Positions 1 through 64,000 of a stretch of 64,000 nucleotides of DNA are shown here, one piece after another. Source of the stretch: Hallerella succinigenes. Its GTDB lineage: Bacteria > Fibrobacterota > Fibrobacteria > Fibrobacterales > Fibrobacteraceae. The DNA is taken from the NCBI RefSeq assembly GCF_002797675.1, contig NZ_PGEX01000001.1, positions 186,001 to 250,000 on the forward strand, in the 5' to 3' direction. The translations under genes and the position numbers were made by a program. The notes under the pieces were generated by a model. It made no database searches and was not told where the DNA came from. It worked only from the letters and a program-made list of their open reading frames with translations. Within the stretch, counting starts at the first letter, position 1. Each line of letters opens with the position of its first letter.

Positions 1-3000
1 GAGGTGAAGATGTAAGCGCCCGTGCCGAGCTTACGCCCTTCCGCATTCTTCAGGTAACCCTGCGCATCCGGCTTCATTTCAAAGTAGAGCTGAATTGCGC
101 CACTCTTATCGACGTAATCCGGAGTGATATTCTGAGAGAAGCTGTAATCAGCTACATAATCACCGATCGTGGAGAAGAGCCAAATTCTCAAGCTGATCGT
201 CGTCGTGTAAAGGCTTGCCGCCGTTCCAATGGAATCATACGCCTTCTGGAATGCCGTCGAGCAGTAATTTTCCACGTAGTCTTCGACGGTCGTCGTGGTA
301 CGGTCCCAACCGCCACCGCTATCGAGTGCGACATAGCCATTTTCCACGATGCTTTCCAAGGTCGAAAGCGTTCCCGTTTCATCGATTGCCGGAGCCTGGG
401 CTGTAATGCTGAGCGTTGCACCGAGATGTTTTCCCGTGAGGCCCGTGTACGGTTCTTCGCCCGTTCCTTCCGAAACGCCGCTAGAAGATCCCGCCTGTGT
501 TTCTTCTTCCTTACCCGTCTTCGCGTTCACTACGCTCAACGCATAAGTGGTTCCTTTTTCGCTGTTCGAAACGGAGGTGAACTTTTCCACGTCCTTCGGA
601 TCCGAAGAGACGAGCGGTTCTTCCATATTGATCGTAATCAGCTTACCCGCCTTGAGAATCACCACGACCGTATCCGAAGCTTCGTTACCCGCCTTGTCGC
701 GGTAGGTACGAATGATCAAGTTCTTGCCATCGTTCAAGCCCTGATAATTCAAAGTATCCTGTTCAATACCATCCACGGTCCACTTGACTTCGATCGAGAC
801 GTTGCTCACGACTGTAGAATCTTCCGGAGTCATGATTTTCACCTTCGGAAGAATCGTGTCGACAATGACCTTTGCCGTTGCCGTCGCCGAATTTCCATAG
901 ACATCGGTGTAAGTGTAGCTGACTTCATAAATCAGATTTCCGTCTTCATCCTTCGTCTTCGTTCCCTTCGAGTTGATCGTGTAAGAAACATTCACGTCGT
1001 AAGCTTTCTTGCCGTCCGAGCTCTTTGCTTCATACGTATAGCCGACCGCATAGATCGTATTGCCATCGGAATCGGTTTTCACCGTTCCTGTTGCATCGAT
1101 CGTATAGGTGAGCGTTACAACCTTACCGTCCGCATCCTTGAACGTCATCGAAACTTCATAGTATTCTTCGCCGTTCGAATCGGTCAAACGTTTGCCGTTC
1201 GAATCGGTATAGTAAGAGACCTTGACTACGGTTCCCGCGGAAGTCGTATCGTCATAGCTGACCTGGATTAAGTTTTCACCGATCACGGAATGCGTTACCT
1301 GCACTTTCGAAGAAAGATCGGCTTCATCCTTCAGGTTCACCTTGCCGATTGTCTGTTCTGCCGTCTTGATGTTCGACGCAGAAACTCTTGCCGTATCGAG
1401 GATTACCTTAAAGCTCGTCTTCGCGGTCTGCGTCTTTTCTCCCGAGGAATCCACCACGCTCACCGTCACAATCGTCGCATTGGAACGGACATAGCTTGCA
1501 GGATCATCTGCATCCTTCTGTTCCACGATTGTTACACCGCTCGGACGTCCCGATGTATCGTTTGAAGCAGAGATAGTCACTACCGGAATCTTCGTGCTGA
1601 GATAGATTACGATTTGGTCCGAGCCATCCTGGTATTTTACCGTGATGATATTCTTATCTTCCTTGACCACGACTGTGCTATCCTTTTCACCGTCAGGCGT
1701 CGTCCATTTGATATAAACTTTCGGATTGTTCGTGTAAATCGTATCCGGCTCAGTCCAAGAAGAATCTCCCGATTCCGCATGAATAATTTTCACATCTTCC
1801 ACGGCGTTAATCACTTTAATCGTTACCGTCGTCGTATCCGAAAGGCCATCCGGATCGGTCACCGAGACCGTCACCGTGTACACGGAATCTTTTTCGTAAT
1901 CCAGACGTTCGGCGTCGCGGAGCGAAATAATGCCCGTCGTCGAATCGATCATAAAGACGTTGCTTGTATCCGAAATGATCTTGTACGTGAGCGGATCATT
2001 TTCCGGATCGCTTGCCGTCACCTTCTTTGACACAGAGCAGCCGACGCATTCTTCTTTAATCGTTACCACGGTTTCTTCGGCAATCGGAGCTTCATTCACT
2101 TCCAAAAGCTGGATCGTTACCGTCGCCGTATCCGCATAGGTGCCGTCCGAAGCCTGGACCGTCAAAACATACGTCGGATTCTTTTCGTAATCCAAGGACT
2201 TCGCAACTGTAATCACACCCGTCTTGGAATCAATCTTAAAATAATTAGAAACCGATGCAGAAATAATCTTGTATGTAATCGTCGAGAAGTTCACATTCAA
2301 CGAATCCGGGTCGAACGCTTCGAGAGTTCCAACAGTATCGCCGATTGCCGCATCTTCTGCCACGGTCAAGGTCGTATCCGAAAGGCTAGGCTTTTCGTTC
2401 ACATCCTTCACATGAATCGTCACCTTCACAGGATCCGAATTCAACTGTCCATCCGTCGCACAGATATAAATCGTATAAGTCGTATCCTTGGATTCGTAAT
2501 CGAGGACTTCTTTTTTCAGTGTAATCTTTCCCGTCGAAGCGTCCACGGCAAAGATACTCGAATCGCCTGAGGAGATGTAATACTCTGGAATGTCGTCCGC
2601 ATTCTTGTCCACGGCTGAAACGATTCCAGCCGAATCCTTCACCGAGCTATTTTCGTTGATCGTGAAATCGTAAGAAGATTCACTGAATTCCGGCGGAACG
2701 TTGCTGTCGGCATCCTTGATGTAAAGCGTAAAGGAACCGGTACGCTTATTGCCCGAGAGCACGGCACCGCTCATGTTGAACACATACATCTTAAAGCTTT
2801 CATCGCCTTCGACGCGTTTGTCCGTGACCGGAGTGATATATGTAGCGGAAGTCGGAAGCGTACTGCCGGCGTTAAACGTAATCGTCGCAGAATCACCCGT
2901 AATCGTTCCATCGGAATTCACCGTGCAAAGCGGCATGCCTGTTGTATTGAAGTCCGCCGCATTGGCGAGCTTCATCGCATTCGCATCCGCTTCATCGCTC

Positions 3001-4292
3001 AAGACAAAGCAGTAGTTGAACGAAACCACAGTCGTTGGTGTCTTGGAAAGATGAATCGGGATCTCCTGAGCCAGATTATTTTCGAGGAACTTTCCACTTG
3101 CAAGAGCCGTCGGGTCCAAGTCCACGACAGGTGGATCGAACGGCACATAGCGGAAATTACCCGTGTACGGAGCTCGTACACGCAGATACTTGGCAAGGAG
3201 CTGTCCCGCCACAGAGAAATCGTTACCGATATACATCGAGTCCGTCGTCATGAACGTACCCTGATATTCCGGATTGTCCGTCGAAGCCCAGTTCACCACC
3301 TTCGTCGTGTAAAACATCAGGTTGCCCGCATAGGTTTCACTTGTGATGTAGGTAAACTTCGAAGAATCCGTAAAGCCCGTAGTATCCCAGGCAAAAGCCT
3401 TGCGATCGAATTTTGCACCTTCCGGAGCATAGACAACCTGAATGCGAGGGCTGTGCGCCGAATTATCGAGTTCAAAGCCGTCGCGCACAAAAATGCGAGT
3501 CAAACGGCCCTGCGGCGGCATCAGCACATAGATTTTAAAAGTCGTCTGCGCCGAGACTTTGAGCTTGTCGATATACTTATCGTAGGTACCATAGTCATTT
3601 GTGTACACGGAATCAGGCGGCACATGAATGAACTGCGTCTGCGCCCGCTCCGATGTGATTTCAATGCCTTTTTCCCAGATGACATCCGTAAAATCGACGG
3701 TCGGGATTGAAAGAAGCGGATCCACTTCTGGAACCGTTTCCGGACACTTGGAATAATCGTCCCCCTGGTAAACGCCTTTCGAAATTTTTGCCTTCCAAAG
3801 ATTGACTGTATTATCGCCCTGAGCAGTCGGTCCCGTAATATCGCCCTTGATGCAATACGGGCCGTCAAAGCGAGCCGAGGATGTATCCGACAAATTCTGA
3901 TGTTGCCAACTCGGAAGCTTGACACTTCTTAACGTATGGAACGGGCCTCCCAATAGTTGCATATCGTAAAGATTTTGCAACTCTACATCACCGCCAATCG
4001 TGAACGGACCTCCGATATGGTGGCTGTTCGCCAGGTTCAAATTACCCGTCGCCGTACCATTATAGCCGGTCGTATCTTCGATGGAAATCGCACCTTCGTT
4101 CGTAAAGTACATGCCATAGGTTCCCCAAAGCTTGTACTTCATCAATTTTTCCCATTCCTGCTGCTGAATGGAGGCATCCGCCGTGACATTTTCAAAATAA
4201 AAAGGGCGAACGTCAGCTGCGTGACTTAGAATGCAGCCGATGCCAACCAAGAAGATATAGAATCCCCAACTTATTTTTTTAGTACCAACCAT
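1..4292 (-). CDS. Giant secreted cadherin-repeat protein (3' end outside window)
   Basis: The frame is open from ATG at 4292 (SD-like GGAAGGA just upstream) to the window edge, giving at least 1430 codons. Residues 1-26 form a signal peptide (hydrophobic core YIFLVGIGCIL). Around residues 420-530 lies a Calx-beta-like stretch ending in DKRVEGDESFKMYVF. Around residues 530-830 there are three cadherin repeats with the Ca2+-binding signatures LDYE, AxDPD/ASDPEND and DxNE/NEAP. Residues 1000-1150 hold degenerate repeats of the type DSDGNxIYxVxYTY. Such proteins are exported, calcium-stiffened surface or adhesion proteins; a role in attachment is inferred, not shown. The C-terminus, where a sorting domain would lie, is outside the window. 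Long open frames on the opposite strand are shadows of this biased coding sequence. Confidence 0.88.
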   Translation of the reverse strand, partial: MVGTKKISWGFYIFLVGIGCILSHAADVRPFYFENVTADASIQQQEWEKLMKYKLWGTYGMYFTNEGAISIEDTTGYNGTATGNLNLANSHHIGGPFTIGGDVELQNLYDMQLLGGPFHTLRSVKLPSWQHQNLSDTSSARFDGPYCIKGDITGPTAQGDNTVNLWKAKISKGVYQGDDYSKCPETVPEVDPLLSIPTVDFTDVIWEKGIEITSERAQTQFIHVPPDSVYTNDYGTYDKYIDKLKVSAQTTFKIYVLMPPQGRLTRIFVRDGFELDNSAHSPRIQVVYAPEGAKFDRKAFAWDTTGFTDSSKFTYITSETYAGNLMFYTTKVVNWASTDNPEYQGTFMTTDSMYIGNDFSVAGQLLAKYLRVRAPYTGNFRYVPFDPPVVDLDPTALASGKFLENNLAQEIPIHLSKTPTTVVSFNYCFVLSDEADANAMKLANAADFNTTGMPLCTVNSDGTITGDSATITFNAGSTLPTSATYITPVTDKRVEGDESFKMYVFNMSGAVLSGNKRTGSFTLYIKDADSNVPPEFSESSYDFTINENSSVKDSAGIVSAVDKNADDIPEYYISSGDSSIFAVDASTGKITLKKEVLDYESKDTTYTIYICATDGQLNSDPVKVTIHVKDVNEKPSLSDTTLTVAEDAAIGDTVGTLEAFDPDSLNVNFSTITYKIISASVSNYFKIDSKTGVITVAKSLDYEKNPTYVLTVQASDGTYADTATVTIQLLEVNEAPIAEETVVTIKEECVGCSVSKKVTASDPENDPLTYKIISDTSNVFMIDSTTGIISLRDAERLDYEKDSVYTVTVSVTDPDGLSDTTTVTIKVINAVEDVKIIHAESGDSSWTEPDTIYTNNPKVYIKWTTPDGEKDSTVVVKEDKNIITVKYQDGSDQIVIYLSTKIPVVTISASNDTSGRPSGVTIVEQKDADDPASYVRSNATIVTVSVVDSSGEKTQTAKTSFKVILDTARVSASNIKTAEQTIGKVNLKDEADLSSKVQVTHSVIGENLIQVSYDDTTSAGTVVKVSYYTDSNGKRLTDSNGEEYYEVSMTFKDADGKVVTLTYTIDATGTVKTDSDGNTIYAVGYTYEAKSSDGKKAYDVNVSYTINSKGTKTKDEDGNLIYEVSYTYTDVYGNSATATAKVIVDTILPKVKIMTPEDSTVVSNVSIEVKWTVDGIEQDTLNYQGLNDGKNLIIRTYRDKAGNEASDTVVVILKAGKLITINMEEPLVSSDPKDVEKFTSVSNSEKGTTYALSVVNAKTGKEEETQAGSSSGVSEGTGEEPYTGLTGKHLGATLSITAQAPAIDETGTLSTLESIVENGYVALDSGGGWDRTTTTVEDYVENYCSTAFQKAYDSIGTAASLYTTTISLRIWLFSTIGDYVADYSFSQNITPDYVDKSGAIQLYFEMKPDAQGYLKNAEGRKLGTGAYIFT

Positions 4293-4482
4293 AACACATC
4301 CTTCCCATAGAATATTTTTGCAAACCTATCTCAAAATTATAAATTTCTGAAAACATTTTTTCTTTTTGTTTACTTGTATAGGGCTTATTACAGGCTTCTA
4401 TGCGGAAAAACACACCGTTTTGCATGTTTTAAACGATTTTTCAAGAAATTTCCGATTTTTTGAAAAATTTTCTATATTGTTT

Positions 4483-4582
4483 AATCCCTAGACCCCGTTC
4501 AATGATTGTTTGCGGGCAACCCGCCAGAGCGAGAGCAGCAACGGACTTGTGAATTTTTATGTGGATGGGTAGTCTAGGGATT
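4483..4582 (+). ncRNA. Candidate ~100-nt structured small RNA with its own terminator
   Basis: This lies in the 352-bp gap (4293-4644) between two divergent genes. A TATATT at 4473-4478 would start a transcript near 4483-4485. The ends form a perfect 11-bp closing stem (4483-4493 with 4572-4582), followed by TTTTTG. Inside, CCGTT 4495-4499 pairs AACGG 4540-4544, and GCGGG 4512-4516 pairs CCCGC 4520-4524 across a CAA loop. The SRP signature GGTCAGG is absent and I do not recognise the family. The 3' side carries GGGTAGTCTAGG, almost the same as GGGCAGTCTAGG in the RNA at 28.5 kb. No good -35 is visible. It could instead be a long-looped terminator or leader of the next gene. Confidence 0.45.
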
Positions 4583-4644
4583 TTTGTTTTAAAAGCTTTT
4601 GGAACTCGACTTTTTGATTTTAGCCTTTTTTCGGTATTCTGCAA

Positions 4645-5274
4645 ATGATTCTTTGGACTCTTCGTCACACCAAGCCTTACAATCCGAACGACGTCTGCTA
4701 CGGCCAAACGGATTTTGATGTTTCCCCTTCCTTTGCAGAAGAATTCCCTCCAGCGATTCAAGTCTTAAAAGAAAAGTGCAAGGCGACGGAACTTTACACA
4801 AGCCCGTTAAAGCGTTGTTACAAGCTTGCCGAAAAGGCTTCCGAAGCCCTGAACCTTCCCGCCGTCAAACAAGACGCTTTAAAGGAAATCCATTACGGGG
4901 CTTGGGAAAACGTCAAGCTTTCCGATGTTCCCAAAGACCAGATGAACGCCTGGAAGGCGGACCTCCGCGGGTTCCGTTTTCCGGGAGGCGGCGAATCCTT
5001 TCACGATGTCGACAAGCGCATCGGCGCATTCATCAAGAGCATTTACGGCCAAAAGGAAGTCCTTTTCGTTTCGCATGCAGGCGTGATCGCCGCAATCGAG
5101 CATTCCATTTGCGGACTTCCGGATTCCCAATTTGTAGAAGCGGAATTCCCTTATGCGATGGTGACCCGTTTCGAAATCGACCTCGACGAAAACGGCAAGC
5201 TCAAAGGTTCCTTTGAAACGCTCTACGGCGGCAAGCAACAGCCATCGCTCGTCGACTACATCATGAGCCTGTAA
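4645..5274 (+). CDS. Histidine phosphatase family protein, CobC (alpha-ribazole phosphatase)-like
   Basis: The 209-aa protein begins with the branch-1 histidine phosphatase motif as LRHTKP (phospho-accepting His8), followed by CYGQTD, the arrangement typical of CobC-like alpha-ribazole-5'-phosphate phosphatases of cobalamin nucleotide-loop assembly. YTSPLKRC carries the second conserved Arg, IHYGAWE the conserved Glu, and FVSHAG the second catalytic His. There is no signal peptide, so it is cytoplasmic. No cobalamin gene is adjacent, so the substrate is uncertain; a phosphoglycerate-mutase-like housekeeping phosphatase is the alternative. The structured RNA at 4483-4582 ends 62 bp upstream and could be its leader. 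The gene converges on the DUF5683 gene 11 bp downstream. Confidence 0.8.
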   Translation: MILWTLRHTKPYNPNDVCYGQTDFDVSPSFAEEFPPAIQVLKEKCKATELYTSPLKRCYKLAEKASEALNLPAVKQDALKEIHYGAWENVKLSDVPKDQMNAWKADLRGFRFPGGGESFHDVDKRIGAFIKSIYGQKEVLFVSHAGVIAAIEHSICGLPDSQFVEAEFPYAMVTRFEIDLDENGKLKGSFETLYGGKQQPSLVDYIMSL

Positions 5275-5285
5275 AATCCAGGCGC

Positions 5286-6386
5286 CTAAAAATCTAAAGT
5301 TATCGAAGCTTCAAGACCGCCCCGGAAGTCCGGTCCAAGCACAAAATGCGCCGGGCTGTCAAAATCGCTCATCATCGCATCGACGACGGCATCGCCAATC
5401 GAATACAGATAAATTAACACGACTCCCCAAATATACTGGTTGCGGTTCTTGCGGAAGTAAAGAATCTGTTCATTAATGCGGTCAAGGCTTTCACTCGCAG
5501 GGTTTTCCTTTTCGAGCGCATGCTTACGGTCCAAATAATAATTGATCACGTTCTGACGCGAATAAATACTGACCGATGCGCCGAGAAGTCCCATGTACAA
5601 AAGGCCCGCCTTGCCATATTCCTGATTGTACATCTGGCCCCAGCCCGGAACAAAGGAACGGAGCAAGGCGCCGAGCACTGGGCGGTATTCCACGCTGTGG
5701 CCCTGATTATTCACCCAAATTCCGTAAGCATCGAAGATGCTGTAAATGTGAATACCGATCATCCAAGTGAGTTCGGACTTGCGCAAATCTTCTTCTTCGA
5801 TTTTATGGTCGCTGAACGTGCGAATCTGTTCCGCATACTCGTTCCGTTTTGCCTGAAAATACGAGAGGCTGTCCCGATTGCGAAGCATTTTACGGGAATA
5901 GGTATAAACGGAATCCTGGAATTTCTTTGCCTGGTCAAAGCGGCGATTCTTTTGGTAACGCTTGTTGATGAACACTTCGTAAGCGAGAGCGAGTTCAAGA
6001 GCCGTGATGAATCCACCGCGGATGTAATGTCCCGTATAAAACTGTCCACCGCCGGGAAAAAGACTAAAGAGCATCGTCAGCGGAAGCGAGTTGTGTTCCG
6101 TTTCCACGTCCCATTCGTAGGTCTGCAAGGAATCGATTCGGGCGACGCCCGTTTTTCCGCGTTCCGCGATTTTCACCGGTTCTTCCAATTCGACTCCAGC
6201 CGAATCTTCCGCATCTTCCAGATCTTCTTCGTCTTCCTCCGTCCGAGGATCTTCCCCCCGATTCTGCACTTTTTCGACTTTAGCCGTGTCCGCCGTCACA
6301 TTCTTTGCATCGGTGGCAACAGCCACACCCGCACAGGCAAGCAGCCAAACAAAAAAAAGCAAAAATGAGGAAGCCGAAAATCGCAT
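5286..6386 (-). CDS. DUF5683-type envelope protein with signal peptide
   Basis: The 366-aa protein has an N-terminal signal peptide (SFLLFFVWLLACAGVAVA), an acidic low-complexity stretch (TEEDEEDLEDAED), then two copies of a Gly-rich membrane motif, PGGGQFYTGHYIRGG and PGWGQMYNQEYGKAG, about 150 residues apart and each followed by hydrophobic segments. This duplicated motif is what I recall for DUF5683, a membrane family of unknown function common in Bacteroidetes and Fibrobacteres. ATG 6386 is preferred over the in-frame GTG at 6389. A TATAAT (minus strand 6400-6395) ends only eight bases before the ATG, so the transcript may be nearly leaderless. It is divergent from cinA and convergent with the phosphatase gene. 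Confidence 0.7.
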   Translation of the reverse strand: MRFSASSFLLFFVWLLACAGVAVATDAKNVTADTAKVEKVQNRGEDPRTEEDEEDLEDAEDSAGVELEEPVKIAERGKTGVARIDSLQTYEWDVETEHNSLPLTMLFSLFPGGGQFYTGHYIRGGFITALELALAYEVFINKRYQKNRRFDQAKKFQDSVYTYSRKMLRNRDSLSYFQAKRNEYAEQIRTFSDHKIEEEDLRKSELTWMIGIHIYSIFDAYGIWVNNQGHSVEYRPVLGALLRSFVPGWGQMYNQEYGKAGLLYMGLLGASVSIYSRQNVINYYLDRKHALEKENPASESLDRINEQILYFRKNRNQYIWGVVLIYLYSIGDAVVDAMMSDFDSPAHFVLGPDFRGGLEASITLDF

Positions 6387-6522
6387 CACGGCAAATTATA
6401 ATAAAAAGGACTTTGGCAAAATCTATCTTTTCAGCTGTCAAAGAGAAAAAATTCCACAATTTTCAAATTTGACATTTTTTGTCATAATTAATAGCTATCT
6501 TATGGACAAGGAAAACGAAACA

Positions 6523-7800
6523 ATGCAGAACAACATCGATAACAAAGTCGCGATCGTGAACCTGGGAACAGAACTCACCCAGGGATACACGCTGAATACG
6601 AACGCCCACTGGATGGCCGGTCGTCTGCGCGATCTCGGTTTCGAAATTTCTTACGAGATTACCCTTCCGGACGACGCAAGCGTCTGGAATGCCACTTGGG
6701 AAATGATCCGCAAGGCGAATGTCCAAACGGTAATCCTCGGCGGCGGTCTCGGTCCTACGGAAGACGACAAGACCCGCTATCTTGTTGCGGAAACCTTCAA
6801 GGCTCCGCTTGAATTCCACGAGGAATGCATTGCCCCGATCCGCGCCTTCATCGAAAGCAAGGGTTGGAAGTATTCAGATGCGAACAAGATCCAAGCGTAT
6901 TTTCCGCGTGGAGCCCAGGTTCTCGAGAATCCGGTCGGTACAGCTCCGGGATTTTCCATTTCGCAAGATGGCGTGACCCTTTTCGCACTTCCAGGCGTTC
7001 CGTTCGAAGCGCACGAAATGTTCGATCGTCATATCGTCCCATTCCTCGCGGCGAAAGACGTGAAGCCGTTCTATTGCAGGGAGTTGCGCCTTGCGGGACT
7101 TTTCGAATCGAATATGGCGGAGATGTTCCAAAAGGTGAACTTTCCCGCAGGCGTTTCGTGGTCGAGCCTTCCCGTGGATGATGCGATTATCTTCCGCACC
7201 TATACGCGGGAATCCGAAGAGGTTTTGAAAGCTGTCGAAAAACAGCTGATCGAAGCCTTGGATGACAAGCTTTGCGTCGTTTCGACGGACGGGAAAAGCC
7301 TTCCCGAACAGATCGTGAAGCTGCTTAAAGGTCGTGGCGAAACGCTTTCGACGGCGGAATCGTGCACAGGCGGCATGATTTCGAGCGAAATGGTGAACCT
7401 GGCCGGTGTGAGCGAAGTCTTTAAAGGCGGCGCCTGCACCTATTGGAACGAAGCGAAGGAAGATATCGTCGGTGTTCCGCACGAAACACTCCTCGCCCAC
7501 GGAGCCGTGAGCGAAGAAACGGTGCTCGCCATGGCCGAAGGCGCCCGCAAGGCGTACCATACGGACTGGGCGGTCGCCACCTCCGGCGTCGCAGGCCCAG
7601 ATGGCGGCACCCCGGAAAAACCGGTCGGTCTTGTTTGGATGGCCGTCGTCTCGGAATGTAAAAGAATCGCGTTTTGCAAAAAATTTTCTGGGAATCGTGG
7701 ACAAATCCGTCGCAAAAGCGTCTTTAAAGTGCTGGACGCTCTGCGCCGTGCGATTCTCGAAGAAAATGAACAGAAAAGCACTTGCACAAAAGTTCAGTAG
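6523..7800 (+). CDS. cinA: CinA family protein (NMN amidohydrolase, competence/damage-inducible)
   Basis: The 425-aa protein has an N-terminal MoCF/MogA-like domain ([17 protein letters not shown], then [10 protein letters not shown]) and a C-terminal PncC-type domain (from about residue 270: [11 protein letters not shown], later [17 protein letters not shown]) that in this family deamidates nicotinamide mononucleotide for NAD salvage. The start at 6523 is chosen because AAGGA lies about ten bases upstream; ATG 6502 is in frame but lacks a ribosome site. A TTGACA at 6469-6474 may be its -35 element, though the matching -10 is weak. recA follows 44 bp downstream in the same direction, the cinA-recA order seen in many bacteria, and the recA promoter overlaps the cinA stop codon. 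Confidence 0.92.
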
Positions 7801-7810
7801 TTTATATATT
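7782..7810 (+). promoter_or_regulatory. recA promoter with overlapping LexA-like box
   Basis: TTGCAC (7782-7787), a 17-bp spacer and TATATT (7805-7810) form a good sigma-70-type promoter at the end of cinA. The -35 element is embedded in TGCAC-AAAA-GTTCA (7783-7796), which matches the LexA operator I recall for Fibrobacter, TGCNC-N4-GTGCA, with one mismatch in the right half. LexA bound there would cover the -35 hexamer. The element fit is seen in the sequence; LexA regulation is inferred. Confidence 0.65.
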
Positions 7811-7844
7811 TACAAAGAACAAAAATCAATTGGAGAATAAAAAC

Positions 7845-8951
7845 ATGGCAAAGAAATCTGCAGCTGCAACCCTCAATACCCCGCTTTCTGGCGAAAAGGC
7901 CAAGGCCGTCGAAGCCGCCATCGCCCAGATCGAAAAGAACTTCGGTAAGGGTTCCATCATGACGTTGGGCGGCCAGCCGGAACAGAATATTCCGGTGATC
8001 CCGTCGGGCTGCATCCAGCTGGATATGGCTCTCGGCGTGGGAGGTTTCCCGCGTGGCCGTATCATCGAAATTTATGGACCGGAATCTTCGGGTAAGACAA
8101 CTCTTTCGCTCCACGCCATCGCAGAAGCCCAAAAGCAGGGCGGCGTTGCTGCTTTCATCGACGCAGAACACGCCTTTGACCCGGTCTACGCCCGCCACTT
8201 GGGCATCAACATCGATCAGCTTCTCGTTTCCCAGCCGGATACCGGCGAACAGGCTCTTGACATCGCCGAAACCCTCGTCCGCTCCGGTGCCATCGACCTC
8301 ATCGTCATCGACTCCGTCGCAGCCCTCGTTCCGCAGGCAGAAATCAACGGCGAAATGGGCGATAACCACGTCGGACTCCAGGCCCGTTTGATGTCCCAGG
8401 CTCTCCGTAAGCTGACAGGCATTCTCTCCAAGTCCAACACCTGCATGATCTTCATCAACCAGCTCCGTATGAAGATCGGCGTGATGTTCGGCAACCCGGA
8501 AACGACTACCGGCGGCAACGCTTTGAAGTTCTATGCTTCCCAGCGTATCGACATTCGTCGTATCGCCCAGATCAAGAGCGGCGAAGACGTCATCGGTAAC
8601 CGTACCCGTGTCAAGATTGTGAAGAACAAAGTCGCCGCACCGTTTACCCAGTGCGAATTCGACATCCTCTACGGCCAGGGCATTTCTCGCGAAGCGAGCA
8701 TCCTTGACCTCGGCGTGGAACTGGACGTCGTCGAAAAGAGCGGTTCCTGGTTCTCTTATAACGGCGAACGCATCGGTCAGGGCCGCGAAAGCACCCGCCT
8801 CTTCCTCAAGAGCAATCCGGAAATTTGTGCCGAAATCGACGCCAAGATCCGCGAAAAGATGAAGGACGTGAAGATGTTCGACATCGCCGAGGAAGACGGC
8901 CTTGCTATTGGCGACGATGTGACCGAGGAGACCACGGCAGAAGAAGCTTAA
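7845..8951 (+). CDS. recA: RecA recombinase
   Basis: The 368-aa protein is standard RecA: Walker A GPESSGKT at residues 78-85, the AEHAFDP segment, Walker [11 protein letters not shown], loop L1 and L2 region ([36 protein letters not shown]) and the acidic C-terminal tail ([20 protein letters not shown]). It binds single-stranded DNA, drives strand exchange and stimulates LexA self-cleavage. The start is set by GGAG twelve bases before ATG 7845; the frame stays open further upstream into cinA but without initiation signals. It has its own promoter with a LexA-like box and is followed by a terminator-like hairpin. Confidence 0.98.
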
Positions 8952-8966
8952 TTAGAGCTCCGTTGA

Positions 8967-9045
8967 TAAAAGCCCTTTTTCCAATCCAACCTGGCTTCGG
9001 TTTCGCCATATTCCGACCGCCTCGCGAATGGGAAAAGGACTTTTT
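8967..9045 (+). terminator. Probable intrinsic terminator after recA
   Basis: AAAAGCCCTTTTTCC (8967-8981) is nearly complementary to GGGAAAAGGACTTTT (9030-9044), with one mismatch and one G-U pair, and ends in a T run. The loop is long (about 48 nt), so efficiency is uncertain. The rest of the gap to 9108 holds nothing recognisable. Confidence 0.5.
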
Positions 9046-9107
9046 CTATAAGCATTTCGGGCCTTGATTCAATCGTTGAATTTCAAAAAACTATCTTTGC
9101 AGATGTC

Positions 9108-9868
9108 ATGAGAGCATCCGCGTTTCTTTTTTCTTTGTAAATCTTTTCAGCGTTTTTGCCTTAGCAGACGTGTGTCCGCAGGATTTTATCGGAACTTCTG
9201 CCGTGATTTCCTTGGAAGGACGTTTTGTGAACCGCGAATTTTCCCGCGTCCACACGGACATCATTTGGCGTCACCATCCAAATGAGGCGGACACATTCGA
9301 CATCACGCTCTCCGGCAAGGAATCTTACCGCTATATTTCCACCCCGGACTTCCGCTATCTCGAATTCAAAAAAGAAAATGTGCGCCGTCAAATGGCCATG
9401 CACCATCTCCAGGAATACATCGGCGAAAGTCCTCTCAAATGGGACGACTTTGAACTGCTCGCCCGCGGAAATTACCTCTGCTACGACAGTCTGCACAACG
9501 ATTCCGCAGTCCTGTACACCGCCTATTCCCAAGCATGGTACTCCATTGTCAAAGGCCTCGGATCTCAGCCGGATTCTTTACAGATGAACGGCCCCCGTGG
9601 TGAAACTCGCAAGCTCCACATCCACTCCTGGAAGAAGTACAGCGCTATCACTGTTCCAACCATCATCGATTTTGAAGGCAATGATTACACCGGAAGCCTC
9701 TGGACAAGGACAGCGTTCCGCATTTACAAGCCGGCAGAAGCGAAGCCCTTTCCGAAAATAGAAGAGCCTAAAACTCCCCATCTGCAAAAAATATACAAAA
9801 CGGAATCAGTGTTTTGGAACCGGCTGGATAGCGAAGTTGAAGTTCCGCTGAAATTGCAAATGCACTAG
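9108..9868 (+). CDS. Secreted protein of unknown function, frameshifted in its signal peptide
   Basis: ATG 9108 opens MRASAFLFSL and then hits TAA at 9138. One base over, the frame reads FFFVNLFSVFALADVCPQDF and continues to 9868. Adding one T to the T6 run at 9127-9132 joins both parts into a normal signal peptide, MRASAFLFFFVNLFSVFALA, followed by the mature protein. The only in-frame start without the shift is GTG 9170, which would remove the signal peptide. So this is either phase variation, a sequencing error or early decay; the body is intact for about 230 codons. I recognise no family in the mature protein (SLEGRFVNREFSRVHTDI, several Trp/Tyr-rich strands). The 3' end overlaps the convergent beta-barrel gene by 63 bp. 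Confidence 0.6.
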
Positions 9869-10789
9869 GAATTGCTGCGAAAGATCTCCGCTGTAAAAGC
9901 GTTTCTTTTCACGCAGCCAGAAACCGCCGAGAAGAGTCAGCTTGCTTTCCTTGTTATCCCCCCAACGCAGCGAAGGTCCTAACAAAGAAATCGTGTAGCT
10001 GAGAGGTTCCTTGAGATACGTATTTCTCGAAGAGCGGGAATTTCCCGTGTTGTACTGGTTCAAATAACCGGCAACCGCCCAATTTTTCGTCAGCGGAATA
10101 TAGGTGTAAGCGATTAAATCAATGATATAATCCCGGCTAAAGACCGGAATGTTACGGCGGTAATCGTAACTTTTTCCTTCAAACGGCGTGCTGATATCGA
10201 CCAAGGTGAAATGCGTGCCGATACCGAGAATGGCATCCTCGCCAAACGCATATTCAAGGTCGAAGTAGAATGCAAAATTCTGCATAAAATCGACGGTCGC
10301 TTCATCGGAATAGACACGGTCCGTAATCCAGTCCGCATTCCAAGAATCCGCAATGTTACCGTTTTCCGCACTGCTAGCCAAAGTTATTTCCACATTCGAA
10401 TTGAAGTACGTGTAATGCTCGTACAGGAATCGTGCTTCAATCTGCGGATTCATCGCAAACGGACGACCGCCCAAACCGACGCGGAACCCTCCGTAGAACG
10501 GAGAAAGCTCTATTTCCGCGGAGACGCGTAAAAAAGCCGCATCCTCATCCAAGACATTCCCATACGGCAACTCGTAAAGCGGTTCAATCCAGTTGAACGA
10601 GATCGTTCCCGTCGCCTGGTTCAGCCACTGGCCCCAGACAAAAGGCGTATTCGCCGAAATGTTGTAAGAAAGGTTCGGACCGTACTGCAAGCGGTAAAGA
10701 CCGTTCATGTCAAAAATGTCTGCAAACACGCTACTGCCAAGCAACAGTGCACCAAGTCCGACTCTTTTGCACAAACGGGATAAATTCAT
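9806..10789 (-). CDS. Putative outer-membrane beta-barrel protein
   Basis: The 327-aa protein starts with a signal peptide (CKRVGLGALLLGSSVFA). The mature part consists of alternating-hydrophobicity strands rich in Tyr, Phe, Trp and Asn (for example YRLQYGPNLSYNISANT and FRVGLGGRPFAMNPQIEARF), as expected for an outer-membrane barrel. No family is recognised and no ligand motif is visible. No clear Shine-Dalgarno site precedes ATG 10789. Its last 63 bp overlap the 3' end of the secreted protein gene on the other strand. A lipid-transport operon diverges from its 5' side 123 bp away; a functional link is possible but unsupported. Confidence 0.65.
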   Translation of the reverse strand: MNLSRLCKRVGLGALLLGSSVFADIFDMNGLYRLQYGPNLSYNISANTPFVWGQWLNQATGTISFNWIEPLYELPYGNVLDEDAAFLRVSAEIELSPFYGGFRVGLGGRPFAMNPQIEARFLYEHYTYFNSNVEITLASSAENGNIADSWNADWITDRVYSDEATVDFMQNFAFYFDLEYAFGEDAILGIGTHFTLVDISTPFEGKSYDYRRNIPVFSRDYIIDLIAYTYIPLTKNWAVAGYLNQYNTGNSRSSRNTYLKEPLSYTISLLGPSLRWGDNKESKLTLLGGFWLREKKRFYSGDLSQQFLVHLQFQRNFNFAIQPVPKH

Positions 10790-10912
10790 CAGTTCAAAAG
10801 TAAAAATATTTTGCGCTTTTTTAAATCAATTCATCCGCAATCTATCCGTTTCTATCGCATTACAAACGAATTCCGTCAAGAAGTCTGCTTTTCTTTTCTA
10901 AATTGCAGCACA

Positions 10913-11980
10913 ATGGATAATTTTACGACAGTTTCACTCCCGAGGGATATTTCTCCGAAGGATCTCGCAACCCTCCAAAAGCGTTGCCATCGCATTTTAC
11001 GCCATGGCGACCTTCGTTTGGACGGTTCGGCTGTCGAATCCCTGGATTTTTTCGGGGAAACCTTCCTTGCCGACATCGCCACCGCCGCTGAAAATTTGAA
11101 CCGGCGCTGTGTACTCAAAGGCTTTGCCGCCCCGATTCGCGAAAAACTTTCGAAACTCACGGTCAATATCGTTCCCCCAAAAGACGACAGCCAAAAGATG
11201 AGCTTTATCGAAAAGCTCGGCGAGCGTGGGTTCTACATTTTGGACGGTTTTAAAAATTTTGCTTACCTCTTAAGCGAATGCATCTACTGGACATTCTTCC
11301 GAGTTTTCGATAAAAACCACATTCCGTTTCACGGCACCTCGCTCCAACTGTTCCGTTTGGGCAGCAACGCCTGCGGTATCGTTTTTCTACTCGTCTTTTT
11401 GATCGCCTTTTCGCTTGCCTTCCAAAGCTCGTTTATGCTGAATGCGGTGGGCGGCGGTTCTTACCTCGCCGGCGGTCTCGGATTTTTGATGTTCGCCGAA
11501 ATCGGACCCCTTCTGAGTTCGATTATTCTGGCGGGGCGCTCGGGAAGCTCGATTACCGCAGAAATTGCGAGCATGACCGTTGCAGAAGAAATCAAGGCGC
11601 TGCGGACCATGGGTATTCCCCCGATCCAGTTTTTGGTGCTCCCCCGTTTTAAGGCGCTGAGCGTTGCGGTCCCTATTCTTTCGTTCTGTTCCTCAATCTT
11701 CGGATGCCTTGCCGGTATGATCGTCGCCGATCTCGTCTGTGAGATTTCCCCGTACAACTATATCCTTTCGCTGAAAGACGGAATCACCGTCACGTTGATC
11801 CTCAAGAGCATGGTCAAGTCTCTCGTCTTCGGATGGATCATTGCCCTTGTCGCAGCCCAAAAGGGTTTGAATGTACGCGGTGGTGCAGACGCTGTCGGCA
11901 AAGCTACCACCTCTTGCGTGGTGACGTCCATTTCGGGCATCATCATCGCCGACGCCATTTTCTCGTTCATCTTCTATTAA
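10913..11980 (+). CDS. mlaE: MlaE-type lipid ABC permease with N-terminal STAS domain
   Basis: The 355-aa protein fuses two parts. Residues 1-95 resemble a STAS domain (LRLDGSAVESLDFFGETFLADI), the role played by separate MlaB in Escherichia coli. From about residue 150 it is a MlaE/YrbE permease with five to six membrane segments and the family signature (EIGPLLSSIILAGRSGSSITAE, followed by MTVAEEIKALRTMGI). MlaE is the inner-membrane core of the transporter that moves phospholipids between inner and outer membranes. ATG 10913 has no clear ribosome site; the frame extends upstream but conserved sequence begins here. The MlaF gene starts 7 bp downstream. Confidence 0.9.
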   Translation: MDNFTTVSLPRDISPKDLATLQKRCHRILRHGDLRLDGSAVESLDFFGETFLADIATAAENLNRRCVLKGFAAPIREKLSKLTVNIVPPKDDSQKMSFIEKLGERGFYILDGFKNFAYLLSECIYWTFFRVFDKNHIPFHGTSLQLFRLGSNACGIVFLLVFLIAFSLAFQSSFMLNAVGGGSYLAGGLGFLMFAEIGPLLSSIILAGRSGSSITAEIASMTVAEEIKALRTMGIPPIQFLVLPRFKALSVAVPILSFCSSIFGCLAGMIVADLVCEISPYNYILSLKDGITVTLILKSMVKSLVFGWIIALVAAQKGLNVRGGADAVGKATTSCVVTSISGIIIADAIFSFIFY

Positions 11981-11987
11981 AGGTTCT

Positions 11988-12767
11988 ATGTCCGCACTTG
12001 ACGTCAAACATCTCCGTGCCGGTTACGGTCAAAAGATTATCCTAGAGGATATCTCTTTTACCGTGCAGCCTCGTGAGATCCGAATGATTCTCGGTGCTTC
12101 GGGATGCGGCAAGTCCACTCTTCTGAACAATATTCTAAAGCTCGAGCATGCGATTTCGGGAACGCTTTCCTTCTTTGGCGAAGAAATCCAGACCAAGGAG
12201 CCGATTCCCGACAGACTGCGCCGTCGCATGGGCGTCCTTTTCCAAGGTGGCGCATTGCTCACGAACCTGACCGTCGCCGAAAACGTCGCCCTTCCGCTGC
12301 GCCGCAGCTATCCGAAGCTCGCTCAGACGACTCTGAACGAAATCGTCGCCGACCGTTTAGAAAAGGTTCACCTGCTGAACGCCTTTTACAAGTTCCCCTC
12401 GGAACTTTCGGGCGGTATGCGCAAGCGTGCGGCTCTTGCCCGCGCCATCGCCTTTGAACCGGAGCTTCTCTTTTGCGACGAACCTTCCGCAGGTCTTGAC
12501 CCGGTCACGTCCCGTTCGCTCGACGAACTGCTGCTAGAACTCCGCGATACGCTCGGCGTTTCCGTCATCATCGTATCGCATGAACTGGAAAGTATCAAGA
12601 CGATTACGGACAAGTTCATCTACCTGCAGAACGGAAACATTTTGATGGATGGAACCTTGGATGAAGGTCTCCACTCCGACATTCCAGTCATTCACAAGTT
12701 CTTTGCCCGCGAGCACGACAATCCTGTAGTGAACAAACGATTCATCCATTTTGAGTTTGAGAATTAA
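11988..12767 (+). CDS. mlaF: MlaF-type lipid ABC transporter ATPase
   Basis: The 259-aa ABC ATPase shows Walker A GASGCGKST (about residue 36), the Q-loop region LFQGGAL, signature LSGGMRKRAALARA, Walker B LLFCDEPSAGLDP and switch His in VSHE. LFQGGALLTNLTV and the SGGMRKR variant are typical of MlaF/Mkl ATPases. It powers the MlaE permease from the cytoplasmic face. AAGG lies just before ATG 11988, and MlaD follows 9 bp downstream, so the three genes form one transcriptional unit. Confidence 0.93.
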   Translation: MSALDVKHLRAGYGQKIILEDISFTVQPREIRMILGASGCGKSTLLNNILKLEHAISGTLSFFGEEIQTKEPIPDRLRRRMGVLFQGGALLTNLTVAENVALPLRRSYPKLAQTTLNEIVADRLEKVHLLNAFYKFPSELSGGMRKRAALARAIAFEPELLFCDEPSAGLDPVTSRSLDELLLELRDTLGVSVIIVSHELESIKTITDKFIYLQNGNILMDGTLDEGLHSDIPVIHKFFAREHDNPVVNKRFIHFEFEN

Positions 12768-12776
12768 AAGGTTTTT

Positions 12777-13700
12777 ATGGATACCACAAGAACAGAACGC
12801 ATCCGACTCGGCATTTTTCTACTGATCTGCTTGGGACTGGCAATCGGCTTTACGGTCTTTATCGCCCAGCAGCAGCTGTCCAAGCACAAGACCGATTACT
12901 ACACGATCTTTTCGGAATCGGTCATCGGCCTTTCGATCGATGCGAAGGTGAAGCTGAACGGTATCGAAGTCGGTAACGTCACCGACATCTATATCGACAG
13001 CACGAACCTCGACAATGTCGTCGTCCGCTTTAACGTCCGCGAAGACACGCCGATCAAGACCGGCACCCGCGCCCAGATGACGCACGGCATTTCGCTTACC
13101 GGCCAAAAGGATCTTGTTCTTTCGGGCGGACGGGTCGGCGAACAGGACATTCCCGAAGGCGGTTACGTTCCTGCCGCTCCGAATGCGATTACCCAAGTTC
13201 TTGGCAAAGCAGGCAACTCGGTGGAACGCATCGAAAGGATCTTTGAACAGCTGAACAAAATCCTTTCCGATGAAAACGCCCAGGCGATTTCGAACACACT
13301 CAAGAACTTGGAAAAGACGAGCGAAAACACAAGCAAATTGAGCCGCAACGCTCAAAAACCGATGCAGGAAATCGAAGCGGCAGCAACCTCCCTGCACAAG
13401 ACGCTCGACGACGTGGAACAGGCGCAGATCGCGAAGAAGCTCGAAACGAACCTTGTGCTTCTCCAGGAAAAGCTCGACGTCATCGACACGAAGTCCCTAA
13501 ACGATAACCTGGTTTCCGCTCTGGAATCCGTGAACCATCTTTCCCAAAGAGCGGACCTCGCCCTGTATAACAATCAGGGTCGCCTGTCCGAAGTCTTGGA
13601 TCAGCTGAACGCGGTCCTTTCGAACCTGAACGACTTCTCGCAAAAGATCAAGCAGAATCCGTCTGCGCTCATCCGTTCCGAAGCCCCAGCCGGTCGCTAA
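12777..13700 (+). CDS. mlaD: MlaD/MCE-domain lipid transport protein
   Basis: The 307-aa protein has one N-terminal membrane anchor (LGIFLLICLGLAIGFTVFIA), then a single MCE domain (about residues 38-118: FSESVIGLSIDAKVKLNGIEVG, with VVRFNV and ISLTGQKDLVLSGG). The C-terminal 180 residues are helical coiled coil (repeats such as LKNLEKTSENTSKLSRNAQ), longer than in E. coli MlaD and closer to long-tailed MCE proteins. MCE proteins form hexameric rings that hold lipid in the periplasm. A lipoprotein gene of the matching auxiliary family follows 15 bp downstream. Confidence 0.9.
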   Translation: MDTTRTERIRLGIFLLICLGLAIGFTVFIAQQQLSKHKTDYYTIFSESVIGLSIDAKVKLNGIEVGNVTDIYIDSTNLDNVVVRFNVREDTPIKTGTRAQMTHGISLTGQKDLVLSGGRVGEQDIPEGGYVPAAPNAITQVLGKAGNSVERIERIFEQLNKILSDENAQAISNTLKNLEKTSENTSKLSRNAQKPMQEIEAAATSLHKTLDDVEQAQIAKKLETNLVLLQEKLDVIDTKSLNDNLVSALESVNHLSQRADLALYNNQGRLSEVLDQLNAVLSNLNDFSQKIKQNPSALIRSEAPAGR

Positions 13701-13715
13701 CCCGAGGTAATTCCC

Positions 13716-14339
13716 ATGAAAAAATCTTTGCTGACTTCTGCCCTCGCCCTCTCGATGTTTCTCCTTTCCGCCTGTTCCAGTTCGGCGACGCTCACGCGGT
13801 ATTACACGCTCGCTTCGGACTTTTCCGTCAAGGCTTCCAAAAGCTATCCGTACAAGGTCGTCGTGAAAAAATTCACCGTCGATCCGGCGTACAATTCTTC
13901 GAACATCGTCTACCGCGAATCCCCGTATGACTTTATGGCATACAACCACGACCTGTGGGCGACTTCCCCGGCTCATCAGATTGCGAACGTATTCACCGAA
14001 GACCTGCAAAAGAGTGGACTCTTTGAAAAGGTAGAACAGCGCGCCACGGAAATGCCGGACATGGAATTCACCGGATTCCTGATGGCGATCGAAGAAGTTG
14101 ACAACGATTCGACCGACCGCTACGCCCGCGTCGCGATCGAACTCGCCTTCCGCGATGTAAAAAAGGATTCGACCCTCTGGAAAAAAGTCTATGACGAAAA
14201 GGAACCGTTGGAAGGTTCCGAACCGCGTGAAATCGCAAAATCCGCTTCCAAACTCGTCAATCGCTATGCCGAAGATGCCGTCCAGGAAATCGAAAAGCTC
14301 CTAGAAAGCATGAAAGCCCCGGATTCCGAAGTGCAGTAA
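13716..14339 (+). CDS. ABC-type transport auxiliary lipoprotein (PqiC-like)
   Basis: The 207-aa protein begins with a lipoprotein signal peptide (lipobox LLSAC, Cys20). The mature part, TRYYTLAS then VVVKKFTVDPAYNSSNIVYRES with YDFMAYNHDLWATSPAHQIANVF, matches the auxiliary lipoproteins of MCE systems (PqiC/DUF330 type), which sit in the outer membrane and help complete the lipid path. GAGG lies about nine bases before ATG. It takes the position that MlaC or PqiC takes elsewhere; there is no MlaC or MlaA homologue in the window. This is the last gene of the mlaEFD unit. Confidence 0.82.
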   Translation: MKKSLLTSALALSMFLLSACSSSATLTRYYTLASDFSVKASKSYPYKVVVKKFTVDPAYNSSNIVYRESPYDFMAYNHDLWATSPAHQIANVFTEDLQKSGLFEKVEQRATEMPDMEFTGFLMAIEEVDNDSTDRYARVAIELAFRDVKKDSTLWKKVYDEKEPLEGSEPREIAKSASKLVNRYAEDAVQEIEKLLESMKAPDSEVQ

Positions 14340-14409
14340 AAATTTACTATCGGTCAAAAGAAAATTTTTTTATCTTACAAAAGGTTAAAACGCATTTTTA
14401 GGAGCGATT

Positions 14410-14838
14410 ATGAAGTGGAATAAGTTGATCGTACTCGGACTTGCGGCTCTCAGCCTTTCCGCGTGCAATAGCCGCCATTCTTCCCCGGTCCTCGTCGAAC
14501 GCGGCGTGGAACAGTACGAACGCGAATACTTCGCGACGAAGGAAAGCATGGGCATTGAAAAGCGCCTGAAGGATATCTTCCTCCAGGGCTACATCGAAGA
14601 AGGCATGACCCAGGAAATGGTGAACCTTCTTTGGGGACCTCCTGACCGCGAAATGCAAGACGGCTATGTGTGGGAATACCTCACGACAGACGGCAACCTG
14701 ATCACGCGCCTCAAGTGGAAGGAGCCGGAAATTGTCCGTTTGAAGGGCTATGAACACGAACTCGTGCTCGAAAAAATTGAAGGAGACCGCTACGGTGGTT
14801 CTCAGCCTCCGAAGAAGAGCCTCGAAAACGTCTATTAA
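14410..14838 (+). CDS. Small lipoprotein with BamE/SmpA-like motif
   Basis: The 142-aa protein has a lipoprotein signal (AALSLSAC, Cys19). The segment YIEEGMTQEMVNLLWGPPDR matches the start of BamE/SmpA-OmlA-like domains (GMTxxxVxxLxGxP), and the following YVWEYLTTDG and LKWKEPEIVRLKG strands fit that fold. BamE helps outer-membrane protein assembly, but many unrelated lipoproteins share this domain, so the exact job is open. AGGAG precedes ATG 14410. It lies 70 bp behind the Mla lipoprotein gene, with an AT-rich gap that may carry its own promoter, and is followed by a strong hairpin. Confidence 0.65.
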   Translation: MKWNKLIVLGLAALSLSACNSRHSSPVLVERGVEQYEREYFATKESMGIEKRLKDIFLQGYIEEGMTQEMVNLLWGPPDREMQDGYVWEYLTTDGNLITRLKWKEPEIVRLKGYEHELVLEKIEGDRYGGSQPPKKSLENVY

Positions 14839-14859
14839 TCCCAAATTCTAGACCTTTTG

Positions 14860-14891
14860 AAAAAGCGTTGTTCCAAGACAGCGCTTTTTTT
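14860..14891 (+). terminator. Intrinsic terminator
   Basis: AAAAAGCG plus TGT pairs with ACA plus CGCTTTTT around a short loop, ending in seven T residues. It separates the lipoprotein gene from tpiA. Confidence 0.85.
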
Positions 14892-14943
14892 CTACATTTG
14901 ACTTCGAATTTCAAAACATAACCCTATTGAAGGAGTTAACATA

Positions 14944-15705
14944 ATGCGTCAGTATATTATTGCTGGTAACTGGAAGATGAACAAGACCGTTAGCGAAAGC
15001 GTTCAGCTCGCTAAGGATATCGTGGAAGCCGTCAAGGACGTGAAGAAGACTGAAGTCGTCATTGCTCCGACCTACCTCGCCGCTGCAAAAGTTGCAGATG
15101 TCGTCAAGGGCACCAACGTGAAGCTCGCTATCCAGGACATCCACTGGAAGGACCAGGGCGCATACACCGGTAAGGTTTCCATCGACATGGTCAAGGAAAT
15201 CGGAGCAGAATATGTGATCATCGGTCACTCCGAACAGCGTCAGTACTTCCATGAAACGGAAGAAACCGTGAACCTCAAGGTCAAGAAGACCCTCGAAGCG
15301 GGCCTCAAGCCGATTATCTGCATTGGCGAAACTCTCGAGCAGCGCAACGGCGGCATCTTGAAGGAAATCCTCGGTCTGCAGATCAAGGGCGCATTCAAGG
15401 ACGTTTCCGCTGAAGACGCTGCAAAGTGCGTTCTCGCATACGAACCGGTTTGGGCTATCGGCACTGGCGTGACCGCTACCGACGAACAGGCTCAGGACAC
15501 GCAGGCTTACGCACGTTCCGTCGTGAAGGAAATCTACGGCGAAGCTGTTGCTGAAGGCATGCGCATTCAGTACGGTGGCTCCATGAAGGGTGCAAACGCT
15601 CCGGGCCTCCTCGCTCAGAAGGACATCGACGGCGGTCTCATTGGCGGTGCTGGCCTCAAGGCTGACACTTTCAAGGCTATCATCGACGCAGCAGAAGCTA
15701 AGTAA
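14944..15705 (+). CDS. tpiA: Triosephosphate isomerase
   Basis: The 253-aa protein carries all catalytic signatures: GNWKMN (Lys13), IIGHSEQRQ (His about 97) and AYEPVWAIGTG (catalytic Glu), with the phosphate-binding GGSMK and GLIGGAGL near the end. It interconverts dihydroxyacetone phosphate and glyceraldehyde 3-phosphate in glycolysis. GGAG lies eight bases before ATG 14944. Codon use is strongly biased (AAG, GAA, GTC, CTC), as expected for a highly expressed gene. secG follows after 24 bp, a pairing seen in many bacteria. Confidence 0.98.
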   Translation: MRQYIIAGNWKMNKTVSESVQLAKDIVEAVKDVKKTEVVIAPTYLAAAKVADVVKGTNVKLAIQDIHWKDQGAYTGKVSIDMVKEIGAEYVIIGHSEQRQYFHETEETVNLKVKKTLEAGLKPIICIGETLEQRNGGILKEILGLQIKGAFKDVSAEDAAKCVLAYEPVWAIGTGVTATDEQAQDTQAYARSVVKEIYGEAVAEGMRIQYGGSMKGANAPGLLAQKDIDGGLIGGAGLKADTFKAIIDAAEAK

Positions 15706-15729
15706 TTTAAGCGCAAGGTAAATCAGAAC

Positions 15730-16113
15730 ATGTCTACACTTTTTTGGGTCGGAATCGTAATCCACGTCTTCCTTTGCCTCTTCCTCGTCATGCTGATTCT
15801 CCTTCAGAATGACAAGATGGGCGGTCTCGCAGGTCTCGGCGGAATGACTTCCCAGTCTGCCTTCTCGACAGCAGGAGCTGCTACTTTCGTTCAGAAGCTT
15901 ACGCGGATTGTCGGCATCGTTTATTTGGTGCTCGTCTTCGCTCTGGGTTATATGACTATCCAGCAGGATCGTTCGGCAAAGTCCACTTCTGCCTTGAAGC
16001 AGTCTGCCGAACAGACCGCTACTTCGCAAGAAGTTCCGCAGCTTCCGGCTGCAACGATTCCCGCAGCAGAACCGGCAGCCGTTCCGGCAGCACCGGCTCC
16101 AGCCGCACAGTAA
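15730..16113 (+). CDS. secG: SecG, protein-export membrane subunit
   Basis: The 127-aa protein has two membrane segments (residues 5-25 and 58-78) separated by the SecG loop (LLQNDKMGGLAGLGGMTSQSAFSTAGAATFVQKLTRI). SecG assists SecYE translocation. The C-terminal 45 residues form an Ala/Pro-rich tail ending PAAVPAAPAPAAQ, longer than E. coli SecG and probably unstructured. It shares a unit with tpiA, and tRNA-Leu begins 25 bp downstream. Confidence 0.93.
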   Translation: MSTLFWVGIVIHVFLCLFLVMLILLQNDKMGGLAGLGGMTSQSAFSTAGAATFVQKLTRIVGIVYLVLVFALGYMTIQQDRSAKSTSALKQSAEQTATSQEVPQLPAATIPAAEPAAVPAAPAPAAQ

Positions 16114-16138
16114 CCTAAGCGTTTGAACAAGTTCTGAC

Positions 16139-16223
16139 GCGGTCGTGGTGGAATTTGGTAGACACGCTAGCTTGAGGTGCTAGTGCGAGCAATCGCTTGA
16201 CAGTTCAAGTCTGTCCGACCGCA
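16139..16223 (+). tRNA. tRNA-Leu (GAG), copy 1
   Basis: The 85-nt class II tRNA has acceptor GCGGTCG/CGACCGC, discriminator A, anticodon stem CTAGC/GCTAG with loop TTGAGGT (anticodon GAG, reads CUC/CUU), a long variable arm and T arm GACAG/CTGTC with TTCAAGT. CCA is not encoded. It has no clear promoter of its own and may be expressed from the tpiA-secG unit. It is identical to the copy at 16559. Confidence 0.95.
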
Positions 16224-16224
16224 T

Positions 16225-16260
16225 AAAGGTCCGGTTCTGAAAAGAATCGGACCTTTTGCT
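16225..16260 (+). terminator. Terminator after tRNA-Leu copy 1
   Basis: AAAGGTCCGGTTC and GAATCGGACCTTT form a 13-bp stem (one G-U pair) with a TGAAAA loop and T tail. The same hairpin follows copy 2, so it was duplicated with the tRNA. Confidence 0.9.
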
Positions 16261-16265
16261 TTATA

Positions 16266-16500
16266 CAGCACTCCCAAAAGTTCCAAGTTCTAAACGCAAA
16301 AAAAAGACTGTCCGATGCCTCGCGGCAATGCAGGTATCTTTTTCCATCTAAAGATTGGATCTTCCGGATTTTCGATGTCAAAGATTCCCGCAGCGATGTT
16401 TTTTTCCTTCAAAACTTTTGGAAGTTCGACAATACAAAACGAACGTCTAAGTTTGGATTTTGGGGATCTAAAAAGTTAAAGATTTTTCATTTTTTGCACG
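16266..16500 (+). repeat. Decayed half of a segmental duplication containing a TPR-gene 3' remnant
   Basis: Between the two tRNA copies the sequence still resembles what follows copy 2: first AAGTTCCAAG and AAGACTGTC blocks, then CCGGATTTTCGATGTCAAAG at about 16357-16376 against CCGGATTTTCGATATCGAGA at 16769-16788, the 3' end of the TPR gene. Read on the minus strand the remnant gives FDIENPE against LDIENPD in the intact gene. So tRNA, terminator and the end of the TPR gene were copied together about 420 bp apart, and the left copy decayed. The remainder is AT-rich and leads into the copy 2 promoter. Confidence 0.65.
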
Positions 16501-16507
16501 ATTCCTT

Positions 16508-16536
16508 TTGACAAAATCCAGATTTTATTCTATATT
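16508..16536 (+). promoter_or_regulatory. Promoter of tRNA-Leu copy 2
   Basis: TTGACA (16508-16513), a 17-bp spacer and TATATT (16531-16536) match the strongest promoter form in this window; the tRNA starts 22 bp after the -10 element. Confidence 0.85.
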
Positions 16537-16558
16537 ACCGCACGTAACCAATTCTAAC

Positions 16559-16643
16559 GCGGTCGTGGTGGAATTTGGTAGACACGCTAGCTTGAGGTGC
16601 TAGTGCGAGCAATCGCTTGACAGTTCAAGTCTGTCCGACCGCA
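16559..16643 (+). tRNA. tRNA-Leu (GAG), copy 2
   Basis: It is base-for-base identical to the copy at 16139-16223, including flanks from a few bases upstream to past the terminator. Unlike copy 1 it has an excellent promoter directly upstream. Confidence 0.95.
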
Positions 16644-16644
16644 T

Positions 16645-16680
16645 AAAGGTCCGGTTCTGAAAAGAATCGGACCTTTTGCT
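16645..16680 (+). terminator. Terminator after tRNA-Leu copy 2
   Basis: It is the same 13-bp hairpin and T tail as after copy 1. It lies between this tRNA and the end of the convergent TPR gene and may serve both directions. Confidence 0.88.
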
Positions 16681-16759
16681 TTATACATCGATTCCTGAAA
16701 GTTCCAAGGCTTAAAGCGCAAAACGAAAGACTGTCTTATTTCTTCATTTCAAATTGGAA

Positions 16760-17809
16760 TCAACGATCCGGATTTTCGATATCGAGAATTTCCGCTTCGA
16801 GCGTGGCGTCTGCCGGATAATATTTTTGCGCGAGCTTTAAGAGGCGCAAAGCCTCGTCTGAACGCTTTTGCAGACGAGCTTCGTAAGCGAGGTTCTTGAA
16901 GCCGAAAACGGCTTCTGGGCTACCGTTTTTTGCGGCCTGCTCGTAAGCGGTTTCCGCACGTTCAAAGAAGCGGGTATCGTAAGCAACGTTACCAAGGAAG
17001 ATTGCCGCATCGGTAAAATTTGGCTGGATCTGGAGAATGTTCGCCAGAACATCCATCGCAACGAATTGCTTTTTATCTTCAACCAGGACGTCGGCAAGCT
17101 TGTACATCGTATTCACGTCATCCGGGCGAATATTCAGAGCTTCGCGGTAACTTCCGGCGCTCTGCTCGTAATCCTTTTGCAGTCGGTAAACGTCTCCCAA
17201 ATACACCAAAAAATCGATTTCTTCGGGATGGGAGCTGTACCCTTCGCGAATCACGGAAATAGCGCGTTCAAAATCGCCCACAGCGATGTTCGCTTCGGAA
17301 AGCTGGTACACGAAACTGATGTCGGACTTGTCTAAGGCGTAGGCTTTTTCGATAGCCTTGAGCGCTCCGATTTTGTCGCCTGTTTTGCTGTAAGCTTCTC
17401 CAAGATAGAGCCACCCCGAAACATTATCCGGTTCAAGCTTGAGCGCGCGATGGTACGCGGCAATGCATTCCGGGTACTGCTTTAAGCGGAAGTAAACGGA
17501 CGCCATGTTGAAGAGAGCCGGAGAGAACGTCCCGTTTGAATAGTCTACGGCCTTGCGATAATTCGCAGCGGCTTCGGGAAACTTTTCAGTTTGATAGTAG
17601 CTGTTCGCGATGTTGAAACTGACGGCGACGGGATCGGCGCCACGGTCAGCGGCCTTACGGTAAAGGATGATCGCATTTTTGAATTTGCCCCCGCGGTAAA
17701 GAGCGTTCGCGCGGTCCATGAGATCGGCGGCGGATTGCGCGGAGAAGGCAAAGGCGGTGAAGAAGGCGATGGCAAAGAATGCTCGCAATGTCAGAAAACG
17801 TTTAATCAC
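16760..17809 (-). CDS. TPR-repeat protein of a TonB energy-transduction operon
   Basis: The 349-aa protein has a signal peptide (LRAFFAIAFFTAFAFSAQSA) and then about eight tetratricopeptide repeats (for example PALFNMASVYFRLKQYPECIAAYHRALKLEPD, split here only for description at residue boundaries). GTG 17809 is chosen because it overlaps the tonB stop by eight bases and places the signal peptide at the N-terminus; longer frames run into tonB. In TtpC-type TonB operons the last gene typically encodes a periplasmic TPR protein, and it fills that position here. Its molecular role is unknown; scaffolding of the TonB-ExbBD complex is the usual guess. Confidence 0.85.
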   Translation of the reverse strand: MIKRFLTLRAFFAIAFFTAFAFSAQSAADLMDRANALYRGGKFKNAIILYRKAADRGADPVAVSFNIANSYYQTEKFPEAAANYRKAVDYSNGTFSPALFNMASVYFRLKQYPECIAAYHRALKLEPDNVSGWLYLGEAYSKTGDKIGALKAIEKAYALDKSDISFVYQLSEANIAVGDFERAISVIREGYSSHPEEIDFLVYLGDVYRLQKDYEQSAGSYREALNIRPDDVNTMYKLADVLVEDKKQFVAMDVLANILQIQPNFTDAAIFLGNVAYDTRFFERAETAYEQAAKNGSPEAVFGFKNLAYEARLQKRSDEALRLLKLAQKYYPADATLEAEILDIENPDR

Positions 17810-18440
17810 GGAACTTGACCTCAAACGGTTGTTCCATTCCGCAGAACGGGACCGCTTTCCCATTTTTTTCTGCAGGTTCAAAACTCATCCGTTTCAAAGC
17901 CTCTCTGCCCGCATCGGCAAGCCCCGATCCCGCAGGCGATTCTTCGACTACACGGATATCATAAACGTGTCCGCTTGCATCCACGCAAAAACTTAAACGA
18001 AGCATCGCATCGATTTCGCGGTCGCGAATTTGCGGAGGGACCTGAAACTGAGGCATCGCTCGGCTGAAAGGCTTTTTATCCACGTCGCCGTTTTCATTTG
18101 CCAAAGCTCCGCCTCTAAAATCGGCGACCAATTCATCGCTAATTGCCGCTCCCCCACTTTGACCGGCCACGCCCAAATTCATCGCCATCCGCGGTCCTGC
18201 TTTAGGCGAGCGGGAATTCAATTTTTGACGATTCGGTTTACGGGCGGGCTTCTTCTGTTCCTGTTTCTTTTGGACCTCTTCCACTTTTTTCACGGCGACT
18301 TCGGTCTTGACAAATTTTCTCTCATTAAAAATCTTTCCCTGCAAAAAGAGATTCGCCACCGTCACCGAAAACACCAAAAGACAGCTACTGAAAATCGCAA
18401 CGATCAAAACCGAGAATCTTTTGAGAATCTTTCGGATCAT
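17802..18440 (-). CDS. tonB: TonB-type energy transducer
   Basis: The 212-aa protein has one N-terminal membrane segment (FSVLIVAIFSSCLLVFSVTVA), a Lys/Pro-rich linker (VEEVQKKQEQKKPARKP) and a C-terminal TonB domain (RDREIDAMLRLSFCVDASG, then VVEESPAGSGLADAGREAL and PAEKNGKAVPF). It would carry energy from ExbB-ExbD to outer-membrane receptors. ATG 18440 is five bases behind the exbD stop; a longer frame would begin inside exbD. The SCSS-like Cys in the membrane segment and two Cys in the domain are unusual for E. coli TonB but not disabling. Confidence 0.85.
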   Translation of the reverse strand: MIRKILKRFSVLIVAIFSSCLLVFSVTVANLFLQGKIFNERKFVKTEVAVKKVEEVQKKQEQKKPARKPNRQKLNSRSPKAGPRMAMNLGVAGQSGGAAISDELVADFRGGALANENGDVDKKPFSRAMPQFQVPPQIRDREIDAMLRLSFCVDASGHVYDIRVVEESPAGSGLADAGREALKRMSFEPAEKNGKAVPFCGMEQPFEVKFRD

Positions 18441-18445
18441 AGGGT

Positions 18446-18850
18446 TTATTCCGCCTGCGCAGCAATCGAAACTTTTTTGACGCCGCTTAAATTGCACGCA
18501 TCGATGACCTGAACGAGAACGCCTGTTTCGGAGCCTTTATCGGCGATAATCACCGCTTCGCGATCCGGCGTTTTGGCCAAGGACTGTTTTAAGATGTCTT
18601 GCAGGCTGGCGAGATCCACCTGACGTTCGTTGATGTGGATCGTCCCTTCGCGTGTGATGGCGATGAGAAGGTTTTCTTTTTCCAGCTGGCTTGCGCTTTG
18701 TGCCTGCGGCTTGGTGACGTCGACGCCCGTTTCGCGGGTAAAGCTCGATGTGACGACAAAGAAGATGAGCAAGATGAACACGATGTCCATCAGAGGGCCC
18801 ATATCGATGCCCATATCTTTTTGCTTTTTACGGGGAAGATTAAAGTTCAT
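18446..18850 (-). CDS. exbD: ExbD/TolR family biopolymer transport protein
   Basis: The 134-aa protein shows the ExbD layout: short cytoplasmic N-terminus, one membrane helix with the functional Asp (MGPLMDIVFILLIFFVVTSSF, Asp22) and a periplasmic domain with IAITREGTIHINERQVDL and REAVIIADKGSETGVLV. It forms the proton-driven motor with ExbB. It lies directly between exbB and tonB. Confidence 0.93.
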   Translation of the reverse strand: MNFNLPRKKQKDMGIDMGPLMDIVFILLIFFVVTSSFTRETGVDVTKPQAQSASQLEKENLLIAITREGTIHINERQVDLASLQDILKQSLAKTPDREAVIIADKGSETGVLVQVIDACNLSGVKKVSIAAQAE

Positions 18851-18858
18851 AAAAATTC

Positions 18859-19515
18859 CTAGGTTGCTTTGGGCGTCGCTTGCAAGGACATGTAGTTTTC
18901 GATGATCGTTGCGCCGAGTTCAAGCTGTTCCGTTAAATATTCAATGCGTTCGTCCAAGCGCTGTTTTAAGAGCGTCAGCGGGAACGCAACGAGCAAACCG
19001 CTTTGCGTCGAAATCAACGCTTCCGAAATCCCGTCCGCCATAAGGACCGGATTCTGGTTGCCGTACAAGGTAATGACTTCAAATGTCGAGACCATTCCCG
19101 TCACCGTTCCGAGAAGCCCGAGCAAAGGCGCAGCCGCAGCCATCACCGAGATGATGTGAGTTCCCTGCCGCATATACTGCACTGTTTTAATCATGCGGAC
19201 CTGCATATATTCGCGATATTTTTCAGGCGTGTCCTTTGCCACATTCAACGCGAGCCGCAGTTCCCTCGAAACGATTCCGCCCCGCAGCCCAAGATGCTTG
19301 CTTGCAAAACGGAGCGGATCTTCCGCACGTGTGTTCAAATCGTTGCGGAGCATTTCCACAACCTTGTAAACGTCTTTGCGGAAAGCATCTCCACCGATGC
19401 GCATCCACGTGGAATACAGATAATAGAAGCCGATGACACCCGTGAGAATGATCGGGAGCATCACAGATCCGCCGGCGAGGAACGTACTTTGTAAAGCTTC
19501 TATGAAAACGTACAT
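18859..19515 (-). CDS. exbB: MotA/TolQ/ExbB proton channel family protein (ExbB)
   Basis: The 218-aa protein has three membrane segments: near residues 17-37, around 115-140 with the conserved AAAAPLLGLLGTVTGMV, and 155-180 with GISEALISTQSGLLVAFPLTL. These are the ExbB signatures lining the proton path. It is the second ExbB-type gene in the operon, 17 bp after the TtpC-like one, and pairs with exbD. Confidence 0.93.
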   Translation of the reverse strand: MYVFIEALQSTFLAGGSVMLPIILTGVIGFYYLYSTWMRIGGDAFRKDVYKVVEMLRNDLNTRAEDPLRFASKHLGLRGGIVSRELRLALNVAKDTPEKYREYMQVRMIKTVQYMRQGTHIISVMAAAAPLLGLLGTVTGMVSTFEVITLYGNQNPVLMADGISEALISTQSGLLVAFPLTLLKQRLDERIEYLTEQLELGATIIENYMSLQATPKAT

Positions 19516-19532
19516 GATGGAACTCTATTTTT

Positions 19533-21077
19533 TCATTTTTCAAACAGTTGATTTAAAAGGGATGTGCTTCGCACATACATTTCACTCGTGACCTTTTCGA
19601 TTTTTTCACTGAGAAGTCCATGCAAGATCATGACTGGAATTGCAATAATCAAACCTGTTTCCGTCGTGACGAGCGCTTCCGAAATACCTCCGGCGAGAAC
19701 CCGCGCGTCATTTGTTCCGACTTCCGTAATCACGTTAAAAAGCGTAATGATACCAGTCACCGTTCCCAAAAGTCCGAGCAAAGGCGCAATGGTCCCCATA
19801 GCCGCAAGCAGTCCCATGCGACGGTCCAGTTTTGGCTGTTCCCGAAGCAAAGCTTCCTGCAAAGCCTTTTCGGCAGCCTCGCGATTTTCTCGTGCCTTAT
19901 TTACGACAGCGAAGAGGACCATCGACAAGCTCGTATTTTCTTTCAGGCAAAGTTCCGCCGCTTCTTCAAATTGCGAATTTTCAAGATAAACGATAAACCG
20001 ATTCATCATCTGCTTGCGAATACGCCCGCGCAGAGTCAGAACGATAAAGCGTTCCAAGCTCAAAAGGAGCGCAAAAATGGCCACCAACATCAGCGGGTAC
20101 ATCACGATGCCGCCTTTCTTAAAAAAGGCTTTGGCTTGTTCGACAAGCGAAAGTTCCTGAGTATCGGTAATCGAATTTTTGACCGCCTTATTCTGCAACA
20201 CATCGATGGGAACCGCGACTTCGACAGAAGAATTCCCCGCTTCCGAAACCGCCTTCTGAATCTGGGAAGCCATTTCCTGAGGAAGGTTCGAATTCCATTC
20301 AAAGACTTTTCCCTGCAACGCTCCTGAACGAATCAGCGCCTGGACATTTTGATTATCCAAGGCGACTTCGCCTAAAAAGACCGTGCCGAGTCTCAAGCGG
20401 TTCACTTTTACATCGGGACGAGAACCGATCTGCGAAATGGTATTTTCAAACGACTGGGAATAAGTCATCTCATGACGTAAAAGCTGATCGCCTAAAAAGA
20501 TCCGGGCTGCAGAAAGCGCATTCGGATTTTTGCCTTCTACAGCATTTTCGGCTTCTTTCAAACGGAGAAGGCGATCGTTCATGCCAAGCGGGTAATCTCC
20601 AGTGACGTCACCCAGCGTCTTATCGATGGAAAGCTTTATCTGCATCCGAAGTGCGTCATAGGCATTCTCGTCAGAAAGCGCCTTTTCTTCCGCATCGGAC
20701 GTGAGTTCTTTACTCGCGAGAACTTCTTCATTGACACGACCGAGATCTGTCGAAAGCTTGGAATAACGTCCGTCGAGTTCCCGCGTTGCCACTTGATGTT
20801 CTTCGGAAAGTTCCGATTCCGCATAACGCTTTCTCCAATGTTCCGCTTCGAGCTTTTCGAGCGAATCCGCTTTTTGCAAACGGATACGGGTAAGCGCATC
20901 GACTTCACGCTGTAAATTTTTCAGTTCTTCGCGCTTTAAGGAATCCTGGATGCGCGCCTGTTCTTCTAGATTCTTTTTCTTGTCCGAAGACCACGGCCAC
21001 GCTAAGGCGTTCGTTGAAAGGAGGAGCAACGCAAGAAGGATTACGTGGCAATCCGTATGACTCGTAGAAAACAACAT
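19533..21077 (-). CDS. TtpC-like large MotA/TolQ/ExbB protein with periplasmic coiled coil
   Basis: The 514-aa protein has a signal peptide (LLALLLLSTNALA), a periplasmic coiled-coil region of about 270 residues (KNLEEQARIQDSLKREEL onwards), then a three-helix ExbB domain (about residues 335-500) with GTIAPLLGLLGTVTGIITLF and GGISEALVTTETGLIIAIPV. This architecture is that of TtpC, the extra component of some gammaproteobacterial TonB systems. ATG 21077 follows the DUF3450 stop by one base and has GGAGGAA upstream within that gene, so the two are translationally coupled. Confidence 0.88.
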   Translation of the reverse strand: MLFSTSHTDCHVILLALLLLSTNALAWPWSSDKKKNLEEQARIQDSLKREELKNLQREVDALTRIRLQKADSLEKLEAEHWRKRYAESELSEEHQVATRELDGRYSKLSTDLGRVNEEVLASKELTSDAEEKALSDENAYDALRMQIKLSIDKTLGDVTGDYPLGMNDRLLRLKEAENAVEGKNPNALSAARIFLGDQLLRHEMTYSQSFENTISQIGSRPDVKVNRLRLGTVFLGEVALDNQNVQALIRSGALQGKVFEWNSNLPQEMASQIQKAVSEAGNSSVEVAVPIDVLQNKAVKNSITDTQELSLVEQAKAFFKKGGIVMYPLMLVAIFALLLSLERFIVLTLRGRIRKQMMNRFIVYLENSQFEEAAELCLKENTSLSMVLFAVVNKARENREAAEKALQEALLREQPKLDRRMGLLAAMGTIAPLLGLLGTVTGIITLFNVITEVGTNDARVLAGGISEALVTTETGLIIAIPVMILHGLLSEKIEKVTSEMYVRSTSLLNQLFEK

Positions 21078-21078
21078 C

Positions 21079-21924
21079 TTAGTTCCTCCCCACAATCGAA
21101 AGGCTGACCGGAAGCGTCACCATCTGAGGAGGCTTCTTTGCCTGTTTCACATCCAAAGCGAACTTGACCGCACTACGTTCCTGCAAATTCAAGTTCTCAT
21201 TCCATTCATACGAAATGTTTCCGTTTTCCATTTTTCGAACAAGCGCCCCGTAGACGGTTCCATTGTCATCGCCGTAAACCATCCACTGGTTTCCAATGCG
21301 CAAAATCTGAGCATTGATCAGTTCCCCATTCTTTCTCGTTAGCGGAGAATGGATGATCGCAACTTCATCGCCAAATTTGATTTCTTCCGCAATCAAAGCC
21401 TTTAAGCGAGAAAAGCCTTCTTCCGCAGATGCGTTTCCGCTTTCCAGATCCCGAGAAAGAGCCTTGGCCCGGTCGAGGCGGGCTTCACGTTCCCAAGGAA
21501 TCGTCTGTTCGATTTGAGCTTCTAGCTGTTTACTGATGGCGACGAGCGCAAGCGAAAGCGCTTTTCGTTTTGCCTTGACGTTTTCGCTACGGTTCTTGGC
21601 CCGCGCCTGCTTGGAACGCTCCTCCTGCAATTGAGAAGCCACGTTCTTGATTTTGGAATTCAGCGAATCGATTTCCGCTTTACGGCGTTCCGAATCTGCC
21701 AAGAAACGTTCCTGCAAAGTCTTAAATCGTTTGTCGTCGGCTTTGAGCATGGAATCTGTCGCAGAAATCTGGGCATTTAATTTTTGGATTTCACCTTGGA
21801 GAGTTTCTTTCTGCAACTGCAAATCGCGAATGTCGGAATCGACATCGGCAAATCCAGCCACAGCGAATATTAAAGCTCCCAAGGCCAAGCTCCTAAAATG
21901 CGGCATTTTACTTTTCCTGTTCAT
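21079..21924 (-). CDS. DUF3450 periplasmic coiled-coil protein of TonB operon
   Basis: The roughly 281-aa protein has a signal peptide (LALGALIFAVAGFA) followed by about 110 residues of heptad-rich coiled coil (LQGEIQKLNAQISATDSMLK) and a C-terminal domain (GDEVAIIHSPLTRKNGELI, IGNQWMVYGDDNGTVYGAL). This matches DUF3450, which precedes TtpC/ExbB genes in TonB operons. Three consecutive ATGs (21930, 21927, 21924) are possible; 21924 gives the best spacing to AAGGGA. The start overlaps or abuts the stop of the lipoprotein gene, again implying coupled translation. Confidence 0.82.
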   Translation of the reverse strand: MNRKSKMPHFRSLALGALIFAVAGFADVDSDIRDLQLQKETLQGEIQKLNAQISATDSMLKADDKRFKTLQERFLADSERRKAEIDSLNSKIKNVASQLQEERSKQARAKNRSENVKAKRKALSLALVAISKQLEAQIEQTIPWEREARLDRAKALSRDLESGNASAEEGFSRLKALIAEEIKFGDEVAIIHSPLTRKNGELINAQILRIGNQWMVYGDDNGTVYGALVRKMENGNISYEWNENLNLQERSAVKFALDVKQAKKPPQMVTLPVSLSIVGRN

Positions 21925-21926
21925 CA

Positions 21927-23537
21927 TCATTCCCTTTTGCACTGCGGATCATTTTCGTTTTCTTTGCACCAAAGATCGACAACTCTTTGAAGAACGCTGG
22001 AATTCAGCTGTTTGCTATAGAATTCACTGACAAGCGCTGTTCCACATTGCGGATAAGCCGAAAGATCCCAATCGCGATCCGAGCACCACTTCCAAATGTA
22101 ATCCTTGCATGAATTGCTGTCGAGTGCAACCTGACATTCTTCATAGATTTGTCCACAATCTGCAATCGATGTACTTTTGAAATTGCTAGAAACACAGTAT
22201 CGCTTTAGGCCATCCGCATAAGCCTCCTGCTTGGCCGAAACTTTCGAAAGCGTATCCGGCAAATATACCGACCACGAAGAGCTATCGTGCAACATCGCAA
22301 GTTTTACAGCCACAGGATAACACGTCGGGATCGGTTTCACGACCGTCGAAGAATCCGAGCAATAAGTTTCCTGGAAAAGTCGGCAGTACTTGGTATTCCA
22401 AGGATCCTCATCCCCATCGGCATCCTTGTGATTATCGCAACCATAAACGCGTGCATAGCTGTAAGTAATGTAATCGTCCGAGTGAATATTCATCAAAACG
22501 GAATCCACGAGCATCCCCGCAAAAACACCGTTTCCATTTTCGATGTTCGTTCGCGATTTCACACGCGGATCTTCAAAGCTTTCGAGCAGGTAGTTTTGAT
22601 AATCGGCATACGCTTGATCGACAGCATAAATTTTGATTGTGGACTTTCCAATCGGCAGTTGCATTCCCGTTATGAACATCGTATCGAGATTGTAGAAGTC
22701 ACCGATTTTTAAGCGAGACTCAAAGCCGAACAAGCGGGTCTTTTCCGTCGCATCGAGCATCGTAAAGCCATAGTAGCCAGAAGAATCTTCGTCGAGGAAG
22801 GATTCGAGCATATGGAACATCGTTGTATTCATGGATTCGCCGTTCGAATCGCTGTCCGCATTGTATGCAAGCGTCAAGAGCATGCCTTGAACGGTCGTAT
22901 CGTAATCCATGCCGATGTTGTAGGTGTAAGCATCATAAGGATATTCTTGGTAATCGAAGTCCAAGTATTCATGTGTATTGAGAATCGGTTTCTGGTCGCT
23001 GACGACTTTTTTGCCCGGCGGCGTGATGCTCTTTGCCGAGAGCTTTGTCGGGATTTTCGCCACGCCAGAATATTGCGATTTCACCTTTTCCCCGGCACTG
23101 TCCCACTTGAACGCCGCGTTCATCGTGTAGGATTCCCCGACAACTCCCAAAGCTTCGGCATTTGTCGTAAAGCAGTTCGGCTTATTCGAAATGCTAGAAA
23201 GTTCTACAAGCGTATCCCCATTTGAGAATTTTCCAGAAACCGTCACAGCGGCGCTGTCGTAAAAGGCAAAATTTTCCGAAGCGGATTCATCGAGGTTATA
23301 GAGTTTTGAAAAACAGATATGAGGTTTTTGACCGGCGACCACATAGCCGTGCGTATAAATGCCCTTGTAGGCAACAGAATCTTCCGGGTAAAAAGACCAG
23401 GGGCCGTCGAAATCGCTACAGGACGAGAAAAGGAACGCGCAGAAGAAAATCGCGAGGACGCGGAAAGAGATTGCTTCGCTGCGCTCGCAATGACACGGGA
23501 GACGTTCGACACGACACGGTTTAGAAATAATACTCAT
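21927..23537 (-). CDS. Receptor-linked lipoprotein (DUF4249-like) with repeat-derived N-terminal extension
   Basis: The 536-aa protein has a lipoprotein signal RVLAIFFCAFLFSSC (Cys40) preceded by an unusual 25-residue extension containing CHCERSEAIS, the translation of a dispersed palindromic repeat (23468-23496). ATG 23537 overlaps the receptor stop by 17 bases. The mature protein resembles the DUF4249 lipoproteins that pair with TonB receptors in Bacteroidetes (HGYVVAGQKPHICFSKLYNL, FAFYDSAAVTVSGKFS), but I am not certain of the family. The C-terminal 150 residues hold many Cys (CVSSNFKSTSIADCGQIYEEC), suggesting disulfides. It probably sits on the outer membrane and helps capture the receptor's unknown ligand. 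Confidence 0.72.
   Translation of the reverse strand: MSIISKPCRVERLPCHCERSEAISFRVLAIFFCAFLFSSCSDFDGPWSFYPEDSVAYKGIYTHGYVVAGQKPHICFSKLYNLDESASENFAFYDSAAVTVSGKFSNGDTLVELSSISNKPNCFTTNAEALGVVGESYTMNAAFKWDSAGEKVKSQYSGVAKIPTKLSAKSITPPGKKVVSDQKPILNTHEYLDFDYQEYPYDAYTYNIGMDYDTTVQGMLLTLAYNADSDSNGESMNTTMFHMLESFLDEDSSGYYGFTMLDATEKTRLFGFESRLKIGDFYNLDTMFITGMQLPIGKSTIKIYAVDQAYADYQNYLLESFEDPRVKSRTNIENGNGVFAGMLVDSVLMNIHSDDYITYSYARVYGCDNHKDADGDEDPWNTKYCRLFQETYCSDSSTVVKPIPTCYPVAVKLAMLHDSSSWSVYLPDTLSKVSAKQEAYADGLKRYCVSSNFKSTSIADCGQIYEECQVALDSNSCKDYIWKWCSDRDWDLSAYPQCGTALVSEFYSKQLNSSVLQRVVDLWCKENENDPQCKRE
23468..23496 (-). repeat. Dispersed palindromic repeat inside a lipoprotein gene
   Basis: On the minus strand this reads TGTCATTGCGAGCGCAGCGA followed by AGCAATCTC, a very common bacterial dispersed repeat with an internal inverted repeat. 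It lies in frame in the N-terminal coding region of the lipoprotein gene. Related ATTGCGAG segments occur at 28936-28943 and 55316-55323. Confidence 0.75.
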
Positions 23538-26160
23538 AGTTCAGCATCACCGGCAAATAAGGGAACTGATAAATATTCGTTTTCTTTGGAGGGTTCTCGC
23601 TCGTATCGTAGAAACTATAGAACAGATTTTCATGATTTGTCAAATTGATAATTGTCCAACTAAAATTCCATTTATTTTCTTTTCCCCAATCCACCACTTT
23701 CACGTCGATGCGGAAGTAATCCGATTGGCGGCCTTCGTTTCGGCCTCCCGGGACCACCTGAATCGCATCCGAATAGACTTGCGGATCGACACGATCTTCA
23801 TAAAAATAACCCACGTAATTCGTCATCGGCATTCCCGCCGAATACTTCAAAATAATGGACGAGCGGAAATAAGTCTTTGCATTCGGGGCAAACATTCCAT
23901 TTTTACCGCGCCAGTTCAAGCCCGCATCCATTTTAAGCGCATAAGGTTGATGCCAATTCGGAAAATAAGCATCCGTGCCGTCATCCGAGCGGACAACGCT
24001 CACGCTCTGACTCCAGTTAATGCCTCCAAACCACGAGCCTTCATCTTTACGCAGCGAAAGCTCGTAACCCAAAGAATAACCCCGAGCCGTTCCAAAATAA
24101 TCCGCCATCACAAAATCATCGCTCGTCGTTTCATCCGTCGAATCTTGCGCCATGGTGAATGTCTTTAGATCTTTTTGCGTTTTGTAATAGGCTCCGGCCG
24201 TAAAATTGTAACCATTGAAAATGAAGTCCCGATGTGAATATTCCAAAGCAAAAAGGTAAGAACTAGCAGGCTTCATATGGCGACCATCCGAAGTCGTTAC
24301 GATCGGATAGTAAAATTCGTTCAAGGATTCCTGATCGCTGAACATGATTGAATTCATATACTGCAAATAGCGTCCGCCGTAAAGTTCAAAGCGTTGACGG
24401 TCGGTCATCTGCCAGACCAAGGAAGCTCGCGGTTCCACGCCAAAATGTTCGGCAAGAGTCTGGTAATTCAAACGCACGCCGTAAGTCAGGGTCCAATCCG
24501 CCGCTAATCTCCAGGCATCTTGCAAATATCCCACATGATGGAACGGATACTGATGATCGACAAGCTTTACGCTCATCGCATGTTCATAAAATTCAGACTG
24601 GTCATATTCCAGATCATAACCAAAAGTCAACGTGTGATCGTCAAACCCTTTATAATTGATCCATTGCTTTCCCGCATAAGTAAAGAGGTCCATGCCGATA
24701 TCGATCATGTCCGAAACTTGCATTGTCTGGTAGAATCGGCTAAAGGCAAGAGTCGCGTTGTATTCCCAGTTTCCATCGCGATGGAAGTAATTGATCGGAA
24801 TGGCGACGTTTCCCCAATCCATGTAAAGCGGATCGAAGGCCAGCTTATCCCAGCCCACATAAAAGCTGAATTTCAATCGATTATCCGGATCAAAATCATA
24901 CAGGAAAGTTCCTTGAATATCCGTAAATTCATAATCCACATCTAGATCAACCGCATCTAGCCAGCGCAATAAAGCAAGCATGTATCCGATATAGGTTTGA
25001 CGTGCGGCCACGACCCAACGGGCATTTCCCATGTGGCCTTCCGTATGGAGCTGGGCTGCAAAGGTACTGATTTTCACGCTCGTTTTCGAAAGCCATTCTT
25101 CCACAGAATCCGAGCCCCCGGCACGGCCATCCATTTTGAGGACGGAACTCAAGCGGTTGCCGTACTGCGCCGGGAAACCGCTCTTGTAGAATTGGACTTC
25201 GTCAATCGTTTCTACCAGGAACGTGCTAAAAAGTCCAAAGAAATGCGTCGGAGAATAAACGACCGAGTTGTCGTAAAGAAAAAGGTTCTGGTCCGCAGCA
25301 CCACCGCGCACATAAATCTTTGTGCTAAAGTCCGAACTCGCGACAACACCCGGGAGGGCCTGAATGCTCCGGATCACGTCCGCTTCGGCAAGGCCCGGCA
25401 TGCGCTTGATGCTCTTTGCCGTGACGACAGATTCGCCAGCCTTGCGCTTGGGCCGGCGCCGAAGCTGCACCACGACCTTCTTCATTTCTGTCACTCGGGA
25501 ATTCGAGGCCGCCAAGAGGTCGTCGACGTTTACGTCGGATTTTTTCTCCTCGGAGAGGATAACTTGACTACTGCAACAAGTTGCAGAGTCTCGTAAATCC
25601 TCGGAGAGGATAACTTGACTACTGCAACAAGTTGCAGAGTCTCGTAAATCCTCGGAGAGGATAACTTGACTACTGCAACAAGTTGCAGAGTCTCGTAAAT
25701 CCTCGGAGAGGATAACTTGACTACTGCAACAAGTTGCAGAGTCTCGTAAATCCTCGGAAAGGATAACTTGACTACTGCAACAAGTTGCAGAGTCTCGTAA
25801 AGTTTCACTCGCAATAACAGCACTGTCGCCAAGCGCTATGCTAAAGACACTGTCTTGACCGTGATACACTAGCTCATAGCATTTTTCTTTTTCTGCCCCT
25901 GACGTATCCGAATTCGTAACGCAGACATTCCAGAGCGTATCTTCGGGAAGTTTTACAAAAAAGTTTTCCCCGACGACTGTCTGGATCGCTTCTCCGGTCT
26001 CGAGGATTTCCACATTGAGCTTTTCGCCTGGCGCAAAAGAAGAATCTTGCACCATGCCGTAAAAAAGAATCGTTCTTTCAAGAGCTTCCGTACGAGCGTT
26101 CTCTTGAGCGGCGACCATACCCGCGAAAAAAAGAAGGATGTAAAGAACAATTCTATTCAC
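23521..26160 (-). CDS. TonB-dependent outer-membrane receptor with 17-residue tandem repeats
   Basis: The 879-aa protein has a signal peptide (IVLYILLFFAGMVAAQ), an N-terminal beta domain (about 20-115), five perfect or near-perfect 17-residue repeats DLRDSATCCSSQVILSE (about 120-204), then a plug domain (about 225-340: VVTAKSIKRMPGLAEADVI, TKIYVRGGAADQNLFLYDN, YGNRLSSVLKMDGR) and a beta barrel ending in an aromatic residue (LMLNYEYYF written from its last strand). It is the first gene of the operon that also encodes its lipoprotein partner and a complete DUF3450-TtpC-ExbBD-TonB machine. The substrate is unknown; no siderophore, cobalamin or glycan genes are adjacent. Confidence 0.92.
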   Translation of the reverse strand: MNRIVLYILLFFAGMVAAQENARTEALERTILFYGMVQDSSFAPGEKLNVEILETGEAIQTVVGENFFVKLPEDTLWNVCVTNSDTSGAEKEKCYELVYHGQDSVFSIALGDSAVIASETLRDSATCCSSQVILSEDLRDSATCCSSQVILSEDLRDSATCCSSQVILSEDLRDSATCCSSQVILSEDLRDSATCCSSQVILSEEKKSDVNVDDLLAASNSRVTEMKKVVVQLRRRPKRKAGESVVTAKSIKRMPGLAEADVIRSIQALPGVVASSDFSTKIYVRGGAADQNLFLYDNSVVYSPTHFFGLFSTFLVETIDEVQFYKSGFPAQYGNRLSSVLKMDGRAGGSDSVEEWLSKTSVKISTFAAQLHTEGHMGNARWVVAARQTYIGYMLALLRWLDAVDLDVDYEFTDIQGTFLYDFDPDNRLKFSFYVGWDKLAFDPLYMDWGNVAIPINYFHRDGNWEYNATLAFSRFYQTMQVSDMIDIGMDLFTYAGKQWINYKGFDDHTLTFGYDLEYDQSEFYEHAMSVKLVDHQYPFHHVGYLQDAWRLAADWTLTYGVRLNYQTLAEHFGVEPRASLVWQMTDRQRFELYGGRYLQYMNSIMFSDQESLNEFYYPIVTTSDGRHMKPASSYLFALEYSHRDFIFNGYNFTAGAYYKTQKDLKTFTMAQDSTDETTSDDFVMADYFGTARGYSLGYELSLRKDEGSWFGGINWSQSVSVVRSDDGTDAYFPNWHQPYALKMDAGLNWRGKNGMFAPNAKTYFRSSIILKYSAGMPMTNYVGYFYEDRVDPQVYSDAIQVVPGGRNEGRQSDYFRIDVKVVDWGKENKWNFSWTIINLTNHENLFYSFYDTSENPPKKTNIYQFPYLPVMLNYEYYF
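25547..25801. repeat. Five tandem 51-bp repeats in the receptor gene
   Basis: Five head-to-tail units of exactly 51 bp start at 25547, 25598, 25649, 25700 and 25751; the fifth differs by one base (GGAAAGG for GGAGAGG). Each encodes 17 residues in frame, including a Cys-Cys pair, so unit gain or loss leaves the frame intact. Each unit contains the near-palindrome CTGCAAC-AA-GTTGCAG. The near-identity indicates recent expansion. Confidence 0.98.
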
Positions 26161-26350
26161 AGCAAGCAGAAGATAACAAACAAATGAAACGCTTCGTTCC
26201 GAATTTTTTCGTACAGGGGATTTTTAATCCTACACTGAGGGGAATAATCGGATGATCAACCACGTATCGCGAAAATATAGACCTTGAAATCGTTCAGCTT
26301 GTGATTACTCTACACCAACGCAGAATTTCTAACGACAAATTCAACAAAAT
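26161..26350. other. Intergenic region upstream of the receptor operon
   Basis: It separates the receptor start from the end of the NERD gene. A promoter for the eight-gene operon should lie here, but I see no convincing -35/-10 pair on the minus strand, and no Fur-like 19-bp palindrome. No RNA or gene is evident. Confidence 0.4.
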
Positions 26351-27115
26351 TTAGCCATCCACGTCAATCTTCACCATTTCGCGAATCTGATTCGCGATTG
26401 TATTGACGAGAGTCTTGTCGTAAATTTCTTTCTGTGCTTTGAAGAACTTTACGAAAGCTTTTTCATTGAGTAGCCAATAATCATTCAATTTACCATCATT
26501 ATGAATAAAAGAGCCGATCAAAATCGCCACCTTAATAACCGGCAATTTGATCTCTGCTCGCTTTTCAATTTCCTGACGGATGAATTGCGCTTCCCCATCG
26601 ATTTGCGGCAATAACTTGGGACAAGGAAAACGCTTGCCATTTTTCAGCAGACGATACACCATCGAACCGTCAAAAAAGAATTCATGACACAGATTGCGAT
26701 CAAAGTGCTTGGTTTCAATGACATATACGCCTCGTGTGCTCACAATAATGTGGTCCACATTAAAGCGTTCTCCCGGAATATCATGGAATACATAAGTCGT
26801 ATCGCCGCTTAACTGGTTCAGGGTTTCACCTACCAAACGCTCCCCTTCCAGCCCTTTACGGTATTTATCCAAAGTCCAGCGAAGCTTTTTGATTTTTCTG
26901 TAGCTGCGAATAATAAAGAAAAGCATCACGATCGTACAAATAGTCGCCGTGATATAATTAAACGTCATCCATCCCAAGCTAAGTCCCCAAGCAAAAAGAC
27001 TTACAATTCCGAAATACAAGGGAAAAATCACTTGCTCTAGAATTTTGAATTCATATTCACGAATCTTTGCCTGCAGGGATTCGCCCTGGATTCTTGTACG
27101 GTATTTGTGCTGCAT
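26351..27115 (-). CDS. NERD-domain membrane protein
   Basis: The 254-aa protein has two membrane helices near residues 30-75 (FPLYFGIVSLFAWGLSLGW and ITATICTIVMLFFIIRSY) and then a NERD (nuclease-related) domain (about 88-200) with GLEGERLVGETLNQL, HDIPGERFNVDHIIVSTRG and VYVIETKHF, holding the PD-(D/E)xK-like residues (E, D, ETK). NERD proteins are suspected nucleases or nucleic-acid binders; some lie in defence islands. No Shine-Dalgarno site precedes ATG 27115, though TATATT lies close upstream. It marks the left border of the accessory region. Confidence 0.8.
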   Translation of the reverse strand: MQHKYRTRIQGESLQAKIREYEFKILEQVIFPLYFGIVSLFAWGLSLGWMTFNYITATICTIVMLFFIIRSYRKIKKLRWTLDKYRKGLEGERLVGETLNQLSGDTTYVFHDIPGERFNVDHIIVSTRGVYVIETKHFDRNLCHEFFFDGSMVYRLLKNGKRFPCPKLLPQIDGEAQFIRQEIEKRAEIKLPVIKVAILIGSFIHNDGKLNDYWLLNEKAFVKFFKAQKEIYDKTLVNTIANQIREMVKIDVDG

Positions 27116-27257
27116 ATGCTAAAATATAGAGCAATTCGCGCCAAATTGGGCTAAAAACTTAGCCTCTCCTATACCTCGCAACATATTGTAAGAAAAAAAA
27201 AGAAGATTCGGTTTTATTCTTTTAGCATATTTTGGGGCTCGGTATCGGAGGTATTAT

Positions 27258-27416
27258 ATGGCACTAGCCTGGTTTATAGCCAGTGGTGAAGGATCTTCCA
27301 TTAGATCTAACAAGCCGTGTATTGAAACCTTCTGTATTCCCTTCTGCCCCATTGTTCAAAGCAGAACGCTCATCTCGCAGATTCTAACGTATTCGAGGTC
27401 AATACCAAATGTCTAA
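27258..27416 (+). CDS. Possible 52-codon upstream ORF with strong ribosome site
   Basis: ATG 27258 has GGAGG seven bases upstream, one of the best ribosome sites in this region. The ORF (MALAWFIASGEGSSIRSNKP at its start) ends at TAA 27414-27416, overlapping the AIPR-type start ATGTCTAA by eight bases, an arrangement typical of translational coupling. The peptide resembles nothing I know. It may be a small gene, a coupling leader or chance. The rest of the 27116-27408 gap is AT-rich and otherwise featureless. Confidence 0.3.
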   Translation: MALAWFIASGEGSSIRSNKPCIETFCIPFCPIVQSRTLISQILTYSRSIPNV

Positions 27417-27927
27417 TCTATCTATCACAGAAATTTCAGCAAAAATCCGAGAAGAAGTCAACCTTTATAAAGCAGATTATAGAGTTGACAACAGCGCATT
27501 TTTAATTTGGTTCCTAAGAAATATTTTCAAACTAACTGAGCTTGAAAGTGTTGATGCCGTTGTAGATGGTCCAAGGGATAAAGGAATTGATGCAATATGG
27601 GTCAATGAACAAGAAAATGAAATTTACGTATTTCAATCAGAATTTTCCCCGTCAAATGAAGCTCAGTCTGGTGATACTAAAATACGAGAATTTGCAGGTG
27701 TAATGCAATGGTTTAAAGATGTTGAGTCAGTACAAAAACTTCAGACATCTTCAACAAACGAAGCCTTAAGGCATCGTCTAACAGATTTAAGCATTGAAAG
27801 TAAAATCGCCCACGGAAATACTGTAATTTTTGTTTATGTTACCAACAAGAAATTCGATAATAATGCCACCGAATACCTAGCAACAACTAATTTCGATGCC
27901 TATGATATAGTCAGGATTTCAGATTAA
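27409..27927 (+). pseudogene. Truncated AIPR-type abortive phage infection protein (N-terminal nuclease-like domain)
   Basis: The 172 residues look like the N-terminus of AIPR-family abortive-infection proteins, normally about 550-700 aa: FLIWFLRNIFKLTELESVDA, then DGPRDKGIDAIWVNEQENEI and YVFQSEFSP. The GIDAI...QSx motif belongs to a PD-(D/E)xK nuclease-like fold; the usual catalytic Lys (FQSK) is Glu here, which would impair catalysis. The frame stops at TAA 27925 and the C-terminal AIPR body is missing. Downstream in the same frame begins a fragment of an unrelated acetyltransferase. Codon use is AT-rich, unlike the core genes. I read it as a remnant of a defence gene; a short functional protein cannot be excluded. 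Confidence 0.6.
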
Positions 27928-28329
27928 TACGTCCATTTTGCCAAACCGTGCATCAAAAAGGAACCAATAACTTTAGCCATAGGGCGGCGCTGTGGCGCCG
28001 TTGCCGAAGAAAAAGGCAAAGTTTTCGGCCTGTACATTCTGCACCCGAACAACGTGGGCCGTTGCGGTCACATTTCTAATGCAAGCTATGCGGTTTCTTC
28101 AGAATCCAGAGGCAAGCATATCGGCGAAATGCTCGTGAAGGACTGCCTTGAACAGGCTAAAAAGCACGGATTTGGAGTCTTGCAGTTCAATGCCGTTGTC
28201 GAAAGCAACACTCATGCGCGCCACCTGTACGAACGTCTCGGATTTGTCCAGCTCGGCACCATCCCTAAAGGGTTTCGAATGAAAGACGGCCATTACGAAA
28301 ACATCTGCCCGTACTACCACGAATTGTAA
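27928..28329 (+). pseudogene. 5'-truncated GNAT acetyltransferase
   Basis: Reading in the same frame as the AIPR fragment just after its stop, the sequence becomes a GNAT domain from about 27997: AVAEEKGKVFGLYILHPNNV, GHISNASYAVSSESRGKHIG (acetyl-CoA loop R-G-K-x-I-G), then ESNTHARHLYERLGFVQLGT and a normal C-terminus ending PYYHEL. The N-terminal strands and a start codon with a ribosome site are missing; GTG 28054 would give a 91-residue remnant. Base composition returns to that of the core genome, so the breakpoint near 27990 probably marks an insertion or deletion junction. Confidence 0.65.
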
Positions 28330-28518
28330 GGCTAGGAATTTGGCCTTTTAGAAGCGAGAACGGAAGCAAAAGCATTCGTTTTGGTTTCTATCCTCTCAAT
28401 ACATATCCATCGCCTGTTTTAGCGAGTTTTTTCATCGGTAAAAAAAAGCACCCGAAATCTTTTTTTCATTTTTTTTGAAATACAAAAATCTATATTTTGG
28501 GAAAATAGAGTTTTTGCT
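28330..28518. other. AT-rich leader region before the structured RNAs
   Basis: No gene is visible. Poly-T tracts near 28460-28475 are followed by TATATT at 28492-28497, a likely -10 element for the RNA that begins near 28505-28519; the -35 is not recognisable. TGCTCTTG at 28515-28522 resembles a boxA antitermination site (TGCTCTTTA). Confidence 0.4.
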
Positions 28519-28742
28519 CTTGTTCTCCTCTTGAAAACTAGACACTTTCACGAACAAGGAGAATAAGGCGAACGCTCACGTCTGCGACCGGCGCAAGCCT
28601 GCCGCATCGTTTTGGTACATGCATATTTTGTAAATCTGCCTGTAGGCAAGCGGCCTTTATGGGGCGTGAGTTGTTTGCGCTTATTTTGTTCGGGCAGTCT
28701 AGGCCTTCAAGAGGTAAGTGCATTCAACTCCACGCCTTTTTT
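28519..28742 (+). ncRNA. Structured RNA 1 with possible terminator/antiterminator choice
   Basis: Long paired regions are visible by eye. Hairpin A: 28519-28528 with 28558-28567 (10 bp, one G-U). Outer stem: CCTCTTGAA 28527-28535 with TTCAAGAGG 28706-28714, and CTAGAC 28538-28543 with GTCTAG 28697-28702. Inner rod: CGAACA/TGTTCG, AATAAG/CTTATT, GCGAAC/GTTTGC and CTCACG/CGTGAG between 28551-28580 and 28665-28692. A terminator can form from 28663-28673 and 28725-28736, followed by T6, and it competes with the CTCACG/CGTGAG pairing. The loop of hairpin A (28529-28556) is identical to that of RNA 2. I do not recognise a known family; 6S RNA has a similar size but I cannot match its signature. Confidence 0.55.
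28663..28742 (+). terminator. Terminator of structured RNA 1
   Basis: GGCGTGAGTTG (28663-28673) pairs CAACTCCACGCC (28725-28736, one bulged base), followed by TTTTTT. The left arm is also used in the RNA's inner rod, so the two folds exclude each other. Confidence 0.6.
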
Positions 28743-28933
28743 ATATCCAGAAAAAGCTTGGAAGAGTCTGCAAGAACGAGGGTGAACGCTCGTTGAGTAT
28801 CGCTCTTGTTCTTCTCTTGAAAACTAGACACTTTCACGAACAGAAAGAATAAGACAATGACTCGCCACAGCCCGTGTATTGCACGGGCGTAGTGTACCCT
28901 GAGCGTAGTGTATGTTCTGGGGAAATGTGCTGC

Positions 28934-29013
28934 GTTATTGCGAGCCTGTCATTCTGGAGCCCTGGAGCGTAGCGATAGGGCGATAGAATCTGGCGAAGCA
29001 ATCTTCGGCAGGC
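28934..29013. repeat. Dispersed palindromic repeat within RNA 2
   Basis: It contains TTATTGCGAG and CATTCTGGAG...GATAGAATC, parts of the widespread 'TCATTGCGAG' and 'TCATTCTGAG' dispersed repeats. ATTCT/AGAAT, GCCCT/AGGGC and GCCTG/CAGGC arms make it a hairpin that extends the RNA 2 rod. Confidence 0.5.
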
Positions 29014-29056
29014 ATGTCGCGAGCTATTGTATTCTTTTGAAAATGTCGCGCTTTTA

Positions 29057-29092
29057 GGCGAGGAGTGAGTCGGCTCCCCGCCCTTTCTTTTT
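29057..29092 (+). terminator. Terminator after structured RNA 2
   Basis: GGCGAGGAG (29057-29065) pairs CTCCCCGCC (29074-29082) with one mismatch, followed by CTTTCTTTTTTT. It would stop transcription before the restriction-modification genes unless antiterminated. Confidence 0.75.
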
Positions 29093-29105
29093 TTGTCCGC
29101 ACCCC

Positions 29106-29156
29106 GGCCAAGCGAATCGGCCAGAACCGCTCCCGCGAGAGTGAACTCGTTCACTT
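29106..29156. promoter_or_regulatory. Putative control region of the restriction-modification genes
   Basis: Two GGCC sites (29106-29109, 29119-29122), the predicted target of the encoded methyltransferase, lie 13 bp apart just upstream of its start, followed by an inverted repeat GTGAAC-TC-GTTCAC (29141-29154). Methylation or repressor control is possible. No -35/-10 pair is obvious. Confidence 0.35.
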
Positions 29157-29173
29157 TCAACACGGAGCGAGCA

Positions 29174-30163
29174 GTGGCAAAAACAGCTTTTAAAATAGTC
29201 TCTCTCTTCTCGGGATGCGGTGGACTAGACAAAGGTTTTGAAAACGCTGGATTTAAAATCATATGGGCAAACGAATACGACAAATCCATATGGGCAACTT
29301 TCGAAGCCAATTATCCTAACGTTCCTTTAGATCATAGAAGTATAACGGAGATTTCTGAAAACGAGATTCCAGATTGCGATGGAATTCTCGGTGGTCCACC
29401 TTGTCAAAGTTGGAGCGAAGCTGGAGCAGGAAGAGGAATAAACGACAAACGAGGGCAATTGTTTTATGACTACATTCGCGTATTAAAAGCGAAACAACCG
29501 AAGTTTTTCTTATGCGAAAACGTATCAGGGATTCTTAGCTCTAGACATTATAAATCATTCCAGGAGTTTTTAAATAAATTCGAAGAAGCCGGATATAATG
29601 TTTCCTGGAAGCTCGTCAATGCAAATGATTACAATGTTCCCGAAGACAGAGAACGAGTCATCATCGTTGGTTACAGAAAAGATTTAAACAAAAAATTCAT
29701 TCATCCAGAACCTTTAGAACATAAACCAAATCTAAAGGAAGCTATTGGCGATTTGCCTGAAGCCGTTCCCGCCCAAAAATTCAACAAAGCAAATAAAGAC
29801 TTAAGCATTCCCAATCATGAATATATGACGGGAGGATTCTCCCCCATATTTATGTCACGCAATAGAGTGCGTAGCTGGGACGAGCCTTCATTTACAATTC
29901 AAGCGGGCGGACGACAAGCTCCACTTCATCCCAAAGCACCCAAAATGGTCAAGGTCGAAAAGAACAAACAAATTTTCGCACCAGGTCACGAATCAGAATA
30001 TAGACGATTAAGCGTTCGCGAATGTGCAAGAATTCAAACATTTCCTGACGATTACAAGTTCATCTATAAAGATGTTTCTATTGGCTATAAAGTCATCGGC
30101 AATGCAGTTCCTGTTAATCTTGCCTACGCTATGGCAATGCAAATCAAAAAGGATTTGAAATGA
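29174..30163 (+). CDS. DNA cytosine-5 methyltransferase, M.HaeIII-like (predicted GGCC)
   Basis: The 329-aa enzyme has all C5-methyltransferase motifs in order: I (SLFSGCGGLDKGF, SAM binding), IV (GGPPCQSW, catalytic Cys77), VI (ENV 115-117), VIII (DRERVIIVGYR), IX (RRLSVRECARIQTFPDD) and X (GNAVPVNLAYAMA). The whole protein, including the target-recognition part FMSRNRVRSW and FTIQAGGRQAPLHPKAP, closely follows what I recall of M.HaeIII, so it probably methylates GGCC. GTG 29174 is preferred because GGAG lies seven bases upstream; a longer GTG start at 29093 has none and overlaps the terminator. The partner nuclease starts at 30160, overlapping by ATGA. Confidence 0.92.
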   Translation: MAKTAFKIVSLFSGCGGLDKGFENAGFKIIWANEYDKSIWATFEANYPNVPLDHRSITEISENEIPDCDGILGGPPCQSWSEAGAGRGINDKRGQLFYDYIRVLKAKQPKFFLCENVSGILSSRHYKSFQEFLNKFEEAGYNVSWKLVNANDYNVPEDRERVIIVGYRKDLNKKFIHPEPLEHKPNLKEAIGDLPEAVPAQKFNKANKDLSIPNHEYMTGGFSPIFMSRNRVRSWDEPSFTIQAGGRQAPLHPKAPKMVKVEKNKQIFAPGHESEYRRLSVRECARIQTFPDDYKFIYKDVSIGYKVIGNAVPVNLAYAMAMQIKKDLK

Positions 30164-31002
30164 GCAATATCATTGATGCAATCATCAATCTCGTGAATTA
30201 CAAAAACAATTCCCTTCTTGAAAATACTGCGGGAAACAATAGAGCTAACAATTCCGGTGATGGTTTGGAAGAATACGTCAAAGACCTTTTTGCAGGAACA
30301 TTCGATATTGAAGGAGCTCAAAGGCTAGAAAAGATCGGTGAAACATTTTCCTATTTAGGAAATAATTCCAATCCACCAGACGCCATGTTACGAGAAGGGG
30401 ACGCGATTGAAGTCAAGAAAATAGAAACTCCCAATTCTGCACTAGCATTAAACAGCAGTTACCCCAAAAACAAACTGTTTGCTAGCAGTTCAATGATAAG
30501 CCAAGCTTGCAAAAACGCTGAAGCATGGAAAAGCAAAGACATCATGTATATTGTCGGATTCGTGCAAAGCAACCGACTAAAGCAATTGAGCATAGTCTAT
30601 GGCATGGATTATTGCGCAGACGAATCCTGTTATTTGAGAATAAAGAATACCATCAAAGAATCCGTAGAAAGCATTCCTTCAATTGAATTTGCCGAATCAC
30701 GAGAACTCGGCCATATCAATAAGGTCGATCCCCTAGGCATAACATATATGCGCGTTCGTGGCATGTGGGGCATAGAAAATCCTTGGAAAGTTTTCTCTTA
30801 TGTTTACAACCGAACTTTTAACAGTAATTTTTCTTTTGTATGCATTATCAATGATGAAAAATGGGCAACATTTGCAAATACCTCATCTTTGTTGAATTTG
30901 GCAACAACCGAAAGATCTTTAAACATTTCCAACATTCGTATCAAAGACCCAAACAATCCAGCAAATTTGCAAGACGCAAAACTAATTTCTTTTAGCTTTT
31001 AA
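30160..31002 (+). CDS. Type II restriction endonuclease, NgoPII family (predicted GGCC)
   Basis: The 280-aa protein begins MSNIIDAIINLVNYKNNSL and continues with RANNSGDGLEEYVKDLFAG, NNSNPPDAMLREGDAIEVKK, LNSSYPKNKLFASSSMIS and DPLGITYMRVRGMWGIENP, which match the NgoPII restriction endonuclease family as I recall it. The likely catalytic PD-(D/E)xK motif is PPDAMLREGDAIEVKK (D, E, K around residues 72-88). NgoPII cuts GGCC, agreeing with the M.HaeIII-like partner. The ATGA overlap means translation is coupled, methylase first. AT-rich codon use suggests horizontal transfer. It converges on a small gene and overlaps its 3' end by 11 bp. Confidence 0.9.
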   Translation: MSNIIDAIINLVNYKNNSLLENTAGNNRANNSGDGLEEYVKDLFAGTFDIEGAQRLEKIGETFSYLGNNSNPPDAMLREGDAIEVKKIETPNSALALNSSYPKNKLFASSSMISQACKNAEAWKSKDIMYIVGFVQSNRLKQLSIVYGMDYCADESCYLRIKNTIKESVESIPSIEFAESRELGHINKVDPLGITYMRVRGMWGIENPWKVFSYVYNRTFNSNFSFVCIINDEKWATFANTSSLLNLATTERSLNISNIRIKDPNNPANLQDAKLISFSF

Positions 31003-31219
31003 AGCCAACAAATTCCAATCCCATAGAATACGCTATATTATCAAGTATTTGGAACTCATCATCAAGTTCCAAATGCAATTTTTTATCCATGGTTCCACAA
31101 TACGAAAAGCGCCCACCCATAGAGACATACTTATCTAGAATCACTGATAAAAATCCCGGTTCAGCAGCAAAGCCGAGTTCTTTTAACGATTTTTCAATAA
31201 TTTTTATTTTTTCATTCAT
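30992..31219 (-). CDS. Small protein of unknown function
   Basis: The 75-aa protein begins MNEKIKIIEKSLKELGFAA; GAAGGAA lies about ten bases before ATG 31219, a credible ribosome site. It has a helical N-terminus and GRFSYCGTMDKKLHLELDDE, with no membrane segment or signal peptide. It overlaps the endonuclease gene tail-to-tail. I do not recognise it; the position beside a restriction system suggests an accessory gene but nothing more. Confidence 0.5.
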   Translation of the reverse strand: MNEKIKIIEKSLKELGFAAEPGFLSVILDKYVSMGGRFSYCGTMDKKLHLELDDEFQILDNIAYSMGLEFVGFKS

Positions 31220-31271
31220 TTCGTTAATTCCTTCATAAAAAATAGTTTAATCAAATGACACAAAACGACAA

Positions 31272-32263
31272 CTAGCATTTTTCATTCTGCGCTTTTTCTT
31301 TCGCGATTTCATTACTTTTCTTCAAGACTTCATCCAAAGTAAAATCTTCCTTACTAAAAAAGAACGTGTTAGCACCTAAATCTTTAAGAGATGCGCCAAA
31401 ATGATATGCAGTATCATCGATAAACAAAAATCGATCATGCATTCCATAACTGGGTAAAATCTCTATAGGACATTCAGCATACTGAGCATTATACACCGAC
31501 AAATCAACCTCAAAAACTTTACTTTTATCATAAGTATAAATAGTTACAGAAACACCTTTTTCTCGTTTAAGCATCATTGCCAAAGTTTTCTCGTCCACAT
31601 ATCTATCGACTAGGACAATCCTCTTTTTGGCCTGCCTAATCAAGCCACACACGAACACATAGGCATCAAAAACCTGATTATTGTAAAATAAGCCCTTTGA
31701 CTGCAATTCTCCCCTATCCATCGCTTCAAAAACTGCGTCCAACTTTTGATCATGTTCAAGTATTTTCTTGTCTTGCGCAAAAATTCGTTCATCTTGAGCT
31801 ATCATTTTCGCTTCGACATTTGATAGACGATTGACAAAGCCACCATTTTGCATCATAAAATGGCGCATGGATACAAAAGCATCCATAATAGCTATACTCA
31901 CTTGAATGGCCGTTTTACTACGAAGTACAGCTGATAGCATGGCAACGCCTTGTTCTGTTAATGCAAAGGGCATTTTTTTACATGCAAACCGCGCTTATTA
32001 CCACTTTCGTTTAAAATCACAATCTGTGATTTTAAAGAATCAGGCAATTCATCACGAGTCAATTGAAAACAATTTCTTTCTGGAAACCGTTCCAAATTTC
32101 TCTTAACAGCCTGATTTATGGCTCGAGTTTCCACTCCATAAAGCATTGCCAAATCACGGTCAAGTAGCACTTGTTTATCGCGAATGACAAGAATCATCTT
32201 CTCAATGCCTGTCGCTGTCAATGAATTTAACGCGACAATCTCATGACTTTCATCTTTTTTCAT
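31272..32263 (-). pseudogene. ORF6N-domain / PLD-like protein split by a frameshift at an A7 run
   Basis: Two frames together make one protein. The first (32263 to 31958) is an ORF6N DNA-binding domain: GIEKMILVIRDKQVLLDRDL, AMLYGVETRAINQAVKRN, RFPERNCFQLTRDE. The second (to 31272) continues MPFALTEQGVAMLSAVLRS, then a helical spacer and a C-terminal phospholipase-D-like part (DRYVDEKTLAMML, HDRFLFIDDTAYHFGASLKD). The junction on the minus strand is CATGTAAAAAAATGCCC; adding one A restores HVKKMPFALTEQG. A_AAA_AAA is also a classic -1 slippery heptamer, so a programmed shift is possible. ORF6N genes are common in phages and mobile regions. Start 32263 has GGGAGCG upstream. Confidence 0.65.
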
Positions 32264-32420
32264 TTTCGCTCCCATAAAAAAAAGACCTCTTGCCATAAGA
32301 ACTCCCAAATTCCATCGGGGATATAGCAAAAGATCTTTTTTCAATTCAAATAAGGCTTGCAAGCAGAATTCCGCCGCCAGAGCCTATCCAAAACTACAAC
32401 AAATCAAATAAAAAAATTTA

Positions 32421-33849
32421 TTAGTGTCCGGAGAAAATTTTCAGAACGTCTAGACCCCAGAATTTACGCGGTCTAGACTTTGACTTTGCCGTTGCAAGCC
32501 CCCTCCCTAGAAATTTGGACGCTACGATGGGCAAGGTGGATGCTGCAGCATGCGTTCCCAGTCCCTTGTGGGATGTTCAAAAAAGTCAAACATGTCAATG
32601 TAGAGCATCAGGATTATTCGCATCATTGTCGCAAGTCCGGAAAAGCTCCAGCGCCGTTCAAGGCTGCGCTGCACAAGGGTCAGGAGAAGGTTCGCGATGA
32701 GGGTTACCCAGATCTGGGTCTTGATGGCGTTCTCGCTCACCCCAGAGAAGTAGCGCAGGGGAAAGTTCTGCTTAAGTTGCTTGAAAAGCGATTCGATCTG
32801 CCAGCGCCTTTGATAGATGGCGATAACTTCATCCACGCCGAGATCGTGGCTGTTTGTCAGCAGCTGGACCTCCTGCTCCTTGCTCCCTCTCCTCGAAGTC
32901 TTGGTCTCGGTGTACGAGATAATCCGGGCCCTATGCGTTGTAGCGCCCTTGTGGAACACGACGTCCCTGACCGACCTGTTCCGGTACCTGCCATCGTCGA
33001 GCAGGACGCTCTCCGAGACCGTCTCGTAGGTCAGGTTTCTTTTCATCTTGGTCACGTAGGTAACGCCATGCTGCGTCAGATCCTCCAGCTTTTCATAGTC
33101 GATGTAGGCGCGGTCCATGGCGAGCACGTCGCCGTCGTCAAAGTCGCATGGCTTGAGCATGAAGCTGTCGTGGGTGGCCGCGGAAGTAAACTTGATGTCG
33201 CCGGGAACCCCCTCGTTCGCGCTGATGACTGTATGGACCTTTATGCCGCCTTTCTTCTTTCCAATTTTCGGGTCCCTGCCGACACCCCTGAAAACCAGGT
33301 TGGAGAACAGCGTCACCGTTGTGGAATCGATGATTTTGAGCCGTCCCAGCCATCCGGGCAGCCCGTTGAGGCGGCTGTCCGGTAAAAGTCGGCTTCTGTG
33401 CGCTCTTAGCAGGCTGAAATAGGTGTCCCCGAAGATGGACTCGCTTCTCTTCGCGTTGGCGTCCCCCAGCGTACTCCGCTTGGGCACGCAGCTCATCTGC
33501 AGGTGCGGCATTCTGCTCACGAATGTCAGCGCAGACGCCTCTATCTCCCGCAGGGAATCGAACCGCATCACGACCGCATAGAGCATCGAAAGCAGGTGAG
33601 TCCATGCGTCAAAGGACTTTCTGTAGCGTTCTCCGCCGGATTCCGTGCTGATTCTGAGGATTTCGTCCCTGTCGAGATACTTGCAGAGTTGCGCGAAGAC
33701 CGGCTGTCCGGTAAAAAATGTACTTTTGGCCATAGCGTTTTGTTTCCCTTTGTTTTGTGGTAATTACAAGGTAAAAACAAAACGGGCAGGTTCTTCGTCT
33801 GAGGAGCCTGCCATTTTTATTTTTGGCTATATTTTTTACCGGACACTAA
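32421..33849 (-). mobile_element. IS4-family insertion sequence
   Basis: The element is 1429 bp with terminal inverted repeats TTAGTGTCCGG (32421-32431) and CCGGACACTAA (33839-33849). Flanks TAAAAAAATTT (left) and TAAAAAAAATT (right) may be an 11-bp target duplication with one difference, but poly-A weakens this. It encodes one transposase. A palindrome with GTCTAGAC arms (32451-32458 and 32472-32479) lies near the left end, downstream of the transposase, and may be its terminator. The insertion lies 20 bp after the MBOAT gene stop. Confidence 0.9.
32522..33733 (-). CDS. IS4-family transposase (DUF4372 type)
   Basis: The 403-aa protein starts KSTFFTGQPVFAQLCKYLDR, the N-terminal domain (DUF4372) typical of this IS4 subgroup. 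The DDE residues are in KIIDSTTVTLF, VLAMDRAYIDYEKL and the IS4 signature YQRRWQIESLFKQLKQNF (Y-2-R-3-E-6-K). It is intact, so the element may be active. Its base composition is GC-richer than the surrounding accessory genes. Confidence 0.95.
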   Translation of the reverse strand: MAKSTFFTGQPVFAQLCKYLDRDEILRISTESGGERYRKSFDAWTHLLSMLYAVVMRFDSLREIEASALTFVSRMPHLQMSCVPKRSTLGDANAKRSESIFGDTYFSLLRAHRSRLLPDSRLNGLPGWLGRLKIIDSTTVTLFSNLVFRGVGRDPKIGKKKGGIKVHTVISANEGVPGDIKFTSAATHDSFMLKPCDFDDGDVLAMDRAYIDYEKLEDLTQHGVTYVTKMKRNLTYETVSESVLLDDGRYRNRSVRDVVFHKGATTHRARIISYTETKTSRRGSKEQEVQLLTNSHDLGVDEVIAIYQRRWQIESLFKQLKQNFPLRYFSGVSENAIKTQIWVTLIANLLLTLVQRSLERRWSFSGLATMMRIILMLYIDMFDFFEHPTRDWERMLQHPPCPS

Positions 33850-33869
33850 TAAAAAAAATTCTACATTCC

Positions 33870-35288
33870 TTAAAACTGGAAATACAGGAACGGATTATAC
33901 GTTTGTGTAAATAGCGCTAACACGGCAAACGCAAAAAGCGCAAAGGCAACAATCGTTCGGACCGGGCTGATTTTTTGGCACCAGTCAAAAGCGCGGAACG
34001 GCGACACCGCGAAAATAAAAGCAATCGCCATAAACACGATCGTAGTCGGCGTAAAGATTTCTGCCGTGAGAATCGGATTTGCAGGATTCACCGGCACAAG
34101 TCCGAGCATCGAACCCCACATGTGAACAGCCGACGCGATATCCGGAGAGCGGAAGAGCACCCAGCCGAACAGCACAATAATCTGCGTGAGCAAAATCTGC
34201 GCTATCTTCGGAGCCTTGGAATAAAGCGCCTGCTTTCCATTAAAGCGTTCCACGATCATAAAGAAAGCGTGGTAAAGTCCCCAACAGATAAACGTCATTG
34301 CGGCTCCATGCCACACGCCAGACGCGAACATAACTAAAAATAGGTTCACATACGTGCGACGCTTCGAAACGCGATTCCCGCCGAGCGGAATGTACAGGTA
34401 ATCGCGCAGCCAACGGGTCAGCGAAATATGCCAACGGCTCCAGAATTCCGAAATGCTCGCCGAACGGTACGGCCCATTAAAGTTCCGCGGAAAGTGGAAT
34501 CCGAGCATGAGCCCAAGGCCCACCGCCATATCCGAATACGCCGAAAAATCAAAGTAGATTTGCATCATGTAAGCGACGCTTCCCCACCAAGAATTCAAAA
34601 CGCCCGGATCCGCCGCTTCAAAAACGCGGTCCGCAATCGCACCGACCTGATTTGCAATCAAGATCTTCTTGGCAAAACCGATGCAGAAATACGTCATGCC
34701 CTGCATCCAATTTTCCGCGGTATGTTCACGCGTATCGAGTTCTTCCGCGACCGTATTGTAACGCACAATCGGACCCGCCACCAGCTGCGGGAAAAGCGAA
34801 ACATAGCAGGCAAAAGTCGCAAAGTTTTTCACCGGAGGCGCATCGCCACGCCACACGTCAATCGTATAGCTCATTGCCTGGAAGGTGTAGAACGAAATAC
34901 CCACCGGCAATAAAACGCGCAAAACCGAAAACGGCTCACCACCCAAAAGTTCCACAAGGGCATTCACACCGCCCATCGTGAACATGTAATACTTAAAGAA
35001 TCCGAGAGTTCCCAGGTTCACAATCACCGACAGCAACAGGGCAAGGTTCCGCTGTGTATTGGAAGCTCCCAAAGCCGAAATCGAACGCCCCGCAAGATAG
35101 TTCACAAAGGTCGTGCCGAACATGAGCAGCACAAGCCAAGGTTCCATCCAGCCGTAAAAAAGGTAACTGAAAACGGTGATGAAAAAATTCAGCGTGGAAT
35201 GGCGCGCCTTACGCCACACCAGCAGATAATATCCCGCAAAAAAGAGCGGAAGAAAATAGAACAAAAAAATCTGGGAAGAAAAGACCAT
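33870..35288 (-). CDS. MBOAT family O-acyltransferase (AlgI/DltB-like)
   Basis: The 472-aa polytopic membrane protein has about 11 membrane helices and the MBOAT signatures: GISFYTFQAMSYTIDVWRGD, FPQLVAGPIVRY, ISEFWSRWHISLTRWLRDYL (the conserved His-containing segment), YIPLGGNR and the catalytic His in SGVWHGAAMTF. AlgI-type enzymes move acyl groups across the membrane to acetylate exported polysaccharides or cell-wall polymers. A secreted partner of the AlgJ/X type often follows; here an IS4 element begins 20 bp after the stop. A small secreted-protein gene precedes it by 6 bp. Confidence 0.92.
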   Translation of the reverse strand: MVFSSQIFLFYFLPLFFAGYYLLVWRKARHSTLNFFITVFSYLFYGWMEPWLVLLMFGTTFVNYLAGRSISALGASNTQRNLALLLSVIVNLGTLGFFKYYMFTMGGVNALVELLGGEPFSVLRVLLPVGISFYTFQAMSYTIDVWRGDAPPVKNFATFACYVSLFPQLVAGPIVRYNTVAEELDTREHTAENWMQGMTYFCIGFAKKILIANQVGAIADRVFEAADPGVLNSWWGSVAYMMQIYFDFSAYSDMAVGLGLMLGFHFPRNFNGPYRSASISEFWSRWHISLTRWLRDYLYIPLGGNRVSKRRTYVNLFLVMFASGVWHGAAMTFICWGLYHAFFMIVERFNGKQALYSKAPKIAQILLTQIIVLFGWVLFRSPDIASAVHMWGSMLGLVPVNPANPILTAEIFTPTTIVFMAIAFIFAVSPFRAFDWCQKISPVRTIVAFALFAFAVLALFTQTYNPFLYFQF

Positions 35289-35294
35289 CGAAGC

Positions 35295-35696
35295 TTACTT
35301 CGCCTTCAAAACTTCCACAGCCAAATAACGTTCGGATTCGTCGTCAAAATATTCGTCTTCCACGGCGCCGTCGTAATTGTCATCGAGCTTCACGAGCTTG
35401 AGCGTATGCTTGTCGCCCGCCTTGAAAGCGCGCACGTCGCCCTTCGCCTTGTCGGCCATCTTGTCTTTCACCTGGCCACGGGCGATCAGCGGATTGTAAA
35501 CGCCGACGAGGATTTCCTTGCCTTCGAATTTTCCTTCCACCACCTTCGTCACTTTGTACTTGAACACATAGACGTAGTTGTAAAGATCGTTAGGCGGCAT
35601 CTTGCCCGGAATCTCTGCAAGCTTTCCTTCCACCGTCAAGTTGCCGGCAAAAAGAAATGCAGAAAACAGGAGCAGCATCGCAAGAATCTTTTTCAT
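35295..35696 (-). CDS. Small secreted protein upstream of the acyltransferase
   Basis: The 133-aa protein has a signal peptide (MLLLFSAFLFAGNL) and a mature part of about 115 residues with beta-rich sequence (YVYVFKYKVTKVVEGKFEG, ILVGVYNPLIARGQVKD, HTLKLVKLDDNYDGAVEDE). AAGGA lies before ATG 35696. The six-base gap to the MBOAT gene indicates one operon, so a periplasmic role in the same acylation pathway is plausible. I do not recognise the family. Confidence 0.7.
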   Translation of the reverse strand: MKKILAMLLLFSAFLFAGNLTVEGKLAEIPGKMPPNDLYNYVYVFKYKVTKVVEGKFEGKEILVGVYNPLIARGQVKDKMADKAKGDVRAFKAGDKHTLKLVKLDDNYDGAVEDEYFDDESERYLAVEVLKAK

Positions 35697-35739
35697 AGAA
35701 ATCCTTTTGGTTTTCAAAAAATATAGGTATTTTTTTCAC

Positions 35740-37779
35740 ATGGACTTGTCAACTCTCCCAGGCCTCGGACCGAAACGGCTCAAAGCACTCAACGCTTCCG
35801 GGCTTCGCTCCGTTTCGGATCTTCTTTACAATATTCCTCGCACCTGGCTAGACCGCACGCGTTTGAACAAATTATCCGAAAGCCATGTCGGAGAGAATGT
35901 GATTCTCATCGGTAAAATTACCCGGGCCGGATTTATCCCCGGTAGGACTTCCCGCTACATGGCCGTTCTCGACGACGGTACAGGTCAGGTGAGCCTTGTC
36001 TTTTTCCGCGGTGCTCGTCACTGGGCAAAAACGATTTCCGTGGGAACGCGCTGGTGCGTTATTGGCAAGCTCGGCAACTACCGCGGTTTACAGCTGGTGC
36101 ATCCCGAAATGCAGCGCATGGGCGACGACGAAGATTTTTCGGGCGGTATTGAACCGGTCTACACGATTACGGAAGAAGAACACTCGGCAAAGATCGAACA
36201 AAAGTTTTTCCGGACGCTATACCCGAAAGTTTTCGCCATGCCGAACCTTTCCGTTCCGGACGCTCCCCCAGCGGAACTTACCGAGTTTATGGGATTAAAG
36301 CCCGTGCTGCAGAACTTAAAGAGCCTGCACATGCCAAAGACTTTCGCCGAAGCGATGCAGGCAAAGCTCCAGCTGAAAAAGCTAGAACTCCTGCCGTTCT
36401 GTCTGCGCATGAACGTGCGCCGTCGAAGCCTCGCCTTTCGCGGACAAGCCCGCACTCTAAACGATTCCGCAATCGCCGATGCCAAAGCCTCTTTACCGTT
36501 TACGCTTACCGCTGGGCAGTCGAAAGCTGTCGACCAGATCTGTGAAGGACTCCGCGGCAAAAAGCAGTTTCACGCCCTGCTCCAGGGAGACGTCGGCAGC
36601 GGCAAAACGGTCGTCGCCATGCTCGCCATGCTCGCCGTCGCCAAAGGCGGCGAACAGTGTGCCCTAATGGCTCCGACCGACATTCTCGCTCGACAGCATT
36701 ACAAAAGCTTAAAACCTTTCTTCGACAAAGCAGGCATCCGCACGGCCCTTCTTCTCGGAGCGTGCAGCGCCACCGAAAAAAAGACCATTTCCGGGGAACT
36801 TCAAATGGGCATGACGCAAGTCGTCATCGGAACCCATGCGCTGTTTTCCAAAGACGTTCTTTTTCAGAACCTCACCTTTGTCGTCATCGATGAGCAGCAC
36901 CGCTTTGGCGTAAACCAACGCGAAGCGCTCCTCAAAAAAGGACATTTTCCCGACCTGCTCGTGATGAGCGCAACGCCCATTCCACGAAGCCTCGCCATGA
37001 CCCTTTACGGTGACTTGACTCCGATTGTTTTGAACGAAAAGCCCGCCGGAAGAAAGCCTGTGAAAACGCGCCTCGTCGACCCGACAAAGCGCGACGACAT
37101 GAAAAAGTTTTTACTCAAAGAAGTGAAAACAGGCAACCGTCTTTACTGGGTCGTGAGCCGTGTGGAAATCGATGACGAAGGCGGAGCGAAAAGCGTCGAT
37201 GAAGTCGCCGAAGAACTTTCCTCGTTCACCTCCGAATGGAAGGTCGGAGCAATCCACGGTCAAATGGACGAAGAAGAGCGCGATCGCATTTTAAACGAAT
37301 TTGCATCGGGCAAAATTCAGGTTCTCGTCGCCACGACTGTGATCGAAGTCGGCGTGAACGTTCCGGAAGCAAACCTCATGGTCATCGACGCCCCGGAGCG
37401 TTTTGGACTTGCCCAGTTGCACCAGCTCCGCGGACGTGTGGGCCGTGGTAATCAAGACGCCTGGTGTTTTCTCATCGTGCCGCAGACTAGCCCCGCACAC
37501 GAAAGGCTTTCCCGCTTCGCAAGTACGGATAACGGTTTTGAAATCGCTGAAATGGATATGCAGGACCGCGGCGCCGGAAACCTCGAAGGCTCCGAACAGA
37601 GCGGTGCATGGGTATTCCGCTGGTTCGACTGGATTCAAGACAAAGAACTCATCCAGCGCATTCTGGATACCGCCGAAGAAATCCTCGACAACAAACCGGG
37701 ATTTTCTCCAGAGGTTCAAGAAAAAATTCAAAAATGGTACGCCTTGATGCCGCAAGGAAATGCGGACGGAGTCCATTAA
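35740..37779 (+). CDS. recG: ATP-dependent DNA helicase RecG
   Basis: The 679-aa protein has the N-terminal wedge/OB domain (LPGLGPKRLKALNASGLRSV, YMAVLDDGTGQVSLVFF) and superfamily 2 helicase motifs: Walker A GDVGSGKTVVAML (about 284), DEQH box VVIDEQHRFGVNQR, motif III VMSATPIPRSLAMTLYG, motif V TTVIEVGVNVPEA and VI LHQLRGRVGRG. It rescues stalled forks and processes branched DNA. ATG 35740 matches the family start (LPGLG near residue 5); the frame opens earlier but that part lies in the divergent gene. It ends 6 bp from a convergent gene. Confidence 0.97.
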   Translation: MDLSTLPGLGPKRLKALNASGLRSVSDLLYNIPRTWLDRTRLNKLSESHVGENVILIGKITRAGFIPGRTSRYMAVLDDGTGQVSLVFFRGARHWAKTISVGTRWCVIGKLGNYRGLQLVHPEMQRMGDDEDFSGGIEPVYTITEEEHSAKIEQKFFRTLYPKVFAMPNLSVPDAPPAELTEFMGLKPVLQNLKSLHMPKTFAEAMQAKLQLKKLELLPFCLRMNVRRRSLAFRGQARTLNDSAIADAKASLPFTLTAGQSKAVDQICEGLRGKKQFHALLQGDVGSGKTVVAMLAMLAVAKGGEQCALMAPTDILARQHYKSLKPFFDKAGIRTALLLGACSATEKKTISGELQMGMTQVVIGTHALFSKDVLFQNLTFVVIDEQHRFGVNQREALLKKGHFPDLLVMSATPIPRSLAMTLYGDLTPIVLNEKPAGRKPVKTRLVDPTKRDDMKKFLLKEVKTGNRLYWVVSRVEIDDEGGAKSVDEVAEELSSFTSEWKVGAIHGQMDEEERDRILNEFASGKIQVLVATTVIEVGVNVPEANLMVIDAPERFGLAQLHQLRGRVGRGNQDAWCFLIVPQTSPAHERLSRFASTDNGFEIAEMDMQDRGAGNLEGSEQSGAWVFRWFDWIQDKELIQRILDTAEEILDNKPGFSPEVQEKIQKWYALMPQGNADGVH

Positions 37780-37784
37780 AAGTT

Positions 37785-38552
37785 TTAAGCGGTGCGGATA
37801 AAAATTTCTGCAACGACCGCCACAAGCGAAAGCGCAGCCACGATTAATTCCACCATAGCCTTCTTACGGAAAGAAGCTTCGAAAACGTGAACCTTTTCGC
37901 CGTTCGGCAGACGCTTTTTACGGTTGCACCAGTTCATGCCCGCGATCAGCGAAAGGCACGCACAAAAGCCACCGCCGAGAAGCGCATAAAGGAACTTCGC
38001 TTCGCCGACATAGCTAAAATGCAAAGCGGCCACCACAAGCGCAATCACACAGCCGAAAAAGGCAAAGGCAAGGCTTGAATTTTTGACTTCGAGAGGCTTG
38101 CGCAGCGCTTCGATGCGTTCTTCAAATAGACGCTTCAAATCCGTTTCAGTATAAGTTTTCCCATGCGACGCAAGAATCTTCCTCGCAAGCATTACATTTT
38201 CCGGATTCCATTCATCGGGCTTCTGCAAAATTTCAAGAAGCTCTTCATCGCTAAAACTTTGAAGCATTTCAAGGCTTGCGTTGTCCGCTTCTTCTGCCGC
38301 AGCCGCCTGAACAGCCGCTTCGAGAATGCGACGGGCTGCGTCGATGTCTTTAGCGTGGACGCGCACAATGCAAGAGGACGCTCCACGGTTTTGAAAGTCC
38401 AGCCCGAGCGGATCGCCGCCCATGTTCGCATCGTTCACCAGATTTGATTCTATCGCATTTTCCTGGAGAAGAGCAGCCAATGCTTCGCCTTCTTCCGGCG
38501 TCGCAAAAGTTTCTAGCATCATCCATTCGAGCTGATCACTTTCATTAGACAT
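37785..38552 (-). CDS. DUF2007-like membrane protein
   Basis: The 255-aa protein has an N-terminal 75 residues resembling DUF2007-type signal-transducing domains (LETFATPEEGEALAALLQEN through VRVHAKDIDAARRIL), a middle helical part (LQSFSDEELLEILQKPDEWN) and three C-terminal membrane segments (residues 165-185, 188-210, 232-252). The start overlaps the PfkB kinase stop by eight bases. The function is unknown; it closes the long co-directional gene run and converges on recG. Confidence 0.65.
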   Translation of the reverse strand: MSNESDQLEWMMLETFATPEEGEALAALLQENAIESNLVNDANMGGDPLGLDFQNRGASSCIVRVHAKDIDAARRILEAAVQAAAAEEADNASLEMLQSFSDEELLEILQKPDEWNPENVMLARKILASHGKTYTETDLKRLFEERIEALRKPLEVKNSSLAFAFFGCVIALVVAALHFSYVGEAKFLYALLGGGFCACLSLIAGMNWCNRKKRLPNGEKVHVFEASFRKKAMVELIVAALSLVAVVAEIFIRTA

Positions 38553-39513
38553 GCTTCATTTCCTCACGGATACGTGCCCAGCCTTCTTCCGGAATCTTTG
38601 CACCAACAACCTGCACCACTTCGTTCGAAACGATACTGCCGAGCTTGCCCGAGCGTTCCATGTCCCAGCCGGAAAGAATGCCGTAAAGGAATCCCGAAGC
38701 CCAGAGGTCGCCAGCACCCGTCGTATCGACAGCCTTGGCCGGACCGCACGGAATACGCGTCACCACGCCGTCCTTCGAAATCAAAGCGCCACGTTTGCCA
38801 AGCTTCACCACGGCAATTTTACAGAACTTTGCAATCTTTTCGAGAGCCGCTTCTTCGGATTCACCCGTGTAAGCCTTGGCTTCGTCTTCGTTTGCAATCA
38901 CAATGTCAAGTTCACGGCCCGCAAAGAGCTTGTTAAAAAGAGGGCGGCAATCGTTCACCACGCCAAAGGCACCAAAGTCGAGAGCGGTCATCACGCCACG
39001 CTTGCGGGCTTCCTGTACCGTTTTCACAAAGCATTCTTCACCATAAGCGCGATAGCCTTCAAGGTAAAGAATTCCGACGTTATCAAAAAGTTCAGAAGTG
39101 ATCTCCGAAGCAACTACTTCGTTCGAAGCTCCGAGGAACGTCACCATAGTGCGTTCCGCATCCGGCGTCACCGCCGAAAGAACCGTTCCCGTCGCCGTCA
39201 AAGAAGAAAGCATCCGGTTTTCGACACCGCTTTCCGCCAGGTGTTTTGCAAAAAGTTCGCCGAGTTCATCACGGCCCACCTTCGAAATAAAGGAAGCCTT
39301 ACCGCCGAGCTTTGCCACGCCAACCATCGTATTGCAAGCAGCGCCTCCCGGAACCCTCTGCGGATTTTCGACCTGGTCCATAATCTTCTTCAATGTCGGA
39401 TAATTGACCGAGCACTGACCGCCCTTCTGCAGCTTGACCTTCTGAATCCAAGCGTCGTCAACCTGAGCGAGCATGTCGACAAGAGCTGCACCAAATCCTA
39501 AAACTTTTTTCAT
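38545..39513 (-). CDS. PfkB-family carbohydrate/nucleoside kinase (adenosine kinase-like)
   Basis: The 322-aa kinase shows GAALVDMLAQVDD at the N-terminus, the substrate-binding PGGAACNTMVGVAKLGGKAS, DFGAFGVV, NEDEAKAYTGE and the PfkB C-terminal signature VDTTGAGDLWASGFLYG with the anion hole and catalytic Asp. This set fits the adenosine kinase-like subgroup of bacterial PfkB enzymes, but substrate cannot be fixed from sequence reading alone; ribokinase- or fructokinase-like activity is an alternative. It lies 8 bp after the rhomboid gene. Confidence 0.85.
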   Translation of the reverse strand: MKKVLGFGAALVDMLAQVDDAWIQKVKLQKGGQCSVNYPTLKKIMDQVENPQRVPGGAACNTMVGVAKLGGKASFISKVGRDELGELFAKHLAESGVENRMLSSLTATGTVLSAVTPDAERTMVTFLGASNEVVASEITSELFDNVGILYLEGYRAYGEECFVKTVQEARKRGVMTALDFGAFGVVNDCRPLFNKLFAGRELDIVIANEDEAKAYTGESEEAALEKIAKFCKIAVVKLGKRGALISKDGVVTRIPCGPAKAVDTTGAGDLWASGFLYGILSGWDMERSGKLGSIVSNEVVQVVGAKIPEEGWARIREEMKHV

Positions 39514-39521
39514 AAGACTCC

Positions 39522-40352
39522 TTAAAAACGACGACCACCGCGGCGACGAGCGCTTTCTTCCACCAAGAATGTCTTTTCAGCTTCCGTAAGCGAATTTACG
39601 CCACCTTCACTGACTTTTTTTAAAATCATATCCAGCTGCTTTTGACGGTCCATAAAACGGACTTCGCCTTCGAGCGGATCATCCGGCGTACCGGCCGGCT
39701 TGCCTTGACGGCGTTCCTTAAACTCTCCACGGAGCTTGTCCCAAATGCTGTTGTCGAACAGATACATACAAAGGAATCCGGAAGCGATACCGCCCAAATG
39801 CGTAAAGTGCGCAATCGTATCGCCCGAACCAGCAAACATTACATCCATCGCTACGAAAATCCAAATCGCATGCTTGATCTTCATCGGAATAATGAAGAAC
39901 ATCAAAATGCCACGTTCCGGAAAGAGCCTTGCATACGCCACAAAAACGCCCATCAAAGCACCCGAAGCCCCGATAATGAAGGTCATCGGCGACATCGCAC
40001 CGAACAAATAGAACGGAATGCTGAACACGCCCGCAAAAACGGCGCAGAACAAGTACAGAATCCAAAAGCGCCTAAAGCCAATCGCCATTGCCACATCGTC
40101 GCCGAACATCCACAGCGCAAGCATGTTAAAGAGGAAGTGCCAAAGATCCACATGCACAAAGGCATAGGTCAAATAACGCCAAATCTGTTCATAGGCGACC
40201 GGAACCAAGGACCCGTAGCCGACGAGGTAGGTATAAATTCCATCCAGGTTGAATATTCTGGCCAAGTTGCAAATGCCAAAGACCACCAGATTGATGATCA
40301 ACAATGTGCGAATGGGAGATGAGAGATAACGAAAGGGTTTTAATCCAAACAT
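39522..40352 (-). CDS. Rhomboid family intramembrane serine protease
   Basis: The 276-aa protein has six membrane helices, an early WRYLTYAFVHVDLWHFLFNM (conserved WR and HxxxN-like oxyanion helix), catalytic Ser in IIGASGALMGVFVAY and catalytic His in IAHFTHLGGIASGFL. A C-terminal cytoplasmic tail of about 75 residues (RMRQKQLDMIL-like, ending RRRGGRRF) is extra and basic. It cleaves membrane-protein segments; its substrate is unknown. It begins immediately after coaD. Confidence 0.92.
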   Translation of the reverse strand: MFGLKPFRYLSSPIRTLLIINLVVFGICNLARIFNLDGIYTYLVGYGSLVPVAYEQIWRYLTYAFVHVDLWHFLFNMLALWMFGDDVAMAIGFRRFWILYLFCAVFAGVFSIPFYLFGAMSPMTFIIGASGALMGVFVAYARLFPERGILMFFIIPMKIKHAIWIFVAMDVMFAGSGDTIAHFTHLGGIASGFLCMYLFDNSIWDKLRGEFKERRQGKPAGTPDDPLEGEVRFMDRQKQLDMILKKVSEGGVNSLTEAEKTFLVEESARRRGGRRF

Positions 40353-40838
40353 TTAATGTTTCTCCATTTCGGAAATCAAGTCGGGGAAAAACTCCGCCGG
40401 GATCATCTTAGAGACGTCGCCACCAAAGTGCAAAATTTCGCGTACCGCAGAACTCGAAACCGAAGCGAGTTCCGGTTCAATCTGTAAAAAGACCGTTTCC
40501 GCTTGCGGATACAGCATCTGATTGTTCCACGCGAGATTTCTTTCCGCGTCAAATTCCACCGCGGAACGGATTCCACGTACCAAGAACTTGGCCCCGGAGT
40601 TTTTCATATATTCTACCGTCAAGCCGTCAAAGGAATCGACCGTCACATTTTTCAAATTCGCCGTCGCCTTTTGAACAAAACGCATGCGCGTTTCCACGCT
40701 CAAAAGAGAATTCTTCTGAACATTCTTTCCGACGACCACGATTACATGATCAAAAATAGCACTGGCCCTTTTGACAATGGCTAAATGTGCAACGGTAAAA
40801 GGATCAAAAGATCCCGCAAAAACGGCTATACGTTCCAT
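40353..40838 (-). CDS. coaD: Phosphopantetheine adenylyltransferase
   Basis: The 161-aa protein has the nucleotidyltransferase fold of CoaD: AVFAGSFDPFTVAHLAIVKR, FDGLTVEYMKNSGAKFLVRG, IRSAVEFDAERNLAWNNQML and the second ATP motif SVSSSAVREI. It makes dephospho-CoA from 4'-phosphopantetheine and ATP. The usual (T/H)xGH motif reads TVAH, with Ala for Gly, while His is kept; I expect activity to be retained. The order rsmD-coaD is conserved in many bacteria. Confidence 0.95.
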   Translation of the reverse strand: MERIAVFAGSFDPFTVAHLAIVKRASAIFDHVIVVVGKNVQKNSLLSVETRMRFVQKATANLKNVTVDSFDGLTVEYMKNSGAKFLVRGIRSAVEFDAERNLAWNNQMLYPQAETVFLQIEPELASVSSSAVREILHFGGDVSKMIPAEFFPDLISEMEKH

Positions 40839-40847
40839 AGCCCAAAT

Positions 40848-41381
40848 TTACAAAGATGCCGAGAAAAAGACGAGCGAACTTTCGCCATAACGGCGGATTC
40901 GGCCTTCAGTCGTCCACTCCGGAACGTTCCGCGACGGAACTTCAAACACAGCGGTTCCCGTAGGCTTCAAGAGCTGTAAAAACGGGCGCAGATCCGGGAA
41001 AGCCTCTGTAAACGGAGGATCCGCATAAATCAAGTCAAAGCGTTCTTCCGAAGCAAGAGCCTTCTGTAAAAAGTTCTGCGCTTCGGTTACACACAAATGA
41101 AGTTTATCGGAAATATCCAAAGACTTGTACGAAGCCGACAGCGAACGTGCCTGGGCACCGTTCTTTTCGACTGCGGTCACACGTTCTGCGCCACGGCTCA
41201 CCGCTTCGATTCCCACGCAGCCTGATCCCGCAAAAAGGTCGAGCACGTGAAAGCCTTCAACGTCTTGGAGAATATTAAAAAGCGCCTCGCGCGCCATCGC
41301 ACCCGTCGGGCGGGTTTTCGATGTCAAAGGCGAGGCGATTTGGCGACCACGAAACGTTCCGCCCGTAATGCGAATGGCCAT
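40848..41381 (-). CDS. rsmD: 16S rRNA (guanine966-N2)-methyltransferase
   Basis: The 177-aa protein starts IRITGGTFRGRQIASP and has RPTGAMAREALFNIL, the SAM-binding LDLFAGSGCVGIEAVSRGA and catalytic DPPF (YADPPFTEAFPDL), all RsmD hallmarks. It methylates G966 of 16S rRNA in the 30S subunit. It precedes coaD by 9 bp and follows the PilN/PilO-like gene by 3 bp. Confidence 0.95.
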   Translation of the reverse strand: MAIRITGGTFRGRQIASPLTSKTRPTGAMAREALFNILQDVEGFHVLDLFAGSGCVGIEAVSRGAERVTAVEKNGAQARSLSASYKSLDISDKLHLCVTEAQNFLQKALASEERFDLIYADPPFTEAFPDLRPFLQLLKPTGTAVFEVPSRNVPEWTTEGRIRRYGESSLVFFSASL

Positions 41382-41384
41382 GTA

Positions 41385-42404
41385 TTAATTCGAAGTATAA
41401 ATGACAAGAGTCATCCCCGTAGAGATACCCTTCTTGCCAGCTGCAGTCATCTTGATTTTTTCCACGCCAACGCGGACCTGGCTCTTCGAAAGAGCGTTCA
41501 CAAAGCCGAGAACCGTCTGGAAGTCCGCTCTGGTCGATACGTTGTACGTGTAGCTCTTATAAACACCGAAGTCTTCAACCTTCGGATGCGTCAAGCCAGA
41601 AAGTTGCAAGCGGTTGTTTGCATCAAGACCACGGAGCGCTTCGAGTTCCTTCGAAACTTCCGCATCCTTCACAAATGGAACAGAGCCATTGGTGGATTCC
41701 GGCTTCGAGTTCAAAACACCGTAAACCGTCACGGCCGTTGCTGGTGCGTTTTCCGGGAGTTCCGGAGTCTTGAATTCAGAACTACCCATCTTCAAACGTT
41801 CTAAATAGCTACGCTGAATCACCGGGGTTTCTGCAACACCACGAATAAAGTAATAGTTCGGAGCCGCATAAATCAAGTCAGCAAAGCTCACACCTTCCGG
41901 AGTCACCGCATTCACAAAAGAGAAGATCTGCGCGGCCATCGCCTTCTGGTAGAAAACCTTTTGCATCGGAAGCTTGGATGCATAATCGTCATGCTTTTCC
42001 GTTGGGAAAATGCTCGGCTGTACAGCCTGCACAACGCGTTCCGGAGAGCTCAACTGGGATCTGCGTACGGCAGCGGCCTCTTCTTCTGCACGGCGACTCG
42101 CAATCGTACCACCGGCCGTGGTCGTCTGGCCAGCACTGCGAGATTCCATCGCAGGCCCGGCACGGCTCGGATCTTCAATTCCCAAAGCAGCCACAAGCGG
42201 AGACGGTAAAACGCCTTCCAGCACATGAGGAACGCCTGCGATTTTCAAAATACAGAACAAAATCGCCATCACGACCGCAGCAGCCACCCACAGCATCAGA
42301 GGACGTTTGCCCTTCTTCAGCGTCGAAGCCGCAACCGGCTTAACCGGCATCGAAGTACTCGGTGCGGATTGCGTTACGGCATCAATCAAGTTCAGTTCAA
42401 TCAT
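41385..42404 (-). CDS. Putative type IV pilus assembly protein, PilN/PilO-like
   Basis: The 339-aa protein starts MIELNLIDAV, a PilN-like beginning (IELNLL), has one membrane segment (LMLWVAAAVVMAILFCILKI) and a periplasmic part with helical region (FYQKAMAAQIFSFVNAVTPE) and two ferredoxin-like beta segments at the end (VYKSYTYNVSTRADFQTVLG). This suggests a PilN/PilO-type component that links cytoplasmic PilM to the outer parts. ATG 42404 overlaps the pilM stop (ATGA), strong support for a shared function. No separate PilO, PilP or PilQ gene is nearby, so they must lie elsewhere. Confidence 0.65.
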   Translation of the reverse strand: MIELNLIDAVTQSAPSTSMPVKPVAASTLKKGKRPLMLWVAAAVVMAILFCILKIAGVPHVLEGVLPSPLVAALGIEDPSRAGPAMESRSAGQTTTAGGTIASRRAEEEAAAVRRSQLSSPERVVQAVQPSIFPTEKHDDYASKLPMQKVFYQKAMAAQIFSFVNAVTPEGVSFADLIYAAPNYYFIRGVAETPVIQRSYLERLKMGSSEFKTPELPENAPATAVTVYGVLNSKPESTNGSVPFVKDAEVSKELEALRGLDANNRLQLSGLTHPKVEDFGVYKSYTYNVSTRADFQTVLGFVNALSKSQVRVGVEKIKMTAAGKKGISTGMTLVIYTSN

Positions 42405-43309
42405 TGTTTCGCACCCCTCAAAGCTACACCAATGGCTCCCGCGCAAGAAAGCACATGGTTCGCACTTTCTTCATCCACTGGAAGACGGATTTCCGGGAAG
42501 GAGTCCAATAGCGAAATTTGCGCACCATGAAGCGCATTGCGAAGCTTTTCCACAAAAAGAAGATCGCTTGCAAGTTCGCCACAGAGCGAGTACTGGTTCA
42601 CATCCACACCGTTTGAAGTAACAGCCTCTTCCACCTGCGTAGCAATATTCTGGGAGAGAAGATCGTAAGCTTCTTCGCGATCCTTGCCCGCGAGGTCAAG
42701 AGTCGAACAGCAACGCAGAGCGCGCAGGTCTTCCTTCGAAGCCCACATGAGCATCACGCCGGTCACATCGGCCTTGATCACGCACTGGAGCTTGTTATCG
42801 AGAACACCGCCCACTTCCAAAAGATTCATCAAGGAAATCGCATCGACTTCGAGAATCTTCGGTGCAATCTGTTGATTACGGAACCCCTTTCTGACCGAGT
42901 TCACCCAGGTCTTGCGCATTGCAATCATCAGAACCGTGCGACCGAGTTCTGCAGAACCACCCAGTTCCACAAAATCCATTACATAGTCCGCCACGTTGGC
43001 GTTCACCAGGTTGCCCAAATACCACTGCAGGTATTCCCGCACGTTCTTCGCTTCGGGAGGTACAAACAGCTGACGCACAATGGCGCGGAACGACGAAACG
43101 GTCAAAGAAACCGAGTCGATCTGCACGCCTTCATTTTCGGCAAGCCAAGTCTGTAAAGCCGCTTCGAAAGAAGAAACGTCATCCAGCGGATTCGTCTCTG
43201 TATTCAGAATAGCCGTTTTGACGACTTTCTTATCCTTGGGGTCATAGAGAGCCACCTTGAGAAGAACTTCGCCCGCTTCAATTCCTAGATGTAACTTTGT
43301 ATCTTCCAT
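42401..43309 (-). CDS. pilM: PilM-like actin-fold type IV pilus protein
   Basis: The 302-aa protein has an actin-like fold layout: LHLGIEAGEVLLKVALYD (phosphate 1), VSLTVSSFRAIVRQLFVPPE, LEVDAISLMNLLEVGG (connect segment), CVIKADVTGVMLMW and the final CAGAIGVALRGA. This is the PilM pattern (conserved LEVDA... and AIGLALR). PilM binds the PilN N-terminus in the cytoplasm. It overlaps the PilN/PilO-like gene. Similarity is moderate, so a related competence ATPase is an alternative. Confidence 0.72.
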   Translation of the reverse strand: MEDTKLHLGIEAGEVLLKVALYDPKDKKVVKTAILNTETNPLDDVSSFEAALQTWLAENEGVQIDSVSLTVSSFRAIVRQLFVPPEAKNVREYLQWYLGNLVNANVADYVMDFVELGGSAELGRTVLMIAMRKTWVNSVRKGFRNQQIAPKILEVDAISLMNLLEVGGVLDNKLQCVIKADVTGVMLMWASKEDLRALRCCSTLDLAGKDREEAYDLLSQNIATQVEEAVTSNGVDVNQYSLCGELASDLLFVEKLRNALHGAQISLLDSFPEIRLPVDEESANHVLSCAGAIGVALRGAKQ

Positions 43310-43344
43310 AGCATCAAAAACTTACGTTCCTATTTCCCTTAAAA

Positions 43345-43791
43345 CTAGTCAAAAATAACAAAGGTGAGGATTTTTTCCGCTTTTTTCTTTCCAATTCCGG
43401 AGACTTTTTTCAGATCGGAAGGTCCCGAAAAACGTCCATGGGAAGAACGGTACGCAATCATTTTTTCCGCAAGCTTCGGTCCAACACCTTGAATGGCGCA
43501 AAGTTCCTCAGCCGTTGCCCGGTTGATCGCTATCGGAAAATGGACCGCGGGCTTTGTTTTTTTTGAATTTCGAGAAATATTCCCTGTTTTTGCAGACTCT
43601 TTTAGCCCGGACTGTTCGATTTGAACGAATCCATTCGGATTGTGTTCGTTTTTCAAAGCTTCCCGGGGCTGTTCCGCGTACGAGAACGTCTCGATTTGCG
43701 GCACAGGATCCCACGGGGAAACCTTAACGAGAATACCTAGGGCAAAAAGAAAGAGTGCTAATATAAAGACCTTTTTCTCAGGCGCGTTCAT
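43345..43791 (-). CDS. ComEA-like helix-hairpin-helix DNA-binding protein
   Basis: The 148-aa protein has an N-terminal membrane anchor (VFILALFLFALGILVKVSP), a linker and a C-terminal ComEA-type double helix-hairpin-helix domain (INRATAEELCAIQGVGPKLA, GRFSGPSDLKKVSGIGKKKA). ComEA binds incoming DNA on the outer face of the inner membrane during transformation. Its start overlaps pyrG by 14 bp and it sits directly upstream of pilM, supporting a DNA-uptake role alongside the pilus genes. cinA and recA are also in the window, but competence is inferred. Confidence 0.85.
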   Translation of the reverse strand: MNAPEKKVFILALFLFALGILVKVSPWDPVPQIETFSYAEQPREALKNEHNPNGFVQIEQSGLKESAKTGNISRNSKKTKPAVHFPIAINRATAEELCAIQGVGPKLAEKMIAYRSSHGRFSGPSDLKKVSGIGKKKAEKILTFVIFD

Positions 43792-45418
43792 CGGCCGCCT
43801 TCAAAAGGCCGAGGAAGAGTGGCGCCGGATGCAGAAGGGAGCTCTTGAGTTCCGGGTGGAACTGGCAAGCCATGAAATACGGATGACCCGGAATTTCCAT
43901 GATCTGCATAATGTCTTCATTTTTAGCCTTGCCCGAGAACACGAGACCGCCCTTTTCGAGCTGTTCCACGTACTGCGGGTTTACTTCGTAGCGATGCCGG
44001 AAACGTTCGCGGATTTCCGTTGCGCCGTAAACCTTTTCGGCGAGGGAATCCTTGCGAATCATAACGTCATGACCGCCGAGACGCATCGTTGCGCCCATTT
44101 CCTTGATCTTGTCCTGACCCGGCAAGTAAGCGATCACCGGATCCTGCACATGATGCTTCGAAGATTCGGTTTCCATCGTGCCAGCGTCCTTCATGCCGCA
44201 GACGTGACGGGCAAATTCCACCACCGCGAGCTGCATGCCGTAGCAAATGCCGAGGAACGGAATATTGTGTTCACGCACATACTGAATGAGGACGACCTTT
44301 CCTTCGATTCCACGCGTGCCGAAGCCGCCCGGAATGATGACAGCGTCAATGCCCTGCATGTCCGCTTCGACTTCTTCCGGATGCTGCTCCAACTTTTCCG
44401 TATCGATCCAGCGAATTTCCACATGCACATCGAGATGGGCTGCGGCGTGATTCAAAGATTCGACAATGCTTGCGTAGGAATCTTCGAGGCGTGTGTACTT
44501 GCCGCCGATGGCGACGTTCAAAATCTTGCGCGGATTACTGTCGTTGCGGTTCATCGTATCCACAAGACGGCTCCACGTGTCGAGTTTCGGAGGTGCGTAA
44601 ATACGAAGCTTCTTCAAGAGGATTTCCGGAATGCCTTCCTTGTCGTAAACGAGCGGGCATTCGTAAACGTGCTTCACGTCCACGCCAGAAATCACGTGGG
44701 ATGCCGGCAAGTTGCAGAACAGGCCTATCTTTTCCTTGATATGCGGCTTCAGGAATTCTTCGCAACGTGCGATGATGATATCCGGATAAATTCCGCGTTC
44801 GTTGAGTTCGCGAACGGACATCTGCGTCGGCTTGGACTTCTGTTCCTTCACGCCCGAAGGAATCGGAACATAGGTCAAATGCACGTACATGCAGTTTTCA
44901 TTGCCGACTTCATGAGAAAGCTGACGGGCGGCTTCAATGAAGAACTGGTTTTCAAGGTCGCCGACCGTACCGCCGATTTCAATCAGCAAAACGTCTGCGT
45001 TTTCCTTGTTCGCCACTTCAAAGAAGTGTTCCTTGATGGCGTTCGTCACGTGCGGAATGAACTGCACCGTGTGACCGAGGTAATCCCCGCGGCGCTCCTT
45101 TTCAAGAATGAGCTTAAAGACCTTACCCATGGTAAGGCTCCATTCCGAACGCGCCACGACATTCAAAAATCTTTCGTAGTGACCGAAGTCCATATCGACT
45201 TCGCCACCGTCATCCAACACATAGACTTCCCCGTGTTCCGTCGGGTTCATCGTACCCGGATCCGTATTCAAGTAACCATCGCACTTGACCGGAATCACTT
45301 TAAGACGATTCGAAAGAAGCGCGCCGATACTCGCAGCAGCTACACCCTTTCCAAGCCCCGAAATCACACCGCCCGTTACGACGATGAACTTTGTTTTACC
45401 GTTATATTGATTTTCCAT
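43778..45418 (-). CDS. pyrG: CTP synthase
   Basis: The 546-aa enzyme has the N-terminal synthase domain (KFIVVTGGVISGLGKGVAAA, DGYLNTDPGTMNP, VDMDFGHYERF, EIGGTVGDLENQFF) and a C-terminal glutamine amidotransferase domain with FLGICYGMQLAVVEFARH (nucleophile Cys; the residue after it is Tyr rather than Leu) and HPEL near the end. It converts UTP to CTP. It overlaps kdsB upstream by 17 bp; the pairing is apt because KdsB consumes CTP. Confidence 0.98.
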   Translation of the reverse strand: MENQYNGKTKFIVVTGGVISGLGKGVAAASIGALLSNRLKVIPVKCDGYLNTDPGTMNPTEHGEVYVLDDGGEVDMDFGHYERFLNVVARSEWSLTMGKVFKLILEKERRGDYLGHTVQFIPHVTNAIKEHFFEVANKENADVLLIEIGGTVGDLENQFFIEAARQLSHEVGNENCMYVHLTYVPIPSGVKEQKSKPTQMSVRELNERGIYPDIIIARCEEFLKPHIKEKIGLFCNLPASHVISGVDVKHVYECPLVYDKEGIPEILLKKLRIYAPPKLDTWSRLVDTMNRNDSNPRKILNVAIGGKYTRLEDSYASIVESLNHAAAHLDVHVEIRWIDTEKLEQHPEEVEADMQGIDAVIIPGGFGTRGIEGKVVLIQYVREHNIPFLGICYGMQLAVVEFARHVCGMKDAGTMETESSKHHVQDPVIAYLPGQDKIKEMGATMRLGGHDVMIRKDSLAEKVYGATEIRERFRHRYEVNPQYVEQLEKGGLVFSGKAKNEDIMQIMEIPGHPYFMACQFHPELKSSLLHPAPLFLGLLKAADERA

Positions 45419-46133
45419 TTTGATTTGCTTCCATTTGTTTCAAGATGGATTCGACCTTTTGCACATCGGACGGTAAGTCGACCGATGCCGAAAGGGATGT
45501 ACAATGAACCATGCGAATGGGCCTTTTGCCCAATATGCGAAGTTGTTCCAAGGAACGTTCTTTTTCGAGTTCCGACTGCGGGAGACTCGCGAATTCCTGA
45601 CGGGCTTCTGCAGAATACGCATACACGCCCACATGCCTGAACCACTTGCGCGGTTCCGGCGGGAGTTTTCGAATAAATTCGACTGCATGATCCGTAGAAT
45701 CGATTTCGACTTTGACCACGGAAAGACAGTCCCTATCTTCATCTGCGAGCGGAGCCGCGACCGATACCCAGGAGTTCGGTTCTTCGGCAAGGGCCTTTGC
45801 CACATCGCGGAGCATCTGAAGGTCCGCGACAGGTTCATCTCCCTGCAAATTCACCACCAGGTCCAGGCCTAATTTTTCAGCGGCTTCGCTGACTCGGTCA
45901 GAACCCGTTACAGCGGGACCGGTGAGGACAGCTGTATATCCAGCCTCTTCTACCGTTTTAAAAATACGAATGTCGTCTGTAGCACAGACGACACTCTTAA
46001 AACACCCGGCGGCGACAGCTCTATCTAACGTGCGAAGAATCATGGGCCGTCCGCAGATGGGGACGAGAGGCTTTCCCGGAAACCGGGAAGACGTGTACCG
46101 TGCGGGAACGACGCAATGAACAGCTACTGCCAT
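45402..46133 (-). CDS. kdsB: 3-deoxy-manno-octulosonate cytidylyltransferase
   Basis: The 243-aa enzyme shows the KdsB pattern VVPARYTSSRFPGKPLVPIC, VVCATDDIRIFKTVEEAGY, TGSDRVSEAAEKL, VVNLQGDEP and FRHVGVYAYS. It activates KDO with CTP for lipopolysaccharide core synthesis, which supports an outer membrane with LPS. It ends inside the pyrG start and lies 23 bp behind gatC. Confidence 0.93.
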   Translation of the reverse strand: MAVAVHCVVPARYTSSRFPGKPLVPICGRPMILRTLDRAVAAGCFKSVVCATDDIRIFKTVEEAGYTAVLTGPAVTGSDRVSEAAEKLGLDLVVNLQGDEPVADLQMLRDVAKALAEEPNSWVSVAAPLADEDRDCLSVVKVEIDSTDHAVEFIRKLPPEPRKWFRHVGVYAYSAEARQEFASLPQSELEKERSLEQLRILGKRPIRMVHCTSLSASVDLPSDVQKVESILKQMEANQNGKSI

Positions 46134-46156
46134 AGACTTCTTTTTAGAATAAAAAA

Positions 46157-46441
46157 TTAACCGATAACCTTCGGGATCACGAAGTGATCGTTTTCGACTT
46201 CCGGAGCATTCGCAAACGCCTGTTCATGTGTGAACGACGGCTGCGGAACATCTTCGCGCAGAACGGTCGGCGCATCTTCGACACCCGTCATCGGTTCCAC
46301 ATTCGAAAGATCCAAAGCCTTCAAGTCTTCCATGTAGTGAAGGAGCTGGTCCAAACGACCCGAGAAGGATTCAATTTCCGCATCCGAAATCTTCAAACGG
46401 GAAAGTTTTGCAATCTTCAAGATTTCTTCTTTACTCAGCAT
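46157..46441 (-). CDS. gatC: Aspartyl/glutamyl-tRNA amidotransferase subunit C
   Basis: The 94-aa protein is a typical GatC: EEILKIAKLSRLKISDAEIE, a helical centre (LDQLLHYMEDLKALDLSNVE) and the extended PMTGVEDAPTVLREDVPQPS tail. It stabilises GatAB, which amidates mischarged Glu-tRNA(Gln) or Asp-tRNA(Asn). gatA and gatB are not in the window. The 56-bp gap to pcrA is unremarkable. Confidence 0.93.
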   Translation of the reverse strand: MLSKEEILKIAKLSRLKISDAEIESFSGRLDQLLHYMEDLKALDLSNVEPMTGVEDAPTVLREDVPQPSFTHEQAFANAPEVENDHFVIPKVIG

Positions 46442-46497
46442 GTTTTAACCTTTTCAAAAATTCAACTCTATTAAAATAGAAAACTCAGAGTCAGATG

Positions 46498-48993
46498 CTA
46501 GTCCAAAATTTGGAGTCCGGCGTATTTTAAAATCAATTTTCTTACAATTCCGTTAGAAAATCGAACTTCCACACGCGTGTTCTCTCCAGAACCTGACACA
46601 TTTGTCACGACGCCCGTTCCGAACTTCATGTGCTGAACCCGGACGCCGCTGCGCAGCGGATTATCACAATCCACATCGTACACAAGACGCGGTCCCTTTT
46701 CGACCTTTTCCACGACCTGCGGATTCTTGTAAACGATTCGTTGCGTCTTATGAAGGCCTGTCGACTGCGAACGGCCCGAAGAAGCGAACGACCGCGGATA
46801 CGAACCTGAAAAATCGGCTCCACGCGAAGCGCCAAAACGGTTTCCACCGTTTCCATACGAACCATAAGCAGGCCGCAAACCAGCCCCACGGGCCGCATAA
46901 CCGCGAAGTCCCTGATTCCAAGGTTCCCCGGTAAATTCCTGCGAACTTTCATCCGCACAACGCCCTTCGATCGAAGTCGTCGAAGGATCGATTTCTTCGA
47001 GGAATCGAGACGGCGGGAACGGTCGTAGACTTCCCTGCCAAAAACGCCGTCCCGCATGGTACAGGTAAAGGATATGCTTTGCACGGGTGCAGCCCACATA
47101 GAACAGGCGTCTTTCTTCTTCCGCCTGCTTTTTGCGTTCATCGGGAGTTTCCGTCATGCTCGATTCGCGTACAAGCGGGAACACGCCTTCGTCGCAACCC
47201 GCAATGTGGACCGTATCGAATTCAAGGCCCTTCGCCATGTGAATCGTCATGAGCGTCACACGGGTCTGCGCATTTTCGACCTTCTTGTCCGCATCCGTCA
47301 AAAGGGAAATTTCCTGCAAGAATTCGTCGAGGCCCTTATCCGGATTTTCTTCTTCGAATTCGCGGAAAGCGTTCACCATTTCATCGAGGTTACGTCCGCG
47401 TTCGTCCGAAGTCGTTTCGTCTTCCTTCTTCAAGAATTCCTTGTAGAAGGTATCGCGAATCACATGTTCCGCAAGAATCGGAAGCGCTTCGTTACCGTGC
47501 AACAGGGCGAGCCAACCGTCGACCATATTCTTAAAGTTCTCAAAGCCTTTCGCTGTGCGACCGCCCTTCGCAATTTCGGAAGGCAAGGCTTCCCAAAGCG
47601 AACAGGCGTTCGTCGTTGCCGTCATTCGTAGTGCGTCAAGCGAACCGCCACCGATACCGCGCGGAGGCGTATTGACAATACGCAAAAGCGCCGCATCGTC
47701 CTTCGGATTCGAAAGAAGACGCATGTACGCCATAATGTCACGCACTTCCTTGCGATCCCAAAATCGCGTACCGCCATAAATCACGCACGGAATTCGGGAA
47801 TCGTTCAAAGCCTTTTCAATCGCACGGGACTGCGCATTGGTACGGTAAAAAATCGCCGTCTGCGCATAGGCATCCTTACCCGCGGCGAGGACCCGCTTCG
47901 CGATCTGTTCCGCTTCAAACGTATCCGCAAGAACATTCACCACATGAATCGGTTCACCCGCCGGTTCCTTCGAATAGACGTTTTTCGACATTTCCAAAGG
48001 CCGGTCGTTGTGAGCGATTACGGAGCCCGCTCCCTTCACAATGTTTGCCGAAGAGCGGTAATTGCGTTCAAGCTTAAAGAACGTCACCTGGTCAAAATCA
48101 TGCGAGAAATTGCGGATAATTTCAATGTTTGCGCCACGCCAGCCATAAATACTCTGGTCATCGTCGCCCACGACCGTCACATTCTGCTTGGAACGGTCGA
48201 TCAGCAACTTCAAAAGTTCGTACTGGACGTCGTTCGTGTCCTGGTATTCATCGACCACCACATACTGGAAACGGTTTGCAAACTGAGCCGCCACCTGCGG
48301 AAGTTTTTGCAAAAGTTCCACCGTATTCAGCAAAAGGTCATCGAAGTCCATCGCGTTCGCATCGCCGAGCTTTGCCTGGTAATCGCGATAGACGCCCGCC
48401 ATCTTCTGTTGATCCGGAAAGGCGGCCTGTTCCAAGGCGACCGTCGGCGTCTGCAAAACGATGCGGTAACTGCCATCCGGGAGCGACTGCTTCACCACGC
48501 TGTTCTTGTACTTCGAAATGATGCTGCGAGCCTGTTTCAGCTTTTGCGCATCCATGTCGTCGCCAAAGAGCGGCTTTAGAATTTCTTTTAAAATCTTTTT
48601 CTGGTCGTCATCGTCGTAGATGGAAAAGTTCCTATTGATCTTCCATCCGAGCGCCTGTCCAATGCGCTCGTTCGAAAGGCACAGGCGGAGAATGCGCACG
48701 CAGATCGAATGGAAGGTGCCCATCCATTCGAGGTTCACCTTGCCTTCGAGAATCTGCTGAATACGCATTTTCATTTCACGGGCTGCTTTGTTCGTAAAAG
48801 TGACCGCGAGAATGCGACGAGGATCCACGCCCTTGGAAGAAATCAAGTGCGCAATTTTATAAGTAATTGTACGGGTTTTTCCCGAACCGGCGCCTGCCAA
48901 AATGAGAGCAGGGCCTTCAGTCTTTGCGGCCGCGGCAACCTGTTCTTCATTCAGTTCTTCATGTAAGCGCGTAAGATCAATTATGCGCGCCAT
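46498..48993 (-). CDS. pcrA: UvrD/PcrA-type superfamily 1 DNA helicase
   Basis: The 831-aa helicase carries SF1A motifs: Q motif LNEEQVAAA, I LILAGAGSGKTRTITYKIAH, Ia TFTNKAAREMK, II VVVDEYQDTND, III VVGDDDQSIYGWRGA, IV LERNYRS, V TIHMAKGLEFDTVHIAG and VI EEERRLFYVGCTRAK. The C-terminal tail ends in a Tudor-like domain (VQHMKFGTGVVTNVSGSG), as in PcrA. It unwinds DNA in repair and removes RecA filaments. ATG overlaps the pilB stop by one base (TAATG). Confidence 0.95.
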   Translation of the reverse strand: MARIIDLTRLHEELNEEQVAAAAKTEGPALILAGAGSGKTRTITYKIAHLISSKGVDPRRILAVTFTNKAAREMKMRIQQILEGKVNLEWMGTFHSICVRILRLCLSNERIGQALGWKINRNFSIYDDDDQKKILKEILKPLFGDDMDAQKLKQARSIISKYKNSVVKQSLPDGSYRIVLQTPTVALEQAAFPDQQKMAGVYRDYQAKLGDANAMDFDDLLLNTVELLQKLPQVAAQFANRFQYVVVDEYQDTNDVQYELLKLLIDRSKQNVTVVGDDDQSIYGWRGANIEIIRNFSHDFDQVTFFKLERNYRSSANIVKGAGSVIAHNDRPLEMSKNVYSKEPAGEPIHVVNVLADTFEAEQIAKRVLAAGKDAYAQTAIFYRTNAQSRAIEKALNDSRIPCVIYGGTRFWDRKEVRDIMAYMRLLSNPKDDAALLRIVNTPPRGIGGGSLDALRMTATTNACSLWEALPSEIAKGGRTAKGFENFKNMVDGWLALLHGNEALPILAEHVIRDTFYKEFLKKEDETTSDERGRNLDEMVNAFREFEEENPDKGLDEFLQEISLLTDADKKVENAQTRVTLMTIHMAKGLEFDTVHIAGCDEGVFPLVRESSMTETPDERKKQAEEERRLFYVGCTRAKHILYLYHAGRRFWQGSLRPFPPSRFLEEIDPSTTSIEGRCADESSQEFTGEPWNQGLRGYAARGAGLRPAYGSYGNGGNRFGASRGADFSGSYPRSFASSGRSQSTGLHKTQRIVYKNPQVVEKVEKGPRLVYDVDCDNPLRSGVRVQHMKFGTGVVTNVSGSGENTRVEVRFSNGIVRKLILKYAGLQILD

Positions 48994-50897
48994 TAGTCAT
49001 CCGGGTTCGATGCACCAAGCACCTGTTCAAGAGTGGTAAGACCATCCAAAGCCTTCTGCAGACCATCCATACGCAGCGTGATCATGCCGCATTCCTTCAT
49101 GGCGATTTTCTTAATATCGTCACCGGAAGCGCGTTTCACAATCGCATTACGCACAGCTTCATTCGGTACGAGGAACTCATAAATACCGCAACGTCCCTTG
49201 TAACCGGAACCATCACAGTGTTCACAACCTCTGCCGTGGTAGAACTGCATATCCGGAGCGAGGTGCAATTCTTCACGGAGTTCCGGGGAAATGTCCACCG
49301 GTTCCTTACAGTGCTTACAAATACGGCGCACAAGACGCTGGGCAAGAATACCCTTCATCACGGTTGCGACAAGGAACGGTTCGAGGCCCATTTCCAGCAA
49401 ACGCGGGAACGATCCTGCGGAGTCGTTCGTATGGAGCGTACTGAACACCAAGTGGCCCGTCAAAGCCGCTTCGATAGCCATCGAAGATGTTTCCTTGTCA
49501 CGCATTTCACCGATCATAATCACGTCCGGGTCCTGGCGGAGCAGGGCGCGAATACCCGCGGCAAAGGTAAAGCCTGCGGCCACGTTGATCTGACCTTGGT
49601 TCACACCGTCAATATTCAATTCGACCGGGTCTTCCATCGTCGAAATGTTGATCGTGGGGTCGAGAATTTCACGAATAGAAGCGTAAAGCGTCGTAGACTT
49701 ACCGGAACCCGTAGGACCGGTCACGAGCACAATGCCGTTCGGAGAGTTGATCGCATCCTTGAACTGCTTGAACATCACAGGCGCAAAGCCCATATCCTTC
49801 AACGGGAACTGACCCGAATTCGGGTCCAGAATACGCATCACGATCTTTTCGCAAATGCCGCGCTTACGCAAAGAAACCGGGAAGGAACTCACACGCAAGT
49901 CGACTTCGCTTCCGCGGAAACGCACGGTAAAACGACCATCGAGCGGCTTACGCTTTTCTGCAATGTCCATCTTCGCAAGGAGCTTGATTCTCGAAAGAAT
50001 CTGGTTCATCAAACGGGCAGGAATTGGAGCCTGGACCTGGAGGTCACCATCGATACGGTAGCGGAGCTTGAGGAACGTTTCCTGCGGTTCCAGGTGAATA
50101 TCGGATGCGTGACGGGAAATCGCTTCTTGAATGAGCGAAGTCACGATCTTCACGACCTGCTGACCTTCTTCGTCCGTCAGTTCGGCTTCCTGAGTCTGTT
50201 CCGACTCGCGGTCCACTGTTTGCAGTTCTTCCGCCTCGTCTGCTTTCGCCTGATTCAGTAACGCTTCGAGGGAATTGCCCGACGCGGACATATAGGTGCG
50301 GTCGATGGCCGACATCACATCCTTTTCGCTCGCCATCACGATGTCCACTTCCATCTGGGACTTGAACTTCACGATGTCGATGACACGCACATTCGTCGGG
50401 TCCGTCATCGCGATCGTCAAAACGCGGTCCGTAAAGAACAGCGGAACGATCTTGTAGGTGCGGCAGACGTCTTCCGAAATCTTGTTGTGGGCTTCCGGGT
50501 CAATATTAAAGTTGGAAAGCTTTACGTACGGGACTTCGAACTGGGCAGAAAGAATTTCGACCAAGCGCTCTTCCGACATATAGCCGAGAGTCACAAGGGT
50601 ACGTCCCAAACGCTGTCCGGTTCTCTTCTGTTCTTCGAGAGCCTTGTTCAGCTGTTCTTCCGTAATAAATCCATGCTTCAACAGAAGTTCTCCGATACGC
50701 ATTCTTGTCGAATTGCGCATCTGAACACCGAGAATGTTCGTCAGGACTTCTTCGCTGACCATGCCGAGACGTACAAGAATCTTTGCAAGGGCAAGACCTG
50801 TGCGTTCATGCTCGCTCATCGCATGTTTCAGCTGATCTTCATCAATAACCCCCTGTCGTAGCAGGAGTTCACCAATCTTTGACGTTCCTTGACTCAT
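48993..50897 (-). CDS. pilB: Type IV pilus assembly / type II secretion ATPase (PilB/GspE)
   Basis: The 634-aa ATPase has two N-terminal MshEN-type repeats (IGELLLRQGVIDEDQLKHAM and IGELLLKHGFITEEQLNKAL) that in this family bind cyclic di-GMP, a linker, then the ATPase core: Walker A VTGPTGSGKSTTLYAS (about 394), Asp box TMEDPVELNIDGVNQ, Walker B DPDVIMIGEMRD, His box LVFSTLHTNDSAGSFPRLLE and the zinc-binding CKHC...CEHC pairs. It powers pilus extension or secretion. It is sandwiched between thiL (ATGA overlap) and pcrA. Confidence 0.93.
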   Translation of the reverse strand: MSQGTSKIGELLLRQGVIDEDQLKHAMSEHERTGLALAKILVRLGMVSEEVLTNILGVQMRNSTRMRIGELLLKHGFITEEQLNKALEEQKRTGQRLGRTLVTLGYMSEERLVEILSAQFEVPYVKLSNFNIDPEAHNKISEDVCRTYKIVPLFFTDRVLTIAMTDPTNVRVIDIVKFKSQMEVDIVMASEKDVMSAIDRTYMSASGNSLEALLNQAKADEAEELQTVDRESEQTQEAELTDEEGQQVVKIVTSLIQEAISRHASDIHLEPQETFLKLRYRIDGDLQVQAPIPARLMNQILSRIKLLAKMDIAEKRKPLDGRFTVRFRGSEVDLRVSSFPVSLRKRGICEKIVMRILDPNSGQFPLKDMGFAPVMFKQFKDAINSPNGIVLVTGPTGSGKSTTLYASIREILDPTINISTMEDPVELNIDGVNQGQINVAAGFTFAAGIRALLRQDPDVIMIGEMRDKETSSMAIEAALTGHLVFSTLHTNDSAGSFPRLLEMGLEPFLVATVMKGILAQRLVRRICKHCKEPVDISPELREELHLAPDMQFYHGRGCEHCDGSGYKGRCGIYEFLVPNEAVRNAIVKRASGDDIKKIAMKECGMITLRMDGLQKALDGLTTLEQVLGASNPDD

Positions 50898-51883
50898 AAA
50901 TGTGACCAGCAGTCCGCCTGTAGAGTTTCCACTTTTCCAGCCAAATTCCGAATTTCCACGCCCGAGCCTTCGAGCACTTCACCAACGGGATACACTGAAA
51001 GATTATTCTTTAAGAATATACTTTTTGAAAGGTCGCTTGTGAAAAGCAAACGGTAATCTTCACCGCCTTTTAACCAAAATTCTCGCACATCGACGCCATA
51101 CTTTTCGCTTAGGCGCAACGCACCGGGATGAATCGGCACACTTTTTTCGTCAATTCGGATCCTTACGCCCGAAGAGAGCGCCAAATGGTTCAATTCCGAA
51201 CTCATTCCGTCCGAAAGATCGATGCAGCCGCCCGAAACTCCGGCCTGTACAAGTTTCATGCCCATCCGTTCATCGATTTTGGGCGAAAGATGTTCGCGAA
51301 CTACATCCACCAAATCCGGATCGCTCTGCTTGCCGTGCAAAAAAGCCCAAAGGCCGGCACCGCTTGCTCCGAGAAAGCTCGAAACGTAAACCGTATCGCC
51401 GACTTTTGCACCCGAACGCTTTAAGGGTTCTCCCTCTGCCCGTCCGAGCAGCGTAACCGAGAACAGACCTTCCTTTGCCGCCACGACATCCCCGCCGATT
51501 AACGCAATACCTCGTTTTCGAAATCCGTCGGCAAAAGCCTTCGCCACTCGTTCCCGTGTTAATTTATCCCAACTCTGATTTACGCAAATGCCGAGCAAGG
51601 CGATCTTCGGTTCGCCGCCCATCGACGAAATATCCGACACATTCGAAACGATGCATTTTTCGACCGCCTGCTCCGGAGTCGACCAGTCCAAGCGAAAATG
51701 CGAATTTTCCGCCGACATATCCTTGGTCACGAGCCAACCGTCAAAAGCGGCACAATCATCCCCCGCTCCGAACCAAAAACGCGAATTTGGAGCGTTTTCA
51801 TCCATCGGAAGGGCGTCCGACAGTACCTTTTGAACAAAATCGAATTCCCCCAAAGGAGGAAAATGCAACGAAGAATGGGTCAT
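50894..51883 (-). CDS. thiL: Thiamine-monophosphate kinase
   Basis: The 329-aa enzyme shows ThiL motifs: GAGDDCAAFDGWLVTKDM (phosphate/Mg binding), VSNVSDISSMGGEPKIALL, GGDVVAAKEGLFSVTLLG, GCIDLSDGMSSELNHLAL and KGGEDYRLLFT. It phosphorylates thiamine monophosphate to the diphosphate cofactor. It is the first gene of the long minus-strand run, 38 bp from the divergent receiver-like gene, so the promoter must lie in or just before its 5' end. Confidence 0.93.
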   Translation of the reverse strand: MTHSSLHFPPLGEFDFVQKVLSDALPMDENAPNSRFWFGAGDDCAAFDGWLVTKDMSAENSHFRLDWSTPEQAVEKCIVSNVSDISSMGGEPKIALLGICVNQSWDKLTRERVAKAFADGFRKRGIALIGGDVVAAKEGLFSVTLLGRAEGEPLKRSGAKVGDTVYVSSFLGASGAGLWAFLHGKQSDPDLVDVVREHLSPKIDERMGMKLVQAGVSGGCIDLSDGMSSELNHLALSSGVRIRIDEKSVPIHPGALRLSEKYGVDVREFWLKGGEDYRLLFTSDLSKSIFLKNNLSVYPVGEVLEGSGVEIRNLAGKVETLQADCWSHL

Positions 51884-51921
51884 TTCTTAGAAAATCTAAC
51901 TTTTTTAGTTATTTTTAAGCC

Positions 51922-52356
51922 GTGGGACACATCTTTTTTATTTCAGACGACCGCGAGACGGATTTGACGGAGCTTGCCAATTGGACTCTCGATTGGATGC
52001 TTTCGCATGACATACCGGCGGATACAGCCATCTACACCTGCAAGGGAATCGAACAGGGTGAAGAGGCTTTGGACACTCCGCTTTCGCAAGGGGAATCCCC
52101 TGCGCTGATCGTCCTCGACCATGGAGTCAAGCCGACGAAGAAATCCATCGCATTCGGCAACCATTTACGCGATGCCATTCCGGAATCCTGGATTGTCGAA
52201 CTCGTTGAAAAAGATTACCCGGTTTCCAAAAAATCCGATGACGCCTTCTTTATGCCGAAGCCAATCCGCAAGGCGGAATGGGAAGATGTCCTTCAACACG
52301 TATTTGTCGAAGCCGGTTCGCCGCAGTGGTCGAACGTCTCCTCCTTCCGTCCTTAA
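51922..52356 (+). CDS. Response-regulator receiver-like protein
   Basis: The 144-aa protein begins with GTG 51922. Its layout resembles a CheY-type receiver: acidic pair in FISDDRET, putative phospho-Asp in LIVLDHGVKP and conserved Lys in FFMPKPIRKAEWEDVL. There is no output domain. The match is structural in feel and weak in sequence, so a degenerate receiver is equally possible. No histidine kinase is adjacent. The TIM-barrel gene follows after 4 bp and may be co-transcribed. Confidence 0.55.
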   Translation: MGHIFFISDDRETDLTELANWTLDWMLSHDIPADTAIYTCKGIEQGEEALDTPLSQGESPALIVLDHGVKPTKKSIAFGNHLRDAIPESWIVELVEKDYPVSKKSDDAFFMPKPIRKAEWEDVLQHVFVEAGSPQWSNVSSFRP

Positions 52357-52360
52357 AATC

Positions 52361-53335
52361 ATGAAAAAAGGTATCGCCTATTTCGGTGTCCGCAATCCAG
52401 AACGAGCTGTAGAAGATCTTCGGGAAATCCGCGACGCCGGTTTTACGCATGTTCTGCACACCTGGTCCGAAGAAGACGAACAGTATTATCCGAAGACGAT
52501 GAAGGAAATCATCGAGAAGTCTGTCGAACTCGGACTGAATGTTTACGTCAATCCTTGGGGAATCGGGCGCGTCTTCGGCGGAGAAGCCTATTCGGAACTC
52601 ACCGCCCGCAATCACGACATGTGCCAGGTCTCGCTCGACGGCAAAACATCTGTCGCCGCATGCCCGAACCATCCGGAGTTCCGCGCATACATGCACCGTT
52701 GGATTGCAAGCGTTTGCGACTCTCAGGTCGAAACCATCTTTTGGGATGAGCCGCACTTTTACTTTGAAAAAGGCAAGCTCGAAAACTGGGCATGCCTCTG
52801 TCCGCACTGCAAAAAAAAATTCCGTATCCGCTACAACCACGAGATGCCTGCGGAAATGACGGAAGAAGTCCAAAAATTCAGGGAAGATTCCCTGGTGGAT
52901 TTCCTCGCCGAAATGACCGCCGACGTACACGCGCGCGGAAAGCGCAACTGCGTATGCATGTTACCGCCGTGGTTCCCCGCGGGACTCGACGACTGGGATC
53001 AGATAGCAAAGCTCGATTCCGTTGACGAAATCGCCTGCGACCCTTATTGGGAGCGTGGAGCCTTGGAAGAATCCGTGCAGAAGCATTATGCGGAAACCTC
53101 CAAGCGTATTTTCGAAATCGCAAAGAAATACGGCAAAGAACCGCAGATGTGGATCAAGAATTACCAGATTGAAAAAGGTCGCGAAAAAGACATCGCTATC
53201 GCGACAGAAGAAGCCCGCAAAGCGGGCATCCTGAACATTTTTGCGTGGTCCTACCGCGGAAACGCATACCTTTCCTCTCTCGCGTCCGACGATCCGGATG
53301 CGGTCTGGAAAACTCAGATCCAAGCCTTAAAATAA
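52361..53335 (+). CDS. Putative TIM-barrel protein, glycoside hydrolase-like
   Basis: The 324-aa cytoplasmic protein (no signal peptide) starts KKGIAYFGVRNPERAVEDLR and alternates strands and helices as in a (beta/alpha)8 barrel: FTHVLHTWSEEDEQYYPKT, LNVYVNPWGIGRVFGGEAYS, ETIFWDEPHFYF (WDEP is a likely catalytic or binding site at a strand end), DEIACDPYW and ILNIFAWSYRG. A CLCPHCKKKF cluster might bind zinc. Such sequences resemble uncharacterised glycosidase-like proteins. The substrate is unknown. Confidence 0.6.
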   Translation: MKKGIAYFGVRNPERAVEDLREIRDAGFTHVLHTWSEEDEQYYPKTMKEIIEKSVELGLNVYVNPWGIGRVFGGEAYSELTARNHDMCQVSLDGKTSVAACPNHPEFRAYMHRWIASVCDSQVETIFWDEPHFYFEKGKLENWACLCPHCKKKFRIRYNHEMPAEMTEEVQKFREDSLVDFLAEMTADVHARGKRNCVCMLPPWFPAGLDDWDQIAKLDSVDEIACDPYWERGALEESVQKHYAETSKRIFEIAKKYGKEPQMWIKNYQIEKGREKDIAIATEEARKAGILNIFAWSYRGNAYLSSLASDDPDAVWKTQIQALK

Positions 53336-53387
53336 GCTCGCAACGCGAGCCGAATGGAGAGACGGACGGCGCGCGCAGCAAGAACTT

Positions 53388-54095
53388 TTATTCAGCCGGC
53401 GCAGCGTCCACTTCATCCGGATTCGTCACGCGGACTTCGATGCGGCGGTTCTGCTTTCTGCCTTCTTCGGTATCATTCGAAGCCTTCGGACGGGAGTAGC
53501 CGTAACCGATTGCAGTCACGCGGTCTTTGGAAATTCCCTTACTGATCATGTAATCACGGACGCTGTTCGCACGGTCTTCGGAAAGCTTCTGGTTATATTC
53601 TTCGCCACCTTCCGAACTTGTGTGACCTTCGATTTCCACCTTCGCCTTTGCATTCTTTTTAAGACCTGCGATAGTCTTGTCGAGGGTTGCAAGCGTCGAC
53701 GGCACAAGTTCCGCACTGCCCACCTTAAAAGAAACTCCCTGGAGTTCTGCACGAGTATCGTCAAAGGCGACATTTACCGAACCGTAGCTTGCACGCGGGG
53801 AAACATACGGTGTCTCACCGCATTCAAACGGACCTGTCAAGCTTTCACAAAGAATCTGGTAAGAATCTTCTCGCGGAATCAAAAAAGAAACTTCACCGTA
53901 GCCATTCGTCTTGACCGTTACTTTGTTCTTCGGGTTCTTTTTGCCGACAAAAGTCAAAGTCTTGTTCTTTTGAGGAACATCGTCAAAATTCGTGTACGAA
54001 ATGTTCAAAACGGCGTGCGTCTTGTTCGGAGCGAGATCTTTCGCCGCCGCAAAGGCGAATGTGGCAAGGGCGGTCAAAGCAATCAAACGATTCAT
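53388..54095 (-). CDS. OmpA-family peptidoglycan-associated protein
   Basis: The 235-aa protein has a signal peptide (LIALTALATFAFAAA), a beta-sandwich-like N-terminal domain (about 25-110) and a C-terminal OmpA domain (about 118-225) with VEIEGHTSSEGGEEYNQKLS, EDRANSVRDYMISKGI, VTAIGYGYSRP and NRRIEVRV, which bind diaminopimelate in peptidoglycan. No transmembrane barrel or lipobox is present, so it is probably a soluble periplasmic or surface-linked OmpA-like protein. GGGAG lies before ATG 54095. It converges on the TIM-barrel gene. Confidence 0.9.
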   Translation of the reverse strand: MNRLIALTALATFAFAAAKDLAPNKTHAVLNISYTNFDDVPQKNKTLTFVGKKNPKNKVTVKTNGYGEVSFLIPREDSYQILCESLTGPFECGETPYVSPRASYGSVNVAFDDTRAELQGVSFKVGSAELVPSTLATLDKTIAGLKKNAKAKVEIEGHTSSEGGEEYNQKLSEDRANSVRDYMISKGISKDRVTAIGYGYSRPKASNDTEEGRKQNRRIEVRVTNPDEVDAAPAE

Positions 54096-54269
54096 TCGGG
54101 TTCTCCCATTTTAACTTTCCCTCGTAATCTAATAAAAACGCGCGGATTTTTTAGAATTGCAATCGTTTAAACAGAAACTCAAGCGTTGAGAAGCAGGACT
54201 TTTGAACTTTTTAACCTTTAGAAGGGCTCGGCTTTTTAATAAATTTTGCTCGCAATTTAAGGAGTTGGT

Positions 54270-55283
54270 ATGAAATCGAAATTTCTCAAGGCAACGATCG
54301 CCCTCACGATCGCACTTTCCGCAACCTCTTTTGCTGCCGAAGACAACTTCGCTCTCAAGGGCAACATTCAGACTCAAGCTACCGCCAACAACGAAGACGA
54401 TGGCCTCAAGTCCTTCTGGTTCCGCGCTAACGTGGGCGGCATGTACAAGTCCGAAAGCTTTGACGCTCAGGTGATGCTCCGTATTTTTGGGCCGCACTTC
54501 GGCAACACCATCGACGGAAAAAGCTATGACAAGATTCTCGCCGATCTCTACTGGGCAAATTACAAGTATTCTTTGGGCGATCACAAAGTGAACCTCAAGC
54601 TCGGTCACTGGAAGACGGACTGGTCCCAGTCTACAAACTTCGGTACCTATATCGACAAGGCGATCGGAACTCGCGGATTCATGATGCGCGATTATTCCCA
54701 TGACGCCTTTGAACTCGGCTGGAACTACGGTCCGTCCGCCTTCAAGGCAATGCTCGGAACAACCGACAACAAGTTCAGCACGGGCTATGTCCGTGTCGAA
54801 GAACGTGTCAAGTTCTGCTTCCCGCTCGAACTCGCTGCCGCATACCGCGTGAACGCTCTCGATGCGATGACAAAAGCGGCAACCCAAACGCACCGCATCG
54901 CCGGCTACCTTTCTTATTCCTTCATCCAGAATCTTCGTCTCTATGGAGAAATCGCTTACCTCAAAACGACGACCGATAGCGACGTGAATGCTGCCTCCGT
55001 CAAAGCGGGTACCGCCGTGAAGCCGGAATACGCCCAGGGTTCGGAACACCTTCCGTTCTACGTCGGCGTGGAAATCCCGACCGCAGGCATTCTCGACCAC
55101 TTGATGTTCGAAATGGAACACATCGGAAACCGCGACGAAATCAATGCGGATGCAGACGATTTCGCATGGACTGTCGCCTTCGTGAAGTCTTACGGACGCA
55201 CCAAGGCTCAGCTCAACGTCTACAGCGAAAAGGAACTCGACGACGTCGGCGTAGCACTCCGCTTCACCACGACCATCAAGTAA
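54270..55283 (+). CDS. Putative outer-membrane porin-like protein
   Basis: The 337-aa protein has a clear signal peptide (FLKATIALTIALSATSFAAE) and strands typical of a barrel (LKGNIQTQATANNEDDGLKS, NLKLGHWKTDWSQSTNFGTY, HRIAGYLSYSFIQNLRLYGE), ending FTTTIK. AAGGAG lies before ATG 54270. Codon use is strongly biased, implying high expression. I do not recognise the family. It lies tail-to-tail with the zinc transporter ATPase gene, with a dispersed repeat between them. Confidence 0.7.
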   Translation: MKSKFLKATIALTIALSATSFAAEDNFALKGNIQTQATANNEDDGLKSFWFRANVGGMYKSESFDAQVMLRIFGPHFGNTIDGKSYDKILADLYWANYKYSLGDHKVNLKLGHWKTDWSQSTNFGTYIDKAIGTRGFMMRDYSHDAFELGWNYGPSAFKAMLGTTDNKFSTGYVRVEERVKFCFPLELAAAYRVNALDAMTKAATQTHRIAGYLSYSFIQNLRLYGEIAYLKTTTDSDVNAASVKAGTAVKPEYAQGSEHLPFYVGVEIPTAGILDHLMFEMEHIGNRDEINADADDFAWTVAFVKSYGRTKAQLNVYSEKELDDVGVALRFTTTIK

Positions 55284-55312
55284 TTTTTCAAAACTTTGAC
55301 ACTATGGAATCT

Positions 55313-55352
55313 CATTGCGAGACCCATAGGGTCGTAGCCATCTCGATGACAC
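55313..55352. repeat. Dispersed palindromic repeat between convergent genes
   Basis: TCATTGCGAGACCCATAGGG...CATCTCGATGACA forms an imperfect hairpin (TCATTGCGAGA against the TCTCGATGA side) and belongs to the same TCATTGCGAG family seen at 23468-23496. It borders the last codons of the znuC gene and may act as a bidirectional terminator. Confidence 0.55.
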
Positions 55353-55354
55353 AG

Positions 55355-56095
55355 TCAGTGAGAATGATGCGTACCGAGTACGCGGTGCGGAACGCCGTGG
55401 GCAATTAAGTCCACTTCGCAGCCGTACATGCCCTGCACCATCTCCGGCGTAATCTGCGAACCTGAATGGAAATGCACCGAGCGATTCACACAGGCGACGC
55501 TCTTCACATGATTCGAAAGCACCATCAGATCGTGACTCACAATCACGATCGTCATCTTCGCATTCAGCTCCGCCAGTAGCTCGTACAGATCTTCCTGGCC
55601 CTGCGCATCGATATTGCTCGAAGGCTCATCCAAAAAAAGAATTTGCGGATCAGAGACGAGGGCGCGAGCGATCAGCACACGCTGACGTTCACCGCCTGAA
55701 AGCTCGCCCAGTCTACGACCGGCAAAGCTTTCCATCTTCACCGTTTCCAGAGCTTCCTTTACTTTCGAAGGATTCGGTTTGCAGTGCGGAAGTCCCATCG
55801 AAACTGTTTCTTCCACGGTGATCGGGAATTCCAGGTTATGATTGGTATTCTGCGGTACATAGCCAACCGAAACCTTTCTCGAAGGCATCTTTCTTCCAAA
55901 AAGGCGCACATCCCCTTCGGAGGGTTTCAAAAGCCCCACGATAAGCTTCATCAGCGTGCTTTTTCCGCCACCGTTCGGCCCGATGATCGCAAGAAAGTCT
56001 CCTGCTTCCACGGTGAAGTTAACATTCGAAAGGACAGGCGCCTTTTCGTAGGCAAAACTTAAATTGCGAACTTCGATCGCTGGGAACGGATTCAC
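55355..56095 (-). CDS. znuC: Metal (zinc/manganese) ABC transporter ATPase
   Basis: The 246-aa ABC ATPase has Walker A GPNGGGKSTLMKLI, Q-loop GYVPQNTNHNLEFPIT, signature LSGGERQRVLIARA, Walker B ILFLDEPSSNID and VSHD. PQxxxxxxxFPITVEETVSMG is typical of the ZnuC/MntB group. It overlaps znuA by four bases. The expected permease (ZnuB) does not follow: the next sequence is a repeat and a convergent porin-like gene. Confidence 0.9.
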   Translation of the reverse strand: MNPFPAIEVRNLSFAYEKAPVLSNVNFTVEAGDFLAIIGPNGGGKSTLMKLIVGLLKPSEGDVRLFGRKMPSRKVSVGYVPQNTNHNLEFPITVEETVSMGLPHCKPNPSKVKEALETVKMESFAGRRLGELSGGERQRVLIARALVSDPQILFLDEPSSNIDAQGQEDLYELLAELNAKMTIVIVSHDLMVLSNHVKSVACVNRSVHFHSGSQITPEMVQGMYGCEVDLIAHGVPHRVLGTHHSH

Positions 56096-56946
56096 TTGGA
56101 ACTCTCCGAAATCGCCGAAATGAACTTTTGCAATTCCTTTTCAAAGTCGAAAGCGAGCGGATCGATTGAAACGATCTTCGCCTGGATTTCACGTGAAAGC
56201 GATTCCACGGCACGACGGCTAAACTGGGGTTGCACAAAGACCGTTTTCACCTGATGTTCCTTGGCAATATGCACAAGCTTCTGCATGTCGCGCGGCTTCG
56301 GTTCCTTGCCGTGCACTTCGACCGCAATCTGCTTTAAGCCGTAATCGCGGGCCATGTATCCATAGGACGGGTGGAACACGATGAACGTGCGACGGTCTTC
56401 CGAAAGAGCCTTTGTCGCTTCGGTAAACTTCACGTCCAGATCAGAAAGGCGCTTGGAAAATTTTTCAAGGTTCGTGCGGTAAACGCCTGCATGCAGCCCG
56501 TCCAATTCGACGAGAGCCGAGCATACATTCGAAGCGATCAAGATCGCCATTCGCGGAGAATTCCAAATATGTGGATCGAGTTCTTCGCCATGTTCATGAA
56601 CGTGTTCGTGCGCTTCCTCATTCATCCACGAAACACCCTGGGAAATATCCACGATGCGGATATTCTTGTTCACGCCCAGAAAACGCGGACGCCAAGCCTT
56701 GTCGAGTCCCGATCCATCGCTCAAATACAGCGAAGCCTTGGAAAAGGCGCGCAGCGTATTCGGCTTCGGTTCAAATAAATGCGGATTCGCATTCGGCGGA
56801 ACGAGAGTCACTACATCCGCATTTTCCCCTGCGATTTCCTGCACAATCTTTGCATACGGCGCAAGCGTCACCGCCACCGAAAGCTTCGGTTCCGCAAACA
56901 GGAAAGACGCACAAGCAAGAATCAGAATGGAAATCAAACGCATCAT
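56092..56946 (-). CDS. znuA: Zinc-type ABC transporter substrate-binding protein
   Basis: The 284-aa protein has a signal peptide (LISILILACASFLFAEP), then ZnuA features: TLAPYAKIVQEIAGENADVV, VPPNANPHLFEPKPNTL (metal ligand His), a His-rich loop EEAHEHVHEHGEELDPHIWN (typical of zinc importers), FHPSYGYMARDYGL (ligand His) and a late VSIDPLAFDFE. ATG 56946 is preferred for its upstream AGGA; the longer frame lacks a signal peptide start. It delivers Zn2+ to the ABC transporter. No clear Zur box is visible. Confidence 0.9.
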   Translation of the reverse strand: MMRLISILILACASFLFAEPKLSVAVTLAPYAKIVQEIAGENADVVTLVPPNANPHLFEPKPNTLRAFSKASLYLSDGSGLDKAWRPRFLGVNKNIRIVDISQGVSWMNEEAHEHVHEHGEELDPHIWNSPRMAILIASNVCSALVELDGLHAGVYRTNLEKFSKRLSDLDVKFTEATKALSEDRRTFIVFHPSYGYMARDYGLKQIAVEVHGKEPKPRDMQKLVHIAKEHQVKTVFVQPQFSRRAVESLSREIQAKIVSIDPLAFDFEKELQKFISAISESSK

Positions 56947-57000
56947 GAACATTCCTACAAATTGTTCAGCCCAATATACAAAATCGAGAACCGCTTTCAA

Positions 57001-57030
57001 ATGCAAAAAGTCCCGCCGGGGCGGGACTTT
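57001..57030 (-). terminator. Intrinsic terminator after the LPP20-like gene
   Basis: AAAGTCCCGCC (57007-57017) and GGCGGGACTTT (57020-57030) form an 11-bp stem with a two-base loop; on the minus strand it runs into TTTTT. Confidence 0.9.
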
Positions 57031-57048
57031 CAAGCTTTTTCAAAGGAA

Positions 57049-57630
57049 TTACTTCTTCTGCACTTCCGCCTTGTACTTTTCGGCGGCTTCGTCCATGCGC
57101 TTCTGCATATCGGCACTCTGAGCGCGGAGCATGAATTCCTGATTTTCTTCTGCGGACTTCTGCATGGCGGCGGCGAGCTTCGCCGGATCCATCGCCACAA
57201 GGACGTAAATCTTGTACTGACCGCTTTCCTCGTTGAACTGGGTGATGGTGCGAATGACATTTGCCCCGACCAGTTCCTGCTGCGTATATTCGTTCGCCTT
57301 TTCTTCCCAGATTTTAAGCGCCTTACCGTCGACGTTCTTGCCGTACTGTTCCTTGTAGCGGTTCACCTGAGTCTTCGTCGCTTCTGCAAGGGCGGCACGG
57401 GCTTCATCCGCGGCCTGCGTACGTGCGATCATCTCATCGTTCGAAACGGCCATGCCGACCGCAGACGGGATATCCTTTTCCGCAAGTTCCGCCTTGTATT
57501 TTTCAAGTTCCGAAGCCGGAGTTTCTACCGTCTTGAATCCGCCTTCCGAAGCCTTCTGCGCCGAGCTCGCGCAAGCTGCAAACATCATGGCACAGGCGCA
57601 AGCGAGCATCCAACCAAACATTCTCTTCAT
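57049..57630 (-). CDS. LPP20-like lipoprotein
   Basis: The 193-aa protein has a lipoprotein signal (ACACAMMFAACAS, lipobox FAAC, Cys20). The mature part has AEKDIPSAVGMAVSNDEMIA, RTQAADEARAALAEATKTQV, a LVGANVIRTITQF strand and YKIYVLVAMDPAKLAAAMQ, which is the pattern of LPP20/FlgP-type lipoproteins. The C-terminus is helical. GGAGAG lies before ATG 57630. The function is unknown; terminators on both sides make it a single-gene unit. Confidence 0.75.
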   Translation of the reverse strand: MKRMFGWMLACACAMMFAACASSAQKASEGGFKTVETPASELEKYKAELAEKDIPSAVGMAVSNDEMIARTQAADEARAALAEATKTQVNRYKEQYGKNVDGKALKIWEEKANEYTQQELVGANVIRTITQFNEESGQYKIYVLVAMDPAKLAAAMQKSAEENQEFMLRAQSADMQKRMDEAAEKYKAEVQKK

Positions 57631-57665
57631 AAAGCTCTCCTTTCCTACTAGAGTTTTTCTTAAAA

Positions 57666-57703
57666 ATACAAAAAAGAGCCGGATAGAACATCCAGCTCTT
57701 TTT
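57666..57703 (-). terminator. Terminator of the rplU-rpmA operon
   Basis: AAAAAGAGCCGGAT (57671-57684) pairs ATCCAGCTCTTTTT (57690-57703) with one mismatch and runs into T residues on the minus strand, right after rpmA. Confidence 0.88.
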
Positions 57704-57718
57704 AAAGACTTGTCAGCC

Positions 57719-57973
57719 TTACGATTCCGGATAGACCGAAACCTTCTGACGACCAGCGTTTTGTTCGAACTTGACCTTGCCATCAACGAGAGAGAACAAG
57801 GTGAAATCCTTGCCCATGCTAACGTTGTTGCCCGGGTGGAAATGAGAACCACGCTGACGAACGATGATGCCACCGGCCTTCACCGTTTCACCTGCATACT
57901 TCTTCACGCCGAGGTATTTCGCATTGGAATCGCGGCCGTTACGAACGGAGCCTTGACCTTTCTTGTGAGCCAT
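57719..57973 (-). CDS. rpmA: 50S ribosomal protein L27
   Basis: The 84-aa protein is complete L27: [20 protein letters not shown], then [20 protein letters not shown] and DGKVKFE. The N-terminus starts directly with AHKKGQGS, so no leader peptide of the Firmicutes type needs removal. GGAGG precedes ATG 57973; rplU is two bases upstream. Confidence 0.98.
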
Positions 57974-57975
57974 TA

Positions 57976-58464
57976 TTAAGCCTCCTTCGACTTGCGGATG
58001 GAATTCTTCTTAACCTTTGCCGGCTTCGGAAGACCCTGAGCGATCTTTTCCTTGCGAGTCAGCGGAACGTTCTGAACCTTCTGAGCTGCAAGAGCCTTGA
58101 TGCGAGCGCGGTTGCGTTCGATAATCTTCTGATCGACGACTTCGGATTCTGCACCGGAATGGAGTTCCGTAACGAGCACTTCCGTATAGCCCTGACGATG
58201 ACCGTTGCGACGAACGTAACGGGTACGACGCTTCTTCTTGAACACGATAACCGTGTCTTCCTTGTCATGGGCGAGAACTTCGACCTTGACAGAAGCATCA
58301 TTCAGGACAGGGGTGCCGACCTTAACTTCTTTTCCGTTGGAGAAAAGAAGGACGGACTTGAGCTCCAGAGAAGAACCGACAGCTGCATCGACGCTCGGGA
58401 CCTTGAGAGTCTTACCGACTTCGACTTTATACTGGAAACCACCTGTTTCAACAATAGAATACAT
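57976..58464 (-). CDS. rplU: 50S ribosomal protein L21 with C-terminal extension
   Basis: The 162-aa protein starts [20 protein letters not shown] and has the L21 signature [20 protein letters not shown]. Typical L21 is about 103 residues, so some 60 residues are added at the C-terminus (from [10 protein letters not shown], ending Lys/Arg-rich). Extended L21 proteins are known in other phyla. GGAAT lies before ATG 58464; the longer frame begins in the gap to the GH2 gene without a ribosome site. Confidence 0.96.
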
Positions 58465-58617
58465 AATATTCCTTTTTTTAGGTTTGCTGTGGAGCCCCAA
58501 ATATAGAAAAGCGATTCCGATTTTGGGAGGTCAAAAGCCAATTTTTTCCATTTTTCTTTTTAATATTTGCTAAATTTGATGAAAATCATCATGTTTTGGA
58601 ATCAACAAGGAACGCGA

Positions 58618-61455
58618 ATGAACTCTATCGTGAGCCTGAACGGCGACTGGGAACTTCTGTTCGACACAGAAGACATGGGTATTATCAATCGTTGGTACGC
58701 CACCTATCCAAGTGGCACCCAAAAAATCCAAGTGCCGAGTGTATGGGAAAAGTACTTCGACAAGGTCTCCCTTTCGCAGGACGCCGCCTATTATTTTAAG
58801 CACTTCACTGTGGATGCGAAGCAGGTTCCGAAGCGAATTTTCTTGCGCTTCGAACGTATTTCCATGCACGCCGTCTTCTGGTTGAACGGCAAGTACCTCG
58901 GCTCGCACTTCGGAGCCTACACGCCGTGCATTCTGGATCTTTCCAAGGCGATCAAACCGGGCGAAGACAACGTCCTTTGTGTGCGCGTAGCGAACATGGG
59001 TTCCGCCAACAGCCGTATCGACTTCGGTCGTGAAAGCAAGGAAGGCGCGGACGACCGTTTTGTTCGCCCGTCCGAAATGCCGGTCGGCCTCCCGTGGACA
59101 GAATATCCGTTCGGCGGTATCTACGGAAACGTGGACCTGATTCTCGGCGGAGCTGCTTTCATCTCGGGCGTCCAGCTTGAACCGGACCTCGACGAAGAAC
59201 GCGTTGCAGTCGATGTCTCCTTTAACAATCCGCGTGGCTTCAGCACCCGTCTCCGCATCTTGATGCGCAATCCTCAGGGCGAAGTCAGCGAACTCGTCAA
59301 GGATGTCAAGCTTGAAAAGGAAAACGCTTCGAGCCGTTTTATCTTCAAAATCCGCAATCTGAATAAGGACAAGAATTTCTGGACGATCGAAAAACCGAAC
59401 CTCTACACGATTGAACTTCAGCTCGAAGGCAAGGCGAAGACGAAGCAAACGCCGGAACATTCCTTCTCCGTGGTCAAAAATTTTGCATTCCGCAAATTCG
59501 ACTGCATCAAGGGCGACTTCTACCTGAACGATTCAATCATCAAAATCCAGGGTGTCTCGTATACCCAGCACTGGAGCGAAGGCGGCCTTTGGACTTCCGA
59601 CAAAGCCAAGCTCCGCAAGGATCTCGAAGCTATCAAGAAGGCTGGTTTCAACACGATTCGTTCCAACGGCGCCCCGCTGACCGATGCAGCTCTGGATATC
59701 TGCGATGAAATCGGTCTCCTGGTGATGCAAGAATTCCCGATTCACACGATGCGTTCTACCCCGCGCGGTCTCGAAGCGGTTTACAAGTTGATCGAAGAAC
59801 TCGTGACGGAACAGAAGCACCACCCGTGCATTGTCTCCTGGATTCTCGGTTCCGAAAATTGCCCGCTCGTTCTCGAAAACGGTAACAAGCTTTTGAACGC
59901 GGTCGACGGTTACGACAAGTGCCGCCCGGTCATCAGCAACCTGAACTGCGTCTACCTCTCGAACGAAGAAGAGTTCCACAAGGACACCGGCAAGCTCATG
60001 GGCGTGACAAACGAAAAGATTCTTCTTTACGCGTCTCACCGCATGCACCTTCGCATGAGCCCGAACGCAGCCCTCACGGATTTTCTCGCCCACTACTGCG
60101 ACAAGAATTCCATTGTCGAAGACGAAGTCAACATTCCGGACACGACTCTTGGCAATTCGCAGTTCCAGGACGAATACGAAAACTTTGTCGAAGAAACCAA
60201 CGGCAAAATTCTCGTCACGCTCAAGAACCATGCACTTTTGCCGGCTTCCCCGACAGACATCAAGGGTTCTAGAAGCATCAAGAATAACAAGGCCATCAAG
60301 CAGACATTCAAGCAGCTCGAAGCCTTTATCGACAACAGGGATCTTTCGATTTGGAAATCGTTAGAAGCGTTCAACGCCGATGCGCACCGCTTGGCCTTGC
60401 AAAGTAAGCTCACGCAAATCAACGCCATCCAGAGCAACCCGCTCGTTTCCGGCTTTATGCTCGACCAGTGGGCTGACTTCGGTGCGGACTTCTGCGGTCT
60501 CGTGGACGAAAACCGCAAGACGAAGGGATTCGATTCCTTCATGAAGGCGGCGACCACCCCAACCCGCTTGCTCATCACCGGTTTTGAACCGATCAGCGCT
60601 CCGCAGACGGAAATTTCCTTCCAGCTTGCCTTGTTGAACCAGGCCCGCCTCGAAGATATCGAAATCGAAATTTCCATCGTCGACAAGAGCGGAAAAACCG
60701 TTTCGAGCGACAAGCACAAGGCGAAGGGCCAGACAAGCCTCACTCCGCTCGGCACGTTCACGGTCGTCGCTCCGAAGGCGCCTGGCGACTACAAGCTCGT
60801 GCTCACGCTCTCTTCCCTCGGATCCGTGGTCAGCACCACGAACGAAAACCTTCTTGTTCTCGAAGATTCCGATGTGCAAAGCGCCATGTCCCAGGTCTGC
60901 TTCCTCGACAACAATGCGGAAACGACAGCCGATGCCCTTGCTGCCCTCGCCGGTCCGGAAAAGATCATCTTTACGGCAAGCCTCAGCTCTTGGAACGACG
61001 TCGTTCTGAACAAGATCGTAGAACTCACCCGCGACGGCGGAAAGACGCTCTTCCTTTCGGATTTGAACCCGGAAGACCTCGAAACGTTCAATTCGAGCCA
61101 TCACTTTACGCAGACGATCGAATCTCACTTCACCACCGGTGCGAACGGTCTTTCCGTGCATTACCTAGTGAACGGATCCGAACTGCTCCCGGAATTTGCT
61201 GGACATCAAATTTTAGACGATCTTGCATCTTCCGTGATTCCGAGCATTTCGCTCACCGAACTTCCGAACGCACAGGTTCTCGCACGTTCCGTGACGATCG
61301 CAAATGGCGAACTCAAGACGGGCGTCGATCTTCAGATTGTTCCGTTCGGCAACGGACGTCTGGTGTTCAACCAGTTGAACCTGTTCGAAGGTTTGGAAAC
61401 GAACCCGCTCGCAGACCGCGTGTTTACAAAGCTCGTTCAGATGCTTACAAAGTAA
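58618..61455 (+). CDS. Glycoside hydrolase family 2-like protein
   Basis: The 945-aa protein begins SIVSLNGDWELLFDTEDMGI, a GH2 sugar-binding jelly-roll domain (to about 190: VPSVWEKYF, RISMHAVFWLNGKYLGSHFG), an immunoglobulin-like domain (about 195-300) and a TIM barrel with GVSYTQHWSEGG, AGFNTIRSNGAPLTDAALDI and CIVSWILGSENCP, where Glu matches the acid/base of the usual GNE. EDEVNIPDT may hold the nucleophile. The last 300 residues are extra beta-rich domains. There is no signal peptide, so it acts in the cytoplasm on imported oligosaccharides. ATG 58618 has AAGGA upstream. The specificity (galactosidase, glucuronidase, mannosidase) is not assignable. Confidence 0.85.
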   Translation: MNSIVSLNGDWELLFDTEDMGIINRWYATYPSGTQKIQVPSVWEKYFDKVSLSQDAAYYFKHFTVDAKQVPKRIFLRFERISMHAVFWLNGKYLGSHFGAYTPCILDLSKAIKPGEDNVLCVRVANMGSANSRIDFGRESKEGADDRFVRPSEMPVGLPWTEYPFGGIYGNVDLILGGAAFISGVQLEPDLDEERVAVDVSFNNPRGFSTRLRILMRNPQGEVSELVKDVKLEKENASSRFIFKIRNLNKDKNFWTIEKPNLYTIELQLEGKAKTKQTPEHSFSVVKNFAFRKFDCIKGDFYLNDSIIKIQGVSYTQHWSEGGLWTSDKAKLRKDLEAIKKAGFNTIRSNGAPLTDAALDICDEIGLLVMQEFPIHTMRSTPRGLEAVYKLIEELVTEQKHHPCIVSWILGSENCPLVLENGNKLLNAVDGYDKCRPVISNLNCVYLSNEEEFHKDTGKLMGVTNEKILLYASHRMHLRMSPNAALTDFLAHYCDKNSIVEDEVNIPDTTLGNSQFQDEYENFVEETNGKILVTLKNHALLPASPTDIKGSRSIKNNKAIKQTFKQLEAFIDNRDLSIWKSLEAFNADAHRLALQSKLTQINAIQSNPLVSGFMLDQWADFGADFCGLVDENRKTKGFDSFMKAATTPTRLLITGFEPISAPQTEISFQLALLNQARLEDIEIEISIVDKSGKTVSSDKHKAKGQTSLTPLGTFTVVAPKAPGDYKLVLTLSSLGSVVSTTNENLLVLEDSDVQSAMSQVCFLDNNAETTADALAALAGPEKIIFTASLSSWNDVVLNKIVELTRDGGKTLFLSDLNPEDLETFNSSHHFTQTIESHFTTGANGLSVHYLVNGSELLPEFAGHQILDDLASSVIPSISLTELPNAQVLARSVTIANGELKTGVDLQIVPFGNGRLVFNQLNLFEGLETNPLADRVFTKLVQMLTK

Positions 61456-61473
61456 GCTTTTTTCCGAAACTGC

Positions 61474-61502
61474 AAAAGCCCGGAATTTTTCCGGGCTTTT
61501 TT
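61474..61502. terminator. Bidirectional terminator
   Basis: AAAAGCCCGGAA (61474-61485) and TTCCGGGCTTTT (61489-61500) form a perfect 12-bp stem with a TTT loop, between convergent genes, with T tails on both strands. Confidence 0.93.
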
Positions 61503-61505
61503 AAT

Positions 61506-62174
61506 TCATTCCACATCGAACATTTTCGCTGGAAGCACATGCCTTTGCTTCGCCCTCAGCACTTCAAGTACGACTGTACTTTCACCGCCCTGAGGCATGA
61601 CCGTCTTTATGGACACTTTCTTGAGCGTTCCCGGAAGAGTGCACGTATTGTCACAATACTCCAGCTCGCTTACGACATTCGCCCCGTTCACAGCCATTTC
61701 CATCTTCATCACCCGCTTATTTTTCTGCGAATAATATAATGTAGGTTTCGAAGAATCCTTGGGAGTAATCTTCCAAAGTTTTCCTGCCGCAACAGGAATG
61801 TTGTAGTCTTCAGGAGACCCCATCTGCTTGTTCACGTCGGCAGGATTCTGTGCGGGCATATTTTGAGCAGGCAACACCTTGCCCGTTTTCAGGTCCGTCA
61901 CCTTCATGCGGCCATTGTTCTGCACCATTTTCATCTGCATCATGCTCGACTTGATGGTGGTAATGGATTTTGACTCCCCTGCAGTAAGCAACGTCATATT
62001 TACCTCTTGAGAGGCCATATTGGGGAGAGTCACCGTAGTCCGCATCTGCATTTCGCAGGTGTCCGGGAACGCAGCCTTTTTCTGGTTCTCAAAAACGGCG
62101 TTAAGATCCAGGGCATGCCCCGAGACACACACAAAAAGCAAGCCGCCTAAAATCACCTGTATTCGTTTGTTCAT
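61506..62174 (-). CDS. Secreted LolA-like protein
   Basis: The 222-aa protein has a signal peptide (IQVILGGLLFVCVSGHALD). The mature part is beta-rich with MQMRTTVTLPNMASQEVNM, KSSMMQMKMVQNNGRMKVTD and VMKMEMAVNGANVVSELEY, resembling outer-membrane lipoprotein-sorting (LolA-like) folds. Two Cys (YCDNTC) may pair. GGAGG lies before ATG 62174. It follows the large LamG protein gene after 11 bp, so both are probably co-transcribed. The family assignment is tentative. Confidence 0.6.
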   Translation of the reverse strand: MNKRIQVILGGLLFVCVSGHALDLNAVFENQKKAAFPDTCEMQMRTTVTLPNMASQEVNMTLLTAGESKSITTIKSSMMQMKMVQNNGRMKVTDLKTGKVLPAQNMPAQNPADVNKQMGSPEDYNIPVAAGKLWKITPKDSSKPTLYYSQKNKRVMKMEMAVNGANVVSELEYCDNTCTLPGTLKKVSIKTVMPQGGESTVVLEVLRAKQRHVLPAKMFDVE

Positions 62175-62185
62175 ATCAAACCTCC

Positions 62186-64000
62186 TTACATCAACGACAA
62201 AAGTTTTGTTGATTGAATCGTTCCGTTCACTTTCAAGACCAGGTAGGTGGTTTTCATATTGATTCCTGACCAGTTCACTTGTACAAACTGTTCACCAGGA
62301 GCAAGGGTTCCAGCGAAGATCGATTTTACCGGAATCCCCACAGCATTTACCAAATCCAGCGAAAGAGTCGTCCAATTTTCAAGAGTCAGCACCAGGCCTT
62401 CATCCGTGCGGACAACCGGAATAGAGCCATCCCCGTGATAGCCATTATCTGGCGTTGTTACAGAGTTTTCGCCTGACTGCTCCGATGCAATCACGGAACT
62501 TTCCGGCCAATCAGGAGAATCTCCATAGACGCGGTTTCCAAGGGAGTCGAACACGCAAATTCCACGCGCCTCTGCCATAGCCCCCGAAAGACCTGCATGG
62601 CTTGGGTCGTCACTTGCGTTCCAAACATTCGCCCATTCGGAAAGATGTAGCGAGAAATTCACCGGGTCACCCATGACGTTCCCCGCCCCGATGGAACCTT
62701 CGCAATGCACGCTAACCTGCCAACGTCCGCTGCCAAGGCTTTCCATGTCCGCCGTGGAACAGGAGGCCAAGTGATTTATATCCAATATGGGAGCGAGACC
62801 CTCTTCTACATAGAAGTAGTAACGCACGTCAAAATTCCGAAGCACCACGCTACCCAGGTTTTCCACCTTGAAATGGATTTCGCTAGCCTGGTTGTCACTC
62901 CGCATATCGAAAGCCAATACGCGGGCCTTCGCCATAATGGATGTCTCATCCTCCATCTCGGCACAGCTGCCGCCAATCAAATTGTTGTTACTATCAAGGA
63001 CGACGATTCCCTCGTCCTGCACAAATCCATATTCGGCAGCAGCCACATAGGACGGGTCATCTTCCGCATTCCAAGGAGACCAATCGAAATTGTAGAGGCC
63101 AAAATGAGGCCCATCCCCATAGAAAGCCGAATCCTGCGGTGCAAGTGCTGAATCTGTAAACTTCCACTCGGCATACCCCGTACGCGGACTTTCCGAATGG
63201 ACGGCAAGCAGGGTGGAGTCCTGCGGATAGAATGCCGACGTTTGGACCTGCGACGGATCCTCGCCACGGAAATAGTAACGGACGGAATAGCCTTTGATTG
63301 TTTCATCGGATACATTTTTTAACCTGATGCGGGGCCGAAGCATGGAGCGGTCATCAAAGCCTTCGTACTTCAGGAACGTCTGAATTTTGGGCGACACAGC
63401 ATCTGCCAGAGATTCATCAAAGGAACTTCTACCCCAGGCAATCATGGACGGAGAAACAGCCTTTTCCGCCAAGGCAATTCCACCGATTTGCACGCCTTCG
63501 GGCACATCCAGCGAAATCGTGTGAACCCCGCTAGAAAGCGAAAGTGTTACCCCGGAAATCTCTGTCGCCCTCCATGCACCGGAAAGTCCAATCTGCCCAG
63601 AAAGGAGGGCTCCTTCGCCGACGGAAATATTTGCACCCGTAAGATTTGCCGAACGGGCATACGCAACAACACTATAGTTACCCGAAGTCTCAACATTCAA
63701 TGTCATGCGAAGTTTGGAATGAGCGGAACTTGCGAGCAGGTAACGGTTTCCTGCAACGGCACAGGAGAACTGCCCTGAAAAGCCTTCCAGCATCTCCATA
63801 TCCTTTACGGCAACCACAATCACATCCGACAAGTCGCCGTCATCGGCTACAGGTACAGACAAGGCGAAAATCTCTTCATCGGACAGGGCTCCCGAATAGA
63901 GGCGGATATCGGCGATATTCCCGATATACGAATTATTAGACGATCCGCCTAAGGTCAAAGTGCCATAGAGTTCCCTTTCGGCATCAATCCCGTCAGGAAC
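62186..64000 (-). CDS. Large secreted LamG/CBM-like protein with type IX-like C-terminal domain (5' end outside window)
   Basis: The frame is open to the window edge (at least 604 codons), so the start is missing; the first visible in-frame TTG near 63958 is not a start. Order of domains seen: end of a LamG/concanavalin-like domain (IGNIADIRLYSGALSDEEIF), a CBM6-like sandwich (SGNYSVVAYARSANLTGANI to GGIALAEKAV), two CBM3-like domains (RPRIRLKNVSDETIKGYSVR and IHFKVENLGSVVLRNFDVRY, each with WN...DDPS) and a final 70-residue domain (LSLDLVNAVGIPVKSIFAGT ... KVNGTIQSTKLLSLM) like type IX secretion sorting domains. It is probably a cellulose- or hemicellulose-binding surface protein or polysaccharidase. 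Confidence 0.8.
   Translation of the reverse strand, partial: VPDGIDAERELYGTLTLGGSSNNSYIGNIADIRLYSGALSDEEIFALSVPVADDGDLSDVIVVAVKDMEMLEGFSGQFSCAVAGNRYLLASSAHSKLRMTLNVETSGNYSVVAYARSANLTGANISVGEGALLSGQIGLSGAWRATEISGVTLSLSSGVHTISLDVPEGVQIGGIALAEKAVSPSMIAWGRSSFDESLADAVSPKIQTFLKYEGFDDRSMLRPRIRLKNVSDETIKGYSVRYYFRGEDPSQVQTSAFYPQDSTLLAVHSESPRTGYAEWKFTDSALAPQDSAFYGDGPHFGLYNFDWSPWNAEDDPSYVAAAEYGFVQDEGIVVLDSNNNLIGGSCAEMEDETSIMAKARVLAFDMRSDNQASEIHFKVENLGSVVLRNFDVRYYFYVEEGLAPILDINHLASCSTADMESLGSGRWQVSVHCEGSIGAGNVMGDPVNFSLHLSEWANVWNASDDPSHAGLSGAMAEARGICVFDSLGNRVYGDSPDWPESSVIASEQSGENSVTTPDNGYHGDGSIPVVRTDEGLVLTLENWTTLSLDLVNAVGIPVKSIFAGTLAPGEQFVQVNWSGINMKTTYLVLKVNGTIQSTKLLSLM

Follow-up and report, generated by a model that had tools for sequence, protein, structure and literature searches.

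A five-unit tandem array in a TonB-dependent-receptor-like gene of Hallerella succinigenes and its probable origin from a dispersed two-hairpin element of 51 bp

The window analysed here is a 64,000-nucleotide stretch of the genome of Hallerella succinigenes (positions 186,001 to 250,000 of contig NZ_PGEX01000001.1), which is assembled as a single 3.127-Mb contig (G000). A single array of period 51 was identified in the window by TRF (5.0 copies, 99% matches, 0 indels, score 503), the second and last row of the TRF output having a score of just 53. This array is in frame on the minus strand of an ORF that begins with GTG and resembles a TonB-dependent receptor (Table 1), and it encodes LRDSATCCSSQVILSE five times, with ten Cys in total. 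Read along the gene strand, unit 1 differs by one base from units 2-5, GTTATTGCGAGTGAAAC stands immediately 5' of the array and GAAAAAATCC immediately 3', and the array together with these two halves of a REP-like shell occupies 282 bp, or 94 codons (window 25537-25818). Pairing within the ATTGC shell of the window extends over only about 5 bp. An initial annotation of this DNA, made from the letters alone, had described five 51-bp repeats that encode 17-residue units with Cys between the N-terminal domain and the plug, next to a ATTGCGAG-like sequence. All of these features were recovered, the last as the two flanking shell halves.

Table 1. Coordinates of features at the array locus (positions in the window).
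Feature	Position	Strand	Basis or remark
TonB-dependent-receptor-like ORF, 879 aa, host of the array	23521..26160	-	ORF list; Plug PF07715
N-terminal all-beta domain, residues ~30-111, not STN	25828..26073	-	AlphaFold domain model; no STN match in 26 orthologs
Linker, 112 aa, from N-terminal domain to plug region	25492..25827	-	Longest among linkers compared
REP-like shell, 5' half, GTTATTGCGAGTGAAAC on gene strand	25802..25818	-	Less worn copy in L007
Five-unit M array	25547..25801	-	TRF; unit sequences; model R1 matches all five
M unit 1, one base different; units 2-5 onward to 25547	25751-25801	-	Unit sequences
REP-like shell, 3' half, GAAAAAATCC on gene strand	25537..25546	-	Sequence
Plug domain, residues 244-336	25153..25431	-	PF07715
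Lipoprotein-like ORF, 536 aa, adjoining, no family match	21927..23537	-	ORF list
Two ORFs: MotA/TolQ/ExbB family and DUF3450	19533..21942	-	ORF list, family matches

The closest relatives of the protein were in records of Fibrobacter MAGs. Its match to the Plug family was above the cut-off (E 1.8e-7), and all 26 aligned members also had a match to this family, 7 of them with a further match to OMP_b-brl_4 (E <= 0.1); the window protein itself had no match to a barrel family. NCBIfam gave no match for the receptor or for the adjoining lipoprotein, and none of the solved structures compared with the receptor profile matched at E <= 0.01. Many strands appeared in an AlphaFold model of the whole receptor, but this model was poor (mean pLDDT 56, plug badly modelled), and although pLDDT was below 50 for linker residues 115-226, the linker is proposed to be disordered mainly from its sequence, given the weakness of the model. 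Folded alone, the N-terminal domain was modelled as seven beta strands with zero helix (pLDDT 87). The earlier label of this domain as a signal domain is not supported, given this all-beta model and the STN profile, which matched none of the 26 aligned orthologs at E <= 0.1. The best Foldseek row for the domain was the NTE domain of SusC BT3090 (E 8.8e-3). Every VIA row had Z below 8 (best 7.4), and this predicted similarity may reflect a common beta-sandwich arrangement only.

Downstream of the receptor and on the same strand were the lipoprotein-like ORF, a DUF3450 protein and a MotA/ExbB-type protein, neighbours that fit an energised outer-membrane system. In the 5' part of the lipoprotein ORF (window 23440-23537), an uninterrupted repeat of the GTCATTGCGAGCGAAGCGAAGCAATC type was noted, which translates as CHCERSEAIS; the true start of this ORF may lie further down.

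Array DNA compared with its own genome matched five further places. A model (R1) built from seven unit sequences matched 18 places in the same genome at E <= 0.01, 5 of them the array and 13 elsewhere, so that the search for the 51-bp unit outside the gene, as proposed in the initial annotation, was positive. Its suggestion that the array was seeded by a dispersed repeat is supported by these unit-like copies and by the ATTGCGAG...AATCC flanks, which form a split REP-like shell. R1 matches to the unit, hereafter M, were found in 84 of 111 Fibrobacteraceae genomes (E <= 0.01) and, at the scale of the phylum, in 83 of 167 genomes (E <= 1e-4) belonging to 3 of 40 genera.

M folds as two hairpins, in DNA as well as in RNA. 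Fold z-scores were -4.0 to -4.8 for DNA and -2.8 to -4.3 for RNA (units, and shell plus unit). Among 34 distinct M sequences, both sides had changed in 13 of 18 pairs and 95.4% of cells were paired compared with 30-59% in slid controls, figures that are biased towards the structure, as the sequences had been aligned with the model; seven of the units tested had also served to build it. No Rfam family matched at M, and a search of L001-L006 at E up to 1 returned just tRNA and sub-threshold YrlA, both elsewhere. Nor was M met with in open-access listings on Fibrobacter palindromic repeats, GTCATTGCGAG, RAYT, nested MITE/REP or REP/TonB/linker combinations. M is apparently a structured dispersed element that has so far gone undescribed.

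The flanks of M were several differing palindromes and not one sequence. The shells observed were GTCATCCCCGC^GAAGGCGGGGATC, GTCATCCTCGC^GNAGGCGAGGATC, GTCATGCCCGC^GAAGGCGGGCATC, GTCATTGCGAGCGAAGC^GAAGCAATC, CAGCACTTAGCACTTT^AGTGCTTAGTGCG and others (^ marks M). Over 84 context clusters, the bases at the junction were G(74)C(62)^G(68)A(60)A(68)G(61), giving the consensus GC^GAAG; the very stable mini-hairpin d(GCGAAGC) is a conceivable target of M. A perfect flank stem of at least 6 bp was present in 31 of the 84 clusters as opposed to 6.2% when flanks were re-paired 1000 times. The tag GTCA[TC] occurred upstream of M in 59/84 clusters and downstream only in 0/84; therefore, the orientation of M is fixed. 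In 56 clusters, [CT]GTCA[TC] was present in the 30 bases before M, identifying a CGTC-type tag for those shells, and 35 had the simple form in which a stem of 8-9 bp beginning with AT could be sought, 24 of these 35 pairing at all or all-but-one positions. The 84 clusters do not represent independent events because shells recur and sites were drawn from best-scoring matches; L122 was excluded from site counts since unit scores and flanks identified it as the same place as L007.

An exact difference of one M was noted at the 3' end of a TrpB-like gene. Among 30 orthologous loci, M was present in L225, L229 and L230 and the first M hairpin only in L228, L235 and L242, the remaining loci lacking M by eye. 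Compared with L227, L229 contained exactly 51 bp extra between flanks that were identical at 147/150 positions on the left and 25/26 on the right, with zero target duplication and no surrounding REP-like palindrome; this was the only pair measured base by base, and it is compatible with either gain or precise loss of M. The effect of M at this gene end is an earlier stop. M does not conform to the description of a MITE, as there was no target duplication in the exact pair and its ends (TATACG, GGGGA) do not form inverted repeats. Comparison of L022 with L058 as an empty and a filled site is suggestive, the M of L022 having a worn 3' end. L019, where M lies within a GACGAGA simple repeat, was not counted with L040 as such a pair because the simple repeat muddles the comparison. 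Around query L182, many orthologs matched up to and after shell plus M and not across, indicating that both were gained or lost together.

Copies of M were found on either strand relative to genes, and a crude open-frame test was passed by 8 of the 84 clusters. Five of these were taken as truly intragenic: the window, L020, L121 (lipoprotein), L128 and L158, the remaining three being upstream or doubtful. A Ser-rich lipoprotein ORF of G005 contained shell plus M intact and in frame (78 bp), its unit matching the window unit at every base, and M was in frame, with the opposite strand read, in a TrpC-TrpF ORF (L128) and a NUDIX ORF (L158). In-frame insertion in several unrelated genes, as looked for in an RPE-like element, was therefore observed. 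In the same G005 genome (L081 1500-1880, contig 124), an unrelated lipoprotein-like ORF was seen to have a Ser-rich linker made up of many ATTGCGAG-type repeat pieces and one M.

The near identity of the units and their length had been taken in the initial annotation as signs of ongoing copy-number change. In agreement with this, an ortholog 95% identical to the window protein (L007) contained 3 units between the shell halves GTCATTGCGAGCGAAAC and GAAACAATCC, which are less worn than those of the window, and the ortholog L060 contained none; however, L007 lies on a MAG contig, so that its three-unit count could be collapsed, and the L008 contig ends inside the array. Alleles of the array locus were few (5, 3, 0 and one contig end), and all except that of the window were from MAGs. 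Copy-number change at the receptor locus is suggested by comparison of these sequences. Both L007 and L058, the latter only 58% identical to the window protein, are in MAG RUG13674, so that the L007 contig is perhaps misplaced and one of the two contigs may belong to another species.

Products of unequal exchange or slippage between units were seen among M arrays at many dispersed places in a genome of the same genus (G001). Of 22 such loci, 21 could be typed (L221 runs into N), and these comprised 13 a-b arrays, 3 a-(b/a)-b, 3 a/b and 2 single a. A single unequal exchange between two a-b arrays yields the a-(b/a)-b triple and the a/b single as its two reciprocal products, and slippage would give rise to both as well. 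Among 122 sites with distinct contexts, 102 carried a single unit, 15 a double and 4 a triple, the remaining one being the five-unit array of the window.

The linker that contains the array was compared with linkers from 60 ortholog loci, of which 6 had no usable linker (n = 54). Sequence recurring within 480 kb of DNA that flanks the loci of this set was found in 20 of the 54 ortholog linkers compared with 4 of 540 control segments, which were matched in length and taken from the same genes, while the other 34 linkers had zero repeat match in that search. The database for this search left out L008, L048, L050, L051, L056, L059 and L066, which held unmasked ortholog pieces. The 20 positive linkers include L007 and, counted separately, the near-identical linkers of L035 and L038, and they miss L020, the M of which was seen by the model only. 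The linker repeats varied by species, with in-frame readings that include VILSEAKDP, CHPREGGDL and LRQAQGPDS, and the linker of the L020 ortholog carried an M of its own, independent of the array and in another open frame. Ortholog linkers ranged from 46 to 106 aa as opposed to 112 aa in the window, a spread that speaks for tolerance over tuning, and Cys was present in just 2 of the 54. The best reading of these results is that the linker is a loose stretch tolerant of insertions. A single protein linker has been refilled repeatedly from differing dispersed repeats within one bacterial family.

Candidate enzymes for movement of M were sought among family genomes. PF01797 (Y1_Tnp) was matched in 44 of the 111 genomes, including 14 of the 27 that are M-negative. 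A Y1/RAYT enzyme as the necessary mover was rejected since PF01797 was absent from 54 of the 84 M-positive genomes, a count in which MAG gaps can hide genes; two near-complete M-positive genomes (G030 and G032) were among those without it. IS110 was likewise rejected, PF01548 occurring in 14/111 family genomes and 6/84 M-positive ones. ATTGCGA was not present in the 1.5-kb flanks of the five own-genome matches.

We consider it probable that the array arose by tandem amplification of M, a dispersed and apparently mobile 51-bp element held in a split REP-like shell, in frame within a flexible linker of a TonB-receptor-like protein. By this account, M is a two-hairpin element of the Fibrobacteraceae, as computed from its distribution and fold. 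It lies in one orientation, mostly at GC^GAAG, at the stem/loop junctions of several different palindromes and occasionally in genes that have no such repeat, and target duplication is lacking, as computed from the locations of M and the one exact empty/filled pair. In the linker M is held by a 27-bp shell. Both lengths, 27 and 51, divide by three, and stops are lacking in two of the three forward frames of M, so that the gene stays open. The 51-bp core would then have been multiplied through unequal exchange or slippage between units, as computed from the reciprocal array products of the congeneric genome, in a linker that presumably tolerates the result. The encoded peptide, including its ten Cys, is most likely a passenger. 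We infer the order of events at the array locus, its neutrality and an enzyme that moves M. An odd receptor repeat would thereby be explained as the trace of a family-wide and apparently undescribed dispersed element.

Selection on the array itself, by which copy number would tune the periplasmic reach of the N-terminal domain as at a contingency locus, is distinctly unlikely. Such a functional minisatellite could account for a unit that is divisible by three and nearly invariant, for the different count in L007 and for a window linker longer than any compared, but not for units outside the receptor gene, arrays of 2-3 units at other, dispersed places, or ortholog linkers of such varied length that hold other repeats or none and seldom contain Cys. 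It is unlikely, too, that M is immobile, being a long loop that belongs to a single REP lineage and was dispersed together with its shell, the stems having diverged later. Loops do vary within the REP families for which this is described (PMC3733652), and shell and M were jointly present or absent at the place around L182, yet M is held by shells as unlike as GTCATCCCCGC/GCGGGGATC and CAGCACTTAGCACTTT/AGTGCTTAGTGCG, lies inside the simple repeat of L019 and accounts for the exact 51-bp difference at the TrpB-like gene end, where there is no palindromic shell.

That the hairpins act in receptor mRNA, on its stability or translation, and that the array multiplies this effect would agree with the compensatory changes and with the RNA fold z-scores; this reading is very doubtful given that the DNA fold is equally significant, that M occurs on either strand, including the one absent from mRNA, and that it is without an Rfam family. 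Miscounting of the five copies during assembly, in either direction, is highly improbable: tandem repeats are error-prone and L008 ends inside the array, but the genome is a single contig, unit 1 differs by one base and a separate assembly (L007) is also tandem, with 3 units. Amplification of a dispersed M thus remains the preferred explanation, and once M is recognised the array is ordinary, M and its habits being the interesting part.

Similarities to known systems were noted for M and for its shells. CGTC-tagged REPs, as described in PMC3733652, resemble several M shells in having a CGTC/TGTC tag, an AT-beginning stem and a short loop, whereas M has no tag, is 51 bp long with two hairpins and is common to several unrelated shells. 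That source already reports nesting of REPs in palindromes and clusters of REPs within ORFs, where they code for 43-82 aa, and its text does not contain the word Fibrobacter. Rickettsia palindromic elements are also dispersed palindromic DNA in frame within coding genes, but PMC10969869 gives them a length of about 150 bp, as against 51 bp for M, which is also nested in the loops of REPs and occurs in tandem. IS1397, IS621 and ISPpu9 likewise insert specifically into REP palindromes; according to PMC1525189, they carry a transposase gene, which M lacks. Like M, the hairpin DNA of REPIN/RAYT systems, the subject of PMC3116915 and PMC2817692, is small and spreads without a gene of its own. Unlike that system, a majority of M-positive genomes (54/84) had no Y1_Tnp match. 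Cyanobacteria contain very small, apparently mobile repeats that are nested in other repeats, and M resembles these in size, apparent mobility and nesting.

A broader reading, which we put forward tentatively and hold to be less probable than its converse, is that M might be a free-standing transposable hairpin of 51 nt and one of the smallest known mobile elements. It would recognise the folded REP tip (GC^GAAG) and insert one way without target duplication by means of an enzyme not yet recognised. M could then also serve as a linker generator, its 51 bp and the 27 bp of the shell being multiples of three, and could supply exported and even metabolic proteins with new peptide that is subsequently lengthened by unequal exchange. 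The exact empty/filled site, the target motif and the recombinant arrays provide handles on the movement of very small palindromic DNA for which no RAYT was found.

Two further observations concern DNA near the array or near other copies of M. A 403-aa transposase-like ORF in the window (32522-33733) had the same translation as L115 2869-4080 and is, by reason of this identity, probably a recent insertion sequence copy. In L114 (G000 686000-704500), repeated short ORFs at 12163-12531 and 14879-15322 adjoin M copies, one with an in-frame repeat-derived stretch, and these ORFs resemble what we take to be C-terminal pieces of carbamoyl-phosphate synthase.
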